Made by a program: the position numbers and the translations under genes
Notes under the pieces: generated by a model
Seen by the model: the letters and a program-made list of their open reading frames with translations, nothing else
What the model was told of the DNA's origin: nothing
The model's database searches: none
Assembly: GCF_963675975.1 (NCBI RefSeq)
Contig: NZ_OY780939.1
Location: 1,550,001 to 1,614,000, forward strand
DNA length: 64,000 bases
Origin: Halarcobacter sp.
Lineage (GTDB): Bacteria > Campylobacterota > Campylobacteria > Campylobacterales > Arcobacteraceae
Direction of reading: 5' to 3'
Shown here: positions 1-64,000 of the stretch, piece after piece
Numbering within the stretch: the first letter of the stretch is position 1
How the letters are laid out: the number at the start of each line of letters is the position of its first letter

Positions 1-135
1 AAAGTAATAGGTTCTATTACTATTGAATATGATAATTCAATTTTTCCAGATAAATTATGGAAAGATATGATAAATCAAGAAAACCTTGAAGAGATAGCTG
101 AAATTTTAAATAAACTAACAAAAGAGGTAGTATAA
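1..135 (+). CDS. C-terminal end of a small protein, possibly HMA-like (5' truncated)
   Basis: The first 45 codons read open in frame 1 and stop at 133-135, one base before the next ATG. The visible end contains a beta-strand-like stretch IGSITIEYD followed by charged helices. This resembles the IGSIVFEHD stretch in the N-terminal domain of the P-type ATPase at 1950, so a small metal-binding-like (HMA2-type) domain protein at the head of the same operon is plausible. That is inference from a short similarity. The start lies outside the window and no Cys pair is visible in what remains. Confidence 0.5.
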   Translation, partial: KVIGSITIEYDNSIFPDKLWKDMINQENLEEIAEILNKLTKEVV

Positions 136-912
136 ATGGAAGAAAACCAAGATGCACAAACAGTTGTAGAAGAAAATCTACCTACTTCAAATTTTGACCA
201 AGATTTATTAGATGGATTAAGGGTAAATCCAAATTATAATGAGCCAATCTTACATCAAATACTAAGAATAGCAGTTTATGATGAGTATCATGCTTATGAA
301 AACTATAGAGTTATAGTTGAAAAATTTGGAAGTGAAACTCCTTTTATAAATATTTTACAAGCTGAAATAAATCATTATGAAGAGCTAACTGTATTATTAA
401 ATAAATATCAAGTACCAGCTCCATTAAATGATTGGGTTATTAAAGTTGAAACACCTAACTCAATTTTAGAAGCAGCTGAAATAGGTGTAGCTGAAGAGAT
501 TGATAATATTAAAATGTATGATAATTTAATTACATATGCAAAAGAGTATCCAGATGTATTAGATTTATTATATAGACTACAAGCAGCTTCTTATAACAAT
601 CATCTTCCTGCTTTAAGACAAGCTGTTGCAAAACATTCCAATCTGAATGTAAATGAAGTAGATATAAATGCAGTACATCAAGAAAATAGTATCCATAATA
701 TAGATGAAGCTATAAATAAAATGGATGAGATTAGTGCTATGGCATCTAAGTTTGCTTCAGGAAATGTAAGTCAAGAAGATATTTTAAAACTATTAAGTAG
801 TTCAAATGTTTCATTTTTAGGTGGAGCTTTATTAGGTGCTGTTGGAGCAGGAGTTTTTTCACAAGTAACAAAAGATAAAAAAGAAGATACTAAAGAAGAA
901 GAGGAGGTTTAA
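136..912 (+). CDS. ferritin-like protein with C-terminal glycine-zipper membrane anchor
   Basis: 258 aa. Residues about 35-170 form a helical bundle with carboxylate/histidine residues spaced as in ferritin-like di-iron proteins: E50 and E55 (DEYHAYENY), E77-x-x-H80 (EINHYEE), E120/E121 and H156. A short linker leads to one hydrophobic helix at about 226-243 (FLGGALLGAVGAG) rich in small residues, then an acidic tail. The fold and di-iron chemistry are inferred from this spacing; oxidation, storage or sensing of a metal would all fit. It starts directly after the upstream stop and belongs to a run of small-residue membrane proteins ending in a P1B ATPase. The same glycine-zipper pattern recurs in the next four genes, so the proteins may pack together in the membrane. 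Confidence 0.7.
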   Translation: MEENQDAQTVVEENLPTSNFDQDLLDGLRVNPNYNEPILHQILRIAVYDEYHAYENYRVIVEKFGSETPFINILQAEINHYEELTVLLNKYQVPAPLNDWVIKVETPNSILEAAEIGVAEEIDNIKMYDNLITYAKEYPDVLDLLYRLQAASYNNHLPALRQAVAKHSNLNVNEVDINAVHQENSIHNIDEAINKMDEISAMASKFASGNVSQEDILKLLSSSNVSFLGGALLGAVGAGVFSQVTKDKKEDTKEEEEV

Positions 913-913
913 T

Positions 914-1006
914 ATGCCATTTATACCTTTTGCACTTGGTGCACTTATTGGTGGGTCAGTAGTTGTGTTGTTTTCAAAAAATAAAAAAACTAAAAAGGAG
1001 AAATAA
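914..1006 (+). CDS. 30-aa single-helix membrane protein
   Basis: A 30-codon frame starts at ATG 914 and stops at 1004-1006, its last base being the A of the next ATG (TAATG overlap). GAGGAGG lies about 7 nt upstream of the ATG, at the end of the previous gene, and is one of the best ribosome sites in the region. The peptide has one hydrophobic helix with the small-residue pattern GALIGG, then a lysine-rich tail, predicting an N-out, C-in membrane orientation. The overlap, spacing and shared glycine-zipper pattern argue that it is translated. Function is unknown; a subunit or scaffold of the ATPase cluster is inferred. Confidence 0.65.
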   Translation: MPFIPFALGALIGGSVVVLFSKNKKTKKEK

Positions 1007-1257
1007 TGTTACCTTTCATTGCAGGAGTTGCAGCGGGTGCTGTTGCCGTTGTTGCTTATAACAATAACAAAGAGATAAGAGATGGTGTTAAAACTGGAGC
1101 AAAAAAAGCAAAACAATTTGCAGAAGAGGGATTTGAAAAAACTAAAGAACTTACTAAAGATGTAAAAGCAACTGTAAGTGAAAAAGTAGAAACTCTAAAA
1201 TCAAAGAAAAAAGAAGAGATAACAGAAGAAAAAGGAGAAGTAGTTAATGGCAACTAA
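1006..1257 (+). CDS. YtxH-like small membrane protein
   Basis: 83 aa. One N-terminal hydrophobic helix (about residues 3-18, IAGVAAGAVAVVA) with a glycine/alanine zipper is followed by a long, very charged amphipathic helix rich in Lys and Glu that probably lies on the cytoplasmic side as a coiled coil. The layout is that of YtxH/general-stress membrane proteins. The start overlaps the stop of the 30-aa gene, AAAGGAG precedes it, and the end overlaps the next gene by 11 nt, so translational coupling is likely. No catalytic residues are visible; function in this cluster is unknown. Confidence 0.6.
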   Translation: MLPFIAGVAAGAVAVVAYNNNKEIRDGVKTGAKKAKQFAEEGFEKTKELTKDVKATVSEKVETLKSKKKEEITEEKGEVVNGN

Positions 1258-1603
1258 TTTAGCAATTGACACAGGTGCACCAAGAAATGTTACAGGACAT
1301 GTAGTAAGTGGTTCACTTGCAGCTGGAGCTTTAGCAGCAGGAATAAATTATAATAAATATAAAAAGGGTCAAATTGGAAAAAATGAGGCTATCCAAGACT
1401 CATTAAAACTTTCAATTCAAGGTGGAATTGTTACAGGAAGTTCTATTGCAGCTGCTAATTATGTTGGGGAAGGAAGTTATATGAAAATGTTAACTGCTCT
1501 ATCTCTTGGTATGGCAGGAGTTTATGCTGTAGAGAAAATCAATGAAAAGTTTACACCTAAACACATGCCAGAAGAGATTATTGAAGAAGAGGAAGAAAAA
1601 TAA
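1247..1603 (+). CDS. small two-helix membrane protein, function unknown
   Basis: 118 aa. It has a Gly/Ala-rich helix at about residues 16-33 (GHVVSGSLAAGALAAG), a basic loop (NKYKKGQIGKNEA), a second small-residue helical region at about 50-68 and a third around 78-95, ending in the acidic tail EEIIEEEEEK. The helices carry GxxxG/AxxxG spacing, like its neighbours. It overlaps the upstream gene by 11 nt and its stop TAA shares an A with the following ATG. I do not recognise a named family with certainty. Position and composition suggest a structural membrane partner of the ATPase at 1950. Confidence 0.55.
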   Translation: MATNLAIDTGAPRNVTGHVVSGSLAAGALAAGINYNKYKKGQIGKNEAIQDSLKLSIQGGIVTGSSIAAANYVGEGSYMKMLTALSLGMAGVYAVEKINEKFTPKHMPEEIIEEEEEK

Positions 1604-1941
1604 TGGTTGATAATACAAATAATACAATAAATGCAAATCCTTATATAAATCAAACAGCTCAAACAGCAAATACTCAACAAGCACAAGATGTTAATTTAGT
1701 TAATCAAAATCCATATATTGATAATACTGCAAATAGTAGTTTATTAGGTTCTTTTGATACAAATAAATTTTTAATGGGTGCTGTTGTTGGAGCTGTTGGG
1801 GCATATATCTTAACAAATGAAAATGCACAAAAAGCGATTTTTAAAACAATTGCAAAAGGGAGTACTTTATTTAGTGCTGGTATTGAAGAGATGAAAGAAA
1901 GATTTGAAGATGCAAAAGCTGAAATGGAAGCACAAGAATAA
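1603..1941 (+). CDS. small membrane protein with Asn-rich N-terminus and glycine-zipper helix
   Basis: 112 aa. The first 50 residues are polar, Asn/Gln/Thr-rich and hold two copies of NPYI(N/D), so probably disordered. One membrane helix follows at about 57-73 (FLMGAVVGAVGAYIL), almost the same GAxxGAVGA pattern as the anchor of the ferritin-like protein at 136. The C-terminus is an amphipathic charged helix as in YtxH-like proteins. It starts by TAATG overlap and ends 8 nt before the ATPase gene, consistent with one transcript. Function unknown; scaffold or adaptor for the ATPase is inferred from context. Confidence 0.55.
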   Translation: MVDNTNNTINANPYINQTAQTANTQQAQDVNLVNQNPYIDNTANSSLLGSFDTNKFLMGAVVGAVGAYILTNENAQKAIFKTIAKGSTLFSAGIEEMKERFEDAKAEMEAQE

Positions 1942-1949
1942 GAGATAAA

Positions 1950-4061
1950 ATGGCTCAAAATAATATAAAACTTTTACACAAAACTCAAAAAAGAGTTAGA
2001 TTTTATTTAGAAGACTTAAAAAAAGAGGATTTTAATATTTCATCTTTAGTTCAGTATTTACAATCTATTAATGGAATAAATAGCGTAAGAGTTAATAAAA
2101 AAATTGGTTCTATTGTTTTTGAACATGATGGAAAAGCTTTTGATACTATAGAGGATTTATTAAAAAAACTTGATTTAGCTAGATATAAAGTTTGTGATAC
2201 TTTTTTAAGTGATTGCATTGATTGTGTAGGTGAAGAAAAACCAAGTTTAAATGGAGTTTTAAGAGCAAGTGCTGCTTTAGGTGCAGAAAGATTTATTGAT
2301 AATGATATTGCAAAATTTGCAATTACCTCATATGCATCGAAACCTTTACTTATAGAAGGAACAAAAGAGCTTTTTACTGAGGGACTTACTTCTAAGGTTT
2401 TAGAAGCTACAGCTGTTGGTGTTAGTATTGCAAGAAAAGATTATTTTGCTGCAAACAGTACCAATGCAATGCTAGAACTAGGTGAATATATAGAAGAAAC
2501 TACTGTTCATAAAAGTGATGATTTAATAAAAGAGTTAGCAAAACCAAATGTAAAAAAAGCTTGGATTGAAGTTGAAGAAGATGGAAATGTTGTACAAAAG
2601 CTAGTTGATACAGCTCGGATTAAAATTGGTGATATAGTTATTGTTGGTGCAGGGGATACAATAGCTATTGATGGACATATTATTTCAGGTACTGCTTCAG
2701 TTAATCAGGTTTCAATGACAGGTGAGAGTGAACCTGTTACTAAACAAAGAGGAAATAGAGTTATCTCTGGAACAGTAGTTGAAGAAGGAAGACTTAAAAT
2801 TTGGGCAGAATATGTAGGGGAAGATACTGCAACTGCTAGGATTAAAAATTATATTGCTTCATCTTTAAATGAAAAATCAGCAGTTGGTTTAAAAGCTACA
2901 AAACTTGCTGATAAACTAGTACCTGTAACTTTAGGTTTAGCTGGTGTGTCTTATTTTATAAATAAAGATTTTGAAAGTGTAGCTGCTGTACTTCAAGCAG
3001 ATTACTCTTGCGCACTTAAATTAGCAACTCCAGTTGCTTTTAAATCATCTATTTCTAAAGCAGGAAAAGATGGGATTATGATAAAAGGTGCTAAGTCAAT
3101 TGAAGCCCTAAATAATGCAGACACTTTTGTTTTTGATAAAACAGGAACTCTAACTTATGGGGAACTTGAAGTTGAATCAATAAACTCTTTTGACAAAGAA
3201 TGGAAAGAGGATGATATATTAAATCTTACTGCAAGTGCTGAAGAACACTATTTTCATCCTGTAGCTGAAGCAGTTGTAAAAGCTGCTAAGGAAAAAGGTT
3301 TTATTCATATGCACCATGAAGAAGTAGAGTTTATAGTAGCCCATGGTGTAAAAACTATAGTTAATGACAAAGAGGTTGTTATTGGAAGCAGACACTTTTT
3401 AGAAGATGATGAAAAAATTGATTTTTCTAAATATGAAGAAAAAATTGAAGAGAGTTTACTTGATGGAAAAACTCTACTTTATGTGGGGTATGACAAAAAA
3501 CTTCTTGGTACTATTGAGATGAGAGATAAAGTTAGAGAAAATGCAAAAGAAACTCTTGCAAAACTTAGATCTCTTGGGGCTAAAAAATTAGTTATGCTTA
3601 CAGGTGATATTCAAGAAAAAGCTGATGCTTTAGCAAATGATTTAGGTATAGATGTAGTATTTGCCAATATGAGACCTACAGATAAAGCAGATATAGTTAA
3701 AAAGCTTAAAGATGAGGGTTCTAATGTTGCTTTTGTTGGAGATGGGATAAATGATGCTCCTGCTCTTATGAGTGCACATGTTGGTATAAGTATGAGTAAG
3801 GGTGCAGATATCGCAAAAGCTACAGCTGATATTGGTCTATTAAAAGATGATTTAGCAGCTATTTGGGAAGTAAAAGAGTTGGCAAATAAAACAATGAAAC
3901 TTATTAATTATAATTTTGCTGCAACAGTAGGAATTAATAGTTTGATTTTAACAGGTGCAACTGTAGGGTTATTTTCACCAGTTACTACTGCTTTTTTACA
4001 TAATGGAACAACAATAGGTTTATTACTTAATTCAATGAAAGGAGTAAATGTAAAAAAATAG
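1950..4061 (+). CDS. P1B-type heavy-metal ATPase with non-canonical Ser-Cys transport motif
   Basis: 703 aa, probably a metal exporter of the inner membrane. P-type landmarks are present: TGES at 257-260, phosphorylated Asp396 in DKTGTLT, HP motif (HYFHPVAEA), TGD and GDGIND around 597-602. The N-terminal 85 residues look like a degenerate HMA domain lacking CxxC; a separate CIDC pair lies near residue 90. The membrane motif usually Cys-Pro-Cys reads Tyr352-Ser-Cys354-Ala-Leu, and the last helices carry LHNGTTIGLLLNS, a pattern of the CtpC-like subgroup. The metal therefore cannot be assigned; Mn, Zn or Fe are possible. It is preceded by five small or membrane-anchored partner genes and followed by another, so it may work inside a multiprotein membrane assembly (inference). 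Confidence 0.88.
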   Translation: MAQNNIKLLHKTQKRVRFYLEDLKKEDFNISSLVQYLQSINGINSVRVNKKIGSIVFEHDGKAFDTIEDLLKKLDLARYKVCDTFLSDCIDCVGEEKPSLNGVLRASAALGAERFIDNDIAKFAITSYASKPLLIEGTKELFTEGLTSKVLEATAVGVSIARKDYFAANSTNAMLELGEYIEETTVHKSDDLIKELAKPNVKKAWIEVEEDGNVVQKLVDTARIKIGDIVIVGAGDTIAIDGHIISGTASVNQVSMTGESEPVTKQRGNRVISGTVVEEGRLKIWAEYVGEDTATARIKNYIASSLNEKSAVGLKATKLADKLVPVTLGLAGVSYFINKDFESVAAVLQADYSCALKLATPVAFKSSISKAGKDGIMIKGAKSIEALNNADTFVFDKTGTLTYGELEVESINSFDKEWKEDDILNLTASAEEHYFHPVAEAVVKAAKEKGFIHMHHEEVEFIVAHGVKTIVNDKEVVIGSRHFLEDDEKIDFSKYEEKIEESLLDGKTLLYVGYDKKLLGTIEMRDKVRENAKETLAKLRSLGAKKLVMLTGDIQEKADALANDLGIDVVFANMRPTDKADIVKKLKDEGSNVAFVGDGINDAPALMSAHVGISMSKGADIAKATADIGLLKDDLAAIWEVKELANKTMKLINYNFAATVGINSLILTGATVGLFSPVTTAFLHNGTTIGLLLNSMKGVNVKK

Positions 4062-4079
4062 TTTTACATTTAAAATAAT

Positions 4080-4376
4080 ATGGAAAAACAAGAGATAAAA
4101 ATAGAAGAAAAAAAACCTCTTTTACCAAGAATTGATATTGATTTAGATACAAAAAAAGAGATTGCAAAAATAGGTATGACTGCCTCAATGGGTATAACAG
4201 TTGCAACATCAATGTATATGAAAAATAAGTTTATGAAAAGACTTCATGTTGTTGCTGGAGTTGCTTTAGTGGGTTTTTCTTATTGGCATCATACTTTATA
4301 TCAGCCAGCTAAGAAAAAAGAGAATAAAGAACTTCCTACTCCTTCAAATGAAAAACAGACAGAAGATAAAGAATAA
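4080..4376 (+). CDS. small two-helix membrane protein downstream of the P-type ATPase
   Basis: 98 aa. A charged N-terminus (about 30 residues) precedes two hydrophobic helices, roughly 31-47 and 55-72 (LHVVAGVALVGFSYWHHTLY), and a Lys/Glu/Pro-rich hydrophilic tail. The second helix ends in a WHH motif that could bind a metal or haem; that is speculation. It lies 18 nt after the ATPase stop with no terminator between, then a clear hairpin terminator follows, so it closes the operon. The ribosome site is weak. Family not recognised. Confidence 0.55.
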   Translation: MEKQEIKIEEKKPLLPRIDIDLDTKKEIAKIGMTASMGITVATSMYMKNKFMKRLHVVAGVALVGFSYWHHTLYQPAKKKENKELPTPSNEKQTEDKE

Positions 4377-4378
4377 TA

Positions 4379-4408
4379 AGTAGTAAAATACTACTCTCTT
4401 TTTCTTTT
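4379..4408 (+). terminator. Rho-independent terminator of the P-ATPase cluster
   Basis: A 7-bp perfect stem AGTAGTA/TACTACT (4379-4385, 4389-4395) with an AAA loop is followed by CTCTTTTTCTTTT. It sits directly after the stop of the 98-aa gene. Confidence 0.7.
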
Positions 4409-4419
4409 GTAAAACTCCC

Positions 4420-4468
4420 TTATAACTAAACTATTTTTTAATAGTTATAACTTTAAAAAGTGTATAAT
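4420..4468 (+). promoter_or_regulatory. copA promoter with nested palindrome
   Basis: An extended -10 TGTATAAT lies at 4461-4468, 38 nt before the copA start. Upstream, 4420-4450 is an inverted repeat with outer arms TTATAACTA/TAGTTATAA and an inner repeat AACTATT/AATAGTT. Its centre is about 40 bp before the expected transcription start, where an activator or repressor would act. A copper-responsive regulator is the natural guess, but none is encoded nearby. Confidence 0.5.
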
Positions 4469-4505
4469 CACTTTTTTAATAAATAAAAACCAAAAAGGTT
4501 TTAAA

Positions 4506-6833
4506 ATGGATTATAATTTATCAATCAAAGGTATGACCTGCGCTGCTTGTTCAAGTAGAGTGGAAAAACTTTTAAACAAAAACGAAAATATTGAAGATGC
4601 AACAGTAAATCTTACTACAAATAAAGCTTTTTTTACTTCAGAAGATAAACTTGATTTAGACCCAATTATTGAAAAAATAGAAAAATATGGATTTGAAGTT
4701 GAAAAAGAGAAAATAGAGTTTGATATTACAGGTATGAGTTGTTCGGCTTGTTCTAGTAGAATAGAAAAACAAGTAGGAAAAATGGATGGTGTTGTTGAAT
4801 CAAATGTAAATCTTACTACAAATAAAGGAACCTTTACTATTTTAAAAGGTTTACAAACAAGTGATTCAATAATAAAAAGAATAGAAAAACTAGGCTTTAG
4901 TGCTAAAGAGGCAAAAGGTGTTGAGCTTAATAATCATGATGATGAACTAAAAGCAAAAAAAATTAAACTAATAATCTCAGCACTATTTAGTATTCCTATG
5001 CTTTTAGGGATGTTTGATATGATGTTTAACTTAACTTTCATACCAGATATTTTTTCAAATGGTTATTTTCAGTTAGTTCTTGCAACTGTTGTTCAGTTTT
5101 ATTGTGGAGCACAGTTTTATAAAGGAGCTTACTCTAACCTAAGTCACTTTAGTGCAAATATGGATGTACTAGTAGCCATGGGGACAACTGCTGCATATTT
5201 ATTCTCAATTTATAATATTACAACTGGTGGACACTTATATTTTGAAACTTCTGCTGTATTAATTACTTTAATATTATTGGGAAAATATTTAGAACATAGA
5301 GCAAAAAGTAAAACAAGCGAAGCAATCTCAAAACTTCTAAATCTAACCCCTAAAAAAGCAAATGTTTTAAGAGATGGAAAAGAACTTACTTTAACTACAA
5401 GTGAAGTTTTAAAAGATGATGTTATTTTAGTAAAACCTGGTGAAAAGATTCCTGTTGATGGAGTTATAATTGAGGGTGAGAGTTATATTGATGAATCAAT
5501 GGTAACAGGAGAGAGTAAGCCTGTTAAAAAATCTTTAGAGAGTGAAGTAATTGGTGGCACAATAAATGGAAACTTTACTTTTAAATACAAAGCAACAAAA
5601 CTAGGTGATGAGAGTTTCCTTTCACAAATAGTAAAAGTTGTAGAAGAAGCTCAAGGAAGTAAAGCATCTATTCAAAGATTTGCTGATGTTATTTCTGGAT
5701 ATTTTGTACCCACTGTTATTGTCTTAGCCTTTTTAGTATTTGCTTATTGGAATTTTTTAGCAAAAGATACAACTCTTGAAACTGCTTTAATAAATATGGT
5801 GGCAGTTTTAGTTATAGCTTGCCCTTGTGCTTTAGGTTTGGCAACTCCAACATCTATTATGGTTGGAAGTGGAAAAGGTGCACAAAATGGGATTCTTTTT
5901 AAAGGTGGAGAATACTTAGAAAATATGCAAAAAGTTGATACAGTTGTTTTTGATAAAACAGGAACAATAACAGTTGGAAAACCAAGTGTCACAAAGGTTT
6001 TGGCAAAAGATGAAACAAAAGTTTTACAACTAGCTGCATCTATAGAAAAACACTCAGAACACCCAGTTGGAAAAGCTATTACAGACTTTTTTAAAGGTGA
6101 GCTTTTAGAAGTTAAAAATGTGGAAGCTGTAACTGGACTTGGTATAAAAGGTGAGATTGATTCAAAGCAGATTTTAGTTGGTTCAAAAAAGTTTATAGAA
6201 CAAAATATTAAAATAGAAAATGATGATATAAAAGATGAGGTTGGTTCACTTATTTATGTGGCTTATGATAACACCTATGAGGGTGTAATAGTAGTTGCGG
6301 ATGAGATTAAAGCAACTACAAAACAAGCAATAGAAGAGTTGAAAAAACTAAATATCAATGTGTATATGTTAACAGGTGATAATGAAAAAACAGCCTTAAA
6401 TATTGCAAAACAAGTTGGTATTGATAATGTATTTGCTGAGGTTTTACCAACACAAAAAAGTGAAAAAGTAAAAGAGCTTCAAGAAAAAGGAGCCTTTGTA
6501 GCAATGGTTGGTGATGGAATAAATGATGCACCAGCACTTGCTGTTGCAAATATTGGTATTGCTATTGGAAGTGGAACTGATATTGCCATAGAAGCTTCAG
6601 ATGTAACTTTACTGCAAGGTGATATAACAGGTGTTAGCAAAGCTATAAATCTAAGTAGAAAAACTATGGCAAATATAAAACAAAATCTTTTTTGGGCATT
6701 GATTTATAATATAATTGGTATTCCAATTGCAGCAGCAGGTCTATTAAACCCAATTGTTGCAGGTACTGCTATGGCATTTAGTTCAGTATCTGTTGTAACA
6801 AATGCTTTAAGATTAAAACAAACAAAATTATAA
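4506..6833 (+). CDS. copA: Cu(+)-exporting P1B-type ATPase CopA
   Basis: 775 aa, the usual CopA length. It pumps Cu(I) from cytoplasm to periplasm, for detoxification or cuproenzyme supply. Two N-terminal HMA domains carry GMTCAAC (Cys12/Cys15) and GMSCSAC (Cys79/Cys82). Eight membrane helices are expected; the transport motif CPC is at 439-441 (ACPCALGLATP), TGES near 340, phosphorylated Asp483 in DKTGTIT, an SEHP motif, TGD and GDGINDAPAL. copZ follows 13 nt downstream with its own AGGAG, so they form a two-gene copper operon. The upstream gene also encodes a P-type ATPase but lacks CPC; the two are clearly different subgroups. Confidence 0.96.
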   Translation: MDYNLSIKGMTCAACSSRVEKLLNKNENIEDATVNLTTNKAFFTSEDKLDLDPIIEKIEKYGFEVEKEKIEFDITGMSCSACSSRIEKQVGKMDGVVESNVNLTTNKGTFTILKGLQTSDSIIKRIEKLGFSAKEAKGVELNNHDDELKAKKIKLIISALFSIPMLLGMFDMMFNLTFIPDIFSNGYFQLVLATVVQFYCGAQFYKGAYSNLSHFSANMDVLVAMGTTAAYLFSIYNITTGGHLYFETSAVLITLILLGKYLEHRAKSKTSEAISKLLNLTPKKANVLRDGKELTLTTSEVLKDDVILVKPGEKIPVDGVIIEGESYIDESMVTGESKPVKKSLESEVIGGTINGNFTFKYKATKLGDESFLSQIVKVVEEAQGSKASIQRFADVISGYFVPTVIVLAFLVFAYWNFLAKDTTLETALINMVAVLVIACPCALGLATPTSIMVGSGKGAQNGILFKGGEYLENMQKVDTVVFDKTGTITVGKPSVTKVLAKDETKVLQLAASIEKHSEHPVGKAITDFFKGELLEVKNVEAVTGLGIKGEIDSKQILVGSKKFIEQNIKIENDDIKDEVGSLIYVAYDNTYEGVIVVADEIKATTKQAIEELKKLNINVYMLTGDNEKTALNIAKQVGIDNVFAEVLPTQKSEKVKELQEKGAFVAMVGDGINDAPALAVANIGIAIGSGTDIAIEASDVTLLQGDITGVSKAINLSRKTMANIKQNLFWALIYNIIGIPIAAAGLLNPIVAGTAMAFSSVSVVTNALRLKQTKL

Positions 6834-6846
6834 AATAGGAGAAAAT

Positions 6847-7056
6847 ATGAAAGAATTAGAAATTGGTGTAAATGGTATGAATTGTGGACATTGTAAAATG
6901 GCTGTTGAAAATGAATTAAAAGATGTAGCTGGTGTAAATAACGCTGAAGTTAGTTTAGAAGAGAAAAAAGTTACTGTTAGTTTAGAAGATGAGTCTTTAT
7001 CTGTAGATAAACTTTATGAGGCTATTGAAGAAGCAGGGTTTGAACCTGTAAAATAG
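6847..7056 (+). CDS. copZ: copper chaperone CopZ (single HMA domain)
   Basis: 69 aa, one complete HMA domain with the metal loop GMNCGHC (Cys13, Cys16) and the typical tail motif IEEAGFEPV. Such proteins carry Cu(I) in the cytoplasm and hand it to the N-terminal HMA domains of CopA. Its position immediately after copA, with TAGGAGAAA as ribosome site, and the terminator right behind it support the pairing. The GHC form of the loop is common in CopZ-type chaperones. Alternative assignment as a mercury or zinc carrier is less likely in this context. Confidence 0.92.
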   Translation: MKELEIGVNGMNCGHCKMAVENELKDVAGVNNAEVSLEEKKVTVSLEDESLSVDKLYEAIEEAGFEPVK

Positions 7057-7060
7057 TTTC

Positions 7061-7087
7061 AAAAGCAGCTTTTATGCTGCTTTTTCT
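7061..7087. terminator. bidirectional terminator between copZ and hcp
   Basis: Stem AAAAGCAGC/GCTGCTTTT (7061-7069, 7076-7084) with a 6-nt loop. A T tract follows on the plus strand and an A tract precedes it, so it can serve both convergent genes. The hcp stop codon lies in the loop. Confidence 0.8.
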
Positions 7088-8397
7088 ATAAGAAGTTTTT
7101 TTAAGTCCTCTTTTGCATCACCTGTTAAGTGAAGGTTGAAGTTTTCAACTAAGAAGTTAAATATATCTTCGTTTACAAATTGTGGTGGTTTTGGTCCAAG
7201 ATAGATATCTTTTACACCTAATGAGAATAGGGCTAAAAGAATAATAACTGCTTTTTGCTCCATCCAAGAAAGAACAATAGAGATTGGTAAATCGTTTATT
7301 GGAGTATTTAAAGCTGAACTTACAGCTTTTGCAATCTCAACTGCACCATTTGAATCATTACATTGACCTAAATCTAAATATCTAGGAATTCCAGTACCTT
7401 CAATCTCTCCAAAATCGATATCATTGAATCTAAATTTCCCACAACTTGAAGTTATAATCACACAATCTTCTGGTAAGTTTTCAACTAGCTCTCTATAATA
7501 ATTTCCTGCACTTCCAGGTGCATCACAACCTGCTACTACAAAGAATTGTCTAATTTTTCCCTCTTCAACTGCTTTTAGTATTTGTGGTGCCAAAGTTAAA
7601 ATAGTTTTATAGTGATGACCAGTTGTTAAAGTAAGATTCTCTTGCATATTTGTATCTTCACACTCTAAAGTTTTTTCTATCAATTCATCAAAGTTATCAT
7701 CAACTATAGCTGTTCCACCTTCTATTCCTACAATTTTATATGTGAAAACTCTATCTACATAAGATGCATTTTTCTTTGGTGGAACAATACAGTTTGTGCT
7801 TACTACAAATGTTCCTTTAAATTTTTCCATTAGTTTTGCTTGGTCAAACCAAGCTTTTCCAACATTTCCTTTTAGGTGAGAGTATTTTTTTAACTCAGGG
7901 TAAGCGTGAGCTGGAAGCATCTCAGAGTGAGTATAGATATTTATCCCTTTATTTTCTGTTGCTATTAAAAGTTTTTCTAACATATCTAAATTATGTCCAG
8001 TAACTAATATAGCTTTTCCCTCTACCACATTTTGGCTAACTTTTACAGGTGTTGGAATACCAAATTTGTTTGTGTGTGCATTTGATAGTTTATCCATAAC
8101 TTCAACTCCTGCACTTCCAACTTTCATTAGTTGGTTTATATGGTCATTAAAATTAAAGTTCACATTTGTAAGTGTGAAATATAAAGTTTCACTTATAACA
8201 TCGTCTACATTTTTTGTTTCATTTGGTTTTAGTTCATTTAAGTGTTCTCTATATGCACTTAATCCTTTTAATCCAAAAATCATAATATCTTGAAGTCTTG
8301 CAAGGTTTTCATCTTTTCCACATGTACCCATTGAAGCTCCTGTTGAACCACAGCCATTTGGGGCACTCATTTCACATTGATAACAAAACATACTCAT
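7072..8397 (-). CDS. hcp: hybrid cluster protein (hydroxylamine/NO reductase), short form
   Basis: Fe-S/hybrid-cluster enzyme linked to NO and hydroxylamine detoxification. The N-terminal cluster motif FCYQCEMSAPNGC is at the very start, and hybrid-cluster Cys motifs GCDAPG, SSCGKFRF and GQCNDS follow. From the chosen start it has 441 aa, about 100 shorter than the well-known 550-aa enzymes, as in the class III type that lacks part of the first helical domain. The start at 8397 (MSMFCYQC) is preferred because AAAGGAA precedes it at good spacing and it brings the first Cys near the N-terminus. A longer frame to 8457 would run into the regulatory box. It is expressed alone, divergent from a sensor kinase; no Hcr reductase is adjacent. 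Confidence 0.93.
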   Translation of the reverse strand: MSMFCYQCEMSAPNGCGSTGASMGTCGKDENLARLQDIMIFGLKGLSAYREHLNELKPNETKNVDDVISETLYFTLTNVNFNFNDHINQLMKVGSAGVEVMDKLSNAHTNKFGIPTPVKVSQNVVEGKAILVTGHNLDMLEKLLIATENKGINIYTHSEMLPAHAYPELKKYSHLKGNVGKAWFDQAKLMEKFKGTFVVSTNCIVPPKKNASYVDRVFTYKIVGIEGGTAIVDDNFDELIEKTLECEDTNMQENLTLTTGHHYKTILTLAPQILKAVEEGKIRQFFVVAGCDAPGSAGNYYRELVENLPEDCVIITSSCGKFRFNDIDFGEIEGTGIPRYLDLGQCNDSNGAVEIAKAVSSALNTPINDLPISIVLSWMEQKAVIILLALFSLGVKDIYLGPKPPQFVNEDIFNFLVENFNLHLTGDAKEDLKKLLIEKAA

Positions 8398-8430
8398 AAA
8401 AATTCCTTTATTTTTTTCTTGAGTTGCAAT

Positions 8431-8471
8431 ACTATATGAAATAAAGATGAGTTTCATTGATTGGAATCAAT
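8431..8471 (-). promoter_or_regulatory. hcp promoter with perfect FNR/CRP-family box
   Basis: Positions 8457-8470 read TTGATTGGAATCAA, an exact TTGAT-N4-ATCAA box (extended palindrome 8456-8471). On the minus strand a -10 TATAGT lies at 8431-8436, putting the start near 8424 and the box centre about 40 bp upstream, the place for class II FNR activation. This fits anaerobic or nitrosative induction of hcp. The regulator itself is not in the window. Confidence 0.7.
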
Positions 8472-8563
8472 AATACTATTATAGTACCATCTTAGTGTAT
8501 AATTGTAATGGTTATTTAAGTTAAGATATTTAATAATCAATAATTAATTAATATAGGAAAAAG

Positions 8564-11032
8564 ATGGCAAAAAAATTTCTTCAACAAGTTTTAGCTTCTC
8601 ATTTTGTTAAGTTTTCACTAATTCCCATTTTAGTAGTTGAGGTTGCATTATTAGTACTTTACTTTTCAATAAATGCATATATTTCATCAAAAAACACAAA
8701 TTTACTATTAAGAGAAGCTCAATCTCATGCAAAAGATATCTTATCAAATGAAGTTAAACTTATAGAAGATAAATTAAATGAAGTTTCGATGATGGCAAAG
8801 CTTTTGCAAAATGAACATCAAGTAATATTCAATAATCCTAAATACACTGCTTTACCAAATGGTGAACCTAGTTTTGATGTTGCAGAAAATGGTGTTTTTT
8901 ATAAAACTAATAAAGTTGGTTCAAGTGTTTATTACTCTGCCCAAACAAAAATAGATGAAAAAGCAAGAGCAAAAGCTACTTTTACTGAAGCAATGGATAC
9001 TAGTTTTAAAAGTATAACAGAGATAAATCCTATTATTGTTGCAACATATTTTAATAGCTGGGACAATATGAATAGACTTTATCCTTTTATTGACAAAGTA
9101 TATGAACAATATGGTCCTCATATTCAAATGGAAGATTACAATTTTTACTATTTGGCTGATTTAGAACATAATCCTAAAAAAGAACCTGTATGGACAGGGG
9201 CTTATCTGGACCCAGCAGGAAATGGTTGGATGCTTTCTTGCATTGTTCCTATCTACAATGGTGATTTTTTAGAGGGAGTAACAGGTTTAGATATAACTAT
9301 TGATAGTTTTGTAAAAAATATTTTAAATACAAAACTAGCATATAATGCAAAACTTTTTATGATTAATAAAGATGGTATGATAATTGCTATGCCTGAAAAA
9401 ATTGAAGACCTTTTGGGACTAAAAGAGTTAAAAAAACATTTATATACTGATAATATTTTAAAAACTATAGAAAAACCTGAAGAGTTTAATATATTAAAAA
9501 ATAAATCCCCATTTGCATCACATTTTAAAAACCTTATTGAAAATAATTTAGAATCAGATTCATTAAAAATCAAAGAGAATGACTATTTAACTTTGCAACA
9601 AACAGTAAGTGCAACAGATTGGAAACTTATGGTTTTAATAGATAAAAAAGAGATTTTTAGTTCAATTGAAAGTTTAAAAGAGTTATCTAATCAGATAGGA
9701 TACTTAGCAATAGGATTTTTATTTTTATTTTATATTATATTCTTTTATATGCTTTTAAAAAGAATAAATAAATTTTCTCAAGTTATAACTGAACCAATCA
9801 TAAAGTTATCAGATCAAACTTCCGAGATAAAATCAACTGATTCAAAAGTTGAACTTATAAAAACTGATATTAGAGAAATAGAACAACTAAACCAAAACTT
9901 TTCAAGTATGATGAATGAATTAAATGATAGTACTAGAAAACTTTTTGAAGCCAAAGAGTTAGCAGAAGAGTTATCTAGAGCAAAAGATGACTTCTTGGCA
10001 AATATGAGTCATGAACTAAAAACACCATTAAACTCAATTAATGTTATTAGTGAATTGATGAAAAACAATAATACTGGCAATCTAGATGAAAAACAAATAA
10101 AAAGTTTAGGGATAATCAATAAGTGTGGGAAAGACTTGTTATATCTTATAAATGATGTACTTGATATATCTAAACTTGAAGCTGGACATATCCAACTTGA
10201 TTATACAACTTTAGATATAAAAGAGTTAATGGAAAATATAAATGATATGTTTAGTTCTCAAGCTGAAGAAAAAGGGATAAAACTCAATTTAGAGATGGAT
10301 AAAAGTTTGAATTTTATTCATAGTGATGAAGCTAGAATTAAACAAATTGTAAAAAATCTATTATCTAATTCTTTAAAATTTACGCCAAAAGATAAGAACA
10401 TATTTTTTAAAGTAGAAGATGAAGGTAAATTTATTAAAATATCAGTTGAAGATGAAGGTATAGGTATACCTGAAGATAAATTGGAACATATTTTTGATAG
10501 ATTTAAACAAGTTGATGCAAGTACTACCAGACAATATGGTGGTACTGGTCTTGGACTTGCAATATGTAAAGATCTGTTAAAGCTTTTAGATGGAGATATA
10601 AAAGTTTCAAGTGAAATTGGAAAAGGTAGTAGGTTTGAAGTATTTATACCTAAAAATGAAGATAAAATAGATGAGCTATTTAAAAAGAATTTTGAACTAA
10701 AAAAATTATCTAAAAGCAAAGTTTTGAAAGATATGATATTAGTTTATAATAATGACCCAATAAGTTTTATGCATCATATTATGGAGATAAAAAAACATTT
10801 TGATACATCTTTTACAACAATATTGGATGAGGTTATACAAAAATATAAAAAAGAAACTTCAAAAGTTTTAATAGAGGAAAAAAATCTAACTCAAAATGAT
10901 ATAGATAAAATTATTAACAATATAAAAAAAGAAGATTTAATTGTTATTTCAGAAGATAAAGAAAAATCTAAATTTAAAAACTTTGCAAACAAAGTAATAA
11001 AAAAGAGTTTTAATATAGAAGAATTATATTAA
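8564..11032 (+). CDS. membrane sensor histidine kinase with periplasmic dCache-type domain
   Basis: 822 aa. Two membrane helices (about 14-36 and 385-411) enclose a large periplasmic region of the double-Cache kind, suggesting detection of a small external ligand. A linker/HAMP-like region leads to the HisKA domain with phospho-acceptor His483 (ANMSHELKTPLNSI), then a HATPase domain with N box (NLLSNSLKF), DEGIGIP and GTGLGLAI. About 110 residues follow the ATPase domain with no receiver or Hpt motif recognisable. No response regulator gene is adjacent. It is transcribed away from hcp across 166 bp from the hcp start. The ligand and partner cannot be told from sequence. Confidence 0.9.
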   Translation: MAKKFLQQVLASHFVKFSLIPILVVEVALLVLYFSINAYISSKNTNLLLREAQSHAKDILSNEVKLIEDKLNEVSMMAKLLQNEHQVIFNNPKYTALPNGEPSFDVAENGVFYKTNKVGSSVYYSAQTKIDEKARAKATFTEAMDTSFKSITEINPIIVATYFNSWDNMNRLYPFIDKVYEQYGPHIQMEDYNFYYLADLEHNPKKEPVWTGAYLDPAGNGWMLSCIVPIYNGDFLEGVTGLDITIDSFVKNILNTKLAYNAKLFMINKDGMIIAMPEKIEDLLGLKELKKHLYTDNILKTIEKPEEFNILKNKSPFASHFKNLIENNLESDSLKIKENDYLTLQQTVSATDWKLMVLIDKKEIFSSIESLKELSNQIGYLAIGFLFLFYIIFFYMLLKRINKFSQVITEPIIKLSDQTSEIKSTDSKVELIKTDIREIEQLNQNFSSMMNELNDSTRKLFEAKELAEELSRAKDDFLANMSHELKTPLNSINVISELMKNNNTGNLDEKQIKSLGIINKCGKDLLYLINDVLDISKLEAGHIQLDYTTLDIKELMENINDMFSSQAEEKGIKLNLEMDKSLNFIHSDEARIKQIVKNLLSNSLKFTPKDKNIFFKVEDEGKFIKISVEDEGIGIPEDKLEHIFDRFKQVDASTTRQYGGTGLGLAICKDLLKLLDGDIKVSSEIGKGSRFEVFIPKNEDKIDELFKKNFELKKLSKSKVLKDMILVYNNDPISFMHHIMEIKKHFDTSFTTILDEVIQKYKKETSKVLIEEKNLTQNDIDKIINNIKKEDLIVISEDKEKSKFKNFANKVIKKSFNIEELY

Positions 11033-11124
11033 AACTTTTCTCCATAATATCTATCAAAAAATCTAAATTTATTTGTATTTAATATAGTATATGTTAAAAC
11101 AATAACATATGCTATGATAAAAAA

Positions 11125-11188
11125 TGACATAAAGTATGTCAAATCTATCATCAATATTGTAATATTTTTAATAAAATATTGTAATATT
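11125..11188. promoter_or_regulatory. three ordered palindromes upstream of the BCCT gene
   Basis: TGACATA-AAG-TATGTCA (11125-11141) is a perfect 7-bp inverted repeat. Two identical 14-bp elements AATATT-GT-AATATT follow at 11153-11166 and 11175-11188, exactly 22 bp apart, i.e. about two helical turns. Together they look like operator sites for the transporter gene at 11216, for example for an osmotic or choline-responsive regulator. The protein that binds is unknown. Confidence 0.45.
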
Positions 11189-11215
11189 CTCACATAAATC
11201 AAAAAGGAAAATTTA

Positions 11216-12769
11216 ATGTCAGCAAGAGTATATGATACTGACTATGAAGTCGGTCAAGATAATGTTGAAATAATGGGAATGGATTTACATAACCCAGTAT
11301 TTTTTATGAGTGCAGTGTTAATTTTATTGTTTGTAATATTAACTCTATTGTTCCCAGCAGGAGCTAAAGAGGCTTTAGAAAGTGCAAAATGGTGGTCTAT
11401 AAATAATTTTGATTGGTTATTTATGCTAGCGGGAAATATATTTGTTCTTTTTTGTTTTGTTCTTATTTTTTTACCAGTTGGAAAAATAAGACTTGGTGGA
11501 AAAGATGCAAAACCTGAATTTTCTAGAATCTCTTGGTTTGCAATGCTTTTTGCAGCAGGTATGGGTATTGGACTTATGTTTTGGAGTGTTGCTGAACCAG
11601 TTGCTTATTATACTGCATGGTATAAAACTCCATTAGGTGTAGCAGCAAATACTCCTGAAGCAGCAAGTATGGCAATGGGTGCGACAATGTATCACTGGGG
11701 ATTACACCCTTGGGCTATATATTGTGTTGTTGCTTTATCTTTGGCATTTTTTACATATAACAAAAAGTTGCCATTAACAGTTAGATCTGCATTTTATCCA
11801 ATCTTTGGTGATAAGATTTGGGGATGGCCAGGTCATATTATAGATTTATTAGCTGTTTTAGCAACCATATTTGGTTTAGCAACTTCTTTAGGTCTAGGTG
11901 CACAGCAAGCAAGTAGTGGATTACACTTTTTATTTGGAGTAGATGCTAGTATTTCAACCCAAGTTGCAATTATTATTTTTGTTACAGCAATAGCAACTTT
12001 TTCAGTTATTAGAGGAGTTGATGGTGGTGTTAAACTTTTAAGTAATATAAATATGTTAATTGCTGTATTTTTACTATTCTTTGTAATTTTAGCTGGTTCA
12101 TCATTTGGTATATTTTCAACATTTTTTTCTACAGCAAAGGATTATATTGTAAATATTATCCCTCTTAGTAATTGGGTTGGAAGAGATGATACTGATTGGT
12201 TCCATGGTTGGACTGTATTTTATTGGGCTTGGTGGATATCATGGTCGCCATTTGTAGGTATGTTTATTGCAAGAATTTCAAAAGGTAGAACAGTAAGAGA
12301 GTTTATCTCTGCAGTATTATTAATACCAACAGTAATTACTATTTTATGGATGAGTGCATTTGGTGGTTCAGCTCTAAAACAATCAATTTCTGGAATAGGA
12401 GAATTAGCAAATGGTATTTCTGATGTATCTCTGTCTATGTTTCAAATGTTAGAACATTTACCTTTTGCATCAATTACTTCTTTTTTAGCTATTGTATTAG
12501 TACTTGTATTTTTTATCACTTCGTCAGATTCTGGTTCATTGGTAATTGATAGTATCACAGCAGGTGGTAAAGTTGATGCGCCGGTACCTCAAAGAATATT
12601 TTGGGCAGTAGTTGAAGGTCTTATTGCTGGGTCTTTACTTTTTGTTGGAGGAAAAGAAGCATTAAAGGCATTACAAGCAGGTGCTGTAACTACCGGTTTA
12701 CCTTTTACAATTGTATTATTGGTTATGTGTGTATCATTATATAAAGGTTTAAAAACTGAAAAAATATAG
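11216..12769 (+). CDS. BCCT-family betaine/choline/carnitine transporter
   Basis: 517 aa, about 12 membrane helices. It imports a trimethylammonium compound, usually driven by Na+ or H+, for osmoprotection or as nutrient. Family signatures are clear: GMGIGLMFWSVAEPV, YHWGLHPWAIY and WWISWSPFVGMFIARIS, the last holding the Trp box that binds the trimethylammonium group. AAAAAGGAAAA precedes the ATG. It is transcribed alone, with ordered palindromes upstream and a hairpin overlapping its stop. The long regulatory C-terminus of BetP-type osmosensors is absent, so glycine betaine, choline or carnitine cannot be told apart. Confidence 0.92.
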   Translation: MSARVYDTDYEVGQDNVEIMGMDLHNPVFFMSAVLILLFVILTLLFPAGAKEALESAKWWSINNFDWLFMLAGNIFVLFCFVLIFLPVGKIRLGGKDAKPEFSRISWFAMLFAAGMGIGLMFWSVAEPVAYYTAWYKTPLGVAANTPEAASMAMGATMYHWGLHPWAIYCVVALSLAFFTYNKKLPLTVRSAFYPIFGDKIWGWPGHIIDLLAVLATIFGLATSLGLGAQQASSGLHFLFGVDASISTQVAIIIFVTAIATFSVIRGVDGGVKLLSNINMLIAVFLLFFVILAGSSFGIFSTFFSTAKDYIVNIIPLSNWVGRDDTDWFHGWTVFYWAWWISWSPFVGMFIARISKGRTVREFISAVLLIPTVITILWMSAFGGSALKQSISGIGELANGISDVSLSMFQMLEHLPFASITSFLAIVLVLVFFITSSDSGSLVIDSITAGGKVDAPVPQRIFWAVVEGLIAGSLLFVGGKEALKALQAGAVTTGLPFTIVLLVMCVSLYKGLKTEKI

Positions 12770-12790
12770 ATTAGGAAGCTTTTCCTAATC
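12769..12790 (+). terminator. hairpin at the end of the BCCT gene
   Basis: Perfect 9-bp stem GATTAGGAA/TTCCTAATC (12769-12777, 12782-12790), loop GCTT. The tail is T-rich but interrupted, so termination strength is uncertain. Confidence 0.6.
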
Positions 12791-12830
12791 TAATAAAATC
12801 ACTTTTCTTATTTTACTTTACTGTTTTATT

Positions 12831-12986
12831 TTATGAAATACAAACTTTATTTCTACCAGTCTCTTTTGCTTTGTATAAACCTATATCTTTTTTTACATGA
12901 GAATTAATTGTTTTAGAGTAATCTTCTATATTAGTTACTCCCATAGTTACAGTTTGATTTATAGTAGCTTGACCTGATGTAAACTT
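12831..12986 (-). pseudogene. C-terminal remnant of a GGDEF (diguanylate cyclase) gene
   Basis: Read on the minus strand from 12986 to the stop at 12831-12833, the frame gives VTMGVTNIEDYSKTI and then KDIGLYKAKETGRNKVCIS, the typical end of a GGDEF domain (vTvSiGvt..., ADxALYxAKxxGRNrv). Upstream the frame is closed by TAG at 12987-12989, although the neighbouring frame continues with GGDEF-like sequence for a few codons. The GGDEF/GGEEF active-site loop and everything before it are missing. This is a broken, shortened gene and cannot make c-di-GMP. No other gene lies between 12791 and 13094. Confidence 0.7.
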
Positions 12987-13094
12987 CTACCTGTTGGAGC
13001 AGTAAAGCTCATGGTTGTTTATACTAATAAATGCCTTAATGATTTTATTGTTTTTAATAGTAATTATCATTTAACTCATGTTTCAAAAAAGAAT

Positions 13095-13958
13095 TTAAAT
13101 ATTATTAGGACTTTTTTTAATTTCATTTTTGTAAAAAGATTCCAAAGTATATTTTCCCTCTTTTGGAGCAATCATATCTATTCCCATAACACTTAGAAAA
13201 AACTCAATTGGCCCATAGGTTTTTGAAGATAAAAATATAGGTAATATTTTTAAAATAAATTTTCTTAGAAAATCTGGTAAATAGGTGATTTCAGGTTTTT
13301 TATTTAAGATTTTAAAAGCAAGGTTTGCAACTTCTTTATGGGAATATATTATTGGTCCACCAACTTCTAATTCTTGATTTTTTAAATCTATAGAATCTAA
13401 ACAAAATTTAGCTAAATCTGTACCATCGATTGGATTTAATTTTTTATCTCCTTTTCCAAAAAGATAAACTCTACCGCTATCTGCCATTTGTAAAAAATCT
13501 TTCATATCCGAATAAAAACCATTTGGTCTAATTATTAAATACTCTAGATTTGATTTTTTTAATTGTTCTACAAACTTTTCTTTTGCTTCAAATATTTTTA
13601 TATTTTTTAATTTATCTCCATTTAATGCAGAGATATAAATAAATTTTTTCACACCACAGTTTATAGCTTCATTTAAAATATTTAGATTTGCTTGATAATC
13701 TACATCCATATAAGTCAGATTATCTTTTTGTCGGGTTATTCCAAGTGTTGAAATAACAATATCAACACCATGTAACTTTTGACTTAATGAAGCAGGATTT
13801 GTGAAATCAACTTGATAAACATATTTAGTTTTTATAATAGAATCAAATCCTTCATTCCACCTTCTTGTTAGAATTATGGGATTGATTTTTCTACTATTCA
13901 TCTCTTTTGCTAAATGTTGACCTAAATATCCTGTTGCACCTACTAAACATATATTCAT
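13095..13958 (-). CDS. NAD(P)-binding atypical SDR (NmrA/complex I 39-kDa type)
   Basis: 287 aa. The N-terminus MNICLVGATGYLGQHLA is the Rossmann motif GxxGxxG of atypical short-chain dehydrogenases. Later segments such as VISTLGITRQK, FIYISALNG and YLIIRPNGFYSDM match the NmrA-like group, which includes quinone- or sugar-nucleotide-related reductases and NAD(P)-sensing proteins. The classic YxxxK pair is not obvious, so enzyme activity is uncertain. TAGGAAAT lies before the ATG. It stands alone between the GGDEF remnant and the tRNA gene. The substrate is unknown. Confidence 0.8.
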   Translation of the reverse strand: MNICLVGATGYLGQHLAKEMNSRKINPIILTRRWNEGFDSIIKTKYVYQVDFTNPASLSQKLHGVDIVISTLGITRQKDNLTYMDVDYQANLNILNEAINCGVKKFIYISALNGDKLKNIKIFEAKEKFVEQLKKSNLEYLIIRPNGFYSDMKDFLQMADSGRVYLFGKGDKKLNPIDGTDLAKFCLDSIDLKNQELEVGGPIIYSHKEVANLAFKILNKKPEITYLPDFLRKFILKILPIFLSSKTYGPIEFFLSVMGIDMIAPKEGKYTLESFYKNEIKKSPNNI

Positions 13959-14069
13959 AATATTTCCTAGTATTAATATTCATATTATAATTGTATCTTT
14001 ATTGTTATTTAAATAATTATTATCGTATGGTTACTTGTAGTATATTAAAATTAATTTTTATAAATTAAA

Positions 14070-14154
14070 TGGTGCGACCGACGAGATTTGAACTCGTACA
14101 CCCGAAAGCACTACCCCCTCAAGATAGCGTGTCTACCAATTTCACCACGGTCGC
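14070..14154 (-). tRNA. tRNA-Leu (anticodon GAG)
   Basis: 85 nt on the minus strand with encoded CCA. Acceptor arms GCGACCG/CGGTCGC pair, the D loop holds AAATTGGTAGA, the anticodon stem CTATC/GGTAG encloses the loop TTGAGGG with anticodon GAG, a long class II variable arm follows, and the T loop is GTTCAAATC. GAG reads CUC/CUU leucine codons. Confidence 0.95.
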
Positions 14155-14217
14155 TTTGAAGATTGAGATTATATCTTTTTAGCTTTAAAAAAATGTTTAA
14201 ATTCTAAAATTTAGAAA

Positions 14218-14250
14218 TAAAAAAAGGCCAAGAGGAGAACTCTTGACCTT
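14218..14250 (-). terminator. terminator of atpE
   Basis: On the minus strand an 11-bp stem AAGGTCAAGAG/CTCTTGGCCTT (one G-T pair) with loop TTCTC runs into seven T. It lies 37 nt after the atpE stop. Confidence 0.85.
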
Positions 14251-14286
14251 TTAGGTTTTTTATAATATCTGTAGTTAAATCAGATC

Positions 14287-14595
14287 TTACATAAATGGAT
14301 TAGCATATAATGCGATCATCGCAATAACTAATGCATAAATAACTTGTGCTTCGATCATCGCTAATGCAATGAACATAGTAGTCATTAATTTTCCACCTAA
14401 ACCTGGGTTTCTAGCAGTACCAGCAATAGTTGCAGCAGCAGTATTACCCATACCAATAGCACCACCAAGTGCAGCAAGACCAAGACCAACACCTGCAGCA
14501 ACTACAGAGTAAGCTTTTAATAATTCACCAGCTTCTGCTTCAGCAGCAAAAGCAAAACCAGCTAAAGCTAGCATTAAAAGAACGATTTTTTTCAT
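14287..14595 (-). CDS. atpE: ATP synthase F0 subunit c
   Basis: 102 aa. The rotor-ring subunit of F-type ATP synthase in the inner membrane. Two helices form a hairpin: about 30-57 (VGLGLAALGGAIGMG, glycine motif) and 72-98, joined by the polar loop ARNPG with R62-N63-P64. The ion-binding carboxylate is Glu82 (FIALAMIEAQVIYALV). The first 20 residues (MKKIVLLMLALAGFAFAAEA) look like a cleavable signal, a feature of Campylobacterota c subunits. The gene stands alone, away from the other atp genes, as is usual in this phylum. AAGGAATAT precedes the ATG; strong expression is expected. Confidence 0.96.
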   Translation of the reverse strand: MKKIVLLMLALAGFAFAAEAEAGELLKAYSVVAAGVGLGLAALGGAIGMGNTAAATIAGTARNPGLGGKLMTTMFIALAMIEAQVIYALVIAMIALYANPFM

Positions 14596-14932
14596 TCTAT
14601 ATTCCTTAAAATTTATTTTTTTAACAAAGTCCGTTCGGCTTGCGTATCCCTACTTATCACTTTGCATAGGTGGTATTTTATAAATTTTTTAATTAAACTT
14701 TTATAAAGAATGAGACTTTTTTCTAAAACTGTTATAAATTTTGCATAGTGTTACTTTATGTAAATATATTAATATTTTTTATTAAACTCTACAGCTAGGT
14801 ATTTGCAGTGCTTATCATTTATTTTTAAGTTACAGATTGTTTACTTAAATAAAAAACATAATAAGGACTTCAATTTTATTGCTGTATAATCCTTAAATCT
14901 TCAAATACAAAAGTAAACACAAAAGGTAACTA
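14596..14932. other. 337-nt intergenic region with atpE leader and AsmA-like gene promoter
   Basis: No gene seen. A GC-richer island at 14629-14673 stands out from the AT-rich surroundings. On the minus strand, just upstream of atpE, it can pair CAAAGT with ACTTTG around a 28-nt insert that contains GGGATACGCAAGCC and CCGAACGG, so the atpE leader may be structured. On the plus strand, TGTATAAT at 14883-14890 is a clear -10 for the gene at 14933, whose ribosome site is AAAAGG. The remainder is plain AT-rich sequence. Confidence 0.45.
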
Positions 14933-17098
14933 ATGAAAAAACTATTCTTCGGTCTTACATTATTTATAATTATAATTATTGGTGCAATTTATGGTGTACT
15001 ATTTACAAGTCCTGGAAACTCTTACGTAGCTTCTATAATAGAAACTAAAGTAAATGAAGGACAAAAAGATGTAAACATGAAAGTTAATGATTTTAAATTA
15101 ACTATGAGTGATATTTTATTTAAAGCAACACTTGATGAAAATTCAGTGATAAATATAGAGGGAAAATTAAATATTTTTGCTAAAAGTGTAGATTTAAAAT
15201 ATGATATAAATGTAAAAGACTTATCAAAACTTCAAAATATAACTAAACAAAAACTAAATGGCTCTTTTTCTACAAAAGGTTCAATTGTAGGTGATCAAGA
15301 GAAAGCTTCAATTAGTGGAGATAGTTTAGTAGCTTCTAGTAAAACAGCATATAAAGTTCAACTTGTGAACTTTAAACCTATAAATATCTTTTTCAATATG
15401 AAGCAAGCAAAACTTCAAGAGCTTTTATATATGGTAAATCAACCAATTTACGCAAAAGGTTTACTTGATGTAAATGTAAATGTTAACAATGCTGAAATAC
15501 CAACTTTAGACGGAGTTATTCATACTTCAATCACAAATGGTGTTTTAAATGCTAAAGCTATTAATAAAGAGCTAAAAGAGGATAAACTTCCAATTATCTT
15601 TGAAGCAAAAACTACTACAAATCTGATTCCAAATAATGCAAATACAAAAGTTGATTTTGATAGTTCGATAGCTAAGTTAAATATAAAAGATGCAAATATT
15701 AATCTAAATACTATGGTAATCAACAGTGATTATTCTTTATTTGTTAAAAATTTATCAAAATTAGAAGCTTTAATCAATCAAAAATTAAATGGTTCATTTT
15801 CTACAAAAGGAGATGTTTTAATTGAAGATAAAAATATCACTTTAAAAGGTAGTAGTGATATTTTTAGTAGTGAAACTATTTATGATCTTAAAGTTGAAGA
15901 TTCAAAACCAAAATCAGCTAATATTCTTATTAGTAATGCGAAAATTGAATCAATACTTAATTTAGTAAATCAACCAAAATATGCAACTGGTATACTTGAT
16001 ATTGTTGCAAAAGTGGATAATGCAAATATTGAAGATTTAGCTGGAACTATTACTACTAAAATCTCTAATGGATTAGTAAATAATCCAATTGTAAATAAAC
16101 AATTCAATCAAAAATTAAAAGAAAATCTTAATTTCACAGCTGATATTACAACAAATTTAGAAGATACTAGAGCTATCTCTCTTGTAAATGTTGATACTAG
16201 TATGGCTAATTTGGATATGAAAAAAGCTGTATTTAATGTAAAAGATACAAGTTTTATAAGTGATTATAGTTTACTTGCTAGTGATTTATCAAAACTTTTT
16301 GATGTAACTCAACAAAAAATGAGAGGTTCATTAAAAGTTGATGGTAATATCAAACAAGAAAAAGAAAATCTTAGTGTAGATGGTATCACTTCATTGTTTG
16401 GTGGAGATATAAAATTTAATTTATTAAATGATGATTTCAAAGCAAATATCAAAGATGTTGAAGTAAAACAGTTAACTCACATGTTATATTATCCAGAGAT
16501 TTTTCAATCAAAATCAAATATCGATCTAGATTATAATTTGGCTTCAAAAGTTGGAAAAGTATATGGTGATTTATTAAATGGTCAATTTATAGAAAATGAG
16601 TTTTCAAATATTATTAATACATTTGCAAAATTTGATATTACAAAAGAGATTTATGAAAAAGTAGAATTAAAAAGTGATATAAATGATAATATCATAAATT
16701 CAGTAGTTGATATGAAAAGTAAAAATACTTCAATTGTAGTTCCAAGTAGTACAATTAATACGCAAAACAATACAGTTGTTGCCTTAATTCAATCTAAAAT
16801 AAAAGATTATAGTTTTGATACTACTGTAAAAGGAAACTTATCTAATCCAAAAATATCAGTTGATACTAAAGCATTTTTAAAATCAGCAGCAGGTCAAAAA
16901 ATAAAAGAGAAATACAAAGAAAAATTAGAGAAGAAGATTCAAGAGAAACTTGGAGATAAAATCAATCTTGATAAACTATTTAATAAAAATGAAACAAAAC
17001 CAAAGATACAAAAAACTGTAAAAACAGCAAAAGTACAAAGAGTTGCTACAGACCAAGAGATAGCAAAAGCATTTAAAGAGATGTTTGGTCAAAACTAA
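14933..17098 (+). CDS. AsmA-like inner-membrane-anchored periplasmic repeat protein
   Basis: 721 aa. One N-terminal membrane helix (about 5-26) is followed by an almost wholly beta-strand periplasmic body and a basic C-terminal helix. Strings like YDINVKDLSKL...KQKLNGSFSTKG recur with a regular period: the DLSKL/NLSKL element is at residues 97, 274 and 452, i.e. every 177-178 residues, and (M/L)VNQP.YA.G.LD also recurs. The C-terminal part (residues 560-650) resembles the end of AsmA/TamB/YhdP-type proteins, which carry lipids or guide outer-membrane assembly. That role is inference from architecture. Promoter TGTATAAT lies 43 nt upstream. It is monocistronic, ending in a hairpin terminator. 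Confidence 0.65.
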   Translation: MKKLFFGLTLFIIIIIGAIYGVLFTSPGNSYVASIIETKVNEGQKDVNMKVNDFKLTMSDILFKATLDENSVINIEGKLNIFAKSVDLKYDINVKDLSKLQNITKQKLNGSFSTKGSIVGDQEKASISGDSLVASSKTAYKVQLVNFKPINIFFNMKQAKLQELLYMVNQPIYAKGLLDVNVNVNNAEIPTLDGVIHTSITNGVLNAKAINKELKEDKLPIIFEAKTTTNLIPNNANTKVDFDSSIAKLNIKDANINLNTMVINSDYSLFVKNLSKLEALINQKLNGSFSTKGDVLIEDKNITLKGSSDIFSSETIYDLKVEDSKPKSANILISNAKIESILNLVNQPKYATGILDIVAKVDNANIEDLAGTITTKISNGLVNNPIVNKQFNQKLKENLNFTADITTNLEDTRAISLVNVDTSMANLDMKKAVFNVKDTSFISDYSLLASDLSKLFDVTQQKMRGSLKVDGNIKQEKENLSVDGITSLFGGDIKFNLLNDDFKANIKDVEVKQLTHMLYYPEIFQSKSNIDLDYNLASKVGKVYGDLLNGQFIENEFSNIINTFAKFDITKEIYEKVELKSDINDNIINSVVDMKSKNTSIVVPSSTINTQNNTVVALIQSKIKDYSFDTTVKGNLSNPKISVDTKAFLKSAAGQKIKEKYKEKLEKKIQEKLGDKINLDKLFNKNETKPKIQKTVKTAKVQRVATDQEIAKAFKEMFGQN

Positions 17099-17124
17099 GA
17101 GGCTATTTAGCCTCTGGTTTTTTT
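17099..17124 (+). terminator. terminator between the convergent AsmA-like and rhodanese genes
   Basis: Stem GAGGCT/AGCCTC (17099-17104, 17109-17114), loop ATTT, then TGG and a run of T. The stop of the rhodanese gene lies within the stem. Confidence 0.8.
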
Positions 17125-17804
17125 GTAAGTGTTAAAGATAGTCCTGCCCATGAAGCGATTCCTCCCCTGTACCACAAAATTTTTTCTTTTGGATAACCTA
17201 TTTTAACCAATTGTTTAATTGCTCTTGGAGATTGCGCACACCAAGCTCCGTTACAAAAGAAAATTGCAGTTTTAGCATCTGAAAAATCATATTTGTTTTT
17301 TTCTAAAATTTTTACACCCAATAATTCATAAGCTCTTTCATATTCAAGTTCAAAATCTTCATCATATGTTAATTCATCATAAGGGATATTAACTGCACTT
17401 GGAATAGTTCCTGCTTGAAACCAATCATTTGTTCTGCTATCTACTAAAACGTATTTGTTTTTATCTTTTGAAGATCTGTTTTCAATAAAATCCAACACTT
17501 CTATTTCTGCTACTGTTTTTACACCATCAGTTAAAATAAGAGGCTGGATTATACCTTTTGTTACAATAAATGTTTTTTTACATATATTATCAATATTTTT
17601 TGAAGCTAGATTCCCCGATTGAAAGTTTTCTACATTGATTGCAATATCCATACATTTAGAATCAACTTCCCTTTGAATTACATAATCTTTTTTTACTCCA
17701 TTAGTAAATTGGTGTGTTACTTTCACTCCTTTTAGGGGCAACATAATAGGATCAACTGCATAAGAATAGACTATAAAAGTTAAAATAAGAAGAATTGTTT
17801 TCAT
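17103..17804 (-). CDS. exported rhodanese-domain protein
   Basis: 233 aa with a signal peptide (MKTILLILTFIVYSYA). The C-terminal 120 residues form a rhodanese domain: VLVDSRTNDWFQAGTIPSAVNIPY, then the active loop FFCNGAWCAQSPRA and WYRGGIASWAGL. The loop carries two cysteines and is longer than the six-residue loop of classic sulfurtransferases, closer to the Cdc25/ArsC-type length, so substrate choice may differ. The N-terminal 110 residues are unassigned. It probably handles sulfane sulfur or a redox partner in the periplasm. It stands alone and converges on the AsmA-like gene; AAGGAT precedes the ATG. Confidence 0.85.
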   Translation of the reverse strand: MKTILLILTFIVYSYAVDPIMLPLKGVKVTHQFTNGVKKDYVIQREVDSKCMDIAINVENFQSGNLASKNIDNICKKTFIVTKGIIQPLILTDGVKTVAEIEVLDFIENRSSKDKNKYVLVDSRTNDWFQAGTIPSAVNIPYDELTYDEDFELEYERAYELLGVKILEKNKYDFSDAKTAIFFCNGAWCAQSPRAIKQLVKIGYPKEKILWYRGGIASWAGLSLTLTKKPEAK

Positions 17805-17901
17805 TTTTATCCTTTTTATTTAGAGTATATTTGAAAAATAATAAAATTTTTATATAATTTCATTATTATCTATAACATAAAAAATAAGAAAAGGAAATAT
17901 A

Positions 17902-18606
17902 ATGTTAAATAGAGTATTAGTAACAGGTGGAAATAAAGGTATAGGTTTAGAAGTAGTTAAAAAGTTTTTAGAAGTAGATTTTGAAGTTATAGCTGTTGCA
18001 AGAGATTTTTCAAATTTCCCATTAAAAGATAATCCAAAAGTAAAAACAATAGAGTATGATTTATCAAATATGGATGGTCTTAAAGATTTAGTAAAAGAGG
18101 TTGGAGAGATTGATGTTTTAGTTAACAACGCAGGTTATATGCAACCAAAATATACATATGACAATTATCCTTTAGAAGCAAAAGAACATATTATGAATGT
18201 GGATCTTTATGCACCCGTTGAACTTATGACACTATTTAGTGAAGGGATGAAAAAAAGAGGTTATGGAAAGATTGTAAATACAGCATCAATTGCAGGGCAA
18301 ATTGGACATCCTGATATTTGGTATGGGATTGCAAAAGCTGGACTTATAAATGCTACTAAAATATTTGCAAAACTATTAGGTAGTCATGGAATTGTTGTAA
18401 ATTGTATTGCTCCAAGTCCTGTTGAAACTGATATGCAAAAAGATAATTCAGAAGAGAGAAAAGCTGAATTTAAAAAAGCAGTACCTTGTGGTAGGTTCGC
18501 TGAACCTGAGGAAGCAGCAGAAGTGATTTTTTGGTTAGCTACAGATTGTCCTGAATATGTAAATGGAACTACTGTAGATTTTAACAACGCTTCATACGTA
18601 AGATAA
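17902..18606 (+). CDS. short-chain dehydrogenase/reductase (FabG-like SDR)
   Basis: 234 aa classical SDR. The cofactor motif VTGGNKGIG is at residues 7-15, NNAG follows strand 4, and the catalytic set Ser (TASIAG), Tyr and Lys (WYGIAKAG) is complete. The C-terminal region SPVETDM and EEAAEVIFWLATD is also typical. It reduces or oxidises an unknown carbonyl/hydroxyl substrate with NAD(P)H; no fatty-acid genes are nearby, so it should not be named fabG. A -10 TATAAT is at 17853-17858 and AAAAGGAAAT precedes the ATG. A perfect hairpin lies behind it. Confidence 0.9.
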   Translation: MLNRVLVTGGNKGIGLEVVKKFLEVDFEVIAVARDFSNFPLKDNPKVKTIEYDLSNMDGLKDLVKEVGEIDVLVNNAGYMQPKYTYDNYPLEAKEHIMNVDLYAPVELMTLFSEGMKKRGYGKIVNTASIAGQIGHPDIWYGIAKAGLINATKIFAKLLGSHGIVVNCIAPSPVETDMQKDNSEERKAEFKKAVPCGRFAEPEEAAEVIFWLATDCPEYVNGTTVDFNNASYVR

Positions 18607-18618
18607 TCCTCCACTTTA

Positions 18619-18640
18619 GAGCAAAGTTTTTACTTTGCTC
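18619..18640 (+). terminator. hairpin behind the SDR gene
   Basis: Perfect 9-bp stem GAGCAAAGT/ACTTTGCTC (18619-18627, 18632-18640) with a T4 loop. The tail AAACCCCTATTT lacks a strong T run, so it is a probable rather than certain terminator. Confidence 0.6.
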
Positions 18641-18664
18641 AAACCCCTATTTATTCTTTTTTAC

Positions 18665-18722
18665 TTGACAATAAATTTTTTTTAATATATTATTTTAATA
18701 AAAACTAACCGAACGGTTAGTT
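18665..18722 (+). promoter_or_regulatory. promoter and palindromic TetR operator of the RND efflux operon
   Basis: TTGACA at 18665-18670 and TATTAT at 18688-18693 are 17 bp apart, a near-consensus promoter. Directly at the expected start, 18703-18722 is a perfect palindrome with arms AACTAACCG and CGGTTAGTT around two bases. This is the form of AcrR/TetR-class operators and would let the following regulator repress its own operon. Confidence 0.75.
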
Positions 18723-18735
18723 AAAAAAGAATAAA

Positions 18736-19338
18736 ATGAAAACAAAAGATTTAATATTAGATGTAGCAGCAAAAGAGTTTGCAAAAGTTGGATTTGATGC
18801 TTTAAGTATGAATAATTTGGTAAAAAAACTTGATATAAACAAAGCAACTATTTATTATCACTTTAAAGATAAAAGAAGTTTATATAACGAAGTTATAAAA
18901 AGCGAAATGACTAGAGGAAATAATAATATCAAAGCAATTTTTGACCAAAACAAGGATCCTAAAGAACTTTTTAAAGATTATATTGAGGCAATAGTTTTTA
19001 GTATAAAACAAAATCCGTATATAGTTTCACTGGCATTGAGAGAAAAAGCAAATTTTGGAGTAAATGTAGATGAAAGTTTTATTCCCCATCTTGATGAGGA
19101 AACTAGATATTTAGAAGATATAATCAAAAAATTGAACCTAAAAGAAAAATATAAAAGTATGGATAGTTATGCTGTTCATAGTTTTATTTACGGAACAATA
19201 GAAACTTTTTATACTATAAAAATGAGTAATTTACCTTTGGCAAATGACAATGAATTAAAACTAAATAGTGAAAAAACATTAAATTATATAGCTGAACTTT
19301 TGTCAAATATACTATTAGATGCAATAGTTGAAAAATAG
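18736..19338 (+). CDS. TetR/AcrR-family repressor of the adjacent RND pump
   Basis: 200 aa. The N-terminal helix-turn-helix (about residues 24-50, SMNNLVKKLDINKATIYYHF) is the standard TetR DNA-binding domain; the C-terminal helical domain should bind the inducer. A perfect palindromic operator lies 13 bp before the gene at the promoter. The gene is the first of an operon with an adaptor and an RND transporter (9 nt to the next ATG, with AGGGGA). It therefore probably represses pump expression until a toxic compound is bound. The inducer is unknown. Confidence 0.92.
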   Translation: MKTKDLILDVAAKEFAKVGFDALSMNNLVKKLDINKATIYYHFKDKRSLYNEVIKSEMTRGNNNIKAIFDQNKDPKELFKDYIEAIVFSIKQNPYIVSLALREKANFGVNVDESFIPHLDEETRYLEDIIKKLNLKEKYKSMDSYAVHSFIYGTIETFYTIKMSNLPLANDNELKLNSEKTLNYIAELLSNILLDAIVEK

Positions 19339-19347
19339 GGGAACTAA

Positions 19348-20421
19348 ATGAATAAAAATATATTAATTGTTTTTTTAATATCAGCAGCATTTTTTATAGG
19401 ATGTAGCGATAAAAAAGAAGAAAAAATTGAAAAAGAGAAAATAAAAGTTGTAAAAATTTTAGACTTAAAAGATAGTAAAAATATTGTAAAGTCTTTTGAA
19501 TATCCAGCTCAAATTGAAGCTTTTCAAGATACAAATATGGCTTTTGAAGTTGCAGGTAAGATTGTAAAGTTTTATTATAAAGAGGGAGAAAGAGTAGAAA
19601 AGGGCTCTGTTATTGCTAAACTTGATGATGAGATATATAAAGCAAACTACAACTCTGCAAAAGCAAATTATACTCAGGCTGAAATTGATTATAATAGATA
19701 TAAAAAACTTTATGAACAAAACTTTATAGCAAAAGTAGATTTTGAGAAGCAAAAACAAAATCTTGATGTAACTAAGGCTGCATTACAAGTTGCTAAAAAA
19801 AATTTAGATGAGACTAAGTTAATAGCAGAATTTGATGGAGTTATGGCAAAAAAACTAGTAGATGATTTTGCTAGAGTAAAAGTAAAACAAGCTATTGTTC
19901 GTTTGCAAGATAACTCTTCATATAAAATTAAATTTTTTGTTCCTGAAAGTGATATTTTAAAGTTTAAAGGAAATTTATCACCTGATTATATTTCATCTCT
20001 AATCACTTTTTATGTAACTCTAGCAGAAAAAAGATATGAAGCAAAACTAATAGATATTTCTACAACAGCTGAAGAGGTTACAAGAACTTTTGAAGCAACA
20101 TTACAAATGCCACACCAAAAAAATGCAACAATACTTCCAGGGATGACTGCACAAGTAGAAGCTTTAATTAAAAAATCAAAACAAAACAGAATATTTATAC
20201 CTTATAAGTCAGTTTTTACAGATGAATCAAAAAATAGTTTTATTTGGCAAGTAAATAAAAACAACAGAGTTCAAAAACAAAAAATAATTGTAGGGGAAGT
20301 TTCAGGAGATTCTGTGGAGGTTTTAAGTAGTTTAGATGATGTTTCAAGAATAGTTATTTCAGGAGTTAGATTTTTAGAATCTAATGATGAAGTAAAAGAG
20401 TATGAAAAATTGGATAAATAA
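19348..20421 (+). CDS. RND efflux periplasmic adaptor lipoprotein (membrane fusion protein)
   Basis: 357 aa. The signal peptide ends in lipobox FFIGC with Cys19, so it is anchored in the inner membrane. The order is that of HlyD/AcrA-type adaptors: lipoyl half (EVAGKIVKFYYKEGERVEKG), an alpha-hairpin (about 100-160, coiled coil), second lipoyl half, beta-barrel and membrane-proximal domain. It couples the RND transporter encoded next to an outer-membrane channel. No TolC-like gene follows, so an unlinked channel must be used. It lies 9 nt after the TetR gene and the transporter start follows its stop by one base. Confidence 0.93.
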   Translation: MNKNILIVFLISAAFFIGCSDKKEEKIEKEKIKVVKILDLKDSKNIVKSFEYPAQIEAFQDTNMAFEVAGKIVKFYYKEGERVEKGSVIAKLDDEIYKANYNSAKANYTQAEIDYNRYKKLYEQNFIAKVDFEKQKQNLDVTKAALQVAKKNLDETKLIAEFDGVMAKKLVDDFARVKVKQAIVRLQDNSSYKIKFFVPESDILKFKGNLSPDYISSLITFYVTLAEKRYEAKLIDISTTAEEVTRTFEATLQMPHQKNATILPGMTAQVEALIKKSKQNRIFIPYKSVFTDESKNSFIWQVNKNNRVQKQKIIVGEVSGDSVEVLSSLDDVSRIVISGVRFLESNDEVKEYEKLDK

Positions 20422-20422
20422 A

Positions 20423-23400
20423 ATGGATTTTGCAAAATTTAGTATAAAAAATAAATTACTAATCTATATGCTCACAATTTTAGGTGTAGCCTATGGATTG
20501 TTTGTTTATGAAAAAATAGGAAAGCTTCAAGACCCTGAATTTACAATTAAAGATGCCTTGATTATTACAAATTATCCAGGAGCAACAGCTGTAGAGGTAG
20601 AAAAAGAGGTTTCAAATAGAATTGAAGAGACTATTCAAACCTTACCTTATGTAAAAAGAATAATTACAAAAAATAGTGCAGGACAATCTTTAATAATTGT
20701 ACGGATGAAAGATAAATATAAATCAAAGGATCTTCAACAAATCTGGGATGAACTTAGGAAAAAAATAGGAGAAACCTATTTACCTCCAAGAGTAGATAGA
20801 CCTTATATAAATGACGATTTTGGGGATGTTTATGGAATTATGTTATCAATTTATGGGGATGAATACTCTTATGAAGAATTAAAAGATTATGTAGACTTTT
20901 TGAAAAAAGAGTTAATATTGGTTGAGGGTGTTGGAAAAATTGATACATTTGGGGAACAACAAAGAGCTTTAATAATAGAAATAAATAAAGAAAAATTGGC
21001 TCAACTTGGAATTTCTAAGACGCAAATAATAAATGAATTGTATATAAAAAATTTAATACCAAATTTTGGTAGGATAAATGTTGGAACAGAGTTTATAAGA
21101 GTAAATGCAGATGGTTTTTCAAGTGTAAAAGAGTTAGAGAATATTATTATCAAAGGTGAGGCTAGTACTTCTCAAATATTTTTAAAAGATATTGCTAAAA
21201 TCAAAGATTCATATGAAGAACCTAGTAGTGAACTTTTAAAATATGATGGTCATAATTCAATTGCAATAGGGATATCTACTGCAAAGGGTGGAAATGTTGT
21301 AAAAATGGGAGAATTAATTGACCAAAAGTTAAAAGAACTGGAAAAAGATAAACCTTTGGGTATCAAAATTGGTGTAATTTCCCATCAAGGTAAAGATGTA
21401 AAAAAATCAATTAATTCTTTTATAATAAATTTAATCCAAGCAGTAGGTATTGTAATTATAGTGTTACTACTTTTTATGGGTTTACGTTCAGGTTTGATAA
21501 TAGGAACTGTTTTATTAGTAACTATTATTGTAAGTTTTATTTTTATGCCTATGCTTGGTATTTTACTTGAAAGGGTATCTTTAGGAGCTTTAATAATAGC
21601 TCTTGGGATGTTAGTTGATAATGCAATAGTTGTTGTAGATGGAATTTTAGTTCGTATAAATAGGGGAATGAATCCAAAAGAAGCAGCTTCTAAAGTTGTA
21701 AAACAAACAGCTTGGCCTTTACTTGGTGCAACTATTATTGCGATTTTAGCTTTTGGTGCAATTGGATTATCAGAAGATTCAACAGGGGAGTTTACTAGGT
21801 CTTTATTTTTTGTAGTGATGATATCTTTAGGTTTATCATGGGTTACTGCAATGACTTTAACTCCTATTTTAGCAGTGCAGTTTTTAAAACCACATAGAAA
21901 AAAAAGAGATAATCAACAATCATCTGAAGATGAATATAAATCTATAATCTATAGATTATATGGTAGTACTTTAAAGTTTGCATTAAACCATAGATTTTTG
22001 ATTGTTTTAGTTGCTTTAATAATATTTGTATTATCTTTAATGAATTTCAAATATGTTAAACAAAGTTTTTTCCCTGATTCTTCAAGACCTCAAATTATTG
22101 TTGATTACTTTCTTCCTCAAGGCTCATCAATAGAAACTACAACAAAATATCTTGATAATCTAAATGAAGATATCTTAAATGTAAAAGGAGTTGAACATAT
22201 CTCAACTTTTATAGGAAGTGGTAGTTTAAGATTTATCTTAACTTATGATCCAGAAAAGCCAAATCCTGCATTTGCACAGATGTTGATTGATGTAAAAGAT
22301 TACACAAAATCTGAACAGATAATCAAAGAGATTGAAAACATAGCAAAAAATAGATATCCAGATTTAAATGTATATGGAAAAAAATTTATTTTAGGACCAG
22401 GTGATGGGGGAAAAGTCCAAGCAAAAATATTTGGAAAAGATTTAGATAAGATAAGATTTTATGAGCAAAAAGTTTATAAAATATTTGAGGAATCACCTTA
22501 TTCAAAAGGTGTAAGAGGTGATTGGAGAAATAGAGTTAAAGTTTTAAAACCTGTAATCTCTTACGAAAAAGCAAATTTAAATGGAATAACAAAAGATAAT
22601 ATAGCTCAAGCAATTTTAGATACCTTTCAAGGAAGAAGAATAGGTGTCTATAGAGATGGTACAGAGCTTTTACCAATAATTTTAAGAGCACCAAAAACGG
22701 AAAGAGAAGATGTTAAAAATTTAGAAAATATACAAATTTTCTCCCCTGTAGCAAATAAAATGATACCTTTAAAACAACTAATTACATCATATAAAACAGT
22801 TTTTGAAGATGATATTATCTATAAATACAATAGAAAAAGAGCATTAACTATTCATGCTGATCCTATTGAAGGAAAACTTCCAAATGATTTACTTTTTGAT
22901 ATAAAAGATAAAGTTGATAATATTGATTTTGAAGATGGATATTATGTGCAATGGCATGGACAATATAAAAGTTCAAATGATGCTAAAAAACCAATTATTC
23001 AATCACTTCCTTTATTTTTTATTTTGATGGTTCTAATTATGGTTGCTTTATTTAATTCCCTTAAAAAAACACTTATTATTTGGTTAGCTGTACCTTTTGC
23101 TTTAATAGGGGTTGTTTTGGGACTTTTAATTATGGATTTACCTTTTGGATTTATGTCTTTACTTGGATTTTTGTCCCTTTCTGGTATGTTAATAAAAAAT
23201 GCAATTGTTTTAATTGATGAAATAACTTTAGAAAATGAGATAAATAAATTACCTTTAAATGAAGCAATATATCATTCAGGGATAAATAGATTAAGAGCTG
23301 TATCTATGGCTGCACTGACAACAGCTCTTGGGATGATACCTCTTGTTAGTGATCCATTTTTTGCATCTATGGCAGTTGTTATTATTTTTGGATTGGTTGT

Positions 23401-23473
23401 AGCTACAATGCTTACAATGATTTTAGTTCCAGTATTTTATGCAATTTTTTATAAAGCAGAAAAATTAAACTAA
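20423..23473 (+). CDS. RND-family efflux transporter (AcrB/MdtB-like)
   Basis: About 1016 aa from the preferred start. Twelve membrane helices and two large periplasmic loops in the duplicated RND layout. The proton-relay helix 4 region reads LGALIIALGMLVDNAIVVVDG with the paired Asp replaced by VDN, as in many hydrophobe-type RND pumps; GVISHQG and FFPDSSRPQ mark the periplasmic domain borders. ATG 20423 (MDFAKFSIKNKLL) is chosen because the family starts this way and it follows the adaptor stop; an ATG at 20402 would add seven residues. It probably exports organic toxicants; the substrate is not predictable. It ends at a 14-bp hairpin. Confidence 0.92.
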   Translation: MDFAKFSIKNKLLIYMLTILGVAYGLFVYEKIGKLQDPEFTIKDALIITNYPGATAVEVEKEVSNRIEETIQTLPYVKRIITKNSAGQSLIIVRMKDKYKSKDLQQIWDELRKKIGETYLPPRVDRPYINDDFGDVYGIMLSIYGDEYSYEELKDYVDFLKKELILVEGVGKIDTFGEQQRALIIEINKEKLAQLGISKTQIINELYIKNLIPNFGRINVGTEFIRVNADGFSSVKELENIIIKGEASTSQIFLKDIAKIKDSYEEPSSELLKYDGHNSIAIGISTAKGGNVVKMGELIDQKLKELEKDKPLGIKIGVISHQGKDVKKSINSFIINLIQAVGIVIIVLLLFMGLRSGLIIGTVLLVTIIVSFIFMPMLGILLERVSLGALIIALGMLVDNAIVVVDGILVRINRGMNPKEAASKVVKQTAWPLLGATIIAILAFGAIGLSEDSTGEFTRSLFFVVMISLGLSWVTAMTLTPILAVQFLKPHRKKRDNQQSSEDEYKSIIYRLYGSTLKFALNHRFLIVLVALIIFVLSLMNFKYVKQSFFPDSSRPQIIVDYFLPQGSSIETTTKYLDNLNEDILNVKGVEHISTFIGSGSLRFILTYDPEKPNPAFAQMLIDVKDYTKSEQIIKEIENIAKNRYPDLNVYGKKFILGPGDGGKVQAKIFGKDLDKIRFYEQKVYKIFEESPYSKGVRGDWRNRVKVLKPVISYEKANLNGITKDNIAQAILDTFQGRRIGVYRDGTELLPIILRAPKTEREDVKNLENIQIFSPVANKMIPLKQLITSYKTVFEDDIIYKYNRKRALTIHADPIEGKLPNDLLFDIKDKVDNIDFEDGYYVQWHGQYKSSNDAKKPIIQSLPLFFILMVLIMVALFNSLKKTLIIWLAVPFALIGVVLGLLIMDLPFGFMSLLGFLSLSGMLIKNAIVLIDEITLENEINKLPLNEAIYHSGINRLRAVSMAALTTALGMIPLVSDPFFASMAVVIIFGLVVATMLTMILVPVFYAIFYKAEKLN

Positions 23474-23498
23474 GGAAAGATAACTCTTTCTTTAGTTT
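23467..23498. terminator. long hairpin between the convergent RND and NrfJ-like genes
   Basis: 14-bp stem (23467-23480 with 23485-23498, one G-T pair), loop TAAC. It overlaps both stop codons and can act in either direction; T tracts are weak. Confidence 0.65.
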
Positions 23499-24196
23499 AG
23501 AATAGTAAATTTACCATTTACTCCTATTACTTCATACTTAAATCCATATCCATAATCCACATCAGTATTTATTGTTCCTATAACTTTTACTTTATCTCCA
23601 ATAGAAACTTTTTCATCTTCATTAGTAGATCTAAATATTACAGCATCTTTTCCATTATATATTTTTACCCAAGTATTTCCCATAACTTTATTTGAAACTT
23701 GAAGTACATCACCTTCAATCTCAACATTTTTATTTTTATATTTCTCTTTGTTTGTAAATAGATCAGAAATATTAGTTTTAATAGCTTCACTATTTGATAC
23801 TATAATACCTTCATTAAATTTTGGATTTGGTTTTAATTCATTTGATTGTTTTTTCTTTATCATATTACCATGTATATTATGGATATTATCACTACCTGAT
23901 ACACCTTTTTTAGGTATTTGTGCAAATAAAATTTTATCAAATGTTTTATCTAATGCTTTACTTTTAAACTCTTTCATCCAAACTTGTTCATGAATAGTTA
24001 TTGTTTGACCAACCTTTACATTTGATTTACTAATTGCTGCCCAATAAGTATCATTGTTCTCTTCTACTTTTATATAAGTGTAAGCTCCAGCATTTTTTGT
24101 TTCCAATATTTTTACAGTATGTGGTTCATTTAATGCAAATAATGAACTTGTAAAAAATAAGACACCTAAACAATAAATTGTTAATTTTCCAATCAT
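23492..24196 (-). CDS. exported NrfJ-like protein with two OB-type domains
   Basis: 234 aa with a signal peptide (first 21 residues). Residues 25-98 contain AYTYIKVEENNDTYWAAI and VWMKEFKSKALDKTFDKILFA, hallmark segments of NrfJ-like proteins found near cytochrome c nitrite reductase and other periplasmic enzymes in this phylum. A second related domain at about 140-234 (NVEIEGDVLQVSNKVMGNTWVKIYNG) has the same OB-like strand order. The family's biochemical role is not settled; binding of a small molecule, metal or haem enzyme in the periplasm is possible. AAAGG precedes the ATG and a palindrome lies 13 bp upstream. No nrf genes are nearby. Confidence 0.7.
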   Translation of the reverse strand: MIGKLTIYCLGVLFFTSSLFALNEPHTVKILETKNAGAYTYIKVEENNDTYWAAISKSNVKVGQTITIHEQVWMKEFKSKALDKTFDKILFAQIPKKGVSGSDNIHNIHGNMIKKKQSNELKPNPKFNEGIIVSNSEAIKTNISDLFTNKEKYKNKNVEIEGDVLQVSNKVMGNTWVKIYNGKDAVIFRSTNEDEKVSIGDKVKVIGTINTDVDYGYGFKYEVIGVNGKFTILN

Positions 24197-24208
24197 ATTT
24201 AACCTTTC

Positions 24209-24226
24209 TATGAATATTTATTCATA
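24209..24226. promoter_or_regulatory. palindrome upstream of the NrfJ-like gene
   Basis: Perfect inverted repeat TATGAAT-ATTT-ATTCATA, 13 bp before the ATG at 24196 on the minus strand. It may be an operator or a 5'-leader hairpin; no regulator can be named. Confidence 0.35.
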
Positions 24227-24264
24227 ATAATATCATTTTTATGAAAGGATAAAATTGACCTAGG

Positions 24265-25161
24265 TTAAGTTTTTCTTTTTTTAAATATTTTTATATTGTT
24301 TAGAATTTTAACTGCAAAAATTGTCAATGCTGTACCAATTATAATTGAGATACTAATCTCTTCTTTTAAAAATACTGCACTTAAAATTATTGCTGCAAAA
24401 GGAACAAAGAAGATAAAACTACTAACCTCTCTTGCACCTAGCTTTTCAATACCTAAAAAATAAATTGTATTGGCAAAAGTTGAAGCGATTATACTTAATA
24501 CAAATATATTTATATAAAAAATCTTATCAAATTTAGAGTAATCAATCTCACTTATATCAACAAAAAATATTATATTTAAAACAGAAGTTACAACATACAA
24601 ATAAAAAGTAAATACTATTGGAGATATTTTAGTTGATTTAGAACTTAAAATTGTAACTATAGGCCAAAAAATAGAAGCAAGTATAAAATACATATTATGA
24701 ACAGTAAATATCTCTTCTAGATTAAAACTCCATACATTTAACATAGTCATTACCCCAATTGCACCAATAAACAATGCTATTGCATCTTTTTTTTCTATTT
24801 TTCTATTTCCAAATAATGCTAATATTAAAAAAGTATTTATAGGTATTAAAGTTGTTACAAAAGCACCACCTAAACTAGCAGTTCCATATTTAGTTCCAAG
24901 AAAAAAGTATTTCATATATGATATAAAAACAATTGCTGTAATAATTACCAGTAATAAACTTTTTAAATCAATTTTAAAAGATTTTTTTAGTACTAAAATA
25001 ATTGGTATCATCGTAATAGCAGTTATAAAAAATCTTAAAAACATAGTTTCAAACTCATTTATATATGAACTTAAAACTTTAACATTTACCCAAGATGCTC
25101 CCCATCCAACCATTGCAAGGAATAATAAGAAATAGAATATATTTTTATTTGATTCAGTCAT
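24265..25161 (-). CDS. EamA/DMT-superfamily transporter
   Basis: 298 aa with ten hydrophobic helices in two EamA repeats. The N-terminal repeat contains GWGASWVNVKVLSSYI and MFLRFFI, and the second ends in VFLKEEISISIIIGTALTIFAVKIL, both typical. Members export amino acids, metabolites or nucleosides across the inner membrane. An AraC-type regulator gene lies 60 nt upstream on the same strand, a common arrangement for inducible exporters. The substrate cannot be told. AAAGAG precedes the ATG. Confidence 0.88.
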   Translation of the reverse strand: MTESNKNIFYFLLFLAMVGWGASWVNVKVLSSYINEFETMFLRFFITAITMIPIILVLKKSFKIDLKSLLLVIITAIVFISYMKYFFLGTKYGTASLGGAFVTTLIPINTFLILALFGNRKIEKKDAIALFIGAIGVMTMLNVWSFNLEEIFTVHNMYFILASIFWPIVTILSSKSTKISPIVFTFYLYVVTSVLNIIFFVDISEIDYSKFDKIFYINIFVLSIIASTFANTIYFLGIEKLGAREVSSFIFFVPFAAIILSAVFLKEEISISIIIGTALTIFAVKILNNIKIFKKRKT

Positions 25162-25221
25162 AATAACTCTTTTTTATTGGAAATATAACAAAGAATTAGT
25201 TTTTTGTATAGAATAAAATTG

Positions 25222-26022
25222 CTACAGTTTGGTATTAAAAATATTATTATTTAAAGTTTTAGGTGAATATCCATAAACTCTTTTGAAACTTCTATTAAAG
25301 TGAGATTGATCGCTAAACCCAGTATGGTATGCTATCTCATTTAGATTTATTCCCTTTGAGATAAGCTCTTTACCTTTTTCTACTCTTTTTATTAGAATAT
25401 ATTGATGGGGTGTTAGGCCAGTAGTATTTTTAAATGTTCTTAAAAAATGGTATTTACTTAGATTTGTAACTAATGCTAAGTCATCAAGTGAAATATTTGT
25501 TTCTAAAGAATCTTGTATAAATTCGATTGAGTTTTTTATAATAGGTTTATTATTAAATATTGGCTCATAAGTTTTTGTTTTATGGGTATAGTTTTTTATC
25601 AAATATGAAAGTGCTGTTATAAGACTTGTTTCTGTTTCCATCTTATCACTATTTGAATATGTATTGATAAAAAATTGTCTTAATAGATTACACAAAACAA
25701 TATCATCTATTGTATGCTCAGTAAAAATAGGGCTCTTTTTCTCAAAAAAAACTTGTTCATATATTTGGCTTACTAATTCTATACTTGGATAAAAATTTGT
25801 ATATTTCCAAGAGTTTGAGTCTCCACCATGAACCTCTCCTGGGTTAATCACTTTTGTTGAGTTTTTATATAAATAAAAAGTTTTTTTCTCATGTAAAGAC
25901 TTAAACTCTCCATCATGGGTTATACCAATAGTGTAAGTATCGTGGAAGTGCTTTGTAAATTGGTCATTTGTTTTTTTTACATGTTCAAAGATTGTTTTAT
26001 CAAAAGTTTGTAGTTTATTCAT
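25222..26022 (-). CDS. AraC-family regulator with N-terminal sensing domain
   Basis: 266 aa. The N-terminal part is a cupin-like AraC-binding domain (KHFHDTYTIGITHDGEF, NPGEVHGG). The C-terminal 100 residues hold two helix-turn-helix motifs, NISLDDLALVTNLSKYHFLRTF and GINLNEIAYHTGFSDQSHFNRSF, ending in the AraC signature PKT. It is the kind of regulator found beside LysE or EamA exporters and likely controls the transporter 60 nt downstream. The -10 element lies only 5 nt before the ATG and no ribosome site is present, so the mRNA may be leaderless. Confidence 0.9.
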   Translation of the reverse strand: MNKLQTFDKTIFEHVKKTNDQFTKHFHDTYTIGITHDGEFKSLHEKKTFYLYKNSTKVINPGEVHGGDSNSWKYTNFYPSIELVSQIYEQVFFEKKSPIFTEHTIDDIVLCNLLRQFFINTYSNSDKMETETSLITALSYLIKNYTHKTKTYEPIFNNKPIIKNSIEFIQDSLETNISLDDLALVTNLSKYHFLRTFKNTTGLTPHQYILIKRVEKGKELISKGINLNEIAYHTGFSDQSHFNRSFKRVYGYSPKTLNNNIFNTKL

Positions 26023-26027
26023 AAGAT

Positions 26028-26033
26028 ATTATA
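26028..26033 (-). promoter_or_regulatory. -10 element of the AraC gene, implying a leaderless transcript
   Basis: On the minus strand the sequence GATATAATATCTTATGAA places TATAAT (26028-26033) 5 nt before the ATG. Transcription should begin at or within one base of the A of ATG. Confidence 0.5.
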
Positions 26034-26075
26034 TCTAAAAGGTAAATATAAAAATAGAACAAAATTGCTCTATTT

Positions 26076-27356
26076 CTATACTTTTTTTATGCTAAGTAAT
26101 AATATTACTCCAATTACAGCCGCTATGAAAGAGGCTGCAAATACTGCTAGTTTAACTGCTGCAATAATAGTTTCATCTACAAAAGCTAAGTGTGTAATAA
26201 AAATCGACATTGTAAAACCAATACCGGCAATAAAACCTACAGCTAAAATCTCACTCCATGAAAGTTCCTCTGGTTTTTCTACAATTTTTAGTTTAGTAGC
26301 AAGATAAGTTAGACCTAAAATACCAATAGGTTTTCCTATAACTAGACCCAAAACTACACCTAAAACGATCATTAGGTTTTGACTTACTCCTGAAAAATCT
26401 ATAAGTACACCTGCATTTGAAAAAGCAAATAGTGGCATAATAAAAAATGCAGACAAGCCATGTAAATTGTGCTCTAATCTTATTAAAGGATTTTGCACTT
26501 TATCATAGTTGTATCCAATATTTTCCAAGGAATCAATTTGATGGTGATTGATAACTGGAATATCATCAATATGTGATTCAAAATCATCCAAATCTTTTCT
26601 TGTATCTGATATAAATTTTTTTTCATCAATTTTCGAATTAATAGGAATAGCAAAAGCTAATAATACACCTGCAATAGTTGCGTGGATACCAATTGCATGG
26701 ATATATATCCATAATCCAATACCTAATATTAAATATGGAGTTAATTTTTTTACACCTTTGATATTCATTGCCCAAATTAAAGCATATATGATTCCTGCAT
26801 GTAAAAAATATCCTGCATGAATCTCATTTGTATATACAGTTGCAACTACAAGTACAGCTCCTAAATCATCTACAACTGCAAGGGCAACTAAAAATAGTTT
26901 TAGTGCAGGGTTAACTCTAGTACCCATAAGCATCAATATACCTAAAGCAAAAGCAATATCTGTTGCCATTGGGATACCAAATCCATAAGGATTGTCTGTA
27001 TTAAAACCTACATAAATTAAAGCAGGGACTAACATACCTCCTATTGCTGCAACTATTGGAAATGCTGCTTTTGAAACAGTTGAGAGTTCACCTATTAGCA
27101 TTTCTCTTTTTATTTCAAGCCCTACCATTAAGAAAAATAGAGCCATTAATCCATCATCAATCCAATAAGTTAAACTCATTGAGATTTCATGACCACCAAG
27201 GTTTATGCCAAGTGGAAGGTGCCAAAGATCATAATAATCTTGTCCCCAAGATGAGTTTGCAACAATTACAGCAGCAACAGTTGCAATAAAAAGTATAATA
27301 CCACTTAATGCTTCTTTATTAATAAATTTTTCTAAAGTAATTAACTTTTGAATCAC
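26076..27356 (-). CDS. nhaA: Na+/H+ antiporter NhaA (copy 1)
   Basis: 426 aa from GTG 27356. Exchanges cytoplasmic Na+ for external H+. The ion-binding pair is seen in VALAVVDDLGAVLVVA, and PMATDIAFALGIL and HATIAGVLLAF are conserved. A GTG start is chosen because AGGAGA ends 7 nt upstream and 27356 lies 2 nt after the stop of the Fur-type gene; an ATG at 27383 would overlap that gene and lacks a ribosome site. It is thus co-transcribed behind a Zur-like regulator. A second nhaA is at 45317; this copy has a longer central loop (about residues 245-280, DDFESHIDDIPVINHHQ). Confidence 0.93.
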   Translation of the reverse strand: MIQKLITLEKFINKEALSGIILFIATVAAVIVANSSWGQDYYDLWHLPLGINLGGHEISMSLTYWIDDGLMALFFLMVGLEIKREMLIGELSTVSKAAFPIVAAIGGMLVPALIYVGFNTDNPYGFGIPMATDIAFALGILMLMGTRVNPALKLFLVALAVVDDLGAVLVVATVYTNEIHAGYFLHAGIIYALIWAMNIKGVKKLTPYLILGIGLWIYIHAIGIHATIAGVLLAFAIPINSKIDEKKFISDTRKDLDDFESHIDDIPVINHHQIDSLENIGYNYDKVQNPLIRLEHNLHGLSAFFIMPLFAFSNAGVLIDFSGVSQNLMIVLGVVLGLVIGKPIGILGLTYLATKLKIVEKPEELSWSEILAVGFIAGIGFTMSIFITHLAFVDETIIAAVKLAVFAASFIAAVIGVILLLSIKKV

Positions 27357-27358
27357 TT

Positions 27359-27730
27359 TTATTTCTCCTGTTTGTTTAAACATTTAGGGCAAATTCCTTT
27401 TATAATAATATTATCGATCTCATATCCTTTTAAATCTACATCAATTTTTTCATGTATACACTCTATTTTAGAACACTCATTACAAATAAAATGGGAATGT
27501 TTAGTTTTAGCTATTTCATAATATCTTTTTTTGTCATTTGATTCAAAAGAACTAATTATTGATTCCTCTTCAAACTTAATTATATTTCTATAAAAAGTAG
27601 CTTTATCCATGCTAATATTGTCTTTAATATCTTCATAACATAAAGGTTTGTTTGAAGAGATTAGTATTTCAAGTATAGCTTTTCTTGCTGAGGTAAGTTT
27701 TATTGTTTTTGATATATTTTCTAAGTTCAT
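27359..27730 (-). CDS. Fur-family regulator, probably Zur
   Basis: 123 aa, short for the family. Winged-helix part at residues 10-70 (TSARKAILEILISSNKPLCYEDI, DKATFYRNI), then HSHFICNECSKIEC and a C-terminal CPKC. The two CxxC pairs form the structural zinc site. It is divergent from znuA, with twin TGCAA-N5-TTGCA operators between the two genes and a matching site at znuC, which argues for zinc-uptake repression. Fur or PerR function is less likely from context. TATAAT stands 5 nt before the ATG, so the mRNA may be leaderless. nhaA follows 2 nt behind. Confidence 0.85.
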   Translation of the reverse strand: MNLENISKTIKLTSARKAILEILISSNKPLCYEDIKDNISMDKATFYRNIIKFEEESIISSFESNDKKRYYEIAKTKHSHFICNECSKIECIHEKIDVDLKGYEIDNIIIKGICPKCLNKQEK

Positions 27731-27735
27731 AAAAT

Positions 27736-27741
27736 ATTATA
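27736..27741 (-). promoter_or_regulatory. -10 element of the Fur-family gene, implying a leaderless transcript
   Basis: On the minus strand GATATAATATTTTATGAA puts TATAAT 5 nt upstream of the ATG, the same arrangement as at the AraC gene (26028). Confidence 0.5.
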
Positions 27742-27784
27742 TCTTTATATTTTTAAAAAATAGTTTTATCCATTTTTTCTATAA

Positions 27785-27847
27785 TTGCAATTCAGTTGCA
27801 TTAAAGTTTTTATAGATTAGAATTCCAAAAATGCAACTTGATTGCAA
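27785..27847. promoter_or_regulatory. twin Zur-like operators between the Fur-family gene and znuA
   Basis: TTGCAATTCAGTTGCAT (27785-27801) and ATGCAACTTGATTGCAA (27831-27847) are inverted near-copies (15 of 17 bases) and each is a TGCAA-N5-TTGCA palindrome. The first covers a -35-like TTGCAT, a -10-like TAGAAT follows at 27818-27823, and the second lies at the expected start of znuA, so binding would block transcription. A related site stands before znuC. Confidence 0.65.
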
Positions 27848-27859
27848 AAAAGGATAAAA

Positions 27860-28804
27860 ATGAAATTAATATTATTTATGTTGTTAAGTTTAAGTAGTAT
27901 AGTTCTTGCAAAAGAAGTTACAGTATCTATACTTCCTCAAAAATATTTTGTAGATAAAATAGCAAAGGGTAAAGTTGATGTAAATGTAATGGTTAAACCA
28001 GGAGCTAGTCCTGCAACTTACGAACCTAAAACATCACAAATGAAACTTTTATCTAAATCTATTGCATATTTTTCAATTGGAGTTCCATTTGAAAAAGTGT
28101 GGTTAGAAAAATTTGAAAGTGCAAATAAAAATATGCTTATGGTTGATACTTCTGAAGGTATAAAAAAGCTTCCAATGGCGGCACATCACCATTATGAAGA
28201 TGAAGAACATGCAGATGAACACCATGAACATGAAGAGCATGTAGATGAGCATCATGAACATGAAGAGCATGCAGATGAACATCATGACGAACATAAAGAG
28301 CATGCACATGAGGATTCTGGCTTAGACCCACATGTGTGGCTAGAACCAACTTTAGTAAAAATTCAGGCAAAAAATATTTATAACGCTTTAGTAAAAGTAG
28401 ATTCAGAAAATAAAGAGTTCTATAAAAATAATTTAGATAAATTTTTAGCTGAGTTAGATACCTTAGATAAAAAAATTGAATCAATATTAGAAAATTATGA
28501 GCATAAAGCATTTATGGTATTTCACCCATCTTGGGGATATTTTTCAAAAAGATATGAATTAGAACAAATTTCAATTGAAATTGAAGGTAAAGAGCCAAAA
28601 CCTGCACAACTTGTAGAGTTAGTTCAAGAAGCAAAAAAACATGATATAAAAATAGTTTTTGTAGCTCCTCAATTTTCTCAAAAAGGTGCTAAAACAATAT
28701 CTAAGAGTATAAATGGTAATGTTGCTACAATCAATCCCTTAGCTGAAAAGTGGGACGAAAATTTAATAAAAGTAGCTGAAGAAATTGCAAAATCGTATAA
28801 ATAA
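27860..28804 (+). CDS. znuA: zinc ABC transporter substrate-binding protein ZnuA
   Basis: 314 aa from ATG 27860, with a signal peptide (MKLILFMLLSLSSIVLA). It captures Zn2+ in the periplasm. Family marks include KPGASPATYEPKTSQM, DPHVWLEP and MVFHPSWGYF, with His ligands in the latter two. Residues about 107-152 are a His/Glu/Asp-rich loop of repeated EHHEHEEH units, as in Zn-specific members. The start is chosen because AAGGAT stands 5 nt upstream; a TTG at 27842 would lie inside the operator. No znuB or znuC is adjacent; a znuCB pair lies 13 kb away under a similar operator. Confidence 0.92.
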   Translation: MKLILFMLLSLSSIVLAKEVTVSILPQKYFVDKIAKGKVDVNVMVKPGASPATYEPKTSQMKLLSKSIAYFSIGVPFEKVWLEKFESANKNMLMVDTSEGIKKLPMAAHHHYEDEEHADEHHEHEEHVDEHHEHEEHADEHHDEHKEHAHEDSGLDPHVWLEPTLVKIQAKNIYNALVKVDSENKEFYKNNLDKFLAELDTLDKKIESILENYEHKAFMVFHPSWGYFSKRYELEQISIEIEGKEPKPAQLVELVQEAKKHDIKIVFVAPQFSQKGAKTISKSINGNVATINPLAEKWDENLIKVAEEIAKSYK

Positions 28805-30206
28805 ATATTTATTACTTATTCTAATATTTACGCACACTCTTTATGGGTGTGCACTTTGTACCATATATTCCCCTGAAACAAGAGTTGGTGTAACTTTAAA
28901 TACAACACAAACAAAAATAAAAGAAGCTAAACTACTTTGGGTTTTGACTAAAGAGTTTACCCAACAGTTAGAAACTGTTTATGATGTTAATCAAAATAAT
29001 TATTTAGATAAAGATGAGTTAATACCTGTTGAACAATCCCTGTTAGATTATATTGTTCCTAAAAATTATCTAACTCATATCTCTTATGACAAAGTTATAA
29101 ATGAAGAAGAATCTAAACCTTTTAAAATAAAAGAGTATAAAACATTTATTAAAAATTCACTTTTACACTTTGAATATACAATTGAGTTAAATTATGACAT
29201 AGTAAAAGATAATATTTTATTTATAAATGTAAATGATGATGAAAACTATTTTATTTTATTAATGGCAGAAAATAGTTTAAAAATTAATTCTCCCCTTAAA
29301 ATTGATAAAGAAGTAAATAGGCAAAGTGTTGCATTTTATATCTCTTCTTCTGCTTCTAAAAAAGTTATAGATGAAAAGAAAGAAGCTAACACCCAAAATA
29401 TAGAAGATAAAGAGAAATTATTAAAAAAAGAGAATGTTGAAGAAACTTTACTTTCTAAGTATACAAAAAAGTTAAAAGAGTATTTAATAAAAATAGAAAA
29501 TGGTGATGATTTTGCCTTATTTACTTTACTTTTAATCTCATTTTTGTATGGAATAATTCATGCTTTAGGGCCTGGACATGGAAAGTCTCTTGCCTTTTCA
29601 TATTTTATATCAAACAAAAGTTCATATACAAAAGCATTTTTTATATCACAAGCAAGTGCATTTATTCATATTATCGGTGCATTAATATTAGTAGTAGTTT
29701 CTGTGTTTATTTTAGAGTCTATATTAAACAATTTTGTAAATGATTCTGTTGAAATTTTAACTAAAGTATCTGCAGTTCTTATTATGATATTAGCTGTTTA
29801 TATCCTATATAACAAATTTAATCATAAGTCTTGTTCTTGTAGTTCTTGCTCGAGTACTCAGTCTTCATGGAGTACACAAGCACCAAAAAGTAAAACAAGT
29901 TTAAAACCAAACTTTATGAAAAAAGATTTATATTTTGTATTAACAGCAGGGTTGATTCCTTGTCCCGGTACAGTAATATTATTCATCTATGCCTTTATAT
30001 TAAAAACATATTTTGCTGTACTTTTAGCTTCTATTTTTATAAGTCTTGGAATGGGGCTTGTGATATTTATTTCATCATTTTTAGGAGTTAGCTTACAAAA
30101 GGTGTCATCTAAATCTCATGGAATAACTAACTTTTTAGAGATTGCATCACCTGTTGTTATGTTTGTTTTAGGGATATTATTATTTTTAAATGCTTCTATG
30201 GTTTAA
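28785..30206 (+). CDS. DUF1007-NicO fusion protein (putative metal transporter)
   Basis: 473 aa, overlapping znuA by 20 nt and starting at TTG 28785 (no ATG is available near the signal peptide). The N-terminus is a signal or lipoprotein-type sequence with Cys22 and Cys25 (YGCALC). A DUF1007-type domain follows, with an EF-hand-like loop DVNQNNYLDKDEL (67-79). From about 245 on, six helices form a NicO/RcnA-like transporter with HALGPGHGK at 259-267 and a Cys-rich cytoplasmic loop (CSCSSCSS). DUF1007 plus NicO proteins are often under Zur control. Coupling with znuA suggests a role in zinc acquisition, though Ni or Co transport cannot be excluded. Confidence 0.8.
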   Translation: MQNRINKYLLLILIFTHTLYGCALCTIYSPETRVGVTLNTTQTKIKEAKLLWVLTKEFTQQLETVYDVNQNNYLDKDELIPVEQSLLDYIVPKNYLTHISYDKVINEEESKPFKIKEYKTFIKNSLLHFEYTIELNYDIVKDNILFINVNDDENYFILLMAENSLKINSPLKIDKEVNRQSVAFYISSSASKKVIDEKKEANTQNIEDKEKLLKKENVEETLLSKYTKKLKEYLIKIENGDDFALFTLLLISFLYGIIHALGPGHGKSLAFSYFISNKSSYTKAFFISQASAFIHIIGALILVVVSVFILESILNNFVNDSVEILTKVSAVLIMILAVYILYNKFNHKSCSCSSCSSTQSSWSTQAPKSKTSLKPNFMKKDLYFVLTAGLIPCPGTVILFIYAFILKTYFAVLLASIFISLGMGLVIFISSFLGVSLQKVSSKSHGITNFLEIASPVVMFVLGILLFLNASMV

Positions 30207-30232
30207 GTGGAAAAGCCTAGAAGCTTTCCCAC
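30207..30232. terminator. hairpin containing the C-terminal codons of the chemoreceptor gene
   Basis: Stem GTGGAAAAGC/GCTTTCCCAC (30207-30216, 30223-30232; one G-T) with a 6-nt loop. It follows the stop of the DUF1007-NicO gene and includes the last codons and stop of the convergent MCP gene. T tracts are lacking. A shorter version (GGAAAGC/GCTTTCC, 32476-32495) is at the second MCP gene. Confidence 0.5.
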
Positions 30233-31082
30233 TCGTCATCGTCATTATTATTAGGTGTAATAGTATTACCTGTAGAAGGTTTAGATTCAGATACCTTTTT
30301 AGGTTCATTTTTAATAGGTTTAGAAATTTTAGTTTGAGAAACAACAGGCTTAGATGATGTATTGTTTTTATGAGAAGAAGCAGAGATATTATCTTTACCA
30401 ATAAACTCTTTTTCATCAGCTTCTTTAACAATCTCATTTGCAATATCCTGAGTTTGTTCAGCAATATCTTTAGTTTCATTTGCAACAGCAGCATTTTGTT
30501 GAGTTTGTCTATCTAATAAATTAATAGCATCATTAATTTGAACAATACCAGATTGTTGCTCTTTACTAGCAACTTCAACATCAGAGATAAGCTCTAAAGT
30601 AGTGTTGATATTTTTGTTAAGTCCTACATAACCTTTAATCATAATATCAGCAATATTTTTACCATCATTAGCTTTAACTGTAGCACTTTCAACTAAATCC
30701 TTAATCTCTTTAGCAGCTTCTGCAGATCTACTTGCAAGGTTTCTAACCTCTTGTGCAACAACAGCAAAACCTTTACCAGCTTCACCAGCAGTAGCAGCTT
30801 CAACAGCTGCATTTAAAGATAGAATATTAGTTTGGAAAGCAATTTGGTCAATAACTGAAATAGCATCATTGATAGCAGTTACTTGTTCGTTTATACTATC
30901 CATTGCAGTAGTTGTTTGAGTTGCAAGTTTTTCACCCTCAGAAGATGATTTTTTAAGTTCATTTGCATTTTGAGCCATTTTTACTACATTCTCTGTATTA
31001 TGTGAGATATTTGAGGTTATCTCTTCTAATGCTGCGGCTGTTTCTTCTAAACTTGCTGCTGCTTCATTTGAAGCACTGCTTA
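30212..31082 (-). repeat. 871-bp near-identical repeat, copy A (3' half of chemoreceptor 1)
   Basis: Matches 32478-33348 at a constant offset of 2266 bp without indels. I see only a handful of substitutions, several clustered in one patch (CTTGCAAGG here, AGCAGCTAG there). It covers the signalling domain through the stop codon and hairpin. Confidence 0.9.
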
Positions 31083-32241
31083 GCTTATCTACATTTGCTA
31101 AAAGAGTATAAGCACTATTTTGAAGAGTTAAACCATTTGTTTTATTATCAACCAACATCTCATTGATGATATTTGCTAATGTATTTAATCCTTCAGCAGT
31201 TTCACCTTTTGTGTTTTCAATTCTAAATGTGAAGTTTAGTTTTTGGTACTCATTTAATGCTTTTTTTATAGCATTTAAATCATCTGCAACTGTTTTTGAA
31301 ATAGCAAATAACATATCATTAAAAATTGTTTTTAACTCTTCTAGGGATTGATTATGTGTTGATTTTTCAATTTTCTCTTTTATATTACCATCTTTTACCA
31401 ATGCAACTACTCTTTTCACATCTTCAATTAATGCAAAATCTTGTTCTAGTAGTTGTTTTGTATTTTCAATATTTTTATTTACAACAGTAGCAATTTTAGC
31501 TATTTCGTCATTTGAACTATCATCAAGTAGTTCTACAGTTGACTTTTCTTTATTTAAATATGAGAAAAATCCTAATAATCCATCTCTAAATTTTTCAATT
31601 GAATTATTAATATTTCTACCTAGTAAAACTGTGAATACAATACCAATAACAATGATTATAAGTGCAATTACAACAAAAGTAGTAAAAGAATTACTAATAA
31701 GTGATAAGGTATTGTTTTTATTTGCTTCAACCACATGATATGTTTCTTGTGTAAAAAAATCAATTAAATCTCTCATTGTTTCATAATCATTTATATAAAC
31801 ATTGAAGTAGTATTTTTTTGCATCTTCAATATTATTTTCATTTACTAAAGAAAGTAGCTTTTTAGTATGTGTTTGTACTTTTGAGTAAGAGTCATCAAAA
31901 TCATTGAATTTTGATTTGTGTTCTGGCATCTCTTTATTCAAAAGTTTTTCAAATTTTTTAAATCTGTCAGCAACTTGTTGTAAATTGCTATTAACACTTT
32001 CTGTTAATTTCTCTATTTTTTTCTTATCTTCTACATTGAATATCTGAGACATCGCAATATTTGATTGATAAGAGTCTCTATCTGCTTCTAATAATACTGT
32101 TATACCTGCAAAATCTTTTTCTGTTACTTCATTGAAATTTGATTTTACATTATGTATATTGTACGAAATATAAATATTTGAAATAATTGATATTCCAATT
32201 AGTACTAAAAATGAAACTATTATTTTTTGTTTTATACCCAT
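30217..32241 (-). CDS. methyl-accepting chemotaxis protein 1
   Basis: 674 aa chemoreceptor. TM1 is at about 7-27, a periplasmic four-helix-bundle type sensor domain at 28-190, TM2 at about 192-212 and a HAMP-like region after it. The cytoplasmic coiled coil has its hairpin tip at [25 protein letters not shown], which contacts CheA and CheW. The last residues EWESF match the xWxxF tether for CheR/CheB adaptation enzymes. The 3' half is almost identical to that of the receptor at 32483, while the sensor parts differ. The ligand is unknown. The gene converges on the DUF1007-NicO gene with 10 bp between stops. Confidence 0.94.
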
Positions 32242-32477
32242 GATATACCCCTTTTATAAACCATATGTATATATTCTAGTTTTAATAAACTTAAATTAGT
32301 TTTAATTCCAACTGATAATTAAATAGCATATTTAAAGGTATATTTATTATTTTTTGATGCTTGTTAAATTATTATATTATTGCTTTTAAATGTTATTTTT
32401 TTATGATTATAATTTATTATTATTATTTTTTTTGATAAGTAAAATTTATAAATATTTATAAATTTTTGTACTTTAGG

Positions 32478-33348
32478 AAAGCCTAGAAGCTTTCCCACTC
32501 GTTATCGTCATTATTATTAGGTGTAATAGTATTACTTGTAGAAGGTTTAGATTCAGATACCTTTTTAGGTTCATTTTTAATAGGTTTAGAAATTTTAGTT
32601 TGAGAAACAACAGGCTTAGATGATGTATTGTTTTTATGAGAAGAAGCAGAGATATTATCTTTACCAATAAACTCTTTTTCATCAGCTTCTTTAACAATCT
32701 CATTTGCAATATCCTGAGTTTGTTCAGCAATATCTTTAGTTTCATTTGCAACAGCAGCATTTTGTTGAGTTTGTCTATCTAATAAATTAATAGCATCATT
32801 AATTTGAACAATACCAGATTGTTGCTCTTTACTAGCAACTTCAACATCAGAGATAAGCTCTAAAGTAGTGTTGATATTTTTGTTAAGTCCTACATAACCT
32901 TTAATCATAATATCAGCAATATTTTTACCATCATTAGCTTTAACTGTAGCACTTTCAACTAAATCCTTAATCTCTTTAGCAGCTTCTGCAGATCTAGCAG
33001 CTAGGTTTCTAACCTCTTGTGCAACAACAGCAAAACCTTTACCAGCTTCACCAGCAGTAGCAGCTTCAACAGCTGCATTTAAAGATAGAATATTAGTTTG
33101 GAAAGCAATTTGGTCAATAACTGAAATAGCATCATTGATAGCAGTTACTTGTTCGTTTATACTATCCATTGCAGTAGTTGTTTGAGTTGCAAGTTTTTCA
33201 CCCTCAGAAGATGATTTTTTAAGTTCATTTGCATTTTGAGCCATTTTTACTACATTCTCTGTATTATGTGAGATATTTGAGGTTATCTCTTCTAATGCTG
33301 CGGCTGTTTCTTCTAAACTTGCTGCTGCTTCATTTGAAGCACTGCTTA
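32478..33348 (-). repeat. 871-bp near-identical repeat, copy B (3' half of chemoreceptor 2)
   Basis: Second copy of the repeat at 30212-31082, same orientation. Similarity begins just after the stop codon, inside the hairpin, and ends abruptly at codons for SSASNEA, where the two proteins become unrelated in detail. Confidence 0.9.
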
Positions 33349-34468
33349 ATTGATCAACATTTATTAGTAATTCGTTTGAACTTTTATTTAGGGTTAATCC
33401 TCTAGTTTTATTTTCAACTAACATATAAGAGATACTTTTTCCAAGACTATTTATACCTTTTAAAAGTTTATCAATGTCACCTTCTAAAGACATAGAGGTT
33501 TTAGCTTTAAAATCATCATTTTGATATTTTATTAAGGTATCTAGTGTATGTTCAATTATATTATGAAGAGTATTTAACATATCATTTAAAGTATCTACTA
33601 GTTTCATAATTGTATTATTTGCTGTAGATGTTGTAACTCTATGGTTAAGATTACCTTTTTTTATCTCACTAACAACATTTTGTACATCTTTGATAACAAG
33701 AGCATCTTCTTTTTTATCTTTTTCTATTTTATCTATATATTTATTGAAACTTTTTGCTATTTGTGCCGTTTCATCATTTGATTTTATATCAATTTTAATT
33801 TGTGTAGAACCCTCTTTTGACAAGTTTTCCATTGCATTTTCAAGGGTCTCTAATGGTATAATTATACTTCTAGATAATAAAATATTAAAAATAAAAATGA
33901 TTAATAAAATTACTATCAACAAAATTACTATAGTTGTAAGGTATTCATTTATTAATTTATTGTAACTTTCTTGTGCTTTCTTAGAGTCATCTTTTAGTAT
34001 TTTGATAATATCAGTAATTGTGAATTTTAAATCTCTCCATGCTTTTAAAGAGATTTTCATATCCTCTTTTTCTAATACTTTTCCTTCACTAACCTTTTTA
34101 TAAAGAGGTTTAGCAGTATTAAGAAAGTTAGTAACTTTTTTGTCAAATTTTTTATATAGATTAGTATTTAATTTTTCGAAGCTATTTGCAGCTTGTTCAA
34201 CTTTTGATATTGCAGTTGTCATAGTTTTTTTTGCTTTTTCAGAGTTTGGGTTTTGGAAAACTACCCCTGATGAAGAGTTGTATAGAAGTCCATTTATAAA
34301 AATTGCATTGATTGTATCGTTTTGTTTAGCAATATCTATAGAGTATTTATATTCTTTTGATAAAGAGTTTAGTGCATTGTATATTACTAATCCTGAAATT
34401 AAAAGACCAATAACAATTAATAAACTATTGATTTTTAGCTTCAAATTAATTGATAAATTATTTAACAT
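32483..34468 (-). CDS. methyl-accepting chemotaxis protein 2
   Basis: 661 aa chemoreceptor with TM1 at about 11-30, a periplasmic helical sensor domain of the four-helix-bundle kind to about residue 170, TM2 at about 173-195, a HAMP domain ([16 protein letters not shown]) and the MCP signalling coiled coil. The tip [25 protein letters not shown] and C-terminal EWESF tether are as in receptor 1. A 241-bp AT-rich gap separates it from receptor 1, so each probably has its own promoter. The shared half implies they feed the same CheA/CheW arrays while sensing different signals. Confidence 0.94.
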
Positions 34469-34520
34469 TTTATTCCTTTAAAAAAGTTTTAAAATATTAT
34501 ATAATGTTATTTCTTAATAT

Positions 34521-36026
34521 TTAAATATTATTTATTCTTATTCTTTCAAATTCTTTTATGATTTTTTCAATAGGTTCTGTTCCTACTGAAATTCTTATTA
34601 AATCAATTGGAAGTTCAATCTTTTCTAAAAATTCTTTACCTTTTTTAGTTTTAATTAAATCATAATGAGCCAAATATGTATAAAGCATAAGAAGTGTAAA
34701 TTCTGTACCTAAACTAGGCCCTTTTGCAAAATTTAGTTTATCATATGTTTCTTCTAAAGGTTTATTAAAAGTTACAGATACTATACCCACATAAGAGTTG
34801 TCATCAATCATTGTTTGAGAGTAATTATTTTTATTGTCCTCATCTAAACAATAATATACTTTATCAACATAAGGGCAAGTTTCTAAGTATTTTACTAATT
34901 TTTTTGTATTTGAAGATATTTTTTTAACTCTATTTTCATAATTTTTAATCTCAAAGGCCATTCTTTGTATATCTTTTATAAATACATTTTCACAGTGTTT
35001 AAAAAACTCTTTATTCATATGTGAGAGTCTATGTTTTTTATTTAAGATAATTGCACCCATTAATACATCTGCATTTCCTGAAGCAAATTTTGTAAGAGAT
35101 TCTACAAATATATCTGCATAATTAGTCAAATCTAAATTAAATGGTGTAGCAAATGTTGAGTCTATTACTAAAGGAATATTATATTTATCACAAAGTGTTC
35201 TTAATCTTTTTATATCAACACATTTTAATAATGGGTTTGTTGGAACTTCTGTTATTATAGCTGTAATTCTAAGCCCATAATCTTTTAAATACTTTTCTAA
35301 TAAATCTAGGTTTGAGATATCTGGAAACACTTTTTGTCTTTGGAAGTGATGGTTTACTATATTCATTGTATCTAAATAAAGCCAACCAAATTGTATTAGA
35401 ATATCTCTTCCATTATGAGCTTGTATCGAGTGAAGTCCTCTTACAACTGAATAGATTGCATTCATACCTGATGGGGTTAATTCTACATTTTCTATAGGTT
35501 GTTTATATGCTTTTGCTAAAGTTGTTTTTACTATCTTTTCAGACACATCTTTTTCTTCTAATTCCTCTTTATGTAAAGTATCTATCAAACCCTCTTTGAA
35601 AAGATACTCTTCTGCTAATCTTGAAGAAAGGTTACAACCTACATGTTGAATATAGCTTAATACTTTTTGAAGTTGAGTAGTTCCATTTTGTACAAGAATA
35701 ACCCCAAAAGGTTCATCTATGTCAATTTTATTATAAATATAGTATTTGTCACTTACTAAATCAACTGCTTTTTTTGAACTTAAAAGTACCACTTCATAAG
35801 CATCTGATACTTGATATTTTTTTTGTATAAAAGAGCTAAGTTTTTTTAAGTATGGATGTAATATAAATCTTGGGTAACCGCTTTTTATAACCTTTAGTGT
35901 ATCTTCATCAAACTCTTCATATCCGATTACATCAGATATTTTTGGCATAGATACAGATACTGCATGGATATTTTTAGATGGTAATGTTTCACCTACTGCA
36001 ATAGGGTTAAAAAAAGCTTTTTCCAT
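34521..36026 (-). CDS. PLP-dependent Cys/Met-metabolism enzyme, long form
   Basis: 501 aa. The C-terminal 330 residues are a fold-type I Cys/Met PLP enzyme: LTPSGMNAIYSVVRGLH (cofactor phosphate loop), VIDSTFATPFNLDL (Asp to the pyridine N) and SLTKFASGNADV with the Schiff-base Lys. The first 170 residues are an extra domain not found in standard 380-aa enzymes; similar long forms are annotated as cystathionine gamma-synthase-like. It probably acts in transsulfuration or methionine synthesis, exact substrates unknown. It begins directly at the base after the stop of the next PLP gene (36027), so the two form a translationally coupled pair. Confidence 0.8.
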   Translation of the reverse strand: MEKAFFNPIAVGETLPSKNIHAVSVSMPKISDVIGYEEFDEDTLKVIKSGYPRFILHPYLKKLSSFIQKKYQVSDAYEVVLLSSKKAVDLVSDKYYIYNKIDIDEPFGVILVQNGTTQLQKVLSYIQHVGCNLSSRLAEEYLFKEGLIDTLHKEELEEKDVSEKIVKTTLAKAYKQPIENVELTPSGMNAIYSVVRGLHSIQAHNGRDILIQFGWLYLDTMNIVNHHFQRQKVFPDISNLDLLEKYLKDYGLRITAIITEVPTNPLLKCVDIKRLRTLCDKYNIPLVIDSTFATPFNLDLTNYADIFVESLTKFASGNADVLMGAIILNKKHRLSHMNKEFFKHCENVFIKDIQRMAFEIKNYENRVKKISSNTKKLVKYLETCPYVDKVYYCLDEDNKNNYSQTMIDDNSYVGIVSVTFNKPLEETYDKLNFAKGPSLGTEFTLLMLYTYLAHYDLIKTKKGKEFLEKIELPIDLIRISVGTEPIEKIIKEFERIRINNI

Positions 36027-37181
36027 CTATTTTACAGCCTGCTTGATATCTTCAATTAAATCATCAATATTTTCTAAACCAATAGAAAATCTAACTGTAC
36101 CTTCAGCTATACCAATAGCTTCAAGCTCCTCTTTTGAAAAAGAAGCATGGGAGATTTTTGCAGGTATTTCAATCCTTGAATCAGGACTCCCAAAAGAACA
36201 TTTTTCACCAAATATTTTTGTATTTTCAATAAACTTTTCAGCCAATTCAAGTGAAGTAAAGTCAGCACAAAATACACCCGGAATATATTTCATCTGCTTT
36301 TTTGCTAAGTCATATTGTGGGTGAGATTTTAAAGCAGGGTGGGTTACTTTTGTAATATAATTTTGCTCTTCTAAAAAGTTTGCAATTTTTATAGAGTTTT
36401 CTTGATGCTCTTTCATTCTAACTTTAAGTGTAGGTATCCCTAATGAGATTAGGTACACATCCATTGGATTTTGACTTCTTCCATGAGCATTTGCATAATA
36501 ATGTATTTGTTGTGCCAACTCTTTAGTTTTTGCAACAATTGCTCCAGCTACAACTGCTCCATGACCTGAAATATATTTTGTAGTTGAAAATAAAGAGAAA
36601 TCAGCACCTAATTCAAGTGGTAGTTGACTAATAAAGGTAGCTAATGAGTTATCAACTGCAAATAGTGAATTGTATTTATGGCTTAAAGTAGCTATTTTTT
36701 CTAAATCAATTATTTTTAATCCAGGATTTGTAGGAGATTCGCAAAGTACTAATTCAATAGGATTTTCTTTTAGTATCTTTTCAACATTATCAAACTCTAA
36801 GAAGTTTGCAAAGTGAACAGTTATATTGTATTTTTCTTTAAATACTTTTAATAATCTAAATGTTCCACCATAACAATCTGCTTCAACTAAAATATGAGAA
36901 TTTGCTTTTAATACTGTTTCAAATAGTAGAGCAACCGATGCAATACCTGTATGTGTACAAACACAACCAGCTCCACCTTCAACTTCAGTAAAAAGATTTT
37001 CTAAAGTCTCTCTTGTAGGGTTATCACTTCTTGTATAATCATAAATTTTTTCACCATCTTGTTTCTTTAAATCAAAAGTTCCAGTGTTGTATATTGGGAA
37101 GTGTGATGCTCCTGCTTTGTCTTCAAAAGGTGCAAATTTTGTTAAATGGCTAAGTGCTGTCTCTATTTTAATATTATTCAT
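36027..37181 (-). CDS. cystathionine gamma-synthase/beta-lyase family PLP enzyme
   Basis: 384 aa, standard length of the Cys/Met PLP family. YTRSDNPTRETLENLFTEVEGG is the N-terminal substrate-binding segment, LFAVDNSLATFISQLPLELGADFSLFSTTKYISGHG carries the Asp and the PLP Lys (as TKY), and SFGSPDSRIEIPA and RFSIGLENIDDL the C-terminal arginine region. Gamma-synthase, beta-lyase, gamma-lyase and sulfhydrylase activities cannot be separated by eye. First gene of a bicistronic unit with the long homologue at 34521. SelO is divergent across 142 bp. Confidence 0.85.
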   Translation of the reverse strand: MNNIKIETALSHLTKFAPFEDKAGASHFPIYNTGTFDLKKQDGEKIYDYTRSDNPTRETLENLFTEVEGGAGCVCTHTGIASVALLFETVLKANSHILVEADCYGGTFRLLKVFKEKYNITVHFANFLEFDNVEKILKENPIELVLCESPTNPGLKIIDLEKIATLSHKYNSLFAVDNSLATFISQLPLELGADFSLFSTTKYISGHGAVVAGAIVAKTKELAQQIHYYANAHGRSQNPMDVYLISLGIPTLKVRMKEHQENSIKIANFLEEQNYITKVTHPALKSHPQYDLAKKQMKYIPGVFCADFTSLELAEKFIENTKIFGEKCSFGSPDSRIEIPAKISHASFSKEELEAIGIAEGTVRFSIGLENIDDLIEDIKQAVK

Positions 37182-37323
37182 GCAAATCCTATTTTTTTGG
37201 GAATTATAACCTATTTTTTATAAGAGTTAAATCACCTTAATTTTAGTTATTAATTTTTCTAATATAAGACTAATTTTATCTTATTTAGCTAATCTACTAT
37301 GAAATAAAGTATAGAAGTACAAA

Positions 37324-38781
37324 ATGAAATTAAATGAATTAGAGCTAAGTGTCGATTATTTTCAATTTGATGAAAAATTTTATCAAAAGTTAGAATCTAC
37401 TCCTTTAAACAATCCCCATCTAATCTCTTATAGTAAAAGTGCTTGTGATTTAATAGGTTTAGATTATAGTAGTTGTGAAAGTGAATCTTTTGTAGCATTT
37501 GTAAATGGTGAAAATGTTTTAAAAGGTTCAGTTCCATATGCAATGGCATACGCAGGGCATCAATTTGGATATTTTGTACCCCAATTAGGAGATGGAAGAG
37601 CTGTAAATCTTGGAAGCATAAACACTTGGCATCTTCAAACAAAAGGTTCAGGTTTAACAAGATTTTCAAGACAAGGGGATGGTAGGGCAGTTTTACGTTC
37701 ATCTATCAGAGAATATATTATGAGTGAACATATGCATGCTTTAGGAATACCTACAACAAGAGCTTTGGCAATAATAGGTTCAACACATCCCATATATAGA
37801 GCTTATGATGATATTGAAACAGGAGCTGTAGTTATGAGAATGTCTCCTTCTTGGATAAGAATAGGAACATTTGAATATTTTGCCAGAGGAAAAAATGCAG
37901 AAGAGAATCTGCGAAAATTAGCAGACTATGTGATAAAACAAAGTTATCCTCATCTTGAAAATGAAGAGAATAAATATGAAAAGTTTTATTGTGAATTAGT
38001 TGAAAAAACTGCTAAGTTATTGGCCAAATGGCAAGCTTATGGGTTTATGCATGGAGTTATGAATACAGACAATATGAGTGTTGCAGGACTTACAATTGAT
38101 TATGGTCCTTTTGCTTTTATGGATAATTTTGAGATGGATTGTATTTGTAATCATACAGATATGGAAGGAAGATATTCCTTTAGTAATCAACCAGAGATTG
38201 CTAGATGGAATCTTGAAGTATTTGCTTTTATTCTTGGAAAAATTTGTAGTTTTAAAAAGCTAGTAGGGTATTTAAAAAGTTTTATTTCTATACATCAAAA
38301 AGAGTATTTAAAACTTATGAATAAAAGATTAGGTTTAGATATAAATTTAAGTAGTGATAACAATATTGATTTAGTAATCTCTTTATTAGAATCTTTAGAA
38401 AAAGCAAAAATTGATTATAACTGTTTTTTTTATCGTTTATCAAAATTAGAAAACCTTAATGATATTAGCAGTATTACTGATATTTCAATTTTTAGAGAAT
38501 CTATTTTTGAGTGGTTTAAAGAATATAAAAAAGTAATAAAAAATCAAAATCAAGATTTTAAAAAAATGAAAGATTTGATGAAAACAGTTAACCCAAAATT
38601 TATTATAAAAAACTATATGTTACAAGAAGCGATTGAAAAAGCTAAAAATGGAGATTTTAAATTAACAAATGATTTGTTATTTATTGCACAAAACCCATAT
38701 TTGGAACATAAAGAATATGAAAGATATTCAAATCCTACACCAATGGAACATGCTAATATTCAACTTAGTTGCTCTTCTTGA
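37324..38781 (+). CDS. selO: protein adenylyltransferase SelO (YdiU family)
   Basis: 485 aa pseudokinase-fold enzyme that moves AMP from ATP to Ser/Thr/Tyr of target proteins in redox stress. Conserved blocks: AYAGHQFGYFVPQLGDGRAVNLG, LQTKGSGLTRFSRQGDGRAVLRSSIREY, GFMHGVMNTDNMSVAGLTIDYGPFAFMD (catalytic Asn/Asp region). The protein ends in CSS: the third-last residue is the redox position that is Sec in animal SelO and Cys in most bacteria, so the regulatory disulfide is possible. It stands alone; no regulator is recognisable in its promoter. Confidence 0.94.
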   Translation: MKLNELELSVDYFQFDEKFYQKLESTPLNNPHLISYSKSACDLIGLDYSSCESESFVAFVNGENVLKGSVPYAMAYAGHQFGYFVPQLGDGRAVNLGSINTWHLQTKGSGLTRFSRQGDGRAVLRSSIREYIMSEHMHALGIPTTRALAIIGSTHPIYRAYDDIETGAVVMRMSPSWIRIGTFEYFARGKNAEENLRKLADYVIKQSYPHLENEENKYEKFYCELVEKTAKLLAKWQAYGFMHGVMNTDNMSVAGLTIDYGPFAFMDNFEMDCICNHTDMEGRYSFSNQPEIARWNLEVFAFILGKICSFKKLVGYLKSFISIHQKEYLKLMNKRLGLDINLSSDNNIDLVISLLESLEKAKIDYNCFFYRLSKLENLNDISSITDISIFRESIFEWFKEYKKVIKNQNQDFKKMKDLMKTVNPKFIIKNYMLQEAIEKAKNGDFKLTNDLLFIAQNPYLEHKEYERYSNPTPMEHANIQLSCSS

Positions 38782-38854
38782 GTTTTCTAATATAAAATGA
38801 AAATTATTTTGATAAAATACATTTTTAAAAATTGGACGTTTAATAAGGAGTTAT

Positions 38855-39085
38855 ATGATTTCACCAAAATATAGAAGATTGGTTTTTGCATTTTTTATGT
38901 CAATGTTTATGAGTTTTATTATGAGTATGGTTATTACATTTATTAATTTAGGAATTGTTGATAGTTTTGTACTAAAATGGATGGAAGCTTTTATAAAAGC
39001 ATTTATATGTGCTTTCCCTATTGTATTTTTTGTTGCACCAGCTGTAAATAAATTAACAAATAGATTAGTTAGAGAGCATCATTAA
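38855..39085 (+). CDS. DUF2798-family small membrane protein
   Basis: 76 aa with two hydrophobic helices (about 8-32 and 43-66). SPKYRRLVFAFFMSMFMSFIMS and the C-terminal FVAPAVNKLTNRLV match DUF2798 proteins, whose function is unknown. The motif P-x-V-x-x-L at the end is typical. TAAGGAG stands before the ATG. Its stop overlaps by three bases the stop of a small gene on the other strand. Confidence 0.8.
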   Translation: MISPKYRRLVFAFFMSMFMSFIMSMVITFINLGIVDSFVLKWMEAFIKAFICAFPIVFFVAPAVNKLTNRLVREHH

Positions 39086-39234
39086 TCAAAATACTTAAAG
39101 TCATCATCTTCACTCTTATCTTTTTTTCTATTTTTAAATTTCCACATAGTTAAGAAATATTTGATTGAAGAGATGCTTATAAGTATAGAGATAATAAGAA
39201 GTAAAATAAAACCTATTATATATAGCGTTTCCAT
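39082..39234 (-). CDS. 50-aa single-helix membrane protein
   Basis: Minus-strand ATG at 39232-39234, stop at 39082-39084. The peptide has one long hydrophobic helix (about residues 4-24, rich in Ile/Leu), then a basic segment and an acidic end EDDDFKYFD. It begins 5 nt after the stop of the 103-aa membrane protein gene on the same strand, so they likely share a transcript. No ribosome site is obvious, implying coupled translation. Similar in style to small cytochrome-oxidase assembly peptides, but no family can be named. Confidence 0.5.
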   Translation of the reverse strand: METLYIIGFILLLIISILISISSIKYFLTMWKFKNRKKDKSEDDDFKYFD

Positions 39235-39239
39235 TTTAT

Positions 39240-39551
39240 TTATTTGTTTTTGTCACTTTCATATTGCAAGAAGTTTTGAGATCCCCCTGAACTTCCACCT
39301 TTTTTCGCATTTTTATCAGGTACATTTTCAACACCTTTAAAATCATCAAACCATTTTAGTTCTGAAGGCATTCTTGCGTTATCTCTACTTTTAGAAGCAG
39401 AGCTAAAGTCAAATCCATCTGATATACTTATTTTATGGTAAGCAATGAATGATAGTATAATTATTACAACTACAGAAAGAATTTTAATTAGAGTTTCTAA
39501 TACAAAATGAGTTGTAGTTTTCTTTTTTTGTGTTTTATAATTTTTTGCCAT
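39240..39551 (-). CDS. small membrane protein of unknown function
   Basis: 103 aa. A basic N-terminus (MAKNYKTQKKKTTTHF) precedes one membrane helix at about 17-41 (LIKILSVVVIIILSFIAY), then about 60 polar residues that should be periplasmic, with a Gly/Ser-rich tract near the end. No catalytic motif is seen and I do not recognise the family. The 50-aa gene lies 5 nt downstream. The divergent YjbQ gene begins 46 bp away. Confidence 0.6.
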   Translation of the reverse strand: MAKNYKTQKKKTTTHFVLETLIKILSVVVIIILSFIAYHKISISDGFDFSSASKSRDNARMPSELKWFDDFKGVENVPDKNAKKGGSSGGSQNFLQYESDKNK

Positions 39552-39597
39552 ATATCATTATACACAAAAATCATTAATTTTTAGGTATTATTGTTTT

Positions 39598-40017
39598 ATG
39601 AAAATATTTCAGAAAGAACTTAATTTAAAAAATTATCCTAGAGGATTTCATTTAATAACTGATGAAGTTATAAATAGTTTGAATGAGATAAAAATGATTG
39701 AAGTAGGAACATTAAATTTATTCCTAAAACACACAAGTGCAAGCCTAACAATTAATGAAAATTGTGATAGTAGTGTAAGAAGTGATATGGAAAATTTTAT
39801 AAATGATGTGGTATCAAATAAAAATTATTTTAGACATACTTATGAGGGGGAAGATGATATGCCAGCTCATATAAAGTCATCAATTTTTGGAGTTTCAGTA
39901 ACTATCGCTATAACAAATGGAAAACTTAATCTTGGAACTTGGCAAGGGATATATCTGGGTGAACATAGAGATTTTGGTGGAAGTAGAAAAATAGTTGCTA
40001 CTATTATGGGTATTTAG
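39598..40017 (+). CDS. YjbQ/UPF0047 family protein
   Basis: 139 aa, full family length. FLKHTSASLTINENCDSSVRSDME and the C-terminal LGTWQGIYLGEHRDFGGSRKIVATIMG are the two conserved blocks; His, Asp and Glu in them form the family's metal/active site. Members have been annotated as secondary thiamine-phosphate synthases, a side activity, and their physiological role remains unsettled. Promoter not obvious. It converges on the HisI-RibA gene with a shared terminator. Confidence 0.9.
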   Translation: MKIFQKELNLKNYPRGFHLITDEVINSLNEIKMIEVGTLNLFLKHTSASLTINENCDSSVRSDMENFINDVVSNKNYFRHTYEGEDDMPAHIKSSIFGVSVTIAITNGKLNLGTWQGIYLGEHRDFGGSRKIVATIMGI

Positions 40018-40018
40018 A

Positions 40019-40051
40019 AAAATACAATCAAGTAAAACTTGACTGTATTTT
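40019..40051. terminator. bidirectional terminator between YjbQ and HisI-RibA genes
   Basis: 15-bp stem with a single mismatch (40019-40033 with 40037-40051), loop AAA, flanked by A and T tracts (AAAATACA...TGTATTTT). Serves both convergent transcripts. Confidence 0.75.
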
Positions 40052-40973
40052 ACAAAAAGTGACCCAATTCATCTTTTTTTGTTTTTAAATAGTTTTCATT
40101 AAATTTGTTTGTTTTAGTTATTGCTGGGATTCTTTCAACAATCTCAATATCTGTACTTTCTATAAAATCGATTTTTCTAGGATTGTTTGTGATAAGCCTC
40201 ATCTTTTTTACTCCTAAATTTTTTAGTATATAATCTATAGCCCTATAATCTCTTTCATCTTCTTTAAAACCTAATTTCAAATTTGCTTCTACTGTATTGA
40301 AACCTTGGTCTTGCAAATTGTAGGCATTTACTTTATTTACTAAACCTATATTTCTTCCCTCTTGTCTATGATAAATAACCAATCCACCTTCTTTTGAAAT
40401 AAGTTCTAAGGCTAAATTTAGTTGGTTGTTACAATCACATTTTAAACTACCAATACTATCCCCTGTTAGACATTCACTATGAATTCTTACAAGTGGTGCT
40501 TCTATGGAAGAAAAATTTTTACTCATAATTGCAAGATGTTCTTGGCAACCATCTTTATAAGCTTTTATATCAAACTTTCCAAATCTTGAAGGAAGATTTG
40601 CTATTTTTGATTCAACAATTGTTTTTTCATCTTTTTCTTTTATATAAGATCTAAAAAAACAAGATTTAGCACCTGTATGACAAGCTGATTTACCCACTTG
40701 TTCTATTATTACTAAAACTGTATCTTCATCACAATCAACTCTTAAATCAATCAATTTTTGAATATGTCCACTACTTTCACCTTTTTTCCAAATTCTATTT
40801 TTGCTTCTTGAAAAATAGTGAACAATTTTAGTTTCTACAGTTAAATCTAATGCTTCTTTATTCATATATCCTAGCATTAGAACCTCATTTGTTCCATATT
40901 CTTGTGTTATTACAGGAACTAAACCATTTGATTTTTTAAAATCTATTTCCATTTTTTCTCTTTTCATATTCAT
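40050..40973 (-). CDS. HisI-RibA fusion (phosphoribosyl-AMP cyclohydrolase + GTP cyclohydrolase II)
   Basis: 307 aa, two enzyme domains. Residues about 8-112 are HisI: NEVLMLGYMNKEAL, IWKKGESSGH, DCDEDT and ACHTGAKSCFF, so its metal-ligand cysteines and Asp cluster are kept. Residues about 118-300 are RibA: IHSECLTGDSIGSLKCDC (zinc Cys set C-x10-C-x-C) and RQEGRNIGL. HisI opens the adenine ring in histidine synthesis, RibA the guanine ring of GTP in riboflavin synthesis. Both are zinc enzymes. The ATG at 40973 overlaps the znuB stop (ATGA), tying it to zinc import; ATG 40952 (MEIDFKKS) is an alternative start closer to the HisI norm. Probably a zinc-starvation paralogue or a new purine hydrolase (inference). 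Confidence 0.88.
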   Translation of the reverse strand: MNMKREKMEIDFKKSNGLVPVITQEYGTNEVLMLGYMNKEALDLTVETKIVHYFSRSKNRIWKKGESSGHIQKLIDLRVDCDEDTVLVIIEQVGKSACHTGAKSCFFRSYIKEKDEKTIVESKIANLPSRFGKFDIKAYKDGCQEHLAIMSKNFSSIEAPLVRIHSECLTGDSIGSLKCDCNNQLNLALELISKEGGLVIYHRQEGRNIGLVNKVNAYNLQDQGFNTVEANLKLGFKEDERDYRAIDYILKNLGVKKMRLITNNPRKIDFIESTDIEIVERIPAITKTNKFNENYLKTKKDELGHFL

Positions 40974-41779
40974 TTTTTTATACTTTTAAAAATAAAAACT
41001 ATTAATGCACAAATTGAACTAGCCATAATAATAGATGGGCCTGAACTTAAATCAAATTGATAAGAGAGACTAAGTCCTATAATTGTAAATAAAATAGAAA
41101 GTAAAGCAGAAGTAATCATCATAGAAATTAAACTTTTACAAAAAAAGCTTGATATGTAAATTGGAATTGTAAGTAGGGCAATAACTAAAATCAATCCTAC
41201 TACTTTTATTGAAATTACTATAGTTAAACTTGATAATATTAGGATAAGAGTATAAAAAAATCTTGTTTTTACACCTCTTAGATTCGCATATTCACTATCA
41301 TATGATACAGCTAATATATCTCTATAAAAAACTGTAACTATAATAAATATACAAAGTAAAAGTGTAGACATATAGTAAATATCTTCATTTGTTACAGCAA
41401 GTAGAGAGCCAAATAAATAACTCATCAAATCTGTTTGGTATCCTGGTGTTAAATCAACAAGTAAAATACCAAAAGACATTCCTACTGCCCATATTAGTCC
41501 AATCATAATATCTAAGTTTTCTCTATTTTTGTAACTGGCAAGTGCAATTATAATTGTTACAAATATACAAAATAGCGAGGTTGTTAAAAGCATAGGCAGA
41601 GAAAAAAACATAGCAAGTCCAATCCCTCCATAAGCGCTATGGGCTATACCTCCTGATAAGAATACCATTTTATTTACTACCACAAGTGTTCCAATAATTG
41701 CTGTTATTACACTCACAATTATTCCAGCTAATAAGGCATTTTGAATAAATTCATATGAAAATATATCTAGCATCTGCAT
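40970..41779 (-). CDS. znuB: zinc/manganese-type ABC transporter permease (ZnuB)
   Basis: 269 aa with eight or nine membrane helices, ABC-3 family. GGIAHSAYGGIGLAMF is the conserved segment following the first helices, and KVVGLILVIALLTIPIY the segment contacting the ATPase. It forms the membrane channel for Zn2+ with ZnuC. The start overlaps znuC by 13 nt and the stop overlaps the HisI-RibA start by 4 nt, so the three genes are translationally coupled. Mn import cannot be excluded by sequence alone; the Zur-like operator and the separate ZnuA favour zinc. Confidence 0.9.
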   Translation of the reverse strand: MQMLDIFSYEFIQNALLAGIIVSVITAIIGTLVVVNKMVFLSGGIAHSAYGGIGLAMFFSLPMLLTTSLFCIFVTIIIALASYKNRENLDIMIGLIWAVGMSFGILLVDLTPGYQTDLMSYLFGSLLAVTNEDIYYMSTLLLCIFIIVTVFYRDILAVSYDSEYANLRGVKTRFFYTLILILSSLTIVISIKVVGLILVIALLTIPIYISSFFCKSLISMMITSALLSILFTIIGLSLSYQFDLSSGPSIIMASSICALIVFIFKSIKK

Positions 41780-42516
41780 TTTCCTAACATCTCTAAAAGT
41801 TCAATCTCACATACATGAGAATCAATAGATTTAAATTCATCTTTCATCATGCTAAGATCATGATTTGTCATCTTTTTATTTATGTAAAAAGCCTTTGATG
41901 CATACTTTAAAATTACTGAGATATCATGGCTTACAACAATTACTGGAATTTGTTTATTTAAATCTTTAAGTGTTTCATATATTTGTTCACAGCCACTTAT
42001 ATCTATATTTGAGGTTGGTTCATCTAAGAGTAGAATTTTAGGATTGGAAAATAATGCTCTAGCTATAAGTACTCTTTGTCTTTGACCTCCAGATAAATTT
42101 GATATTTTGTTTTTATAAAAGTTTTCCATTCCTACTTTTTTTAAAACTTTTATTGCTTTTTCTTTCTCATCTTTTTTATAACCAAATATTCTTTTTAAAA
42201 GTGAGTTTTGTCCCATCATAACTATTTCTAGTACTGTAATAGGGAAATTCAGATTTACATTTGTATTTTGTGGTACATAACCTACATTTATAATCTCTTC
42301 AAGATGATTTTTCCCAAATATTTTTATTGAGCCATCTTGAAGTTTGTTTATACCTAAAATCAGTTTTAACAAAGTGGACTTACCTCCACCATTTGGCCCT
42401 ATAATAGTTAAAAAATCATTTTTATCAATTTTAAAATTTATATTTTCTAACACTTTTTGATTTTCATATGAAAAGTTAAGATTGGAAACTTCTATTATGC
42501 TATTACTTAATTGCAT
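41767..42516 (-). CDS. znuC: zinc ABC transporter ATP-binding protein (ZnuC)
   Basis: 249 aa from ATG 42516. Walker A GPNGGGKST, Q loop VPQNTNVNLNF, signature LSGGQRQRVLIAR, Walker B ILLLDEPTSN and switch His in VVSHD. It energises metal import through ZnuB. The start is placed at 42516 (MQLSNSIIEVSN), preceded by AAAGGA at about 10 nt; an ATG at 42558 would lie inside the operator and add an unrelated N-terminus. First gene of znuC-znuB-hisI/ribA. The matching binding protein gene, znuA, is 13 kb away. Confidence 0.9.
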   Translation of the reverse strand: MQLSNSIIEVSNLNFSYENQKVLENINFKIDKNDFLTIIGPNGGGKSTLLKLILGINKLQDGSIKIFGKNHLEEIINVGYVPQNTNVNLNFPITVLEIVMMGQNSLLKRIFGYKKDEKEKAIKVLKKVGMENFYKNKISNLSGGQRQRVLIARALFSNPKILLLDEPTSNIDISGCEQIYETLKDLNKQIPVIVVSHDISVILKYASKAFYINKKMTNHDLSMMKDEFKSIDSHVCEIELLEMLGKCRC

Positions 42517-42541
42517 TAATAATTTGTCCTTTTTTAAATTT

Positions 42542-42575
42542 ATGCAACTAAGTCGCATTTTTGAATTTTATCATA
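42542..42575 (-). promoter_or_regulatory. Zur-like operator and promoter of znuCB-hisI/ribA
   Basis: ATGCAACTAAGTCGCAT at 42542-42558 shares its first eight bases with the site 27831-27847 at znuA and has the same TGCAA-N5-(T)YGCA form. On the minus strand, overlapping -10 candidates TATGAT and TAAAAT (42565-42575) put the transcription start at or just before the site, so a bound repressor would block it. Confidence 0.6.
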
Positions 42576-42703
42576 GGAAAATTAAGTAGAACTTAGCTTT
42601 TATATGGAGTCATAAAGATAAAGTATTTTAAAATGGTAAAATATTTTTAACAGATAATTAACAAAAAAATACTAATATATAATAGATAATAAAAAGGATA
42701 TGT

Positions 42704-43156
42704 ATGAAAAAAATAATTACTCTCTTGGCATTTAGTATATCTATACTTTTAGCTTCTGAATTAAAGATTGAAGATGGATATGTTAGAGCTACTCCTCCAA
42801 ACTTACCTAACTCAGCAGCTTTCATGAAAGTTAAAAATAGTTCTAATGAAACTATTTCAATAGTTAAAGCATCGTCTGATGCATCTAAAGTAGTTGAACT
42901 ACACACTCATCTAATGAAAGATGGTGTTATGAAGATGATTCAAGTTCCAAGTATTGAAATACCAGCAAATACAGAAGTTTCACTTCAACCAGGAGGTTTT
43001 CATATTATGTTAATTGGTTTAAATCAAGCACTAAAAGAGGGTGAAAATATAACTTTAACTCTAGAGTTTTCAAACGGTGAGAGCAAAACACTTACTTTAC
43101 CTGTTAAAACTGTAATGGGTGGTATGAAACACCATGGTCATAATATGCACAATTAA
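42704..43156 (+). CDS. periplasmic copper chaperone PCu(A)C
   Basis: 150 aa with a signal peptide (MKKIITLLAFSISILLAS). DUF461/PCuAC core: YVRATPPNLPNSAAFMKVKN and VVELHTHLMKDGVMKM, the His/Met set that binds Cu(I), and LQPGGFHIMLIGL. A Met/His-rich tail (MGGMKHHGHNMH) may bind a second copper. It passes Cu(I) to the CuA or CuB site of cytochrome oxidase, often with SCO1, which is encoded two genes downstream. AAAAGGATATG precedes the gene. Confidence 0.92.
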   Translation: MKKIITLLAFSISILLASELKIEDGYVRATPPNLPNSAAFMKVKNSSNETISIVKASSDASKVVELHTHLMKDGVMKMIQVPSIEIPANTEVSLQPGGFHIMLIGLNQALKEGENITLTLEFSNGESKTLTLPVKTVMGGMKHHGHNMHN

Positions 43157-43165
43157 GTTATATAA

Positions 43166-43651
43166 ATGACTAAAAATAAAAATGATTTAAAGAGTTTGAT
43201 TCTATCTTCTATAGGTATTATTGCAATAGTTCTTGGATATTTTTTAATTGATTTTAATGCTTTATATCAATCTTTTAAAGGTGAAGTAGAGTTTGTTACT
43301 CAAAAAGAAGATTGTAATTTGCATGAAAAAAGTTGTACTATTACACTTCAAGATGGAACAAGTTTTGAATTAAGTATAACACCTAAAGATATCCCTTTAA
43401 TGAAACCATTAACTTTTACTATAAAAAGTAATAATCCCAACTTGGAAAATTTGTATTTAAATATATATGCTACAAATATGTTTATGGGAGAATTTAATTT
43501 ACCAATAAAAAACTTATCAAATGGTAATTATGAGGCTACAGGTACACTACCTACTTGTCCTGTTGGGGATATGAATTGGAATGCAGAAATAAGAATTGAA
43601 AAATTAAATGAAACAATTGGAGCAAGGTTCCAATTTAAAACGGATAAATAA
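43166..43651 (+). CDS. membrane-anchored periplasmic protein between PCuAC and SCO1, function unknown
   Basis: 161 aa. One N-terminal membrane helix (about 12-28) and a beta-rich periplasmic domain. Four Cys (in EDCNLHEKSC and LPTCPVGDM, the first two flanking a His) and MFMGEF give possible copper ligands. The gene sits 9 nt behind the PCuAC gene and overlaps the SCO1 gene by one base (TAATG), so it almost certainly works with them. A role in copper delivery or thiol chemistry for cytochrome oxidase is inferred; I recognise no characterised family. Confidence 0.65.
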   Translation: MTKNKNDLKSLILSSIGIIAIVLGYFLIDFNALYQSFKGEVEFVTQKEDCNLHEKSCTITLQDGTSFELSITPKDIPLMKPLTFTIKSNNPNLENLYLNIYATNMFMGEFNLPIKNLSNGNYEATGTLPTCPVGDMNWNAEIRIEKLNETIGARFQFKTDK

Positions 43652-44223
43652 TGAGAATGTTTTCAAAATTAAGTATTGTAGTTGTTGTTGCAGTTATTTT
43701 AATAGTATTATTAAAACCTTATGTTGACGAATACAAAGAGGTAAAAAAGTATGACTTTAAAGTAAATACTTTAGATGGAGAAGTAACTAAAGATAGTTTA
43801 AAAGGGAAAGCTTTAGCTGTTTATTTTGGTTATACATATTGTCCAGATGTATGTCCAACTTCTTTAGGTAGCTTATCAAGTGCATTGAAAAAATTTGATA
43901 AAGAGAAAACAGATGATTTTGTAGGTTTATTTATAAGTGTAGACCCAGACAGAGATACTTTAAAAAACCTAAAAGAGTATGCACAATATTTTCATAAAAA
44001 TTTTATAGGTGCCACATCAACAAAAGAAAATATTGATGATATTACTAGTAGATATGAGACATATTATAAGAAAATAACTTTAGAAAACTCTGCTATGGGA
44101 TATTCTGTTTCTCATACTTCATTTATCTATTTATTTGATAAAAATGGAAAATTTGTTGCAAAAGTTGATCATTTTTCAGACCCTAATAAGATTGAAGATA
44201 GTTTAAAGAAAATATTAAATTAA
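43651..44223 (+). CDS. SCO1/SenC-family copper and thiol-disulfide protein
   Basis: 190 aa. An N-terminal membrane helix (6-22) anchors a thioredoxin-fold periplasmic domain. The copper motif YCPDVCP has Cys64 and Cys68, and the third ligand His is in YSVSHTSFIYLFD. FVGLFISVDPDRDTL is also typical. SCO1 proteins metallate or reduce the CuA centre of cytochrome oxidase. The last gene of a three-gene copper-delivery operon with PCuAC; a hairpin terminator follows. Confidence 0.93.
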   Translation: MRMFSKLSIVVVVAVILIVLLKPYVDEYKEVKKYDFKVNTLDGEVTKDSLKGKALAVYFGYTYCPDVCPTSLGSLSSALKKFDKEKTDDFVGLFISVDPDRDTLKNLKEYAQYFHKNFIGATSTKENIDDITSRYETYYKKITLENSAMGYSVSHTSFIYLFDKNGKFVAKVDHFSDPNKIEDSLKKILN

Positions 44224-44229
44224 AACATG

Positions 44230-44263
44230 ATGAAAAGATTAAGAACTTATCTAATCTTTTCAT
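44230..44263 (+). terminator. terminator of the PCuAC-SCO1 operon
   Basis: Perfect 12-bp stem ATGAAAAGATTA/TAATCTTTTCAT (44230-44241, 44252-44263), 10-nt loop, followed by TATTTTCTTTAT. It may also serve the convergent gene ending at 44282. Confidence 0.7.
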
Positions 44264-44281
44264 TATTTTCTTTATACTTAT

Positions 44282-45121
44282 TTATCCAATTTTAATGCAT
44301 CTCATACTCATGTTCCCTAAAGCAATATCTTCATGGAAATGTTCGATTTTATCATCATTGGAAACTACACCTGCTGTATATAATAAAGGGATAAAATGAT
44401 CATCAAAGGGGTGTGATATTTTGAAGTATTTATGCTCTTTTGCATTTATTAGGTTTTCAAAATTTTTATTTGAAAAACTTTCTGCTACAAAATTATCAAA
44501 TTCCACTGCCCATTCATCAAATTGTAAATTATTAGGTGGATATTTTACCTCTCTTAGATTATGAGTAGCCCCACCACTACCAATAATCAAAATACCTTGT
44601 TCTCTTAAAATTGAGAGCTGTTTTCCAATATCATAATAATCTTGATATGATAAATTTTTATTTATTGAAATCTGAAATGATGGAATATCTTGTTTTGGAT
44701 ACATATGATATAACACACTCCAAGCTCCATGGTCTAAACCTCTATCAACTAAAAAACCTTCTTCTGCTAAAATACTTTCGACTGTAGCTGCATATTCGGG
44801 AGAACCTTTAGGATTATATTTAATTTTATATAACTCTTCAGGAAATCCATAAAAATCATAAATAGTTTCTTGCTCTTTTGATGCTGATATAAATGTTTCA
44901 CTATCATACCAATGTGCAGAGATTACAAGTATAGCTTTAGGTCTTTTAAATGTTTTTACCACTTTTTTTAATGCATGGGCATACATATGCCCTTGAATAA
45001 TATTCATTGGACTTCCATGACTAACAAATAGTGCTGGCATTTTATATCTAGTTTCATTTTTTGCTAACAACGGTGATACACTTAATAAAGCGCATAGTTT
45101 TAAAAATTCTTTTCTTGTCAT
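44282..45121 (-). CDS. DODA/YgiD-type extradiol ring-cleavage dioxygenase, exported form
   Basis: 279 aa. The core from residue 28 matches 4,5-DOPA extradiol dioxygenase (YgiD): MPALFVSHGSPMNI, ILVISAHWYD, DHGAWSVL, GSGGATHNL and HPFDDHFIPLL, with the metal His residues. It differs by an N-terminal MTRKEFLKLCALLSVSPLLA that looks like a signal peptide with an RK Tat-like motif; E. coli YgiD has none. It would thus act on an aromatic diol in the periplasm. The substrate is unknown. Two near-identical palindromes lie upstream, so it is probably induced by a specific compound. Confidence 0.85.
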   Translation of the reverse strand: MTRKEFLKLCALLSVSPLLAKNETRYKMPALFVSHGSPMNIIQGHMYAHALKKVVKTFKRPKAILVISAHWYDSETFISASKEQETIYDFYGFPEELYKIKYNPKGSPEYAATVESILAEEGFLVDRGLDHGAWSVLYHMYPKQDIPSFQISINKNLSYQDYYDIGKQLSILREQGILIIGSGGATHNLREVKYPPNNLQFDEWAVEFDNFVAESFSNKNFENLINAKEHKYFKISHPFDDHFIPLLYTAGVVSNDDKIEHFHEDIALGNMSMRCIKIG

Positions 45122-45135
45122 TTTCTACCTTAAAC

Positions 45136-45182
45136 TATTACTAATTAGTAATATATTTATGTAATTATATTACTAATTAGTA
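45136..45182. promoter_or_regulatory. twin palindromic operators upstream of the dioxygenase gene
   Basis: An 18-bp perfect palindrome TATTACTAATTAGTAATA (45136-45153) and a second with the same core TACTAATTAGTA (45171-45182). Their centres are 32 bp apart, three helical turns. The form suits a MarR- or HxlR-type regulator, not encoded nearby. Confidence 0.55.
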
Positions 45183-45186
45183 GTAA

Positions 45187-45275
45187 TGTCAAGTAAATTT
45201 TTTTAAAAATTTTTAAAATGTCAAGAAAATGTCAAGAAAAAATGTATAAACCTATTTACATTTATAAGATATAAT
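45187..45275 (+). promoter_or_regulatory. nhaA-arsRS-like promoter with TGTCAAG direct repeats
   Basis: TGTCAAG occurs at 45187, 45219 and 45230. The last two form the tandem TGTCAAGAAAA with 11-bp period, the usual layout of OmpR/PhoB-type binding sites. A -10 TATAAT lies at 45270-45275 without a good -35, as expected for an activated promoter. The same tandem occurs behind the operon at 48718. Confidence 0.6.
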
Positions 45276-45316
45276 CTTACAATTTAAATCTAAAACTTAC
45301 ATTTATAGGAAAAAAA

Positions 45317-46666
45317 ATGAAACTATATGCACCTTGGGAGAAAGCTTTTAAAAAAGTGTCAACTCCCTTCGAAGAATTTTTACATGCGCAAACTACGACA
45401 GGGTTGATTTTAATGGTAACAACAGTATTAGCTTTAATACTTGCTAATACATCTTTATATGAAACATATTCTCACTTTTTTCATATGAATATTGACCTAA
45501 ATGTTGGTTCATGGGCTTTTTCTCACTCGTTACACCATTGGATAAATGATGGGCTTATGGCTATTTTCTTTTTTCTTATTGGACTTGAGATAAAAAGAGA
45601 AATAACTGCAGGGGAACTTTCAAATATTAAAGTTGCAATTCTTCCAATATTAGCTGCAATTGGTGGGATGGTTTTCCCTGCACTAATTTATACAAGTTTA
45701 AATTATGGAACACTTGGTTCAAATGGTTGGGGAATTCCTATGGCTACAGATATTGCATTTGCGATTAGTGCTTTAGTGTTATTAGGAAAAAGAATACCAA
45801 CTACACTTGTTACATTTTTAGTTGCCTTAGCTATTGTTGATGATTTAGGTGCTGTAATTGTTATTGCACTATTTTATACTGAAACAATAAATATGTTACC
45901 TTTAGGTTTAGCAGGACTTATGCTTTTAATTATGATTGCATTTAATAGATTTGGAATTCATATGATATTGCCATACTTTATAGTTGGTTTGTTTATGTGG
46001 TTCTTTATGCTTGAATCAGGTGTTCACGCAACTATAGCTGGTGTATTAGCAGCTTTGGCAATACCATCAACTCCTAAAAGAGTACCATCAAGTCTTACAA
46101 AAGATACTAGAGTTTTATTAGATGAGTATGAAAAGTATCCTGAGCAAGAAAACTTTGAATTACATGAAAAACAAAAAAAGATACTTACTAATATTAAAGA
46201 TAAAATTGATGAGGTAGGAACTCCTGCTGCAAGATTGGAGCATGGACTTCATTTACCAGTGGCGCTTATTGTTATTCCTATTTTTGCCCTTGCTAATGCT
46301 GGAATTAAAATTGATTTTTCTTCTATTGGGTCAACTATTCTAGAGCCAGTTTCTTTAGGTATTATTGCAGGTTTAATTTTAGGGAAAGTTATAGGAATCT
46401 TTGGAGTATCTTGGCTTGCAATAAAATTAAAATTTGCAGAGCTTCCAAAAGGAAGTTCAATGAACCAAATATTTGGTGTAGCTTTTTTAGGTGGTATTGG
46501 TTTTACTATGTCAATTTTCGTTGCAGACTTGGCTTTTATTGGAAACCCTGAGCTTATATTCCAAGCTAAAATTGGAATCCTTAGTGCTTCTTTATTCTCA
46601 GGTTTATTTGGATACTTTTGGTTAAAATCAGTATCTTCAAAAAATAAAGAGATTAACAAAGGCTAA
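45317..46666 (+). CDS. nhaA: Na+/H+ antiporter NhaA (copy 2)
   Basis: 449 aa. ALAIVDDLGAVIVIA carries the two ion-binding Asp residues; GIPMATDIAFAISAL and HATIAGVLAALAIPSTP are conserved. Compared with copy 1 (26076) it has an N-terminal extension (MKLYAPWEKAFKKVSTPFEEFLHA) and a longer loop after HATIAG. The gene is the first of an operon with an ArsR/OmpR-type regulator (2 nt behind) and its kinase, which suggests Na+ or pH control of expression. AGGAAAAAAA precedes the ATG. Confidence 0.95.
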   Translation: MKLYAPWEKAFKKVSTPFEEFLHAQTTTGLILMVTTVLALILANTSLYETYSHFFHMNIDLNVGSWAFSHSLHHWINDGLMAIFFFLIGLEIKREITAGELSNIKVAILPILAAIGGMVFPALIYTSLNYGTLGSNGWGIPMATDIAFAISALVLLGKRIPTTLVTFLVALAIVDDLGAVIVIALFYTETINMLPLGLAGLMLLIMIAFNRFGIHMILPYFIVGLFMWFFMLESGVHATIAGVLAALAIPSTPKRVPSSLTKDTRVLLDEYEKYPEQENFELHEKQKKILTNIKDKIDEVGTPAARLEHGLHLPVALIVIPIFALANAGIKIDFSSIGSTILEPVSLGIIAGLILGKVIGIFGVSWLAIKLKFAELPKGSSMNQIFGVAFLGGIGFTMSIFVADLAFIGNPELIFQAKIGILSASLFSGLFGYFWLKSVSSKNKEINKG

Positions 46667-46668
46667 TA

Positions 46669-47349
46669 GTGAAAAATAAAAATGTACTTTTAATTGAAGA
46701 TAATATTGAATTACAAAATTTGATAAGTAATTTTTTAAAAGCTTACAATTATGATTGTCATGTTTATTCACAACCTTTAGAAGCTTTAAAAGAGTTTGAA
46801 TTAAATCATTCAATATATTCAATAGTTATATTGGATTTGGGGCTTCCTGGAATGGATGGTTTTGATCTTTTTAAAAAATTAAAAGAGATAAAAAATATTC
46901 CAATTATCATCTCAACTGCAAGGGATGATATTGGAAATAAAATACATGGTTTTGAGTTAGGAGCAGATGATTATCTATCAAAACCTTATGAACCAAGAGA
47001 ATTGGTTTTAAGAATAGATGCAATATTAAAAAGAAATATAAATGATAATGAGATACGAATCAACGAATTAAATATTGATTTAGATAAAAAAAGTGTATTT
47101 TTAGAAGATCAAGAGATAGAATTTACAAAAATTGAAGCAGAAATATTTTTTATGTTTATGAAAAATATTAATAAAGTTGTTTCAAGAGAAGATATTGTAA
47201 ATCAAACATCTTTGAAAAAAGATACAAAAAATAGAACAATTGATATGCATGTTAGTAATATAAGATTTAAAATCAATGATGATTCAAAAGAATCAAAATA
47301 TATTAAATCTGTATGGGGAATAGGGTATAAATTTATAAATGACAATTAG
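46669..47349 (+). CDS. OmpR-family response regulator (ArsR-like of Campylobacterota)
   Basis: 226 aa, GTG start 2 nt after the nhaA stop with AAAGG upstream. Receiver domain with acidic pair ED at 10-11, phospho-acceptor Asp56 (VILDLGLPGMDG), Thr in STARD and Lys in LSKPYEP. C-terminal winged helix (LDKKSVFLEDQEIEFTKIEAEIF, RTIDMHVSNIRFKI, VWGIGYKF). The partner kinase gene overlaps it by 11 nt. Tandem TGTCAAG repeats in front of and behind this operon are the likely binding sites. Similarity of the kinase to ArsS suggests it answers acid or a related envelope signal. Confidence 0.92.
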   Translation: MKNKNVLLIEDNIELQNLISNFLKAYNYDCHVYSQPLEALKEFELNHSIYSIVILDLGLPGMDGFDLFKKLKEIKNIPIIISTARDDIGNKIHGFELGADDYLSKPYEPRELVLRIDAILKRNINDNEIRINELNIDLDKKSVFLEDQEIEFTKIEAEIFFMFMKNINKVVSREDIVNQTSLKKDTKNRTIDMHVSNIRFKINDDSKESKYIKSVWGIGYKFINDN

Positions 47350-48715
47350 ACAACGACTCTTTATCTCTTTTTCTTTAATACTTTTTATTACTGTATTTAT
47401 AATAGGGGTGTTTTTTTATTCAATATACAATTTTAATGAAATACACAATGCACAAATACATCGTTATGACCAGATAAGAAGAGTGGAAAAACTAAAAGAA
47501 CATAATAACTCTTTTTCTTGGATTGTATTAGATATTATAACCGACTATGATAAATTGAATATTGTAAAAGAGAGACTAAATAAAGCAGAATATATTTATA
47601 AAAATGTACTTTTTTTAAAAAATAAAACAATAGAAAACTCAGAATCTAATAATGAAAAAAAGAATCTAGAGTTAATTTTCTTACATTTTAAAGAGATTGA
47701 TTTTTTGATAAAAAATAGATTGTTTAAGATTGTAGAAGAGAAACAAAATAGTTTTGATAAATTTAATATTGATTTTGAAAAGTTAAGTAATGAGACTAAA
47801 AATCTCCTTGACCAAGAGGTTGATTATCTTCAAAATGAACTTAACAAAACAGAAAAAAATAAAAATCAATTTATAGAGACCATAAAAATAGAAGTTGTTT
47901 TATTACTTCTAATTGCATTTACCTTAGCATTTGTTATCTCATCTAAAATTATAAAAGAGATAAAAAGTATGCTTGATAAATTAAATAAAGGTGTTTTGCA
48001 ATTATTTAATGATGATGAAAATAGTATAAAAGTAGATATTGGTAAAAACAATGAATTAAGTGAAATAACTAATAATTTAAATTCCTATTTAGAAAAACAA
48101 AGCGACATAATACACTCAAGGGAAGAGCTTTTACGAAATATAAGCCATGAGTTAAAAACTCCTATTACAAAAGGTAAATTTTTACTTGAAGATTTAAAAA
48201 ATAGTAAATATAAAGTAGAAGTTGAACATATTAACAATGTTTTTATAGATATAGAAGAACTAACTAATAAACTACTTCAAAGGGAAAAGTTAAATTTTGC
48301 AACATTAAAAATATATAAATTTAAAGTAAGCAGTCTAATACTTGAGGCCTTGTCTAAATTATCTATTGATGATGAATCAAAAATTATATTGGATATTGAA
48401 GATGATTTTGAAATAGAAGCAGATAAATATTATATGACTTTGGCTTTAAAAAATTTGATTGATAATGCAATGAAATATGCTTTAGAATTCCCAATTAAAA
48501 TAAAAGCAGAAAATAAAACCTTGTATGTTGAAAATATTGCTGATGAATTATCAAATGATTTGATATATTATATTAAACCCTTTACTAGAGAACCTAACCA
48601 ACAAATGGGACATGGCTTAGGTTTAAATATTGTAAATAAAATTGTACAAATGCATAAGTTTAAATTAGGATACAATTACAAAAACTCACATAATATTTTT
48701 TATATAACTTTTTAA
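47339..48715 (+). CDS. ArsS-like sensor histidine kinase
   Basis: 458 aa. TM1 at about 8-28, a 155-residue periplasmic helical sensor domain, TM2 at about 184-202, HAMP-like linker, then HisKA with His270 in NISHELKTPITKGKF, the KGK variant typical of the ArsS family, and an ATPase domain with NLIDNAMKYA and GHGLGLNIV; the catalytic domain is compact. ArsS of Helicobacter senses low pH. Here the operon begins with nhaA, so control of Na+/H+ exchange by pH or sodium is a reasonable inference. It overlaps the regulator gene by 11 nt. A tandem TGTCAAG repeat begins 2 nt after its stop. Confidence 0.9.
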   Translation: MTIRQRLFISFSLILFITVFIIGVFFYSIYNFNEIHNAQIHRYDQIRRVEKLKEHNNSFSWIVLDIITDYDKLNIVKERLNKAEYIYKNVLFLKNKTIENSESNNEKKNLELIFLHFKEIDFLIKNRLFKIVEEKQNSFDKFNIDFEKLSNETKNLLDQEVDYLQNELNKTEKNKNQFIETIKIEVVLLLLIAFTLAFVISSKIIKEIKSMLDKLNKGVLQLFNDDENSIKVDIGKNNELSEITNNLNSYLEKQSDIIHSREELLRNISHELKTPITKGKFLLEDLKNSKYKVEVEHINNVFIDIEELTNKLLQREKLNFATLKIYKFKVSSLILEALSKLSIDDESKIILDIEDDFEIEADKYYMTLALKNLIDNAMKYALEFPIKIKAENKTLYVENIADELSNDLIYYIKPFTREPNQQMGHGLGLNIVNKIVQMHKFKLGYNYKNSHNIFYITF

Positions 48716-48717
48716 TT

Positions 48718-48782
48718 TGTCAAGAAATTGTCAAGAATAATCACCTTTTATTATTGACATAAATAATGTAAAATTTTATAAG
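48718..48782 (+). promoter_or_regulatory. promoter of the 25-aa peptide gene with TGTCAAG tandem
   Basis: TGTCAAG at 48718-48724 and 48729-48735 has the same 11-bp period as at 45219/45230. TTGACA at 48754-48759 and TATAAG at 48777-48782 are 17 bp apart, close to a consensus promoter. The next feature is a ribosome site and the ATG at 48806. Confidence 0.65.
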
Positions 48783-48805
48783 AATTAAAATTAAAAGGAT
48801 GTGTT

Positions 48806-48883
48806 ATGAAGTTTGTAGTTAAATATGTTGTATTCGTTGTTGTATCATTTCTTACTATAGGTTTAATCAGCTCAAGCTTTTAA
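48806..48883 (+). CDS. 25-aa hydrophobic peptide gene under its own promoter
   Basis: A 25-codon frame from ATG 48806 to TAA 48881. AAAGGAT lies 5 nt before the ATG, and a near-consensus promoter plus the two-component system's repeat motif stand upstream. The peptide begins MKFVVKYVV and is one hydrophobic helix rich in Val/Phe with a short basic start and a Ser-rich end, so it should insert in the inner membrane. The combination of promoter, operator and ribosome site is hard to explain without translation. It may modulate the ArsS-like kinase or NhaA; this is inference. Confidence 0.6.
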   Translation: MKFVVKYVVFVVVSFLTIGLISSSF

Positions 48884-49205
48884 GACTATAAAAGAAAAAA
48901 TTCCATATTGAAAAGTTAGAACTCAACCATCTAGCTTTTCTTACTAATCAAAACCCACTAAATCTCTCATCATATATAAAAATTTGTTTTAGACTAAACT
49001 TTTAGCATCCCTTTTAATTTGATTCTAAAAGTTCTATATATTATTAATCTAAACTAAAATTTAAATTTTACAATTTTATTAAAAGTAAATATAAATATTA
49101 TAATTTTAAAATTTGTAGTATTAGGCAAGTTGTGTGGCAAAATGTGCTATTGAAATTTAGAAAAATTCTTTACAATATAATTAGTAAAAAACTATAGGAG
49201 CTAAT
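48884..49205 (+). other. 322-nt gap with hairpins and the molybdenum-hydroxylase promoter
   Basis: No gene seen. An 11-bp stem with a 9-nt loop lies at 48910-48940 (one G-T pair) and may end the 25-aa peptide transcript. A 9-bp inverted repeat AACTTTTAG/CTAAAAGTT is at 48997-49033. TATAAT at 49176-49181 and AGGAG at 49196-49200 belong to the next gene. Confidence 0.5.
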
Positions 49206-49658
49206 ATGACTCATATATTTGTAGATAATAAAAAATATGACTTAAAAAATGTCTCAGAAGATACTCCAGTTCTTTGGGTATTAAGAGATTATTTAGATTT
49301 GACTGGAACGAAGTTTGGCTGTGGTGTTGGTATGTGTGGAGCCTGTACAGTGATGCTTGATGGAAAAGCTGTAAGAGGCTGTCAAACAAAACTTAAAGAG
49401 GCTTACGGAAAAAACATCACTACTATTGAAAACAAAGAAGATAAAGAATTAAATGCTCTAAGAATAGTATGGAAAGAGCATGATGTTGCGCAATGTGGAT
49501 ATTGTCAATCTGGACAATTAGTTAATGCTGCAGGACTTTTAAAATCAAATAAAAACCCATCAGAAGAAGAGATTAAAACTGCTATGAGAGGAAATATTTG
49601 TAGATGTGGAACATATAATAAAATTTTAAAAGCAGTGTCTGCTGTGGCGAAAGGATAA
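49206..49658 (+). CDS. [2Fe-2S] small subunit of a molybdenum hydroxylase (IorA/CoxS type)
   Basis: 150 aa. Two [2Fe-2S] clusters: plant-ferredoxin type KFGCGVGMCGACTVMLDG...GC in the N-terminal half and the helical type QCGYCQSG...RGNICRCGTYNKI in the C-terminal half. It passes electrons from the molybdenum cofactor of the large subunit encoded 3 nt downstream. No FAD subunit gene is present, as in isoquinoline 1-oxidoreductase-type enzymes, which use a cytochrome c acceptor. No signal of its own: it would travel with the Tat-dependent large subunit. Confidence 0.93.
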   Translation: MTHIFVDNKKYDLKNVSEDTPVLWVLRDYLDLTGTKFGCGVGMCGACTVMLDGKAVRGCQTKLKEAYGKNITTIENKEDKELNALRIVWKEHDVAQCGYCQSGQLVNAAGLLKSNKNPSEEEIKTAMRGNICRCGTYNKILKAVSAVAKG

Positions 49659-49661
49659 ATA

Positions 49662-51803
49662 ATGAGTTTAAACAGAAGAGGATTTATTAAAAATACTACG
49701 CTAGTTAGTTCAGCTTTTATCATTGGATTTAATTTACCAATTAAAGGTATGGCAGCAAAAATTGAAAAGAAAAGTGAAACTTTAGCACCAAATGCTTTTA
49801 TCAAAATTGATAAAGATAATACAGTTACATTTATCTTAGGTCAAGTTGAGATGGGACAAGGAGCATATACAGGTATAGCACAATGTATTGCTGATGAATT
49901 AGATGCAAAATGGGAAGAGATTATTTTTGAACCTGCACCTGTAAATGATGTATATAATATCCCTGGAATGCCTATGATGTTAACTGGTGGTTCAATGAGT
50001 ATAAAAACTCAACAACAAAGAGTTAGACAAGTTGGTGCTACATTAAGATATATGCTAAAACAAGCAGCTGCAAAAAAATGGCAAGTAAGAATGTATGATG
50101 TATCAACAAAAGATTCATATGTTATTAACAATAGAACAAAAGAAAAACTATCTTATGGTTCTTTAATTGAAGATATAAAAGATATGAAGTTGCCTGCTGA
50201 TGTTAAACTAAAAGATTCTAAAGACCATAATTTAATTGGAAAAAGAGTAAAAAGACATCCAATTGAAGTTGAAGAAAAAATTACAGGTCAAGCAAAATTT
50301 GGTATTGATGTAAGACTTCCAAATATGAAATATGCTGCACTTGTTCAACCTGTATCTTTTGGAGCAAAAATAGTAAGTTTTGATGACAGCAAAGCAAAAA
50401 AGATGCCAGGAATTATCAAAATCAAAAAATTACCAAATGAAAAAATAGCAATTATTGCAGAACACTGGTATCAAGCAAAAGAAGCCATTAGTAAAATTGA
50501 TGTTAAATGGGACAAAGGTGAGTTTGGAAATACAAGTACAAGTACTTTAGAAAAAGAGTATAAATCTTATTTAGATAAAAATGATTTACCACAAATGAAA
50601 AAAGATGGAGATACTCAAAAAGCTTTTAAAGATGCAAAAAGTGTTGTAGAGGCTGAATATTCATTTCCATTTTTAGCCCATGCAGCGATGGAACCTTTAA
50701 ACTGTACAGTTCATCACCAAGGTAAAAAAGCATATATGTCTGTTGGAGGACAATTCCAAACTGCATATAGAGCAGCTTGTGCAAAGATTTTAGGTGTAGA
50801 TGAAGAAAATGTAGAATATTATAATAACTATTTAGGAAGTAGTTTTGGAAGACGGGCAAATCCAAAGAGTGATTTTGTCGAAGATGCTGCTTATACAGCT
50901 CATAACGAACCTTGGCCAGTTATGACTTTATGGACAAGAGAAGATGATATTAAGATGGGTTATTATAGACCTATGACAATTAGTAAAGGTAAAATGGCTA
51001 TTGATGAAGAGGGTAATATTACAGCCTTTAAAGCAGATATTATAAATCAATCTTTATTAAAAGGAACATTCTTTGGTGGTGGATATAAAGATGGTATTGA
51101 TTCAACTCAAAGAGAAGGTTTAGAATCTCACCCTTATAAAATAGAAAGCCATGATTTAAAAGCTTTTTGTCCTGATTCACCAGTTCCAGTGTTATGGTTA
51201 AGATCAGTTGGACATACTGTTTCAGCTCCAATAGTTGAAAACTTAATCGACCAAGCAGCAAAAGCAGCAAATATGGATCCTTTAGATTTTAGAATTAAAA
51301 ATTTAGAAAGCCCTAGATTTGTTAAACTATTAGAAAATGTAGCTAAACAATCAGATTGGAAAAATAGAGAAAAAAATAGTGGTTATGGTGTAGCAATTGC
51401 TGAATCATTTGGAAGTATTGTTGCTTATGTTGTGAAAGTAAAAGTTGAAAACAATGATTACAGAGTTGAAAAAGTTTGGTCTTGTGTAGATTGTGGTATG
51501 GCAATTAATCCCCATGGAATTGAAAACCAAATAGAAAGTGCTGTTAACTTTACTATTGGGTATATTAAGTATGCACAAATCACTTTAGAAAATGGAGCTG
51601 CTGTACAAAACAACTTCTATGATTATGAAGTAAATAGAATAACAGATGCCCCTGATAGTATCTCTGTTGAGATTATAAACTCTGGTGAGAAAATTGGTGG
51701 TGTTGGTGAGATTGGTGTTCCTCCAATGTTTGCTGCAACTATGAATGCACTTTATGACGCTACAGGTAAAAGATATACAAACTTTCCTATCAAACTTGGA
51801 TAA
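49662..51803 (+). CDS. Tat-exported molybdopterin-binding large subunit (IorB/aldehyde oxidase type)
   Basis: 713 aa. The N-terminus NRRGFIKNTTLVSSAFIIGF is a Tat signal, so the folded enzyme goes to the periplasm. FILGQVEMGQGAYTGIAQ, GGQFQTAYRAACAKILGV, GSSFGRRANPKSDFVEDA and the C-terminal GGVGEIGVPPM, with the catalytic Glu, are typical of xanthine oxidase-family domains. It oxidises an aldehyde or N-heterocycle with water as oxygen source; substrate unknown. The operon also encodes XdhC and a MocA-type transferase for cofactor maturation. The Mo ligand is probably a sulfurated, dinucleotide-form cofactor. Confidence 0.92.
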   Translation: MSLNRRGFIKNTTLVSSAFIIGFNLPIKGMAAKIEKKSETLAPNAFIKIDKDNTVTFILGQVEMGQGAYTGIAQCIADELDAKWEEIIFEPAPVNDVYNIPGMPMMLTGGSMSIKTQQQRVRQVGATLRYMLKQAAAKKWQVRMYDVSTKDSYVINNRTKEKLSYGSLIEDIKDMKLPADVKLKDSKDHNLIGKRVKRHPIEVEEKITGQAKFGIDVRLPNMKYAALVQPVSFGAKIVSFDDSKAKKMPGIIKIKKLPNEKIAIIAEHWYQAKEAISKIDVKWDKGEFGNTSTSTLEKEYKSYLDKNDLPQMKKDGDTQKAFKDAKSVVEAEYSFPFLAHAAMEPLNCTVHHQGKKAYMSVGGQFQTAYRAACAKILGVDEENVEYYNNYLGSSFGRRANPKSDFVEDAAYTAHNEPWPVMTLWTREDDIKMGYYRPMTISKGKMAIDEEGNITAFKADIINQSLLKGTFFGGGYKDGIDSTQREGLESHPYKIESHDLKAFCPDSPVPVLWLRSVGHTVSAPIVENLIDQAAKAANMDPLDFRIKNLESPRFVKLLENVAKQSDWKNREKNSGYGVAIAESFGSIVAYVVKVKVENNDYRVEKVWSCVDCGMAINPHGIENQIESAVNFTIGYIKYAQITLENGAAVQNNFYDYEVNRITDAPDSISVEIINSGEKIGGVGEIGVPPMFAATMNALYDATGKRYTNFPIKLG

Positions 51804-51806
51804 AAG

Positions 51807-52589
51807 ATGTTTGAAAATAAAGAGTATTCAAAATTTATTGAACATTGTAAGAAAAATAATTTAGATATCTCAATGGGTCTTGTGACTAAAACACAAGGCT
51901 CAACTTATACAAAAGCTGGAAATATGATGCTTGTAAACTCCTCTTATGAAACAATTGGAGTGTTAGGAAGTAAATATCTACATGAAAAGGTGATATCTTT
52001 TTCTAAAGAGTGTTTTGAAAATAAAGAGATAAAAACCTTTGAAAATATTCCAAAAGATAAAAACTCTGGTCATGGAGTTTTAAATATGGAAATAAAACCT
52101 TTTTTCTATGATAAAGATTATGAAGGCTTATCTTCTTATATAAAAAAACCATATTCTCTTTTAATCTTTGGTTGTGCAGCCCATGTGACACCTTTAATCT
52201 CAATGGCAAATCTTATGGGTTGGAATACAACTGTTATAGATATTAAAATAGATAAAAAGTTTGTATATGAAGCAGATTATTTAATTGAATTAGAAAATTT
52301 AGAAGATATTTATACTTTGGATTTATCCTCTTATGATGCTTCTGTAATCTTAAGTCATAATCCTAAAACAGATGATAAGTATTTAGAGGCTTTATTAAAT
52401 ACAAATATGCAGTATATTGGTTTAATGGGAAATAAAAAAAATATGCAAAGAAAAAAAGAGCAGTTTAATTTAGAAAGTGATGATAGATTTTTTGCTCCTG
52501 TTGGTTTTGATATTGGAAGTTATTCATCTTCATCAATTGCATTGTCAATTTGTGCACAAATTGAAGCAAAAAGAAATGGAAAAATTTAA
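51807..52589 (+). CDS. XdhC-family molybdenum cofactor maturation protein
   Basis: 260 aa. MGLVTKTQGSTYTKAGNMMLV is the conserved N-terminal XdhC block; LLIFGCAAHVTPLISMANLMGW is a Rossmann-like nucleotide-binding segment; YIGLMGNKKNMQRKK and FAPVGFDIGSYSSSSIALSI are the C-terminal signature. XdhC proteins bind molybdenum cofactor and insert the sulfurated form into xanthine-oxidase-type enzymes. The gene lies 3 nt after the large subunit and directly before the MocA-type gene, so it should serve this enzyme. Confidence 0.92.
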   Translation: MFENKEYSKFIEHCKKNNLDISMGLVTKTQGSTYTKAGNMMLVNSSYETIGVLGSKYLHEKVISFSKECFENKEIKTFENIPKDKNSGHGVLNMEIKPFFYDKDYEGLSSYIKKPYSLLIFGCAAHVTPLISMANLMGWNTTVIDIKIDKKFVYEADYLIELENLEDIYTLDLSSYDASVILSHNPKTDDKYLEALLNTNMQYIGLMGNKKNMQRKKEQFNLESDDRFFAPVGFDIGSYSSSSIALSICAQIEAKRNGKI

Positions 52590-53165
52590 GTGTCTAAACA
52601 ATTAGCAATATTAATATTAGCTGCAGGAAGCTCTTCTAGATTAGGAGAGCATACAAAACAATTAATAAAATATAAAAATCAATCCTTACTTAGATTAACT
52701 GTAAAAAAAGCATTAGAGGTATCAGATGATGTTTTTGTAGTGTTAGGACATAAATATGATGAGTGTTTAGCTGAGATAAAAGATTTGGATATAAAAGTTT
52801 TAAATAATGAGTTTTATAAAAAAGGTATGGGAACTTCAATATCTTTTGGCATAAGCCATTTGGAACAATATGAAAATACTATGATTTTATTGTGTGATCA
52901 GCCTTTTATTCCTTATTCTCATTTAAACAAATTAAAAAATCTAATCAATAACAAAAATATTATTGCAACACAATATGAAGATAATAGATTTTTAACAGTC
53001 CCTGCAATATTTCCTTTTACTTATTATCCTAAATTAAAACAGTTAAAAGAAGATAAAGGTGCAAAGTCTATATTAAAAAATGAAGAGTGTCTAAAACTTG
53101 AATTATCAAAAGAGAACTCAATTGATATAGACACAAAAGAAGATATGGATTCTTATTTAAATTAA
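52590..53165 (+). CDS. MocA-type molybdenum cofactor cytidylyltransferase
   Basis: 191 aa, GTG start directly after the XdhC stop. LILAAGSSSRLGEHTKQLIKYK is the nucleotidyltransferase loop and LLCDQPFIPYSHL the metal/nucleotide site of MobA/MocA-like proteins. It probably turns molybdopterin into the cytosine dinucleotide form used by xanthine-oxidase-family enzymes. Guanylyl transfer (MobA) is less likely because of the XdhC neighbour. Last gene of the operon; its end overlaps by 4 nt the convergent MFS gene. Confidence 0.87.
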   Translation: MSKQLAILILAAGSSSRLGEHTKQLIKYKNQSLLRLTVKKALEVSDDVFVVLGHKYDECLAEIKDLDIKVLNNEFYKKGMGTSISFGISHLEQYENTMILLCDQPFIPYSHLNKLKNLINNKNIIATQYEDNRFLTVPAIFPFTYYPKLKQLKEDKGAKSILKNEECLKLELSKENSIDIDTKEDMDSYLN

Positions 53166-54310
53166 TTATATGCTTTAAAAAGTTTTCTACTTAAAAGAAT
53201 AAAAACCATAATAAATACAAGTAAAGATGCAAATAATAAAATAGTCATATCCCAACCAAACTTGTCATATACAATTGCAGGAATAATTGAACCCACTGCT
53301 CCACCTATATAATAAAAGCTTAGATACATTCCAGATGTTAAACCTCTTTGTGAGGCTTTAAGTGAATTTGCAAGTCTTGTTGAAACAGTATGAATAGTAA
53401 ACATTCCCACACAAAATATAAACACAACAGAAAAAAGTATAAGGGCATTTGTACTTAAAAACATAAGTGTTGAGATTAAAAATATACCAAGTCCAGCTAC
53501 AATAGTTCTTATCTCTTTTTTGAAAAAATTTATGATTTTATGTATTGTAAGTGAAATTATAATTCCCATCCCATAACCTAAATACAATAATCCAATTTGA
53601 GTCTCACTAGTTTGGGGAATAAGCTCTTTAATTCTAAATGGCAAGATATTTAAAAGTCCTGCAAATACAAAAAATACAATAAACATAAGGGTATAAATTA
53701 CTAGATATTTTTTATCTTTTAGAATATGGATTATATCAATCATTTTAGGTTTTACAAGTTCAGCATCACCTCTAAACTCTATTTTATTTATTAAAAAATA
53801 GGCTAAAAGTAGGGCAAAAGATAAGGAGATAAATACTATTCTCCATCCAAACTCTTCTGCTATAAATCCAGAAAATACTCTACCAACCATTCCTCCAAAT
53901 ACTGTTGCTGCAACATATATTGACATATTTAGTTTAGTATTCTCTTTATCTTTTGCCAAAATTGTCATGGCTCCTGTTAAAATTGCAGGGATTACTATAG
54001 CTTCAATTGTTCTAATTGTTAAAAACATCTCATAAGTGTTTGCTAGGGATAATGCAAAGTTTGTTATAAGTAAAGTAATAAGTGCAATTTTTAAAACAGT
54101 TTTTGTCTTGACTGATTCTAAAATATAACCGTATATAATAGGAGATATTGCTAAAAACAACATAATTACAGCCGTAAAAGAGGATGCTTTTGTCATAGAT
54201 ACATCAAACTCTTTTGCTAATAGTGGCTGTAAAGGTTGAGTCGCATACATCACAGAAAGTAAAATTGTGATTGTATATACAATTATTATAAGTTTAGATT
54301 TTCTAGTCAA
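53162..54310 (-). CDS. MFS transporter
   Basis: 382 aa with twelve hydrophobic helices. MYATQPLQPLLAKEFDVS and the loop IIYGYILESVKTKTVLKI are typical of the AraJ/YnfM-type drug-efflux MFS group. The start overlaps the end of sufT by 4 nt, making it the distal gene of the SUF operon on the minus strand. No link between export and Fe-S assembly is evident; co-transcription may be chance. The substrate is unknown. Confidence 0.88.
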   Translation of the reverse strand: MTRKSKLIIIVYTITILLSVMYATQPLQPLLAKEFDVSMTKASSFTAVIMLFLAISPIIYGYILESVKTKTVLKIALITLLITNFALSLANTYEMFLTIRTIEAIVIPAILTGAMTILAKDKENTKLNMSIYVAATVFGGMVGRVFSGFIAEEFGWRIVFISLSFALLLAYFLINKIEFRGDAELVKPKMIDIIHILKDKKYLVIYTLMFIVFFVFAGLLNILPFRIKELIPQTSETQIGLLYLGYGMGIIISLTIHKIINFFKKEIRTIVAGLGIFLISTLMFLSTNALILFSVVFIFCVGMFTIHTVSTRLANSLKASQRGLTSGMYLSFYYIGGAVGSIIPAIVYDKFGWDMTILLFASLLVFIMVFILLSRKLFKAYN

Positions 54311-54651
54311 TTAAATGCCGCTCCTGATGCTGATAAAATCTCTCTTGCTTCGTCACTCATCTTAGAAGGTTCCCACATTGGTTCAAAAACCAAATGTACA
54401 TTTGCTTCATCAACTTCTGGAACTTGTTTTGTATAATAACTTACTTGTTCTACTAAGCTATCACTTACTGGACACGATGGTGAGGTTAAAGTCATTTCAA
54501 TAGTGCAATAAGTATAATTGTTTTTTACTTCAAGTTCAATAGAATAAATTAATCCTAAGTCATAAATATTTACTGGAATTTCTGGATCATATACATTTTT
54601 TAAACTATCAATAATTTTTTCTTTTATAAGATCTTTATTTAGTGATTCCAT
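54307..54651 (-). CDS. sufT: SufT / MIP18-family Fe-S assembly factor
   Basis: 114 aa, DUF59 domain. DPEIPVNIYDLGLIYSIELE and MTLTSPSCPVSDSL, with the conserved Cys, are typical, as is the C-terminal FEPMWEPSKMSDEAR. SufT proteins help deliver Fe-S clusters to apo-enzymes. It lies 3 nt after sufE in the sufBCDSET operon. A general Fe-S carrier role is known for the family; the target here is not known. Confidence 0.9.
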   Translation of the reverse strand: MESLNKDLIKEKIIDSLKNVYDPEIPVNIYDLGLIYSIELEVKNNYTYCTIEMTLTSPSCPVSDSLVEQVSYYTKQVPEVDEANVHLVFEPMWEPSKMSDEAREILSASGAAFN

Positions 54652-54654
54652 CTT

Positions 54655-55065
54655 TTATCCTTTTTGTGCAATCTCTTTTATTTTTTTTATCATTCCTATT
54701 ACACCACTTTGTCTGTTTGGTGTAATAACTTCTGATAATCCTAATTCATAGATAATATCCATATCTACAGTTTTAAGAGTCTCTTTCTCTTCACCTGAAA
54801 ATATCTCAAGGATTATATATATAAGTCCTTTTACAATTATTGCATCAGAAGTACCTTTAAAATATAGTTTTCCATCTTTTTCTTCACTTATTAGCCAAAC
54901 TTGTGAAGTACATCCATGTACAATATTTTCAGGAGTTTTATATTTATCATCTAAAGAGTCTAATTTTTTGCCTAAATCTATAATATATTCATATTTTTGT
55001 AATTCATCTTCAAAAAAATCTAAATCATCTTTTATATTTTCAACTTTTGTTTTTATTGACATCAA
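54655..55065 (-). CDS. sufE: SufE sulfur-acceptor protein
   Basis: 136 aa. ENIVHGCTSQVWLISEEKDGK carries the conserved Cys that takes persulfide from SufS, and YELGLSEVITPNRQSGVIGMI is the C-terminal family block. SufE moves sulfur from the desulfurase to the SufBCD scaffold. It lies 7 nt after sufS and 3 nt before sufT, in order with the SUF operon. Full family length, all key residues present. Confidence 0.94.
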   Translation of the reverse strand: MMSIKTKVENIKDDLDFFEDELQKYEYIIDLGKKLDSLDDKYKTPENIVHGCTSQVWLISEEKDGKLYFKGTSDAIIVKGLIYIILEIFSGEEKETLKTVDMDIIYELGLSEVITPNRQSGVIGMIKKIKEIAQKG

Positions 55066-55072
55066 TCTTCCT

Positions 55073-56254
55073 TTACTTTAACATCTCTAAGGCTTTTTTT
55101 AAAGCTTCAATTAATCTGTTTATATCTTCATAATCATTGTAAAAAGCCAGTGAAACTCTAATAGTACCTCTTATGTTAAGTTGTTTCATAATTGGTTGGG
55201 CACAATGGTGTCCAACTCTTATAGCAACTCCCATTTTATCTAGCAAAATTCCAATATCATCATGGGAAATATTTTCAAAATTGAAACTTTTACTTCCTAC
55301 ACAATTTTCACTGTCATTGTAAAAAATTATTCCAGGAAGTTTTTCAAGTTCAAGTTCTAAATAGTTGTAAAGATCTTTTTCAATTATCTCTATATTTTCA
55401 TATCCTACATGTTTAACATATTTTAAAGCTTCACCAAAACCAATTACACCTGCAATATTTTGTGTTCCTGCTTCAAATTTAAAAGGTGCATCAAGTAGAA
55501 TTGAACCATTATAATCAACCTCATGGATAGTTGCTCCACCTGTTTGGTAAGGTTTTAACTCTTTTAGATATTTCTCTTTTACATAAATTGCACCAACTCC
55601 TGTTGGTCCAAATGTTTTATGGGAAGATATAGCCATAAAGTCTACATCTAACTCTTTAACATCTATTTTTGTATGTGCTAAACTTTGTGCTGCATCTATT
55701 AAAACTACACTCTCATATTTGTGCGCAAGATGGATTATTTTTCTTATATCGTGAACTTTTCCAAAAGCATTTGAGATATGTGTGATACTTACAAAAGATT
55801 TTGGATTATTTTTTAAAATTTCTTCATAGTCTTCAAAGTCGAAATTTAGGTTGCTGTCACACTTTACAACTTCAAGACCATTGTTTAAACTTCTTCCTTG
55901 CATATGCCACGGAACGATATTTGAATGATGCTCTAAAGAAGAGATAATAACAGTTTTGTAATCCCTTGTAAAAGAATTAGCAATAAAATTGATTGACTCA
56001 CTCACTCCCTTAGTAAAAATTATCTCTTCTTTTACTTGGGCGTTTATAAACTCTTTTAATATTTTTCTAGTCTCTTCATATTTTTGTGTGGCAGTATTTG
56101 CATCAGAAAAACTACTTCTATGGGTATTTGCGCAATATTTCTCATAATATTCCACTTGAGAATCAATAACACTTTTTGGTTTTTGTGTTGTTGCTGCATT
56201 ATCTAAATATACTGTATTTGAGTGTTTGAAATATGGAAAATCTTTTTTAAACAT
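55073..56254 (-). CDS. sufS: SufS-type cysteine desulfurase (group II)
   Basis: 393 aa. PLP enzyme that takes sulfur from cysteine. TVYLDNAATTQKP begins the family; the PLP Lys is in AISSHKTFGPTGVGAIY, and the persulfide Cys is in AIRVGHHCAQPIM, the group II form with a short loop. It works with SufE (7 nt downstream) and overlaps sufD by 8 nt. A distinct group I enzyme, NifS, is encoded at 61377, so the cell has two desulfurases for two assembly systems. Confidence 0.94.
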   Translation of the reverse strand: MFKKDFPYFKHSNTVYLDNAATTQKPKSVIDSQVEYYEKYCANTHRSSFSDANTATQKYEETRKILKEFINAQVKEEIIFTKGVSESINFIANSFTRDYKTVIISSLEHHSNIVPWHMQGRSLNNGLEVVKCDSNLNFDFEDYEEILKNNPKSFVSITHISNAFGKVHDIRKIIHLAHKYESVVLIDAAQSLAHTKIDVKELDVDFMAISSHKTFGPTGVGAIYVKEKYLKELKPYQTGGATIHEVDYNGSILLDAPFKFEAGTQNIAGVIGFGEALKYVKHVGYENIEIIEKDLYNYLELELEKLPGIIFYNDSENCVGSKSFNFENISHDDIGILLDKMGVAIRVGHHCAQPIMKQLNIRGTIRVSLAFYNDYEDINRLIEALKKALEMLK

Positions 56255-57083
56255 TTTCTTCCCCTTCTAATTCTTGAAGAAATTCTTTTATTTTAATATC
56301 TTCTATATTATCGTATATTTCATTCTCAAAAGCTTTTAAAAGCATCTGTTTAGCTTTTTTACTCTCTATACCTCTTGATTCTAAATATAAAAGTTGCTCT
56401 TTATTTAAACTTCCTGTTGTTGCACCGTGGGCTGCTTCTAGTTCATCAATATTTATCTCAAGATGAGGTTGTGCAAAAATTACTGCATCATCACTTAACA
56501 ATATTGTATTAGAGTTTTGTAATACTTTTGAGTTTAATGCTTTTTCATTTACCACACTTAAAGCTTCAAATGTTGCTTTTGAAGAATCATCTAAAATATG
56601 TTTATATTTAATATCACTAAAACAATTTTGATTGTTATGTGAGGTTTTAAATACAGATTTTGAATTAGTATTTTCATCAATTTTTACCAAACCATAAATA
56701 TTTAGATTAGAATCTATATTGTTAAACTCAGTATTAAATTGGTTTGTATTTTTACCCTTACCAAATTCAAAATTAGTCATTTTTATATTTGCATTATCTT
56801 TTAAATCAATATTGTATTGCAATTGGATATTTGAATTTTCGCCAATATTTTGATATTTCATATATTCTAAATTTGCATTATCTTCAACAATTAGTTCTCT
56901 TGTAAAGGTTTCATTTAAATCATTTCCTGCAAACACTTCTATAATTGAGGCTTTAATCCCTTCTTTTACTCTTATTTTCAAAGAATTAGTTTTTTCCTCT
57001 TTTGGATAATATATCAATTTAATAGGTTCATTTGTACTTTCATCAATTAAAAGTTCTTCGTTTTTAAGATTCATAAGTCTCAT
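56247..57083 (-). CDS. sufD: SufD scaffold subunit
   Basis: 278 aa, shorter than the 420-aa E. coli SufD because the N-terminal domain is reduced. The beta-helix core with ELIVEDNANLEYMKYQ and the C-terminal EINIDELEAAHGATTGSLNKEQLLYLESRGI are clear; the latter includes the His region important for iron entry. It forms the SufBC2D scaffold with SufB and SufC. The start overlaps sufC by 20 nt; ATG codons at residues 1 and 4 are both possible. Confidence 0.9.
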   Translation of the reverse strand: MRLMNLKNEELLIDESTNEPIKLIYYPKEEKTNSLKIRVKEGIKASIIEVFAGNDLNETFTRELIVEDNANLEYMKYQNIGENSNIQLQYNIDLKDNANIKMTNFEFGKGKNTNQFNTEFNNIDSNLNIYGLVKIDENTNSKSVFKTSHNNQNCFSDIKYKHILDDSSKATFEALSVVNEKALNSKVLQNSNTILLSDDAVIFAQPHLEINIDELEAAHGATTGSLNKEQLLYLESRGIESKKAKQMLLKAFENEIYDNIEDIKIKEFLQELEGEENV

Positions 57084-57825
57084 TTTTAATTCCTATTCCT
57101 TCATAACCTTTGCTATCAAGTTCTAAAGCTAAATTGTAATCACCAGTTTTAACTATTTTACCATCTTGCATAATATGAACATAGTCCGGTTTTATTTGTG
57201 ATAATAGTTTGTCATAGTGAGTAATCATAAGCACTGATCGATTACCATCTAATAAATCATTTATTACCTTAGCAACAGTTTTAATTGCATCAACATCTAA
57301 TCCTGAATCAATCTCATCAAGTAAAATTAAATCAGGTTTTAATAATAACAGTTGGATTAATTCATTTCTTTTCTTTTCCCCACCACTAAAACCATCATTT
57401 AAATCTCTTTGAAGAAGTTTTTTATCAATATCAAATTTTCCTAACTCCTCTTTTGTCAATTTTAGAAAACTTATTGCATCTAACTCTTCTTCTTTATTAT
57501 ATTTTCTTTTTTCATTTACAGCTGTTCTTAAAAAGTAGCTGTTATTTACCCCTGGAATCTCTACAGGATTTTGAAAACTCATAAAGATACCTTCATTTGC
57601 TCTGTCACTTACACTTAAATCTAATAGGTTTTTTTCTTTATACTTAAGTTCACCCTCTGTTACTTCACAATCATAGTGAGCACTTAGTGTTTTTACTAAA
57701 GTTGATTTTCCTGCACCATTTTGTCCCATAAGTACATGAACTTCACCTTTTTTAATATCTAGGTCTAAACCTTTTAAAATCTCTTTGTTATCAATATTTA
57801 CTTTTAAATTTTTTATATTAAGCAT
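57064..57825 (-). CDS. sufC: SufC Fe-S assembly ATPase
   Basis: 253 aa ABC-type ATPase. Walker A GQNGAGKST, Q loop SFQNPVEIPG, signature GFSGGEKKRNE, Walker B LILLDEIDSGLD and switch His MITHYD. ATP binding drives shape change of the SufB-SufD scaffold. Unlike the other suf genes it is not tightly linked to the gene before it: 158 nt separate it from sufB, and its ribosome site AAGGAT lies in the arm of a strong hairpin. This may set its translation apart. Confidence 0.95.
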   Translation of the reverse strand: MLNIKNLKVNIDNKEILKGLDLDIKKGEVHVLMGQNGAGKSTLVKTLSAHYDCEVTEGELKYKEKNLLDLSVSDRANEGIFMSFQNPVEIPGVNNSYFLRTAVNEKRKYNKEEELDAISFLKLTKEELGKFDIDKKLLQRDLNDGFSGGEKKRNELIQLLLLKPDLILLDEIDSGLDVDAIKTVAKVINDLLDGNRSVLMITHYDKLLSQIKPDYVHIMQDGKIVKTGDYNLALELDSKGYEGIGIKNETYES

Positions 57826-57832
57826 CTTATAT

Positions 57833-57983
57833 CCTTAAAATTGGTCCCCAATTTTAAGGGAACCTTTTCATTTTTAATTTCTTTTAACGGTATGGCAAAG
57901 CCACACCTAAAGAAACAAACTCTGAAGGAGACAACGTTTGTCTCTATGTTTATTTCTCGACTTATATTAAGTCTTTTTCTTTT
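57833..57983 (-). promoter_or_regulatory. multi-hairpin leader between sufB and sufC that can hide the sufC ribosome site
   Basis: Perfect 10-bp inverted repeat CCTTAAAATT/AATTTTAAGG (57833-57842, 57850-57859), loop 7 nt; on the minus strand the last AAGG of the 3' arm is the sufC Shine-Dalgarno. An alternative stem GGTTCCC/GGGGACC uses the same bases and would free the site. Upstream are three more hairpins: 57878-57915 (GGTATGGC/GCCACACC with flanking TTTCTTT/AAAGAAA), 57928-57944 (GAGACAA/TTGTCTC) and 57959-57973. The region is GC-richer than its surroundings and holds no gene. Confidence 0.55.
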
Positions 57984-59420
57984 TTATCCTACGCTTCCTT
58001 CTAGTGAGATGCTAAGAAGCTCTTTTGCTTCTGCTGCAAACTCCATTGGAAGTTCTTTTAATACCTCTTTACAAAAACCATTTACAATCATTGCAATTGC
58101 ATCCTCTTCATCGATTCCTCTTTGGTTTAAATAAAACAGTTGTTCATCTGAAATCTTAGAAGTTGTTGCTTCATGTTCAATTTGTGCAGATGAATTTTTT
58201 ATCTCATGGTATGGAAAAGTATGTGCTTTACATCTATTTCCAATTAGTAAAGAATCACACTCTGAAACATTTCTTGCATTTTTGGCATTTTTTCCAATTC
58301 TAACCAATCCTCTGTAGGCATTTACACCTTTCATAGCTGAGATACCTTTTGAGATAATTGTTGATTTTGTATTTTCACCTAAGTGAATCATTTTAGTACC
58401 TGTATCTGCTTGTTGAGCGTGGCTTGAAATTGCAACTGAATAAAACTCTCCAACTGAATTTTTACCTTTTAAGATACATGATGGATATTTCCATGTAATT
58501 GAAGAACCTGTTTCAACTTGTGTCCATGAGATTTTTGAGTTTTCACCTTTACATAAACCTCTTTTTGTAACAAAGTTTAAAATACCACCTTTCCCCTCAT
58601 CATCACCTGGAAACCAGTTTTGAATTGTTGAATATTTTATTTGTGCATTATCTAATGCAACTAATTCTACAACTGCGGCATGAAGTTGTCTATCATCTCT
58701 ACTTGGGGCTGAACACCCTTCATTATAAGATACATAAGAGCCTTCATCACATATTATTAGGGTTCTTTCAAATTGTCCTGTATTTAAGGCATTTATTCTA
58801 AAATATGTAGATAGTTCCATTGGACATCTAGTATTTGGTGGAATATAGACAAAACTTCCATCTGTAAATACTGCACTGTTTAATGCTGCAAAATAGTTAT
58901 CACCTTTTCCTACAACAGAAGCTAAATATTTTTTTAATATATCTTCATGTTTATGTGCTGCTTCTGAGATTGAACAAAATATGATTCCTAATTTCTCTAG
59001 TTCATCTTGGAAAGTTGTTTTAACTGAAACTGAATCAAATACAGCATCAACTGCAACTCCTGCCAACATCTTTTGCTCTTCTAAAGGAATACCAAGTTTT
59101 TCATATGTTTTTAATATTTCAGGGTCAACTTCATCTAAAGAATCTAAATTCTTTTTTGGCGCAGAAAAATATGAAATATCTTGATAGTCTATTTTTGGAT
59201 ATTTTAAATTTGCCCATGAAGGCTCTTCCATTTTTAGCCATTTTTTATATGCACTTAATCTAAATTCCAATAACCATTCTGGTTCATCTTTCTTTTTAGA
59301 TATGGCTTTTATGACATCTTCGTTTAAACCTTTTGGGAATGTATCACTCTCAATAAGTGTTTCAAAGCCTAGTTTATAGTCTCTGTTTAAAATATTTTTT
59401 ATTTGTTTATTATCACTCAT
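57984..59420 (-). CDS. sufB: SufB scaffold subunit
   Basis: 478 aa, normal length. Core scaffold on which Fe-S clusters are built. [53 protein letters not shown]-like blocks, [14 protein letters not shown] with the cluster-related Cys, and [23 protein letters not shown] at the C-terminus are diagnostic. It is the first gene of the SUF operon. A palindromic box shared with the nifS promoter lies 14 bp upstream of the start codon. Strong conservation suggests a functional system beside NIF. Confidence 0.96.
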
Positions 59421-59434
59421 TTTTAACCCTTTTT

Positions 59435-59459
59435 AAATAGGACTATTTTTATCCTATTT
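59435..59459. promoter_or_regulatory. palindromic box before sufB, shared with the nifS promoter
   Basis: A 25-bp element with arms AAATAGGA and TCCTATTT. The 19 bases 59441-59459 (GACTATTTTTATCCTATTT) recur exactly at 61267-61285 before nifS. The left half GACTATTTT resembles the half-site of IscR type 1 boxes, so an Rrf2-type Fe-S sensor is a candidate binder; none is encoded in the window. Confidence 0.5.
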
Positions 59460-59511
59460 CTAAAATTTAATGTAACATATGTTCATTAAAAAAATATTTA
59501 TATGATATTAT

Positions 59512-59548
59512 AACTTTAAAGATTAAATTTTTTTTAATCTTTAAAGTT
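59512..59548 (-). terminator. perfect 16-bp hairpin behind the ABC permease gene
   Basis: Arms 59512-59527 and 59533-59548 are perfectly complementary with a 5-nt loop, one base after the permease stop on the minus strand. No T run follows. It separates this operon from the sufB promoter. Confidence 0.6.
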
Positions 59549-59549
59549 C

Positions 59550-60338
59550 TTACTTAATATTAGACTCTAGTTTATTTGTATAATAAGAGATAGGGTAGGT
59601 TAAAAGTAAATATCCAATTGCCAAGGGGATATAACTTTCAAGTGTAGAGTAGGTGTAAGCGTTTACCTCTTGGGCATTCATAGTAAATTCGCTAATAGAT
59701 ATAATTGATAATAAAGATGAATCTTTTATAATACTTGCAAATTGTCCTGTTAAAGCAGGTAACATTCTTCTAAAGGCTTGTGGAAAAACCACATATCTAT
59801 ACATTTGATAATTTGTCATTCCAAGACTTAGTGCTGTTTCATATTGTTCAAAATCAACTGACTCAATTGCTCCTCTTATGATTTCACAGACATAAGCTCC
59901 TGCAAATAAAGCTAATATAACAACACCTACAACATATCTATTATCCAAACCCAAATTATTTGCAAAAACGTAAAAAAATATCAAAATTTGTACTAAAAGG
60001 GGAGTACCTCTTATAATCTCTATATAAAATTTTGAAAAATATCTAAGTATTAAAAGTTTTGAATTTTGTGCGTAGGCAAAAAATAATCCAATTATAAAAC
60101 TTAATATTAAAGCAAAAAAAGAGATAACTATAGTCATTAAAAAGCCATCTATGAATTTTTGTCTGTATTCATAAACACTGTCCCAATTAAAACTATATGA
60201 GACATTTTTAAACATTAAATAAAATGTAATAAAAACTAAAATTGCGAGAAGTAAAAGGTTAAAAAGGAAGATAGGCTTATCTACCTTTTTATCACCTTTT
60301 AAACCTTTTTCATGGATAAAAAGTTTTTTTATATTCAA
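59550..60338 (-). CDS. polar amino-acid ABC transporter permease
   Basis: 262 aa, about five membrane helices, HisM/GlnP type. FIEIIRGTPLLVQILIFFYVF-like and CEIIRGAIESVDFEQYETALSLGMTNYQMYRYVVFPQAFRRMLPAL, the EAA loop contacting the ATPase, are diagnostic. The first 25 residues are a basic extension. It lies 13 nt after the binding-protein gene. No ATP-binding gene is next to it, so the transporter must borrow or use an unlinked ATPase. Confidence 0.92.
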   Translation of the reverse strand: MNIKKLFIHEKGLKGDKKVDKPIFLFNLLLLAILVFITFYLMFKNVSYSFNWDSVYEYRQKFIDGFLMTIVISFFALILSFIIGLFFAYAQNSKLLILRYFSKFYIEIIRGTPLLVQILIFFYVFANNLGLDNRYVVGVVILALFAGAYVCEIIRGAIESVDFEQYETALSLGMTNYQMYRYVVFPQAFRRMLPALTGQFASIIKDSSLLSIISISEFTMNAQEVNAYTYSTLESYIPLAIGYLLLTYPISYYTNKLESNIK

Positions 60339-60351
60339 TTTTTACAATTTC

Positions 60352-61170
60352 CTAAAAGAAAAATGGAATACCAAGTTCATCAAATGTTTTTTTAGCATCT
60401 GTTAAATATTTTTTAGCAAAGCTATCAAAAGTTCCATCCTCTTTTGCTTTTTTTATAAACTCATTAACTTTTTCTTTTATTGGATCATTTTGTCTTAAAG
60501 CAACACCCCAATATTCAAAATCTTTTTGAAATGGAGTAAGAAGAGGTTTTGTTGTATCCATATGTTTTGCATAATTTTTATAAATTGTTAATTGATCATA
60601 TAAAAACCCATCAGCTTTACCTTGAACAACCTCAAGTACACAAGCAGCTTCTTTATCAAATACTAAAATATCTGCATTTGGTAAATTGTCTTTTGCATAT
60701 AAATGTCCAGTTGAACCTTTTTTAACTGCAACTTTTTTACCTACTACATTTAAATCTTCTATTGAATTAACTTCTGAATCTTTGTTTGCTAATATAGCTA
60801 AAGATGTTTGTGCGTAAGGGATAGAAAAATCTATAGACTTTTTTCTTTCTTCTGTAATAGTCATAGAAGAGATGATTAAATCAATCTTTCCAGTTTTTAG
60901 TGAGGGAATAAGACCATCCCAAGCTATATTTTCAATTACAACTTCTCTATCTAAATATTTACCTAATGCTTTGGCAAAATCAACAGATACTCCTGATGGT
61001 GTTCCGTCTTTATCACTCATTTCAAATGGTGGATATGCTAATTCCATACCAACAGTTAAAACATCTTTTTTCTCAATATCTTTTGTATCAGAAGCAACTT
61101 TTTGCTCACCACATCCAATAAATAGGACACTTATAAATAAAAATAAAAAACCAAAAAATAATTTTTTCAT
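60352..61170 (-). CDS. polar amino-acid ABC transporter substrate-binding lipoprotein
   Basis: 272 aa. The signal ends in lipobox LFIGC with Cys20, anchoring it to the membrane. LTVGMELAYPPFEMSDKDGTPSGVSVDFAKALGKYL and LIISSMTITEERKKSIDFSIPY are SBP family 3 signatures, and AVKKGSTGHLYAK fits too. It captures a polar amino acid such as glutamine, arginine or cystine; the precise ligand is not predictable. First gene of a two-gene transcript. AAAGGTTAT precedes the ATG. Confidence 0.93.
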   Translation of the reverse strand: MKKLFFGFLFLFISVLFIGCGEQKVASDTKDIEKKDVLTVGMELAYPPFEMSDKDGTPSGVSVDFAKALGKYLDREVVIENIAWDGLIPSLKTGKIDLIISSMTITEERKKSIDFSIPYAQTSLAILANKDSEVNSIEDLNVVGKKVAVKKGSTGHLYAKDNLPNADILVFDKEAACVLEVVQGKADGFLYDQLTIYKNYAKHMDTTKPLLTPFQKDFEYWGVALRQNDPIKEKVNEFIKKAKEDGTFDSFAKKYLTDAKKTFDELGIPFFF

Positions 61171-61260
61171 ATTATAACCTTTATAAAATTTGATATATTA
61201 TCTCAGAAGTAAACTTATGTTAAAATTAGAAAAGGAATAGTGTAAAAGTATAATTAAATT

Positions 61261-61295
61261 AATTAAGACTATTTTTATCCTATTTTAATTATAAT
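61261..61295 (+). promoter_or_regulatory. nifS-nifU promoter with the sufB-type box
   Basis: The 19 bases 61267-61285 are identical to those before sufB; here the flanks read AATTAA...TTAATT (61261-61290). TATAAT at 61290-61295 follows directly, so the box covers the -35 region and binding would control transcription. Confidence 0.55.
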
Positions 61296-61326
61296 TTCAA
61301 AATTAAAATTCAAGAGGGTATTTTTT

Positions 61327-62573
<1,247 letters not shown>

Positions 62574-62594
62574 AAAAAGAAGAAGGAATTAATA

Positions 62595-63575
62595 ATGGCA
62601 AAGAATGATTTAATTACTGGTTCAATTTGGGATGAATACTCAAATCAAGTAATCAGAAGAATGGATGATCCAACTCACCAAGGTGAAATTACTGAAGAAA
62701 GAGCAAAAGAATTAGGTGGAAAACTAATTGTTGCTGACTTTGGAGCAGAATCATGTGGTGATGCAGTAAGACTTTACTGGTGTGTTGAAGAAAGTACTGA
62801 TAAGATTTTAGATTCAAAATTTAAATCTTTTGGTTGTGGTACAGCTATTGCTTCATCTGATGCTATGGCAGAGCTTTGTATTGGTAAAACTGTTGATGAA
62901 GCAGTTAGAATTACTAATATTGATGTTGAAAAAGCTTTAAGAGACCATCCAGATGTTCCTGCTGTTCCTCCTCAAAAAATGCACTGTTCAGTTATGGCTT
63001 ATGATGTTATCAAAAAAGCAGCTGGAACTTACAAGGGTGTAGATATGGAATCTTTTGAAGAAGAGTTCATTATCTGTGAGTGTGCAAGGGTTTCTTTAGC
63101 AACTATTCAAGAAGTTATTAAATTAAATGATCTTAAGACTGTTGAAGAGATTACTGATTATACAAAAGCTGGTGCATTTTGTAAGTCATGTATTAAACCA
63201 GGTGGTCATGAAGAAAAAGAGATGTATTTAGTTGATGTACTAGAAAATACAAGAGCTGAAATGGATCATGAAAGAATGAAAACTGCTGCTGATGCTAGTG
63301 AGTCTGGACAATCTTCATTTGATAAAATGACAATTGTACAAAGAATCAAATTAGTAGATGAAGTTTTAGATACTGATATTAGACCAATGCTAATGATGGA
63401 TGGTGGTAATATGGAGATTATTGATATAAAAGAAAATATTCCACATTATGATATCTATATTAGATACTTAGGTGCTTGTAATGGTTGTGCATCGGGTGAT
63501 ACTGGTACACTTTATGCTATTGAATCTGTACTTAAACAAAAAGTTGATGAAAATATTAGAGTTTTACCAATCTAA
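62595..63575 (+). CDS. nifU: NifU Fe-S scaffold protein, full-length
   Basis: 326 aa with three domains: N-terminal IscU-like scaffold (FGAESCGDAVRLYWCVEE, FGCGTAIASSDA, KMHCSVMAYDVI), central [2Fe-2S] BFD-like domain (ICECARVSLATIQEVI, CKSCIKPGG) and C-terminal Nfu domain (MMDGGNMEIIDI, YLGACNGCASGDTGTLYAIE) with the CxxC. It builds clusters with sulfur from NifS and hands them on. Together with the SUF operon 2 kb away, two complete assembly systems lie side by side. A strong terminator follows. Confidence 0.96.
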   Translation: MAKNDLITGSIWDEYSNQVIRRMDDPTHQGEITEERAKELGGKLIVADFGAESCGDAVRLYWCVEESTDKILDSKFKSFGCGTAIASSDAMAELCIGKTVDEAVRITNIDVEKALRDHPDVPAVPPQKMHCSVMAYDVIKKAAGTYKGVDMESFEEEFIICECARVSLATIQEVIKLNDLKTVEEITDYTKAGAFCKSCIKPGGHEEKEMYLVDVLENTRAEMDHERMKTAADASESGQSSFDKMTIVQRIKLVDEVLDTDIRPMLMMDGGNMEIIDIKENIPHYDIYIRYLGACNGCASGDTGTLYAIESVLKQKVDENIRVLPI

Positions 63576-63606
63576 TTAATTTTAAATTAATCAAAACTCC
63601 CCAAAA

Positions 63607-63637
63607 CCTAAGTTGTTTAGTCAACTTAGGTTTTTTT
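63607..63637 (+). terminator. terminator of nifS-nifU
   Basis: Perfect 9-bp stem CCTAAGTTG/CAACTTAGG (63607-63615, 63622-63630), 6-nt loop, followed by seven T. Confidence 0.92.
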
Positions 63638-63722
63638 ATGCTTATGTGAATCTTCGTTCAAAATTAAATTAGAATAAAAGAAAAAATGGATAAAATTTAT
63701 AAAATTATTTTGGGAGAAGTGT

Positions 63723-64000
63723 ATGTTTGGTTTTGGCAAAACTGAGGAAGAATCAGCAAGATTAGCTGCAATGGAAGAAAATTATGCGATTATATCATTT
63801 AAGCCAGATGGAACAATAATTCATGCAAATGATAATTTTTTAAATGCCTTAGGTTATACATTAAATGAAGTAGTAGGAAAACATCATAGAATTTTTTGTG
63901 ACAAAAATTACATAAATACTACAGCATACACTAATTTTTGGAAAGATTTGGCAAGTGGTATATCACAAATAGATGAGTTTGAAAGATTTCATAAAAATGG
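63723..64000 (+). CDS. PAS-domain protein, probably a chemoreceptor (3' truncated by window end)
   Basis: The first 92 codons of a gene starting at ATG 63723, with GGGAGAAG upstream. After 20 residues a PAS domain begins: IISFKPDGTIIHANDNFLNALGY, then EVVGKHHRIFCD and FWKDLASGISQIDEFERFHKNG. This exact style (kHHriFCd, FW..L..G, F.R..k.G) is found in cytoplasmic or Aer-like MCPs with PAS sensors for redox or energy state. The signalling domain lies outside the window, so kinase or cyclase outputs remain possible. Confidence 0.8.
   Translation, partial: MFGFGKTEEESARLAAMEENYAIISFKPDGTIIHANDNFLNALGYTLNEVVGKHHRIFCDKNYINTTAYTNFWKDLASGISQIDEFERFHKN

Follow-up and report, generated by a model that had tools for sequence, protein, structure and literature searches.

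Paralogs of HisI, PyrC, QueD, and DksA were reported among Zur-regulated genes by Haas et al. (2009), who also showed DUF1826 in the same Zur clusters and found that the HisI paralogs retain their zinc residues (PMC2770081). A review places hisI2 in the Zur regulon of P. protegens and ribA in the Zur regulon of V. cholerae (PMC6103462), and the V. cholerae ribA gene is upregulated in a zur mutant (PMC8248653). In a search of open-licence papers, we found none dealing with an Arcobacter Zur regulon or with a fusion of HisI and RibA. Zur-regulated hisI2 and ribA have already been published, each separately; the fusion itself, which is described here, seems to be undescribed.

The fusion gene and its znu operon

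The fusion gene lies in a window of 64,000 nucleotides (the whole stretch of Halarcobacter sp. DNA that was analyzed), and the same window carries znuA and a candidate zur gene 12 to 15 kb from the fusion operon. The relevant features are as follows.

40050..40973, minus strand: hisI2-ribA2 fusion, 307 aa (HisI at about aa 8-112, a short linker, RibA at about aa 119-307)
40970..41779, minus strand: znuB-like permease of a zinc ABC transporter (ABC-3 family), with a stop overlapping the fusion ATG
41767..42516, minus strand: znuC-like ATPase (ORF called to 42558); the znuC and znuB genes overlap
42542..42558, no strand: predicted Zur box ATGCAACTAAGTCGCAT, a palindrome upstream of znuC
27359..27730, minus strand: Zur candidate, a Fur-family regulator of 123 aa, divergent from znuA
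27785..27801, no strand: predicted Zur box 1, the first of two between the zur candidate and znuA
27831..27847, no strand: predicted Zur box 2, the second of these two
27842 or 27860 to 28804, plus strand: znuA, periplasmic zinc-binding protein with a His-rich insert, outside the znuCB-fusion operon

The 307-aa protein contains a complete PF01502 PRA-CH domain (aa 33-107, covering 1-74/74 of the model, 113.4 bits versus a cutoff of 27) and a full-length PF00925 GTP_cyclohydro2 domain (aa 125-283, 196.5 bits versus a cutoff of 23.3), and it also exceeds the NCBIfam equivalog cutoffs for hisI (PRK00051, 155.9 versus 126) and for ribA (TIGR00505, 241 versus 205.85). Its relatives of solved structure are 1ZPS for HisI and 2BZ0 and 4RL4 for RibA, and an AlphaFold model of the fusion, made from a 9-row alignment, had a mean pLDDT of 61 and was set aside for that reason. 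The original prediction of a single protein with a complete HisI and a complete RibA domain, starting inside the znuB stop, was borne out, since both domains score above curated cutoffs and the fusion ATG and the znuB stop do overlap. The second ATG (aa 8), which is the start used by most relatives, may be the real start of the gene.

The operon has the order znuC-znuB-hisI2ribA2 and lies downstream of a 17-bp palindrome. The same prediction had placed the gene in a znu operon with a Zur-like operator, and the palindrome ahead of znuC is indeed a predicted site of this kind. The palindrome WTGCAAYTNARTTGCAW recurs in the zur-znuA intergenic region and in the interval separating dksA from DUF34. 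The predicted Zur box overlaps the first ATG of the called znuC ORF. A start at 42516, preceded by AAGGA, is therefore the probable one for znuC and would give a protein of 249 aa (orthologs have 248-250 aa). The genome encodes five Fur-family proteins, and the regulator beside znuA is predicted to be Zur by its family, position, and target set only. A promoter and terminator scan gave a result at chance level.

Other features of this genome were noted alongside the operon. At C1:633950-633966 (L013, L030), a perfect predicted Zur box is flanked by a dksA gene, whose product has four Cys, and by a gene for a 274-aa protein weakly matching DUF34/NIF3; it points to a candidate for a further Zur target. 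Immediately after znuA, at 28785-30206, there is a NicO-family membrane protein (473 aa) that is possibly co-operonic with it. Divergent from the znuC operon, at 42704-44223, are genes for PCuAC, a 161-aa protein without a Pfam match, and an SCO-like protein; this trio recurs in genome G068, close to the fusion, and in G055, close to the znu operon. Two adjacent chemoreceptor-like genes (30217-32241 and 32483-34468) have near-identical C-terminal halves and different N-terminal halves, a pattern like that of recent duplication or gene conversion.

Housekeeping copies, conserved residues, and the box in relatives

The fusion is a spare copy because hisIE and ribA are both present elsewhere in the same complete 3.27-Mb genome. 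The hisIE gene encodes a protein of 227 aa (L028:6055-6738), while a stand-alone ribA of 191 aa adjoins hemB (L029:5088-5663), and a RibBA-like protein is encoded as well. A genome with no other hisI or ribA, together with expression independent of zinc, was the outcome that the original prediction had named as counting against it, and the search found both genes. In a tree of only 109 columns, HisI2 formed one clade apart from Arcobacteraceae HisIE with support of 100/92 when five long branches were left out; when these were kept, one Helicobacter row fell into the HisI2 clade. The RibA2 clade had an SH-aLRT value of 99. The idea that HisI2 is a recent duplicate of Arcobacter HisIE is unsupported, HisI2 forming a clade of its own.

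The operator was followed through the relatives with a box pattern derived from four sites of this same genome, to which regulator binding is presumed. The exact pattern WTGCAACTWAGTTGCAW occurred in 63 of 104 Arcobacteraceae genomes, and a control pattern read backwards occurred in 0 of 104. When at most one mismatch was allowed, a box lay no more than 300 bp from the gene, or ahead of its operon's first gene, at 24 of 26 HisI2 or fused loci; G084, in which the box precedes znuA at the start of the operon, brings this to 25 of 26, and L070 has no good box. For the HisI2 set, the number of such matches expected from shuffled sequences was 0.01. No box was found at any of 28 hisIE genes, even with up to two mismatches allowed, and no housekeeping ribA gene had one within 300 bp. 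Stand-alone ribA genes fall into two groups, boxed paralogs and unboxed housekeeping copies, the latter often linked to hemB. The upstream box of the fusion, predicted and presumably Zur bound, is of a type common to znu and zur.

Both halves are well conserved. The HisI residues D85, C86, D87, D89, and C109 (1ZPS chain positions) were kept in 26 of 26 paralogs, and the third Cys (position 102, in the ACH motif) was conserved in the alignments. In the RibA half, Cys54/65/67, Tyr105, Asp126, and Arg128 (E. coli numbering) were kept in 19 of 19 fused proteins. In the solved enzymes, three HisI Cys residues bind zinc and three Asp residues bind metal, the three RibA cysteines hold zinc, and Tyr105, Asp126, and Arg128 are catalytic. 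Values of dN/dS ranged from 0.02 to 0.24 for both halves in seven pairs, which amounts to purifying selection. Compared with Arcobacteraceae HisIE, HisI2 carries one extra residue between Cys residues that serve as metal ligands, a spacing also present in Campylobacter and Spirochaetia HisI. The DksA paralogs beside fusion loci likewise retain four zinc Cys residues.

Loss of ligands, the mark of a zinc-independent (C-) paralog such as FolE2 or DksA2, was not seen; all ligands are kept, and the fusion is therefore not a zinc-free type of backup. The earlier caution that simple zinc independence was unlikely, made because the zinc Cys sets are kept, gains force from the invariance of the ligands. 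From the residues alone, the response would not be zinc independence; the enzyme would be made in larger amounts, bind zinc more tightly, or hold a different metal in the unchanged ligands.

Distribution, losses, and neighbors

Among 104 Arcobacteraceae genomes, 16 carry the fusion and six have a stand-alone HisI2. Outside this family, the fusion was found in a few other Campylobacterales: L066 to L068 and, when the order was sampled evenly, two genomes from another family. On the plasmid pAFAEC of Aliarcobacter faecis (L273, NZ_CP053838.1), the fusion has a second znuABC and a Tn3 transposase as neighbors. Because the spread is patchy and a plasmid copy exists, horizontal transfer of the fusion is likely, and the trees and losses fit a single fusion event followed by later losses. 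In the gene table of pAFAEC the fusion is entered merely as a short ribA, an example of how annotation can mask one half of the fusion.

Several relatives have lost or replaced parts of the locus. In G068 the znuCB genes are deleted except for a ZnuB scrap (E=0.004), and the box and the fusion are retained; G062 likewise has the box and the fusion without znuCB. The HisI half is gone from G055 and G063, where RibA2 reads in frame from the start context of the fusion and is nested among the fused proteins in the tree. Conversely, G002 and G006 have an intact HisI2 followed by a RibA2 remnant (E=2e-7 and 1e-8, respectively), and each has another ribA carrying a perfect box (L254 and L245, respectively). 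G036 and G091 pair HisI2 with a boxed RibA that was recruited separately and belongs to a different RibA clade. These arrangements suggest that the two halves are kept as separate, replaceable activities, as would fit backup isozymes.

The neighbors of HisI2 and fusion loci vary, and many are linked to zinc: znuCB or ZnuABC, PyrC (TIGR00856), a QueD-type PTPS, DUF1826, DksA, COG0523, and TonB receptors. This set agrees with the published set of Zur clusters (PMC2770081).

Individual loci differ in composition. The zinc island of pAFAEC holds znuABC-like genes, PTPS (QueD-like), pyrC, hisI2-ribA2, and DUF1826, flanked by the Tn3 transposase and a recombinase. A boxed operon of a Sulfurimonas MAG (L066:7021-12490) encodes a metallo-beta-lactamase-fold protein, then hisI2-ribA2, and then cobalamin-dependent methionine synthase, which is a zinc enzyme as well. 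A third, degenerate RibA-like protein with 35-40% identity occurs in Zur-type islands (L067:6234-6881, minus strand; L068:6236-6793, minus strand; L070:3038-3610, plus strand); its zinc Cys set and much of its active site are altered, and it is possibly a zinc-free or noncatalytic relative. A CysS-ThrS-HisI-RibA gene run of two marine Alphaproteobacteria (L085 and L125) was considered as a possible independent Zur cluster; no box was recognized by eye, and as each small genome yielded a single HisI, the run may be a housekeeping cluster. Two "full-length" Bacteroidota matches (L119 and L124) were rejected as fusions, both being RibBA.

A predicted backup at low zinc, its rivals, and known systems

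Taken together, these comparisons point, with a probability of roughly 0.86, to a Zur-derepressed pair of backup isozymes, HisI2 and RibA2, carried on one chain and keeping both steps running at low zinc. We infer that Zur binds the palindrome, that zinc limitation induces expression, and that the protein is catalytically active, as well as the way in which it secures metal. When zinc is plentiful, Zn-Zur would sit on the palindrome upstream of znuC and the operon would be repressed; when zinc runs short, the fusion would be produced along with znuCB. The fusion would then sustain the conversion of PR-AMP to ProFAR (histidine) and of GTP to DARPP (riboflavin) while the housekeeping enzymes are undermetallated, and it could do so by extra or tighter metal-binding sites or by a different metal. 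The zinc starvation isoform proposed at the outset now has strong comparative genomic support, namely, the housekeeping copies, the conserved Zur-type operator, the Zur cluster neighbors, and retention without znuCB. It is a more tentative and rather doubtful step to a metal-tuned bifunctional isozyme, with the same ligands but holding zinc more tightly, or using Fe, Mn, or Co, or being supplied with metal by a chaperone or between its domains; if this were so, both cyclohydrolase steps would be active at zinc levels that leave the housekeeping enzymes empty.

Both domains appear fully functional, as they would be if the fusion were simply the cell's own HisI and RibA, lying downstream of znuB by chance. 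We rejected this housekeeping reading as highly improbable, however, given that complete, separate hisIE and ribA genes are present elsewhere in the genome, that most Arcobacteraceae live without the fusion, and that the box stays with the fusion where znuCB has been lost. HisI and RibA domains are both zinc hydrolases that open purine rings, and this likeness, together with the one-residue insertion at the Cys ligands of HisI2, speaks for the alternative first offered, a new activity on a purine nucleotide, taken here as a joint one for which both domains are required. That alternative has fared badly and is very unlikely to be correct. The ligands and the tested catalytic residues are unchanged, and the HisI2 spacing is not peculiar to the fusion but shared with Campylobacter and Spirochaetia. 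Moreover, either half has been lost in relatives while the other is intact, which implies that the halves work independently and counts against a joint reaction, as does the pairing of HisI2 with a separately recruited, boxed RibA in G036 and G091.

It is also conceivable, although unlikely, that zinc starvation boosts histidine and flavin for zinc chelation, secretion, or redox use and not for enzyme replacement. Zur control and the retained zinc sites are compatible with such extra flux, and Haas et al. raised a higher protein copy number as another possibility (PMC2770081). However, the boxed genes represent zinc enzyme steps (hisI, ribA, pyrC, queD, and dksA paralogs) and not whole histidine or riboflavin pathways, and we noticed no genes for metallophores at these loci.

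Under the backup isozyme reading, the known strategy of zinc sparing would also operate in Campylobacterota, through a predicted Zur operator of distinctive sequence and with a candidate regulon. The fusion offers a natural test of why Zur-induced paralogs such as HisI2 retain zinc ligands, and the fused, split, and half-lost versions in relatives, together with the independently recruited RibA, form a ready comparative set.

Among the closest known counterparts is the hisI2 gene of Pseudomonas and other gamma- and betaproteobacteria (PMC2770081; PMC6103462), which is likewise a second PRA-CH copy with a Zur box and retained zinc ligands, in clusters with COG0523, DksA, PyrC, QueD, and DUF1826. 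That gene stands alone, whereas in Campylobacterota HisI2 is fused to RibA2 and has a different operator sequence. In V. cholerae, the GTP cyclohydrolase II gene vc1263 is under Zur control (PMC6103462; PMC8248653), as is predicted here, but it too stands alone, whereas the Campylobacterota RibA paralog is fused behind HisI2. HisIE (PR-AMP cyclohydrolase/PR-ATP pyrophosphatase) shares the N-terminal HisI domain and the same ligands; its C-terminal domain is HisE, whereas the fusion has RibA in that place and its HisI2 belongs to a separate clade. Finally, FolE2 and other zinc-free (C-) backup paralogs resemble the fusion in the Zur-controlled replacement of zinc enzymes, predicted in our case, but they dispense with zinc, whereas the fusion keeps its zinc ligands.
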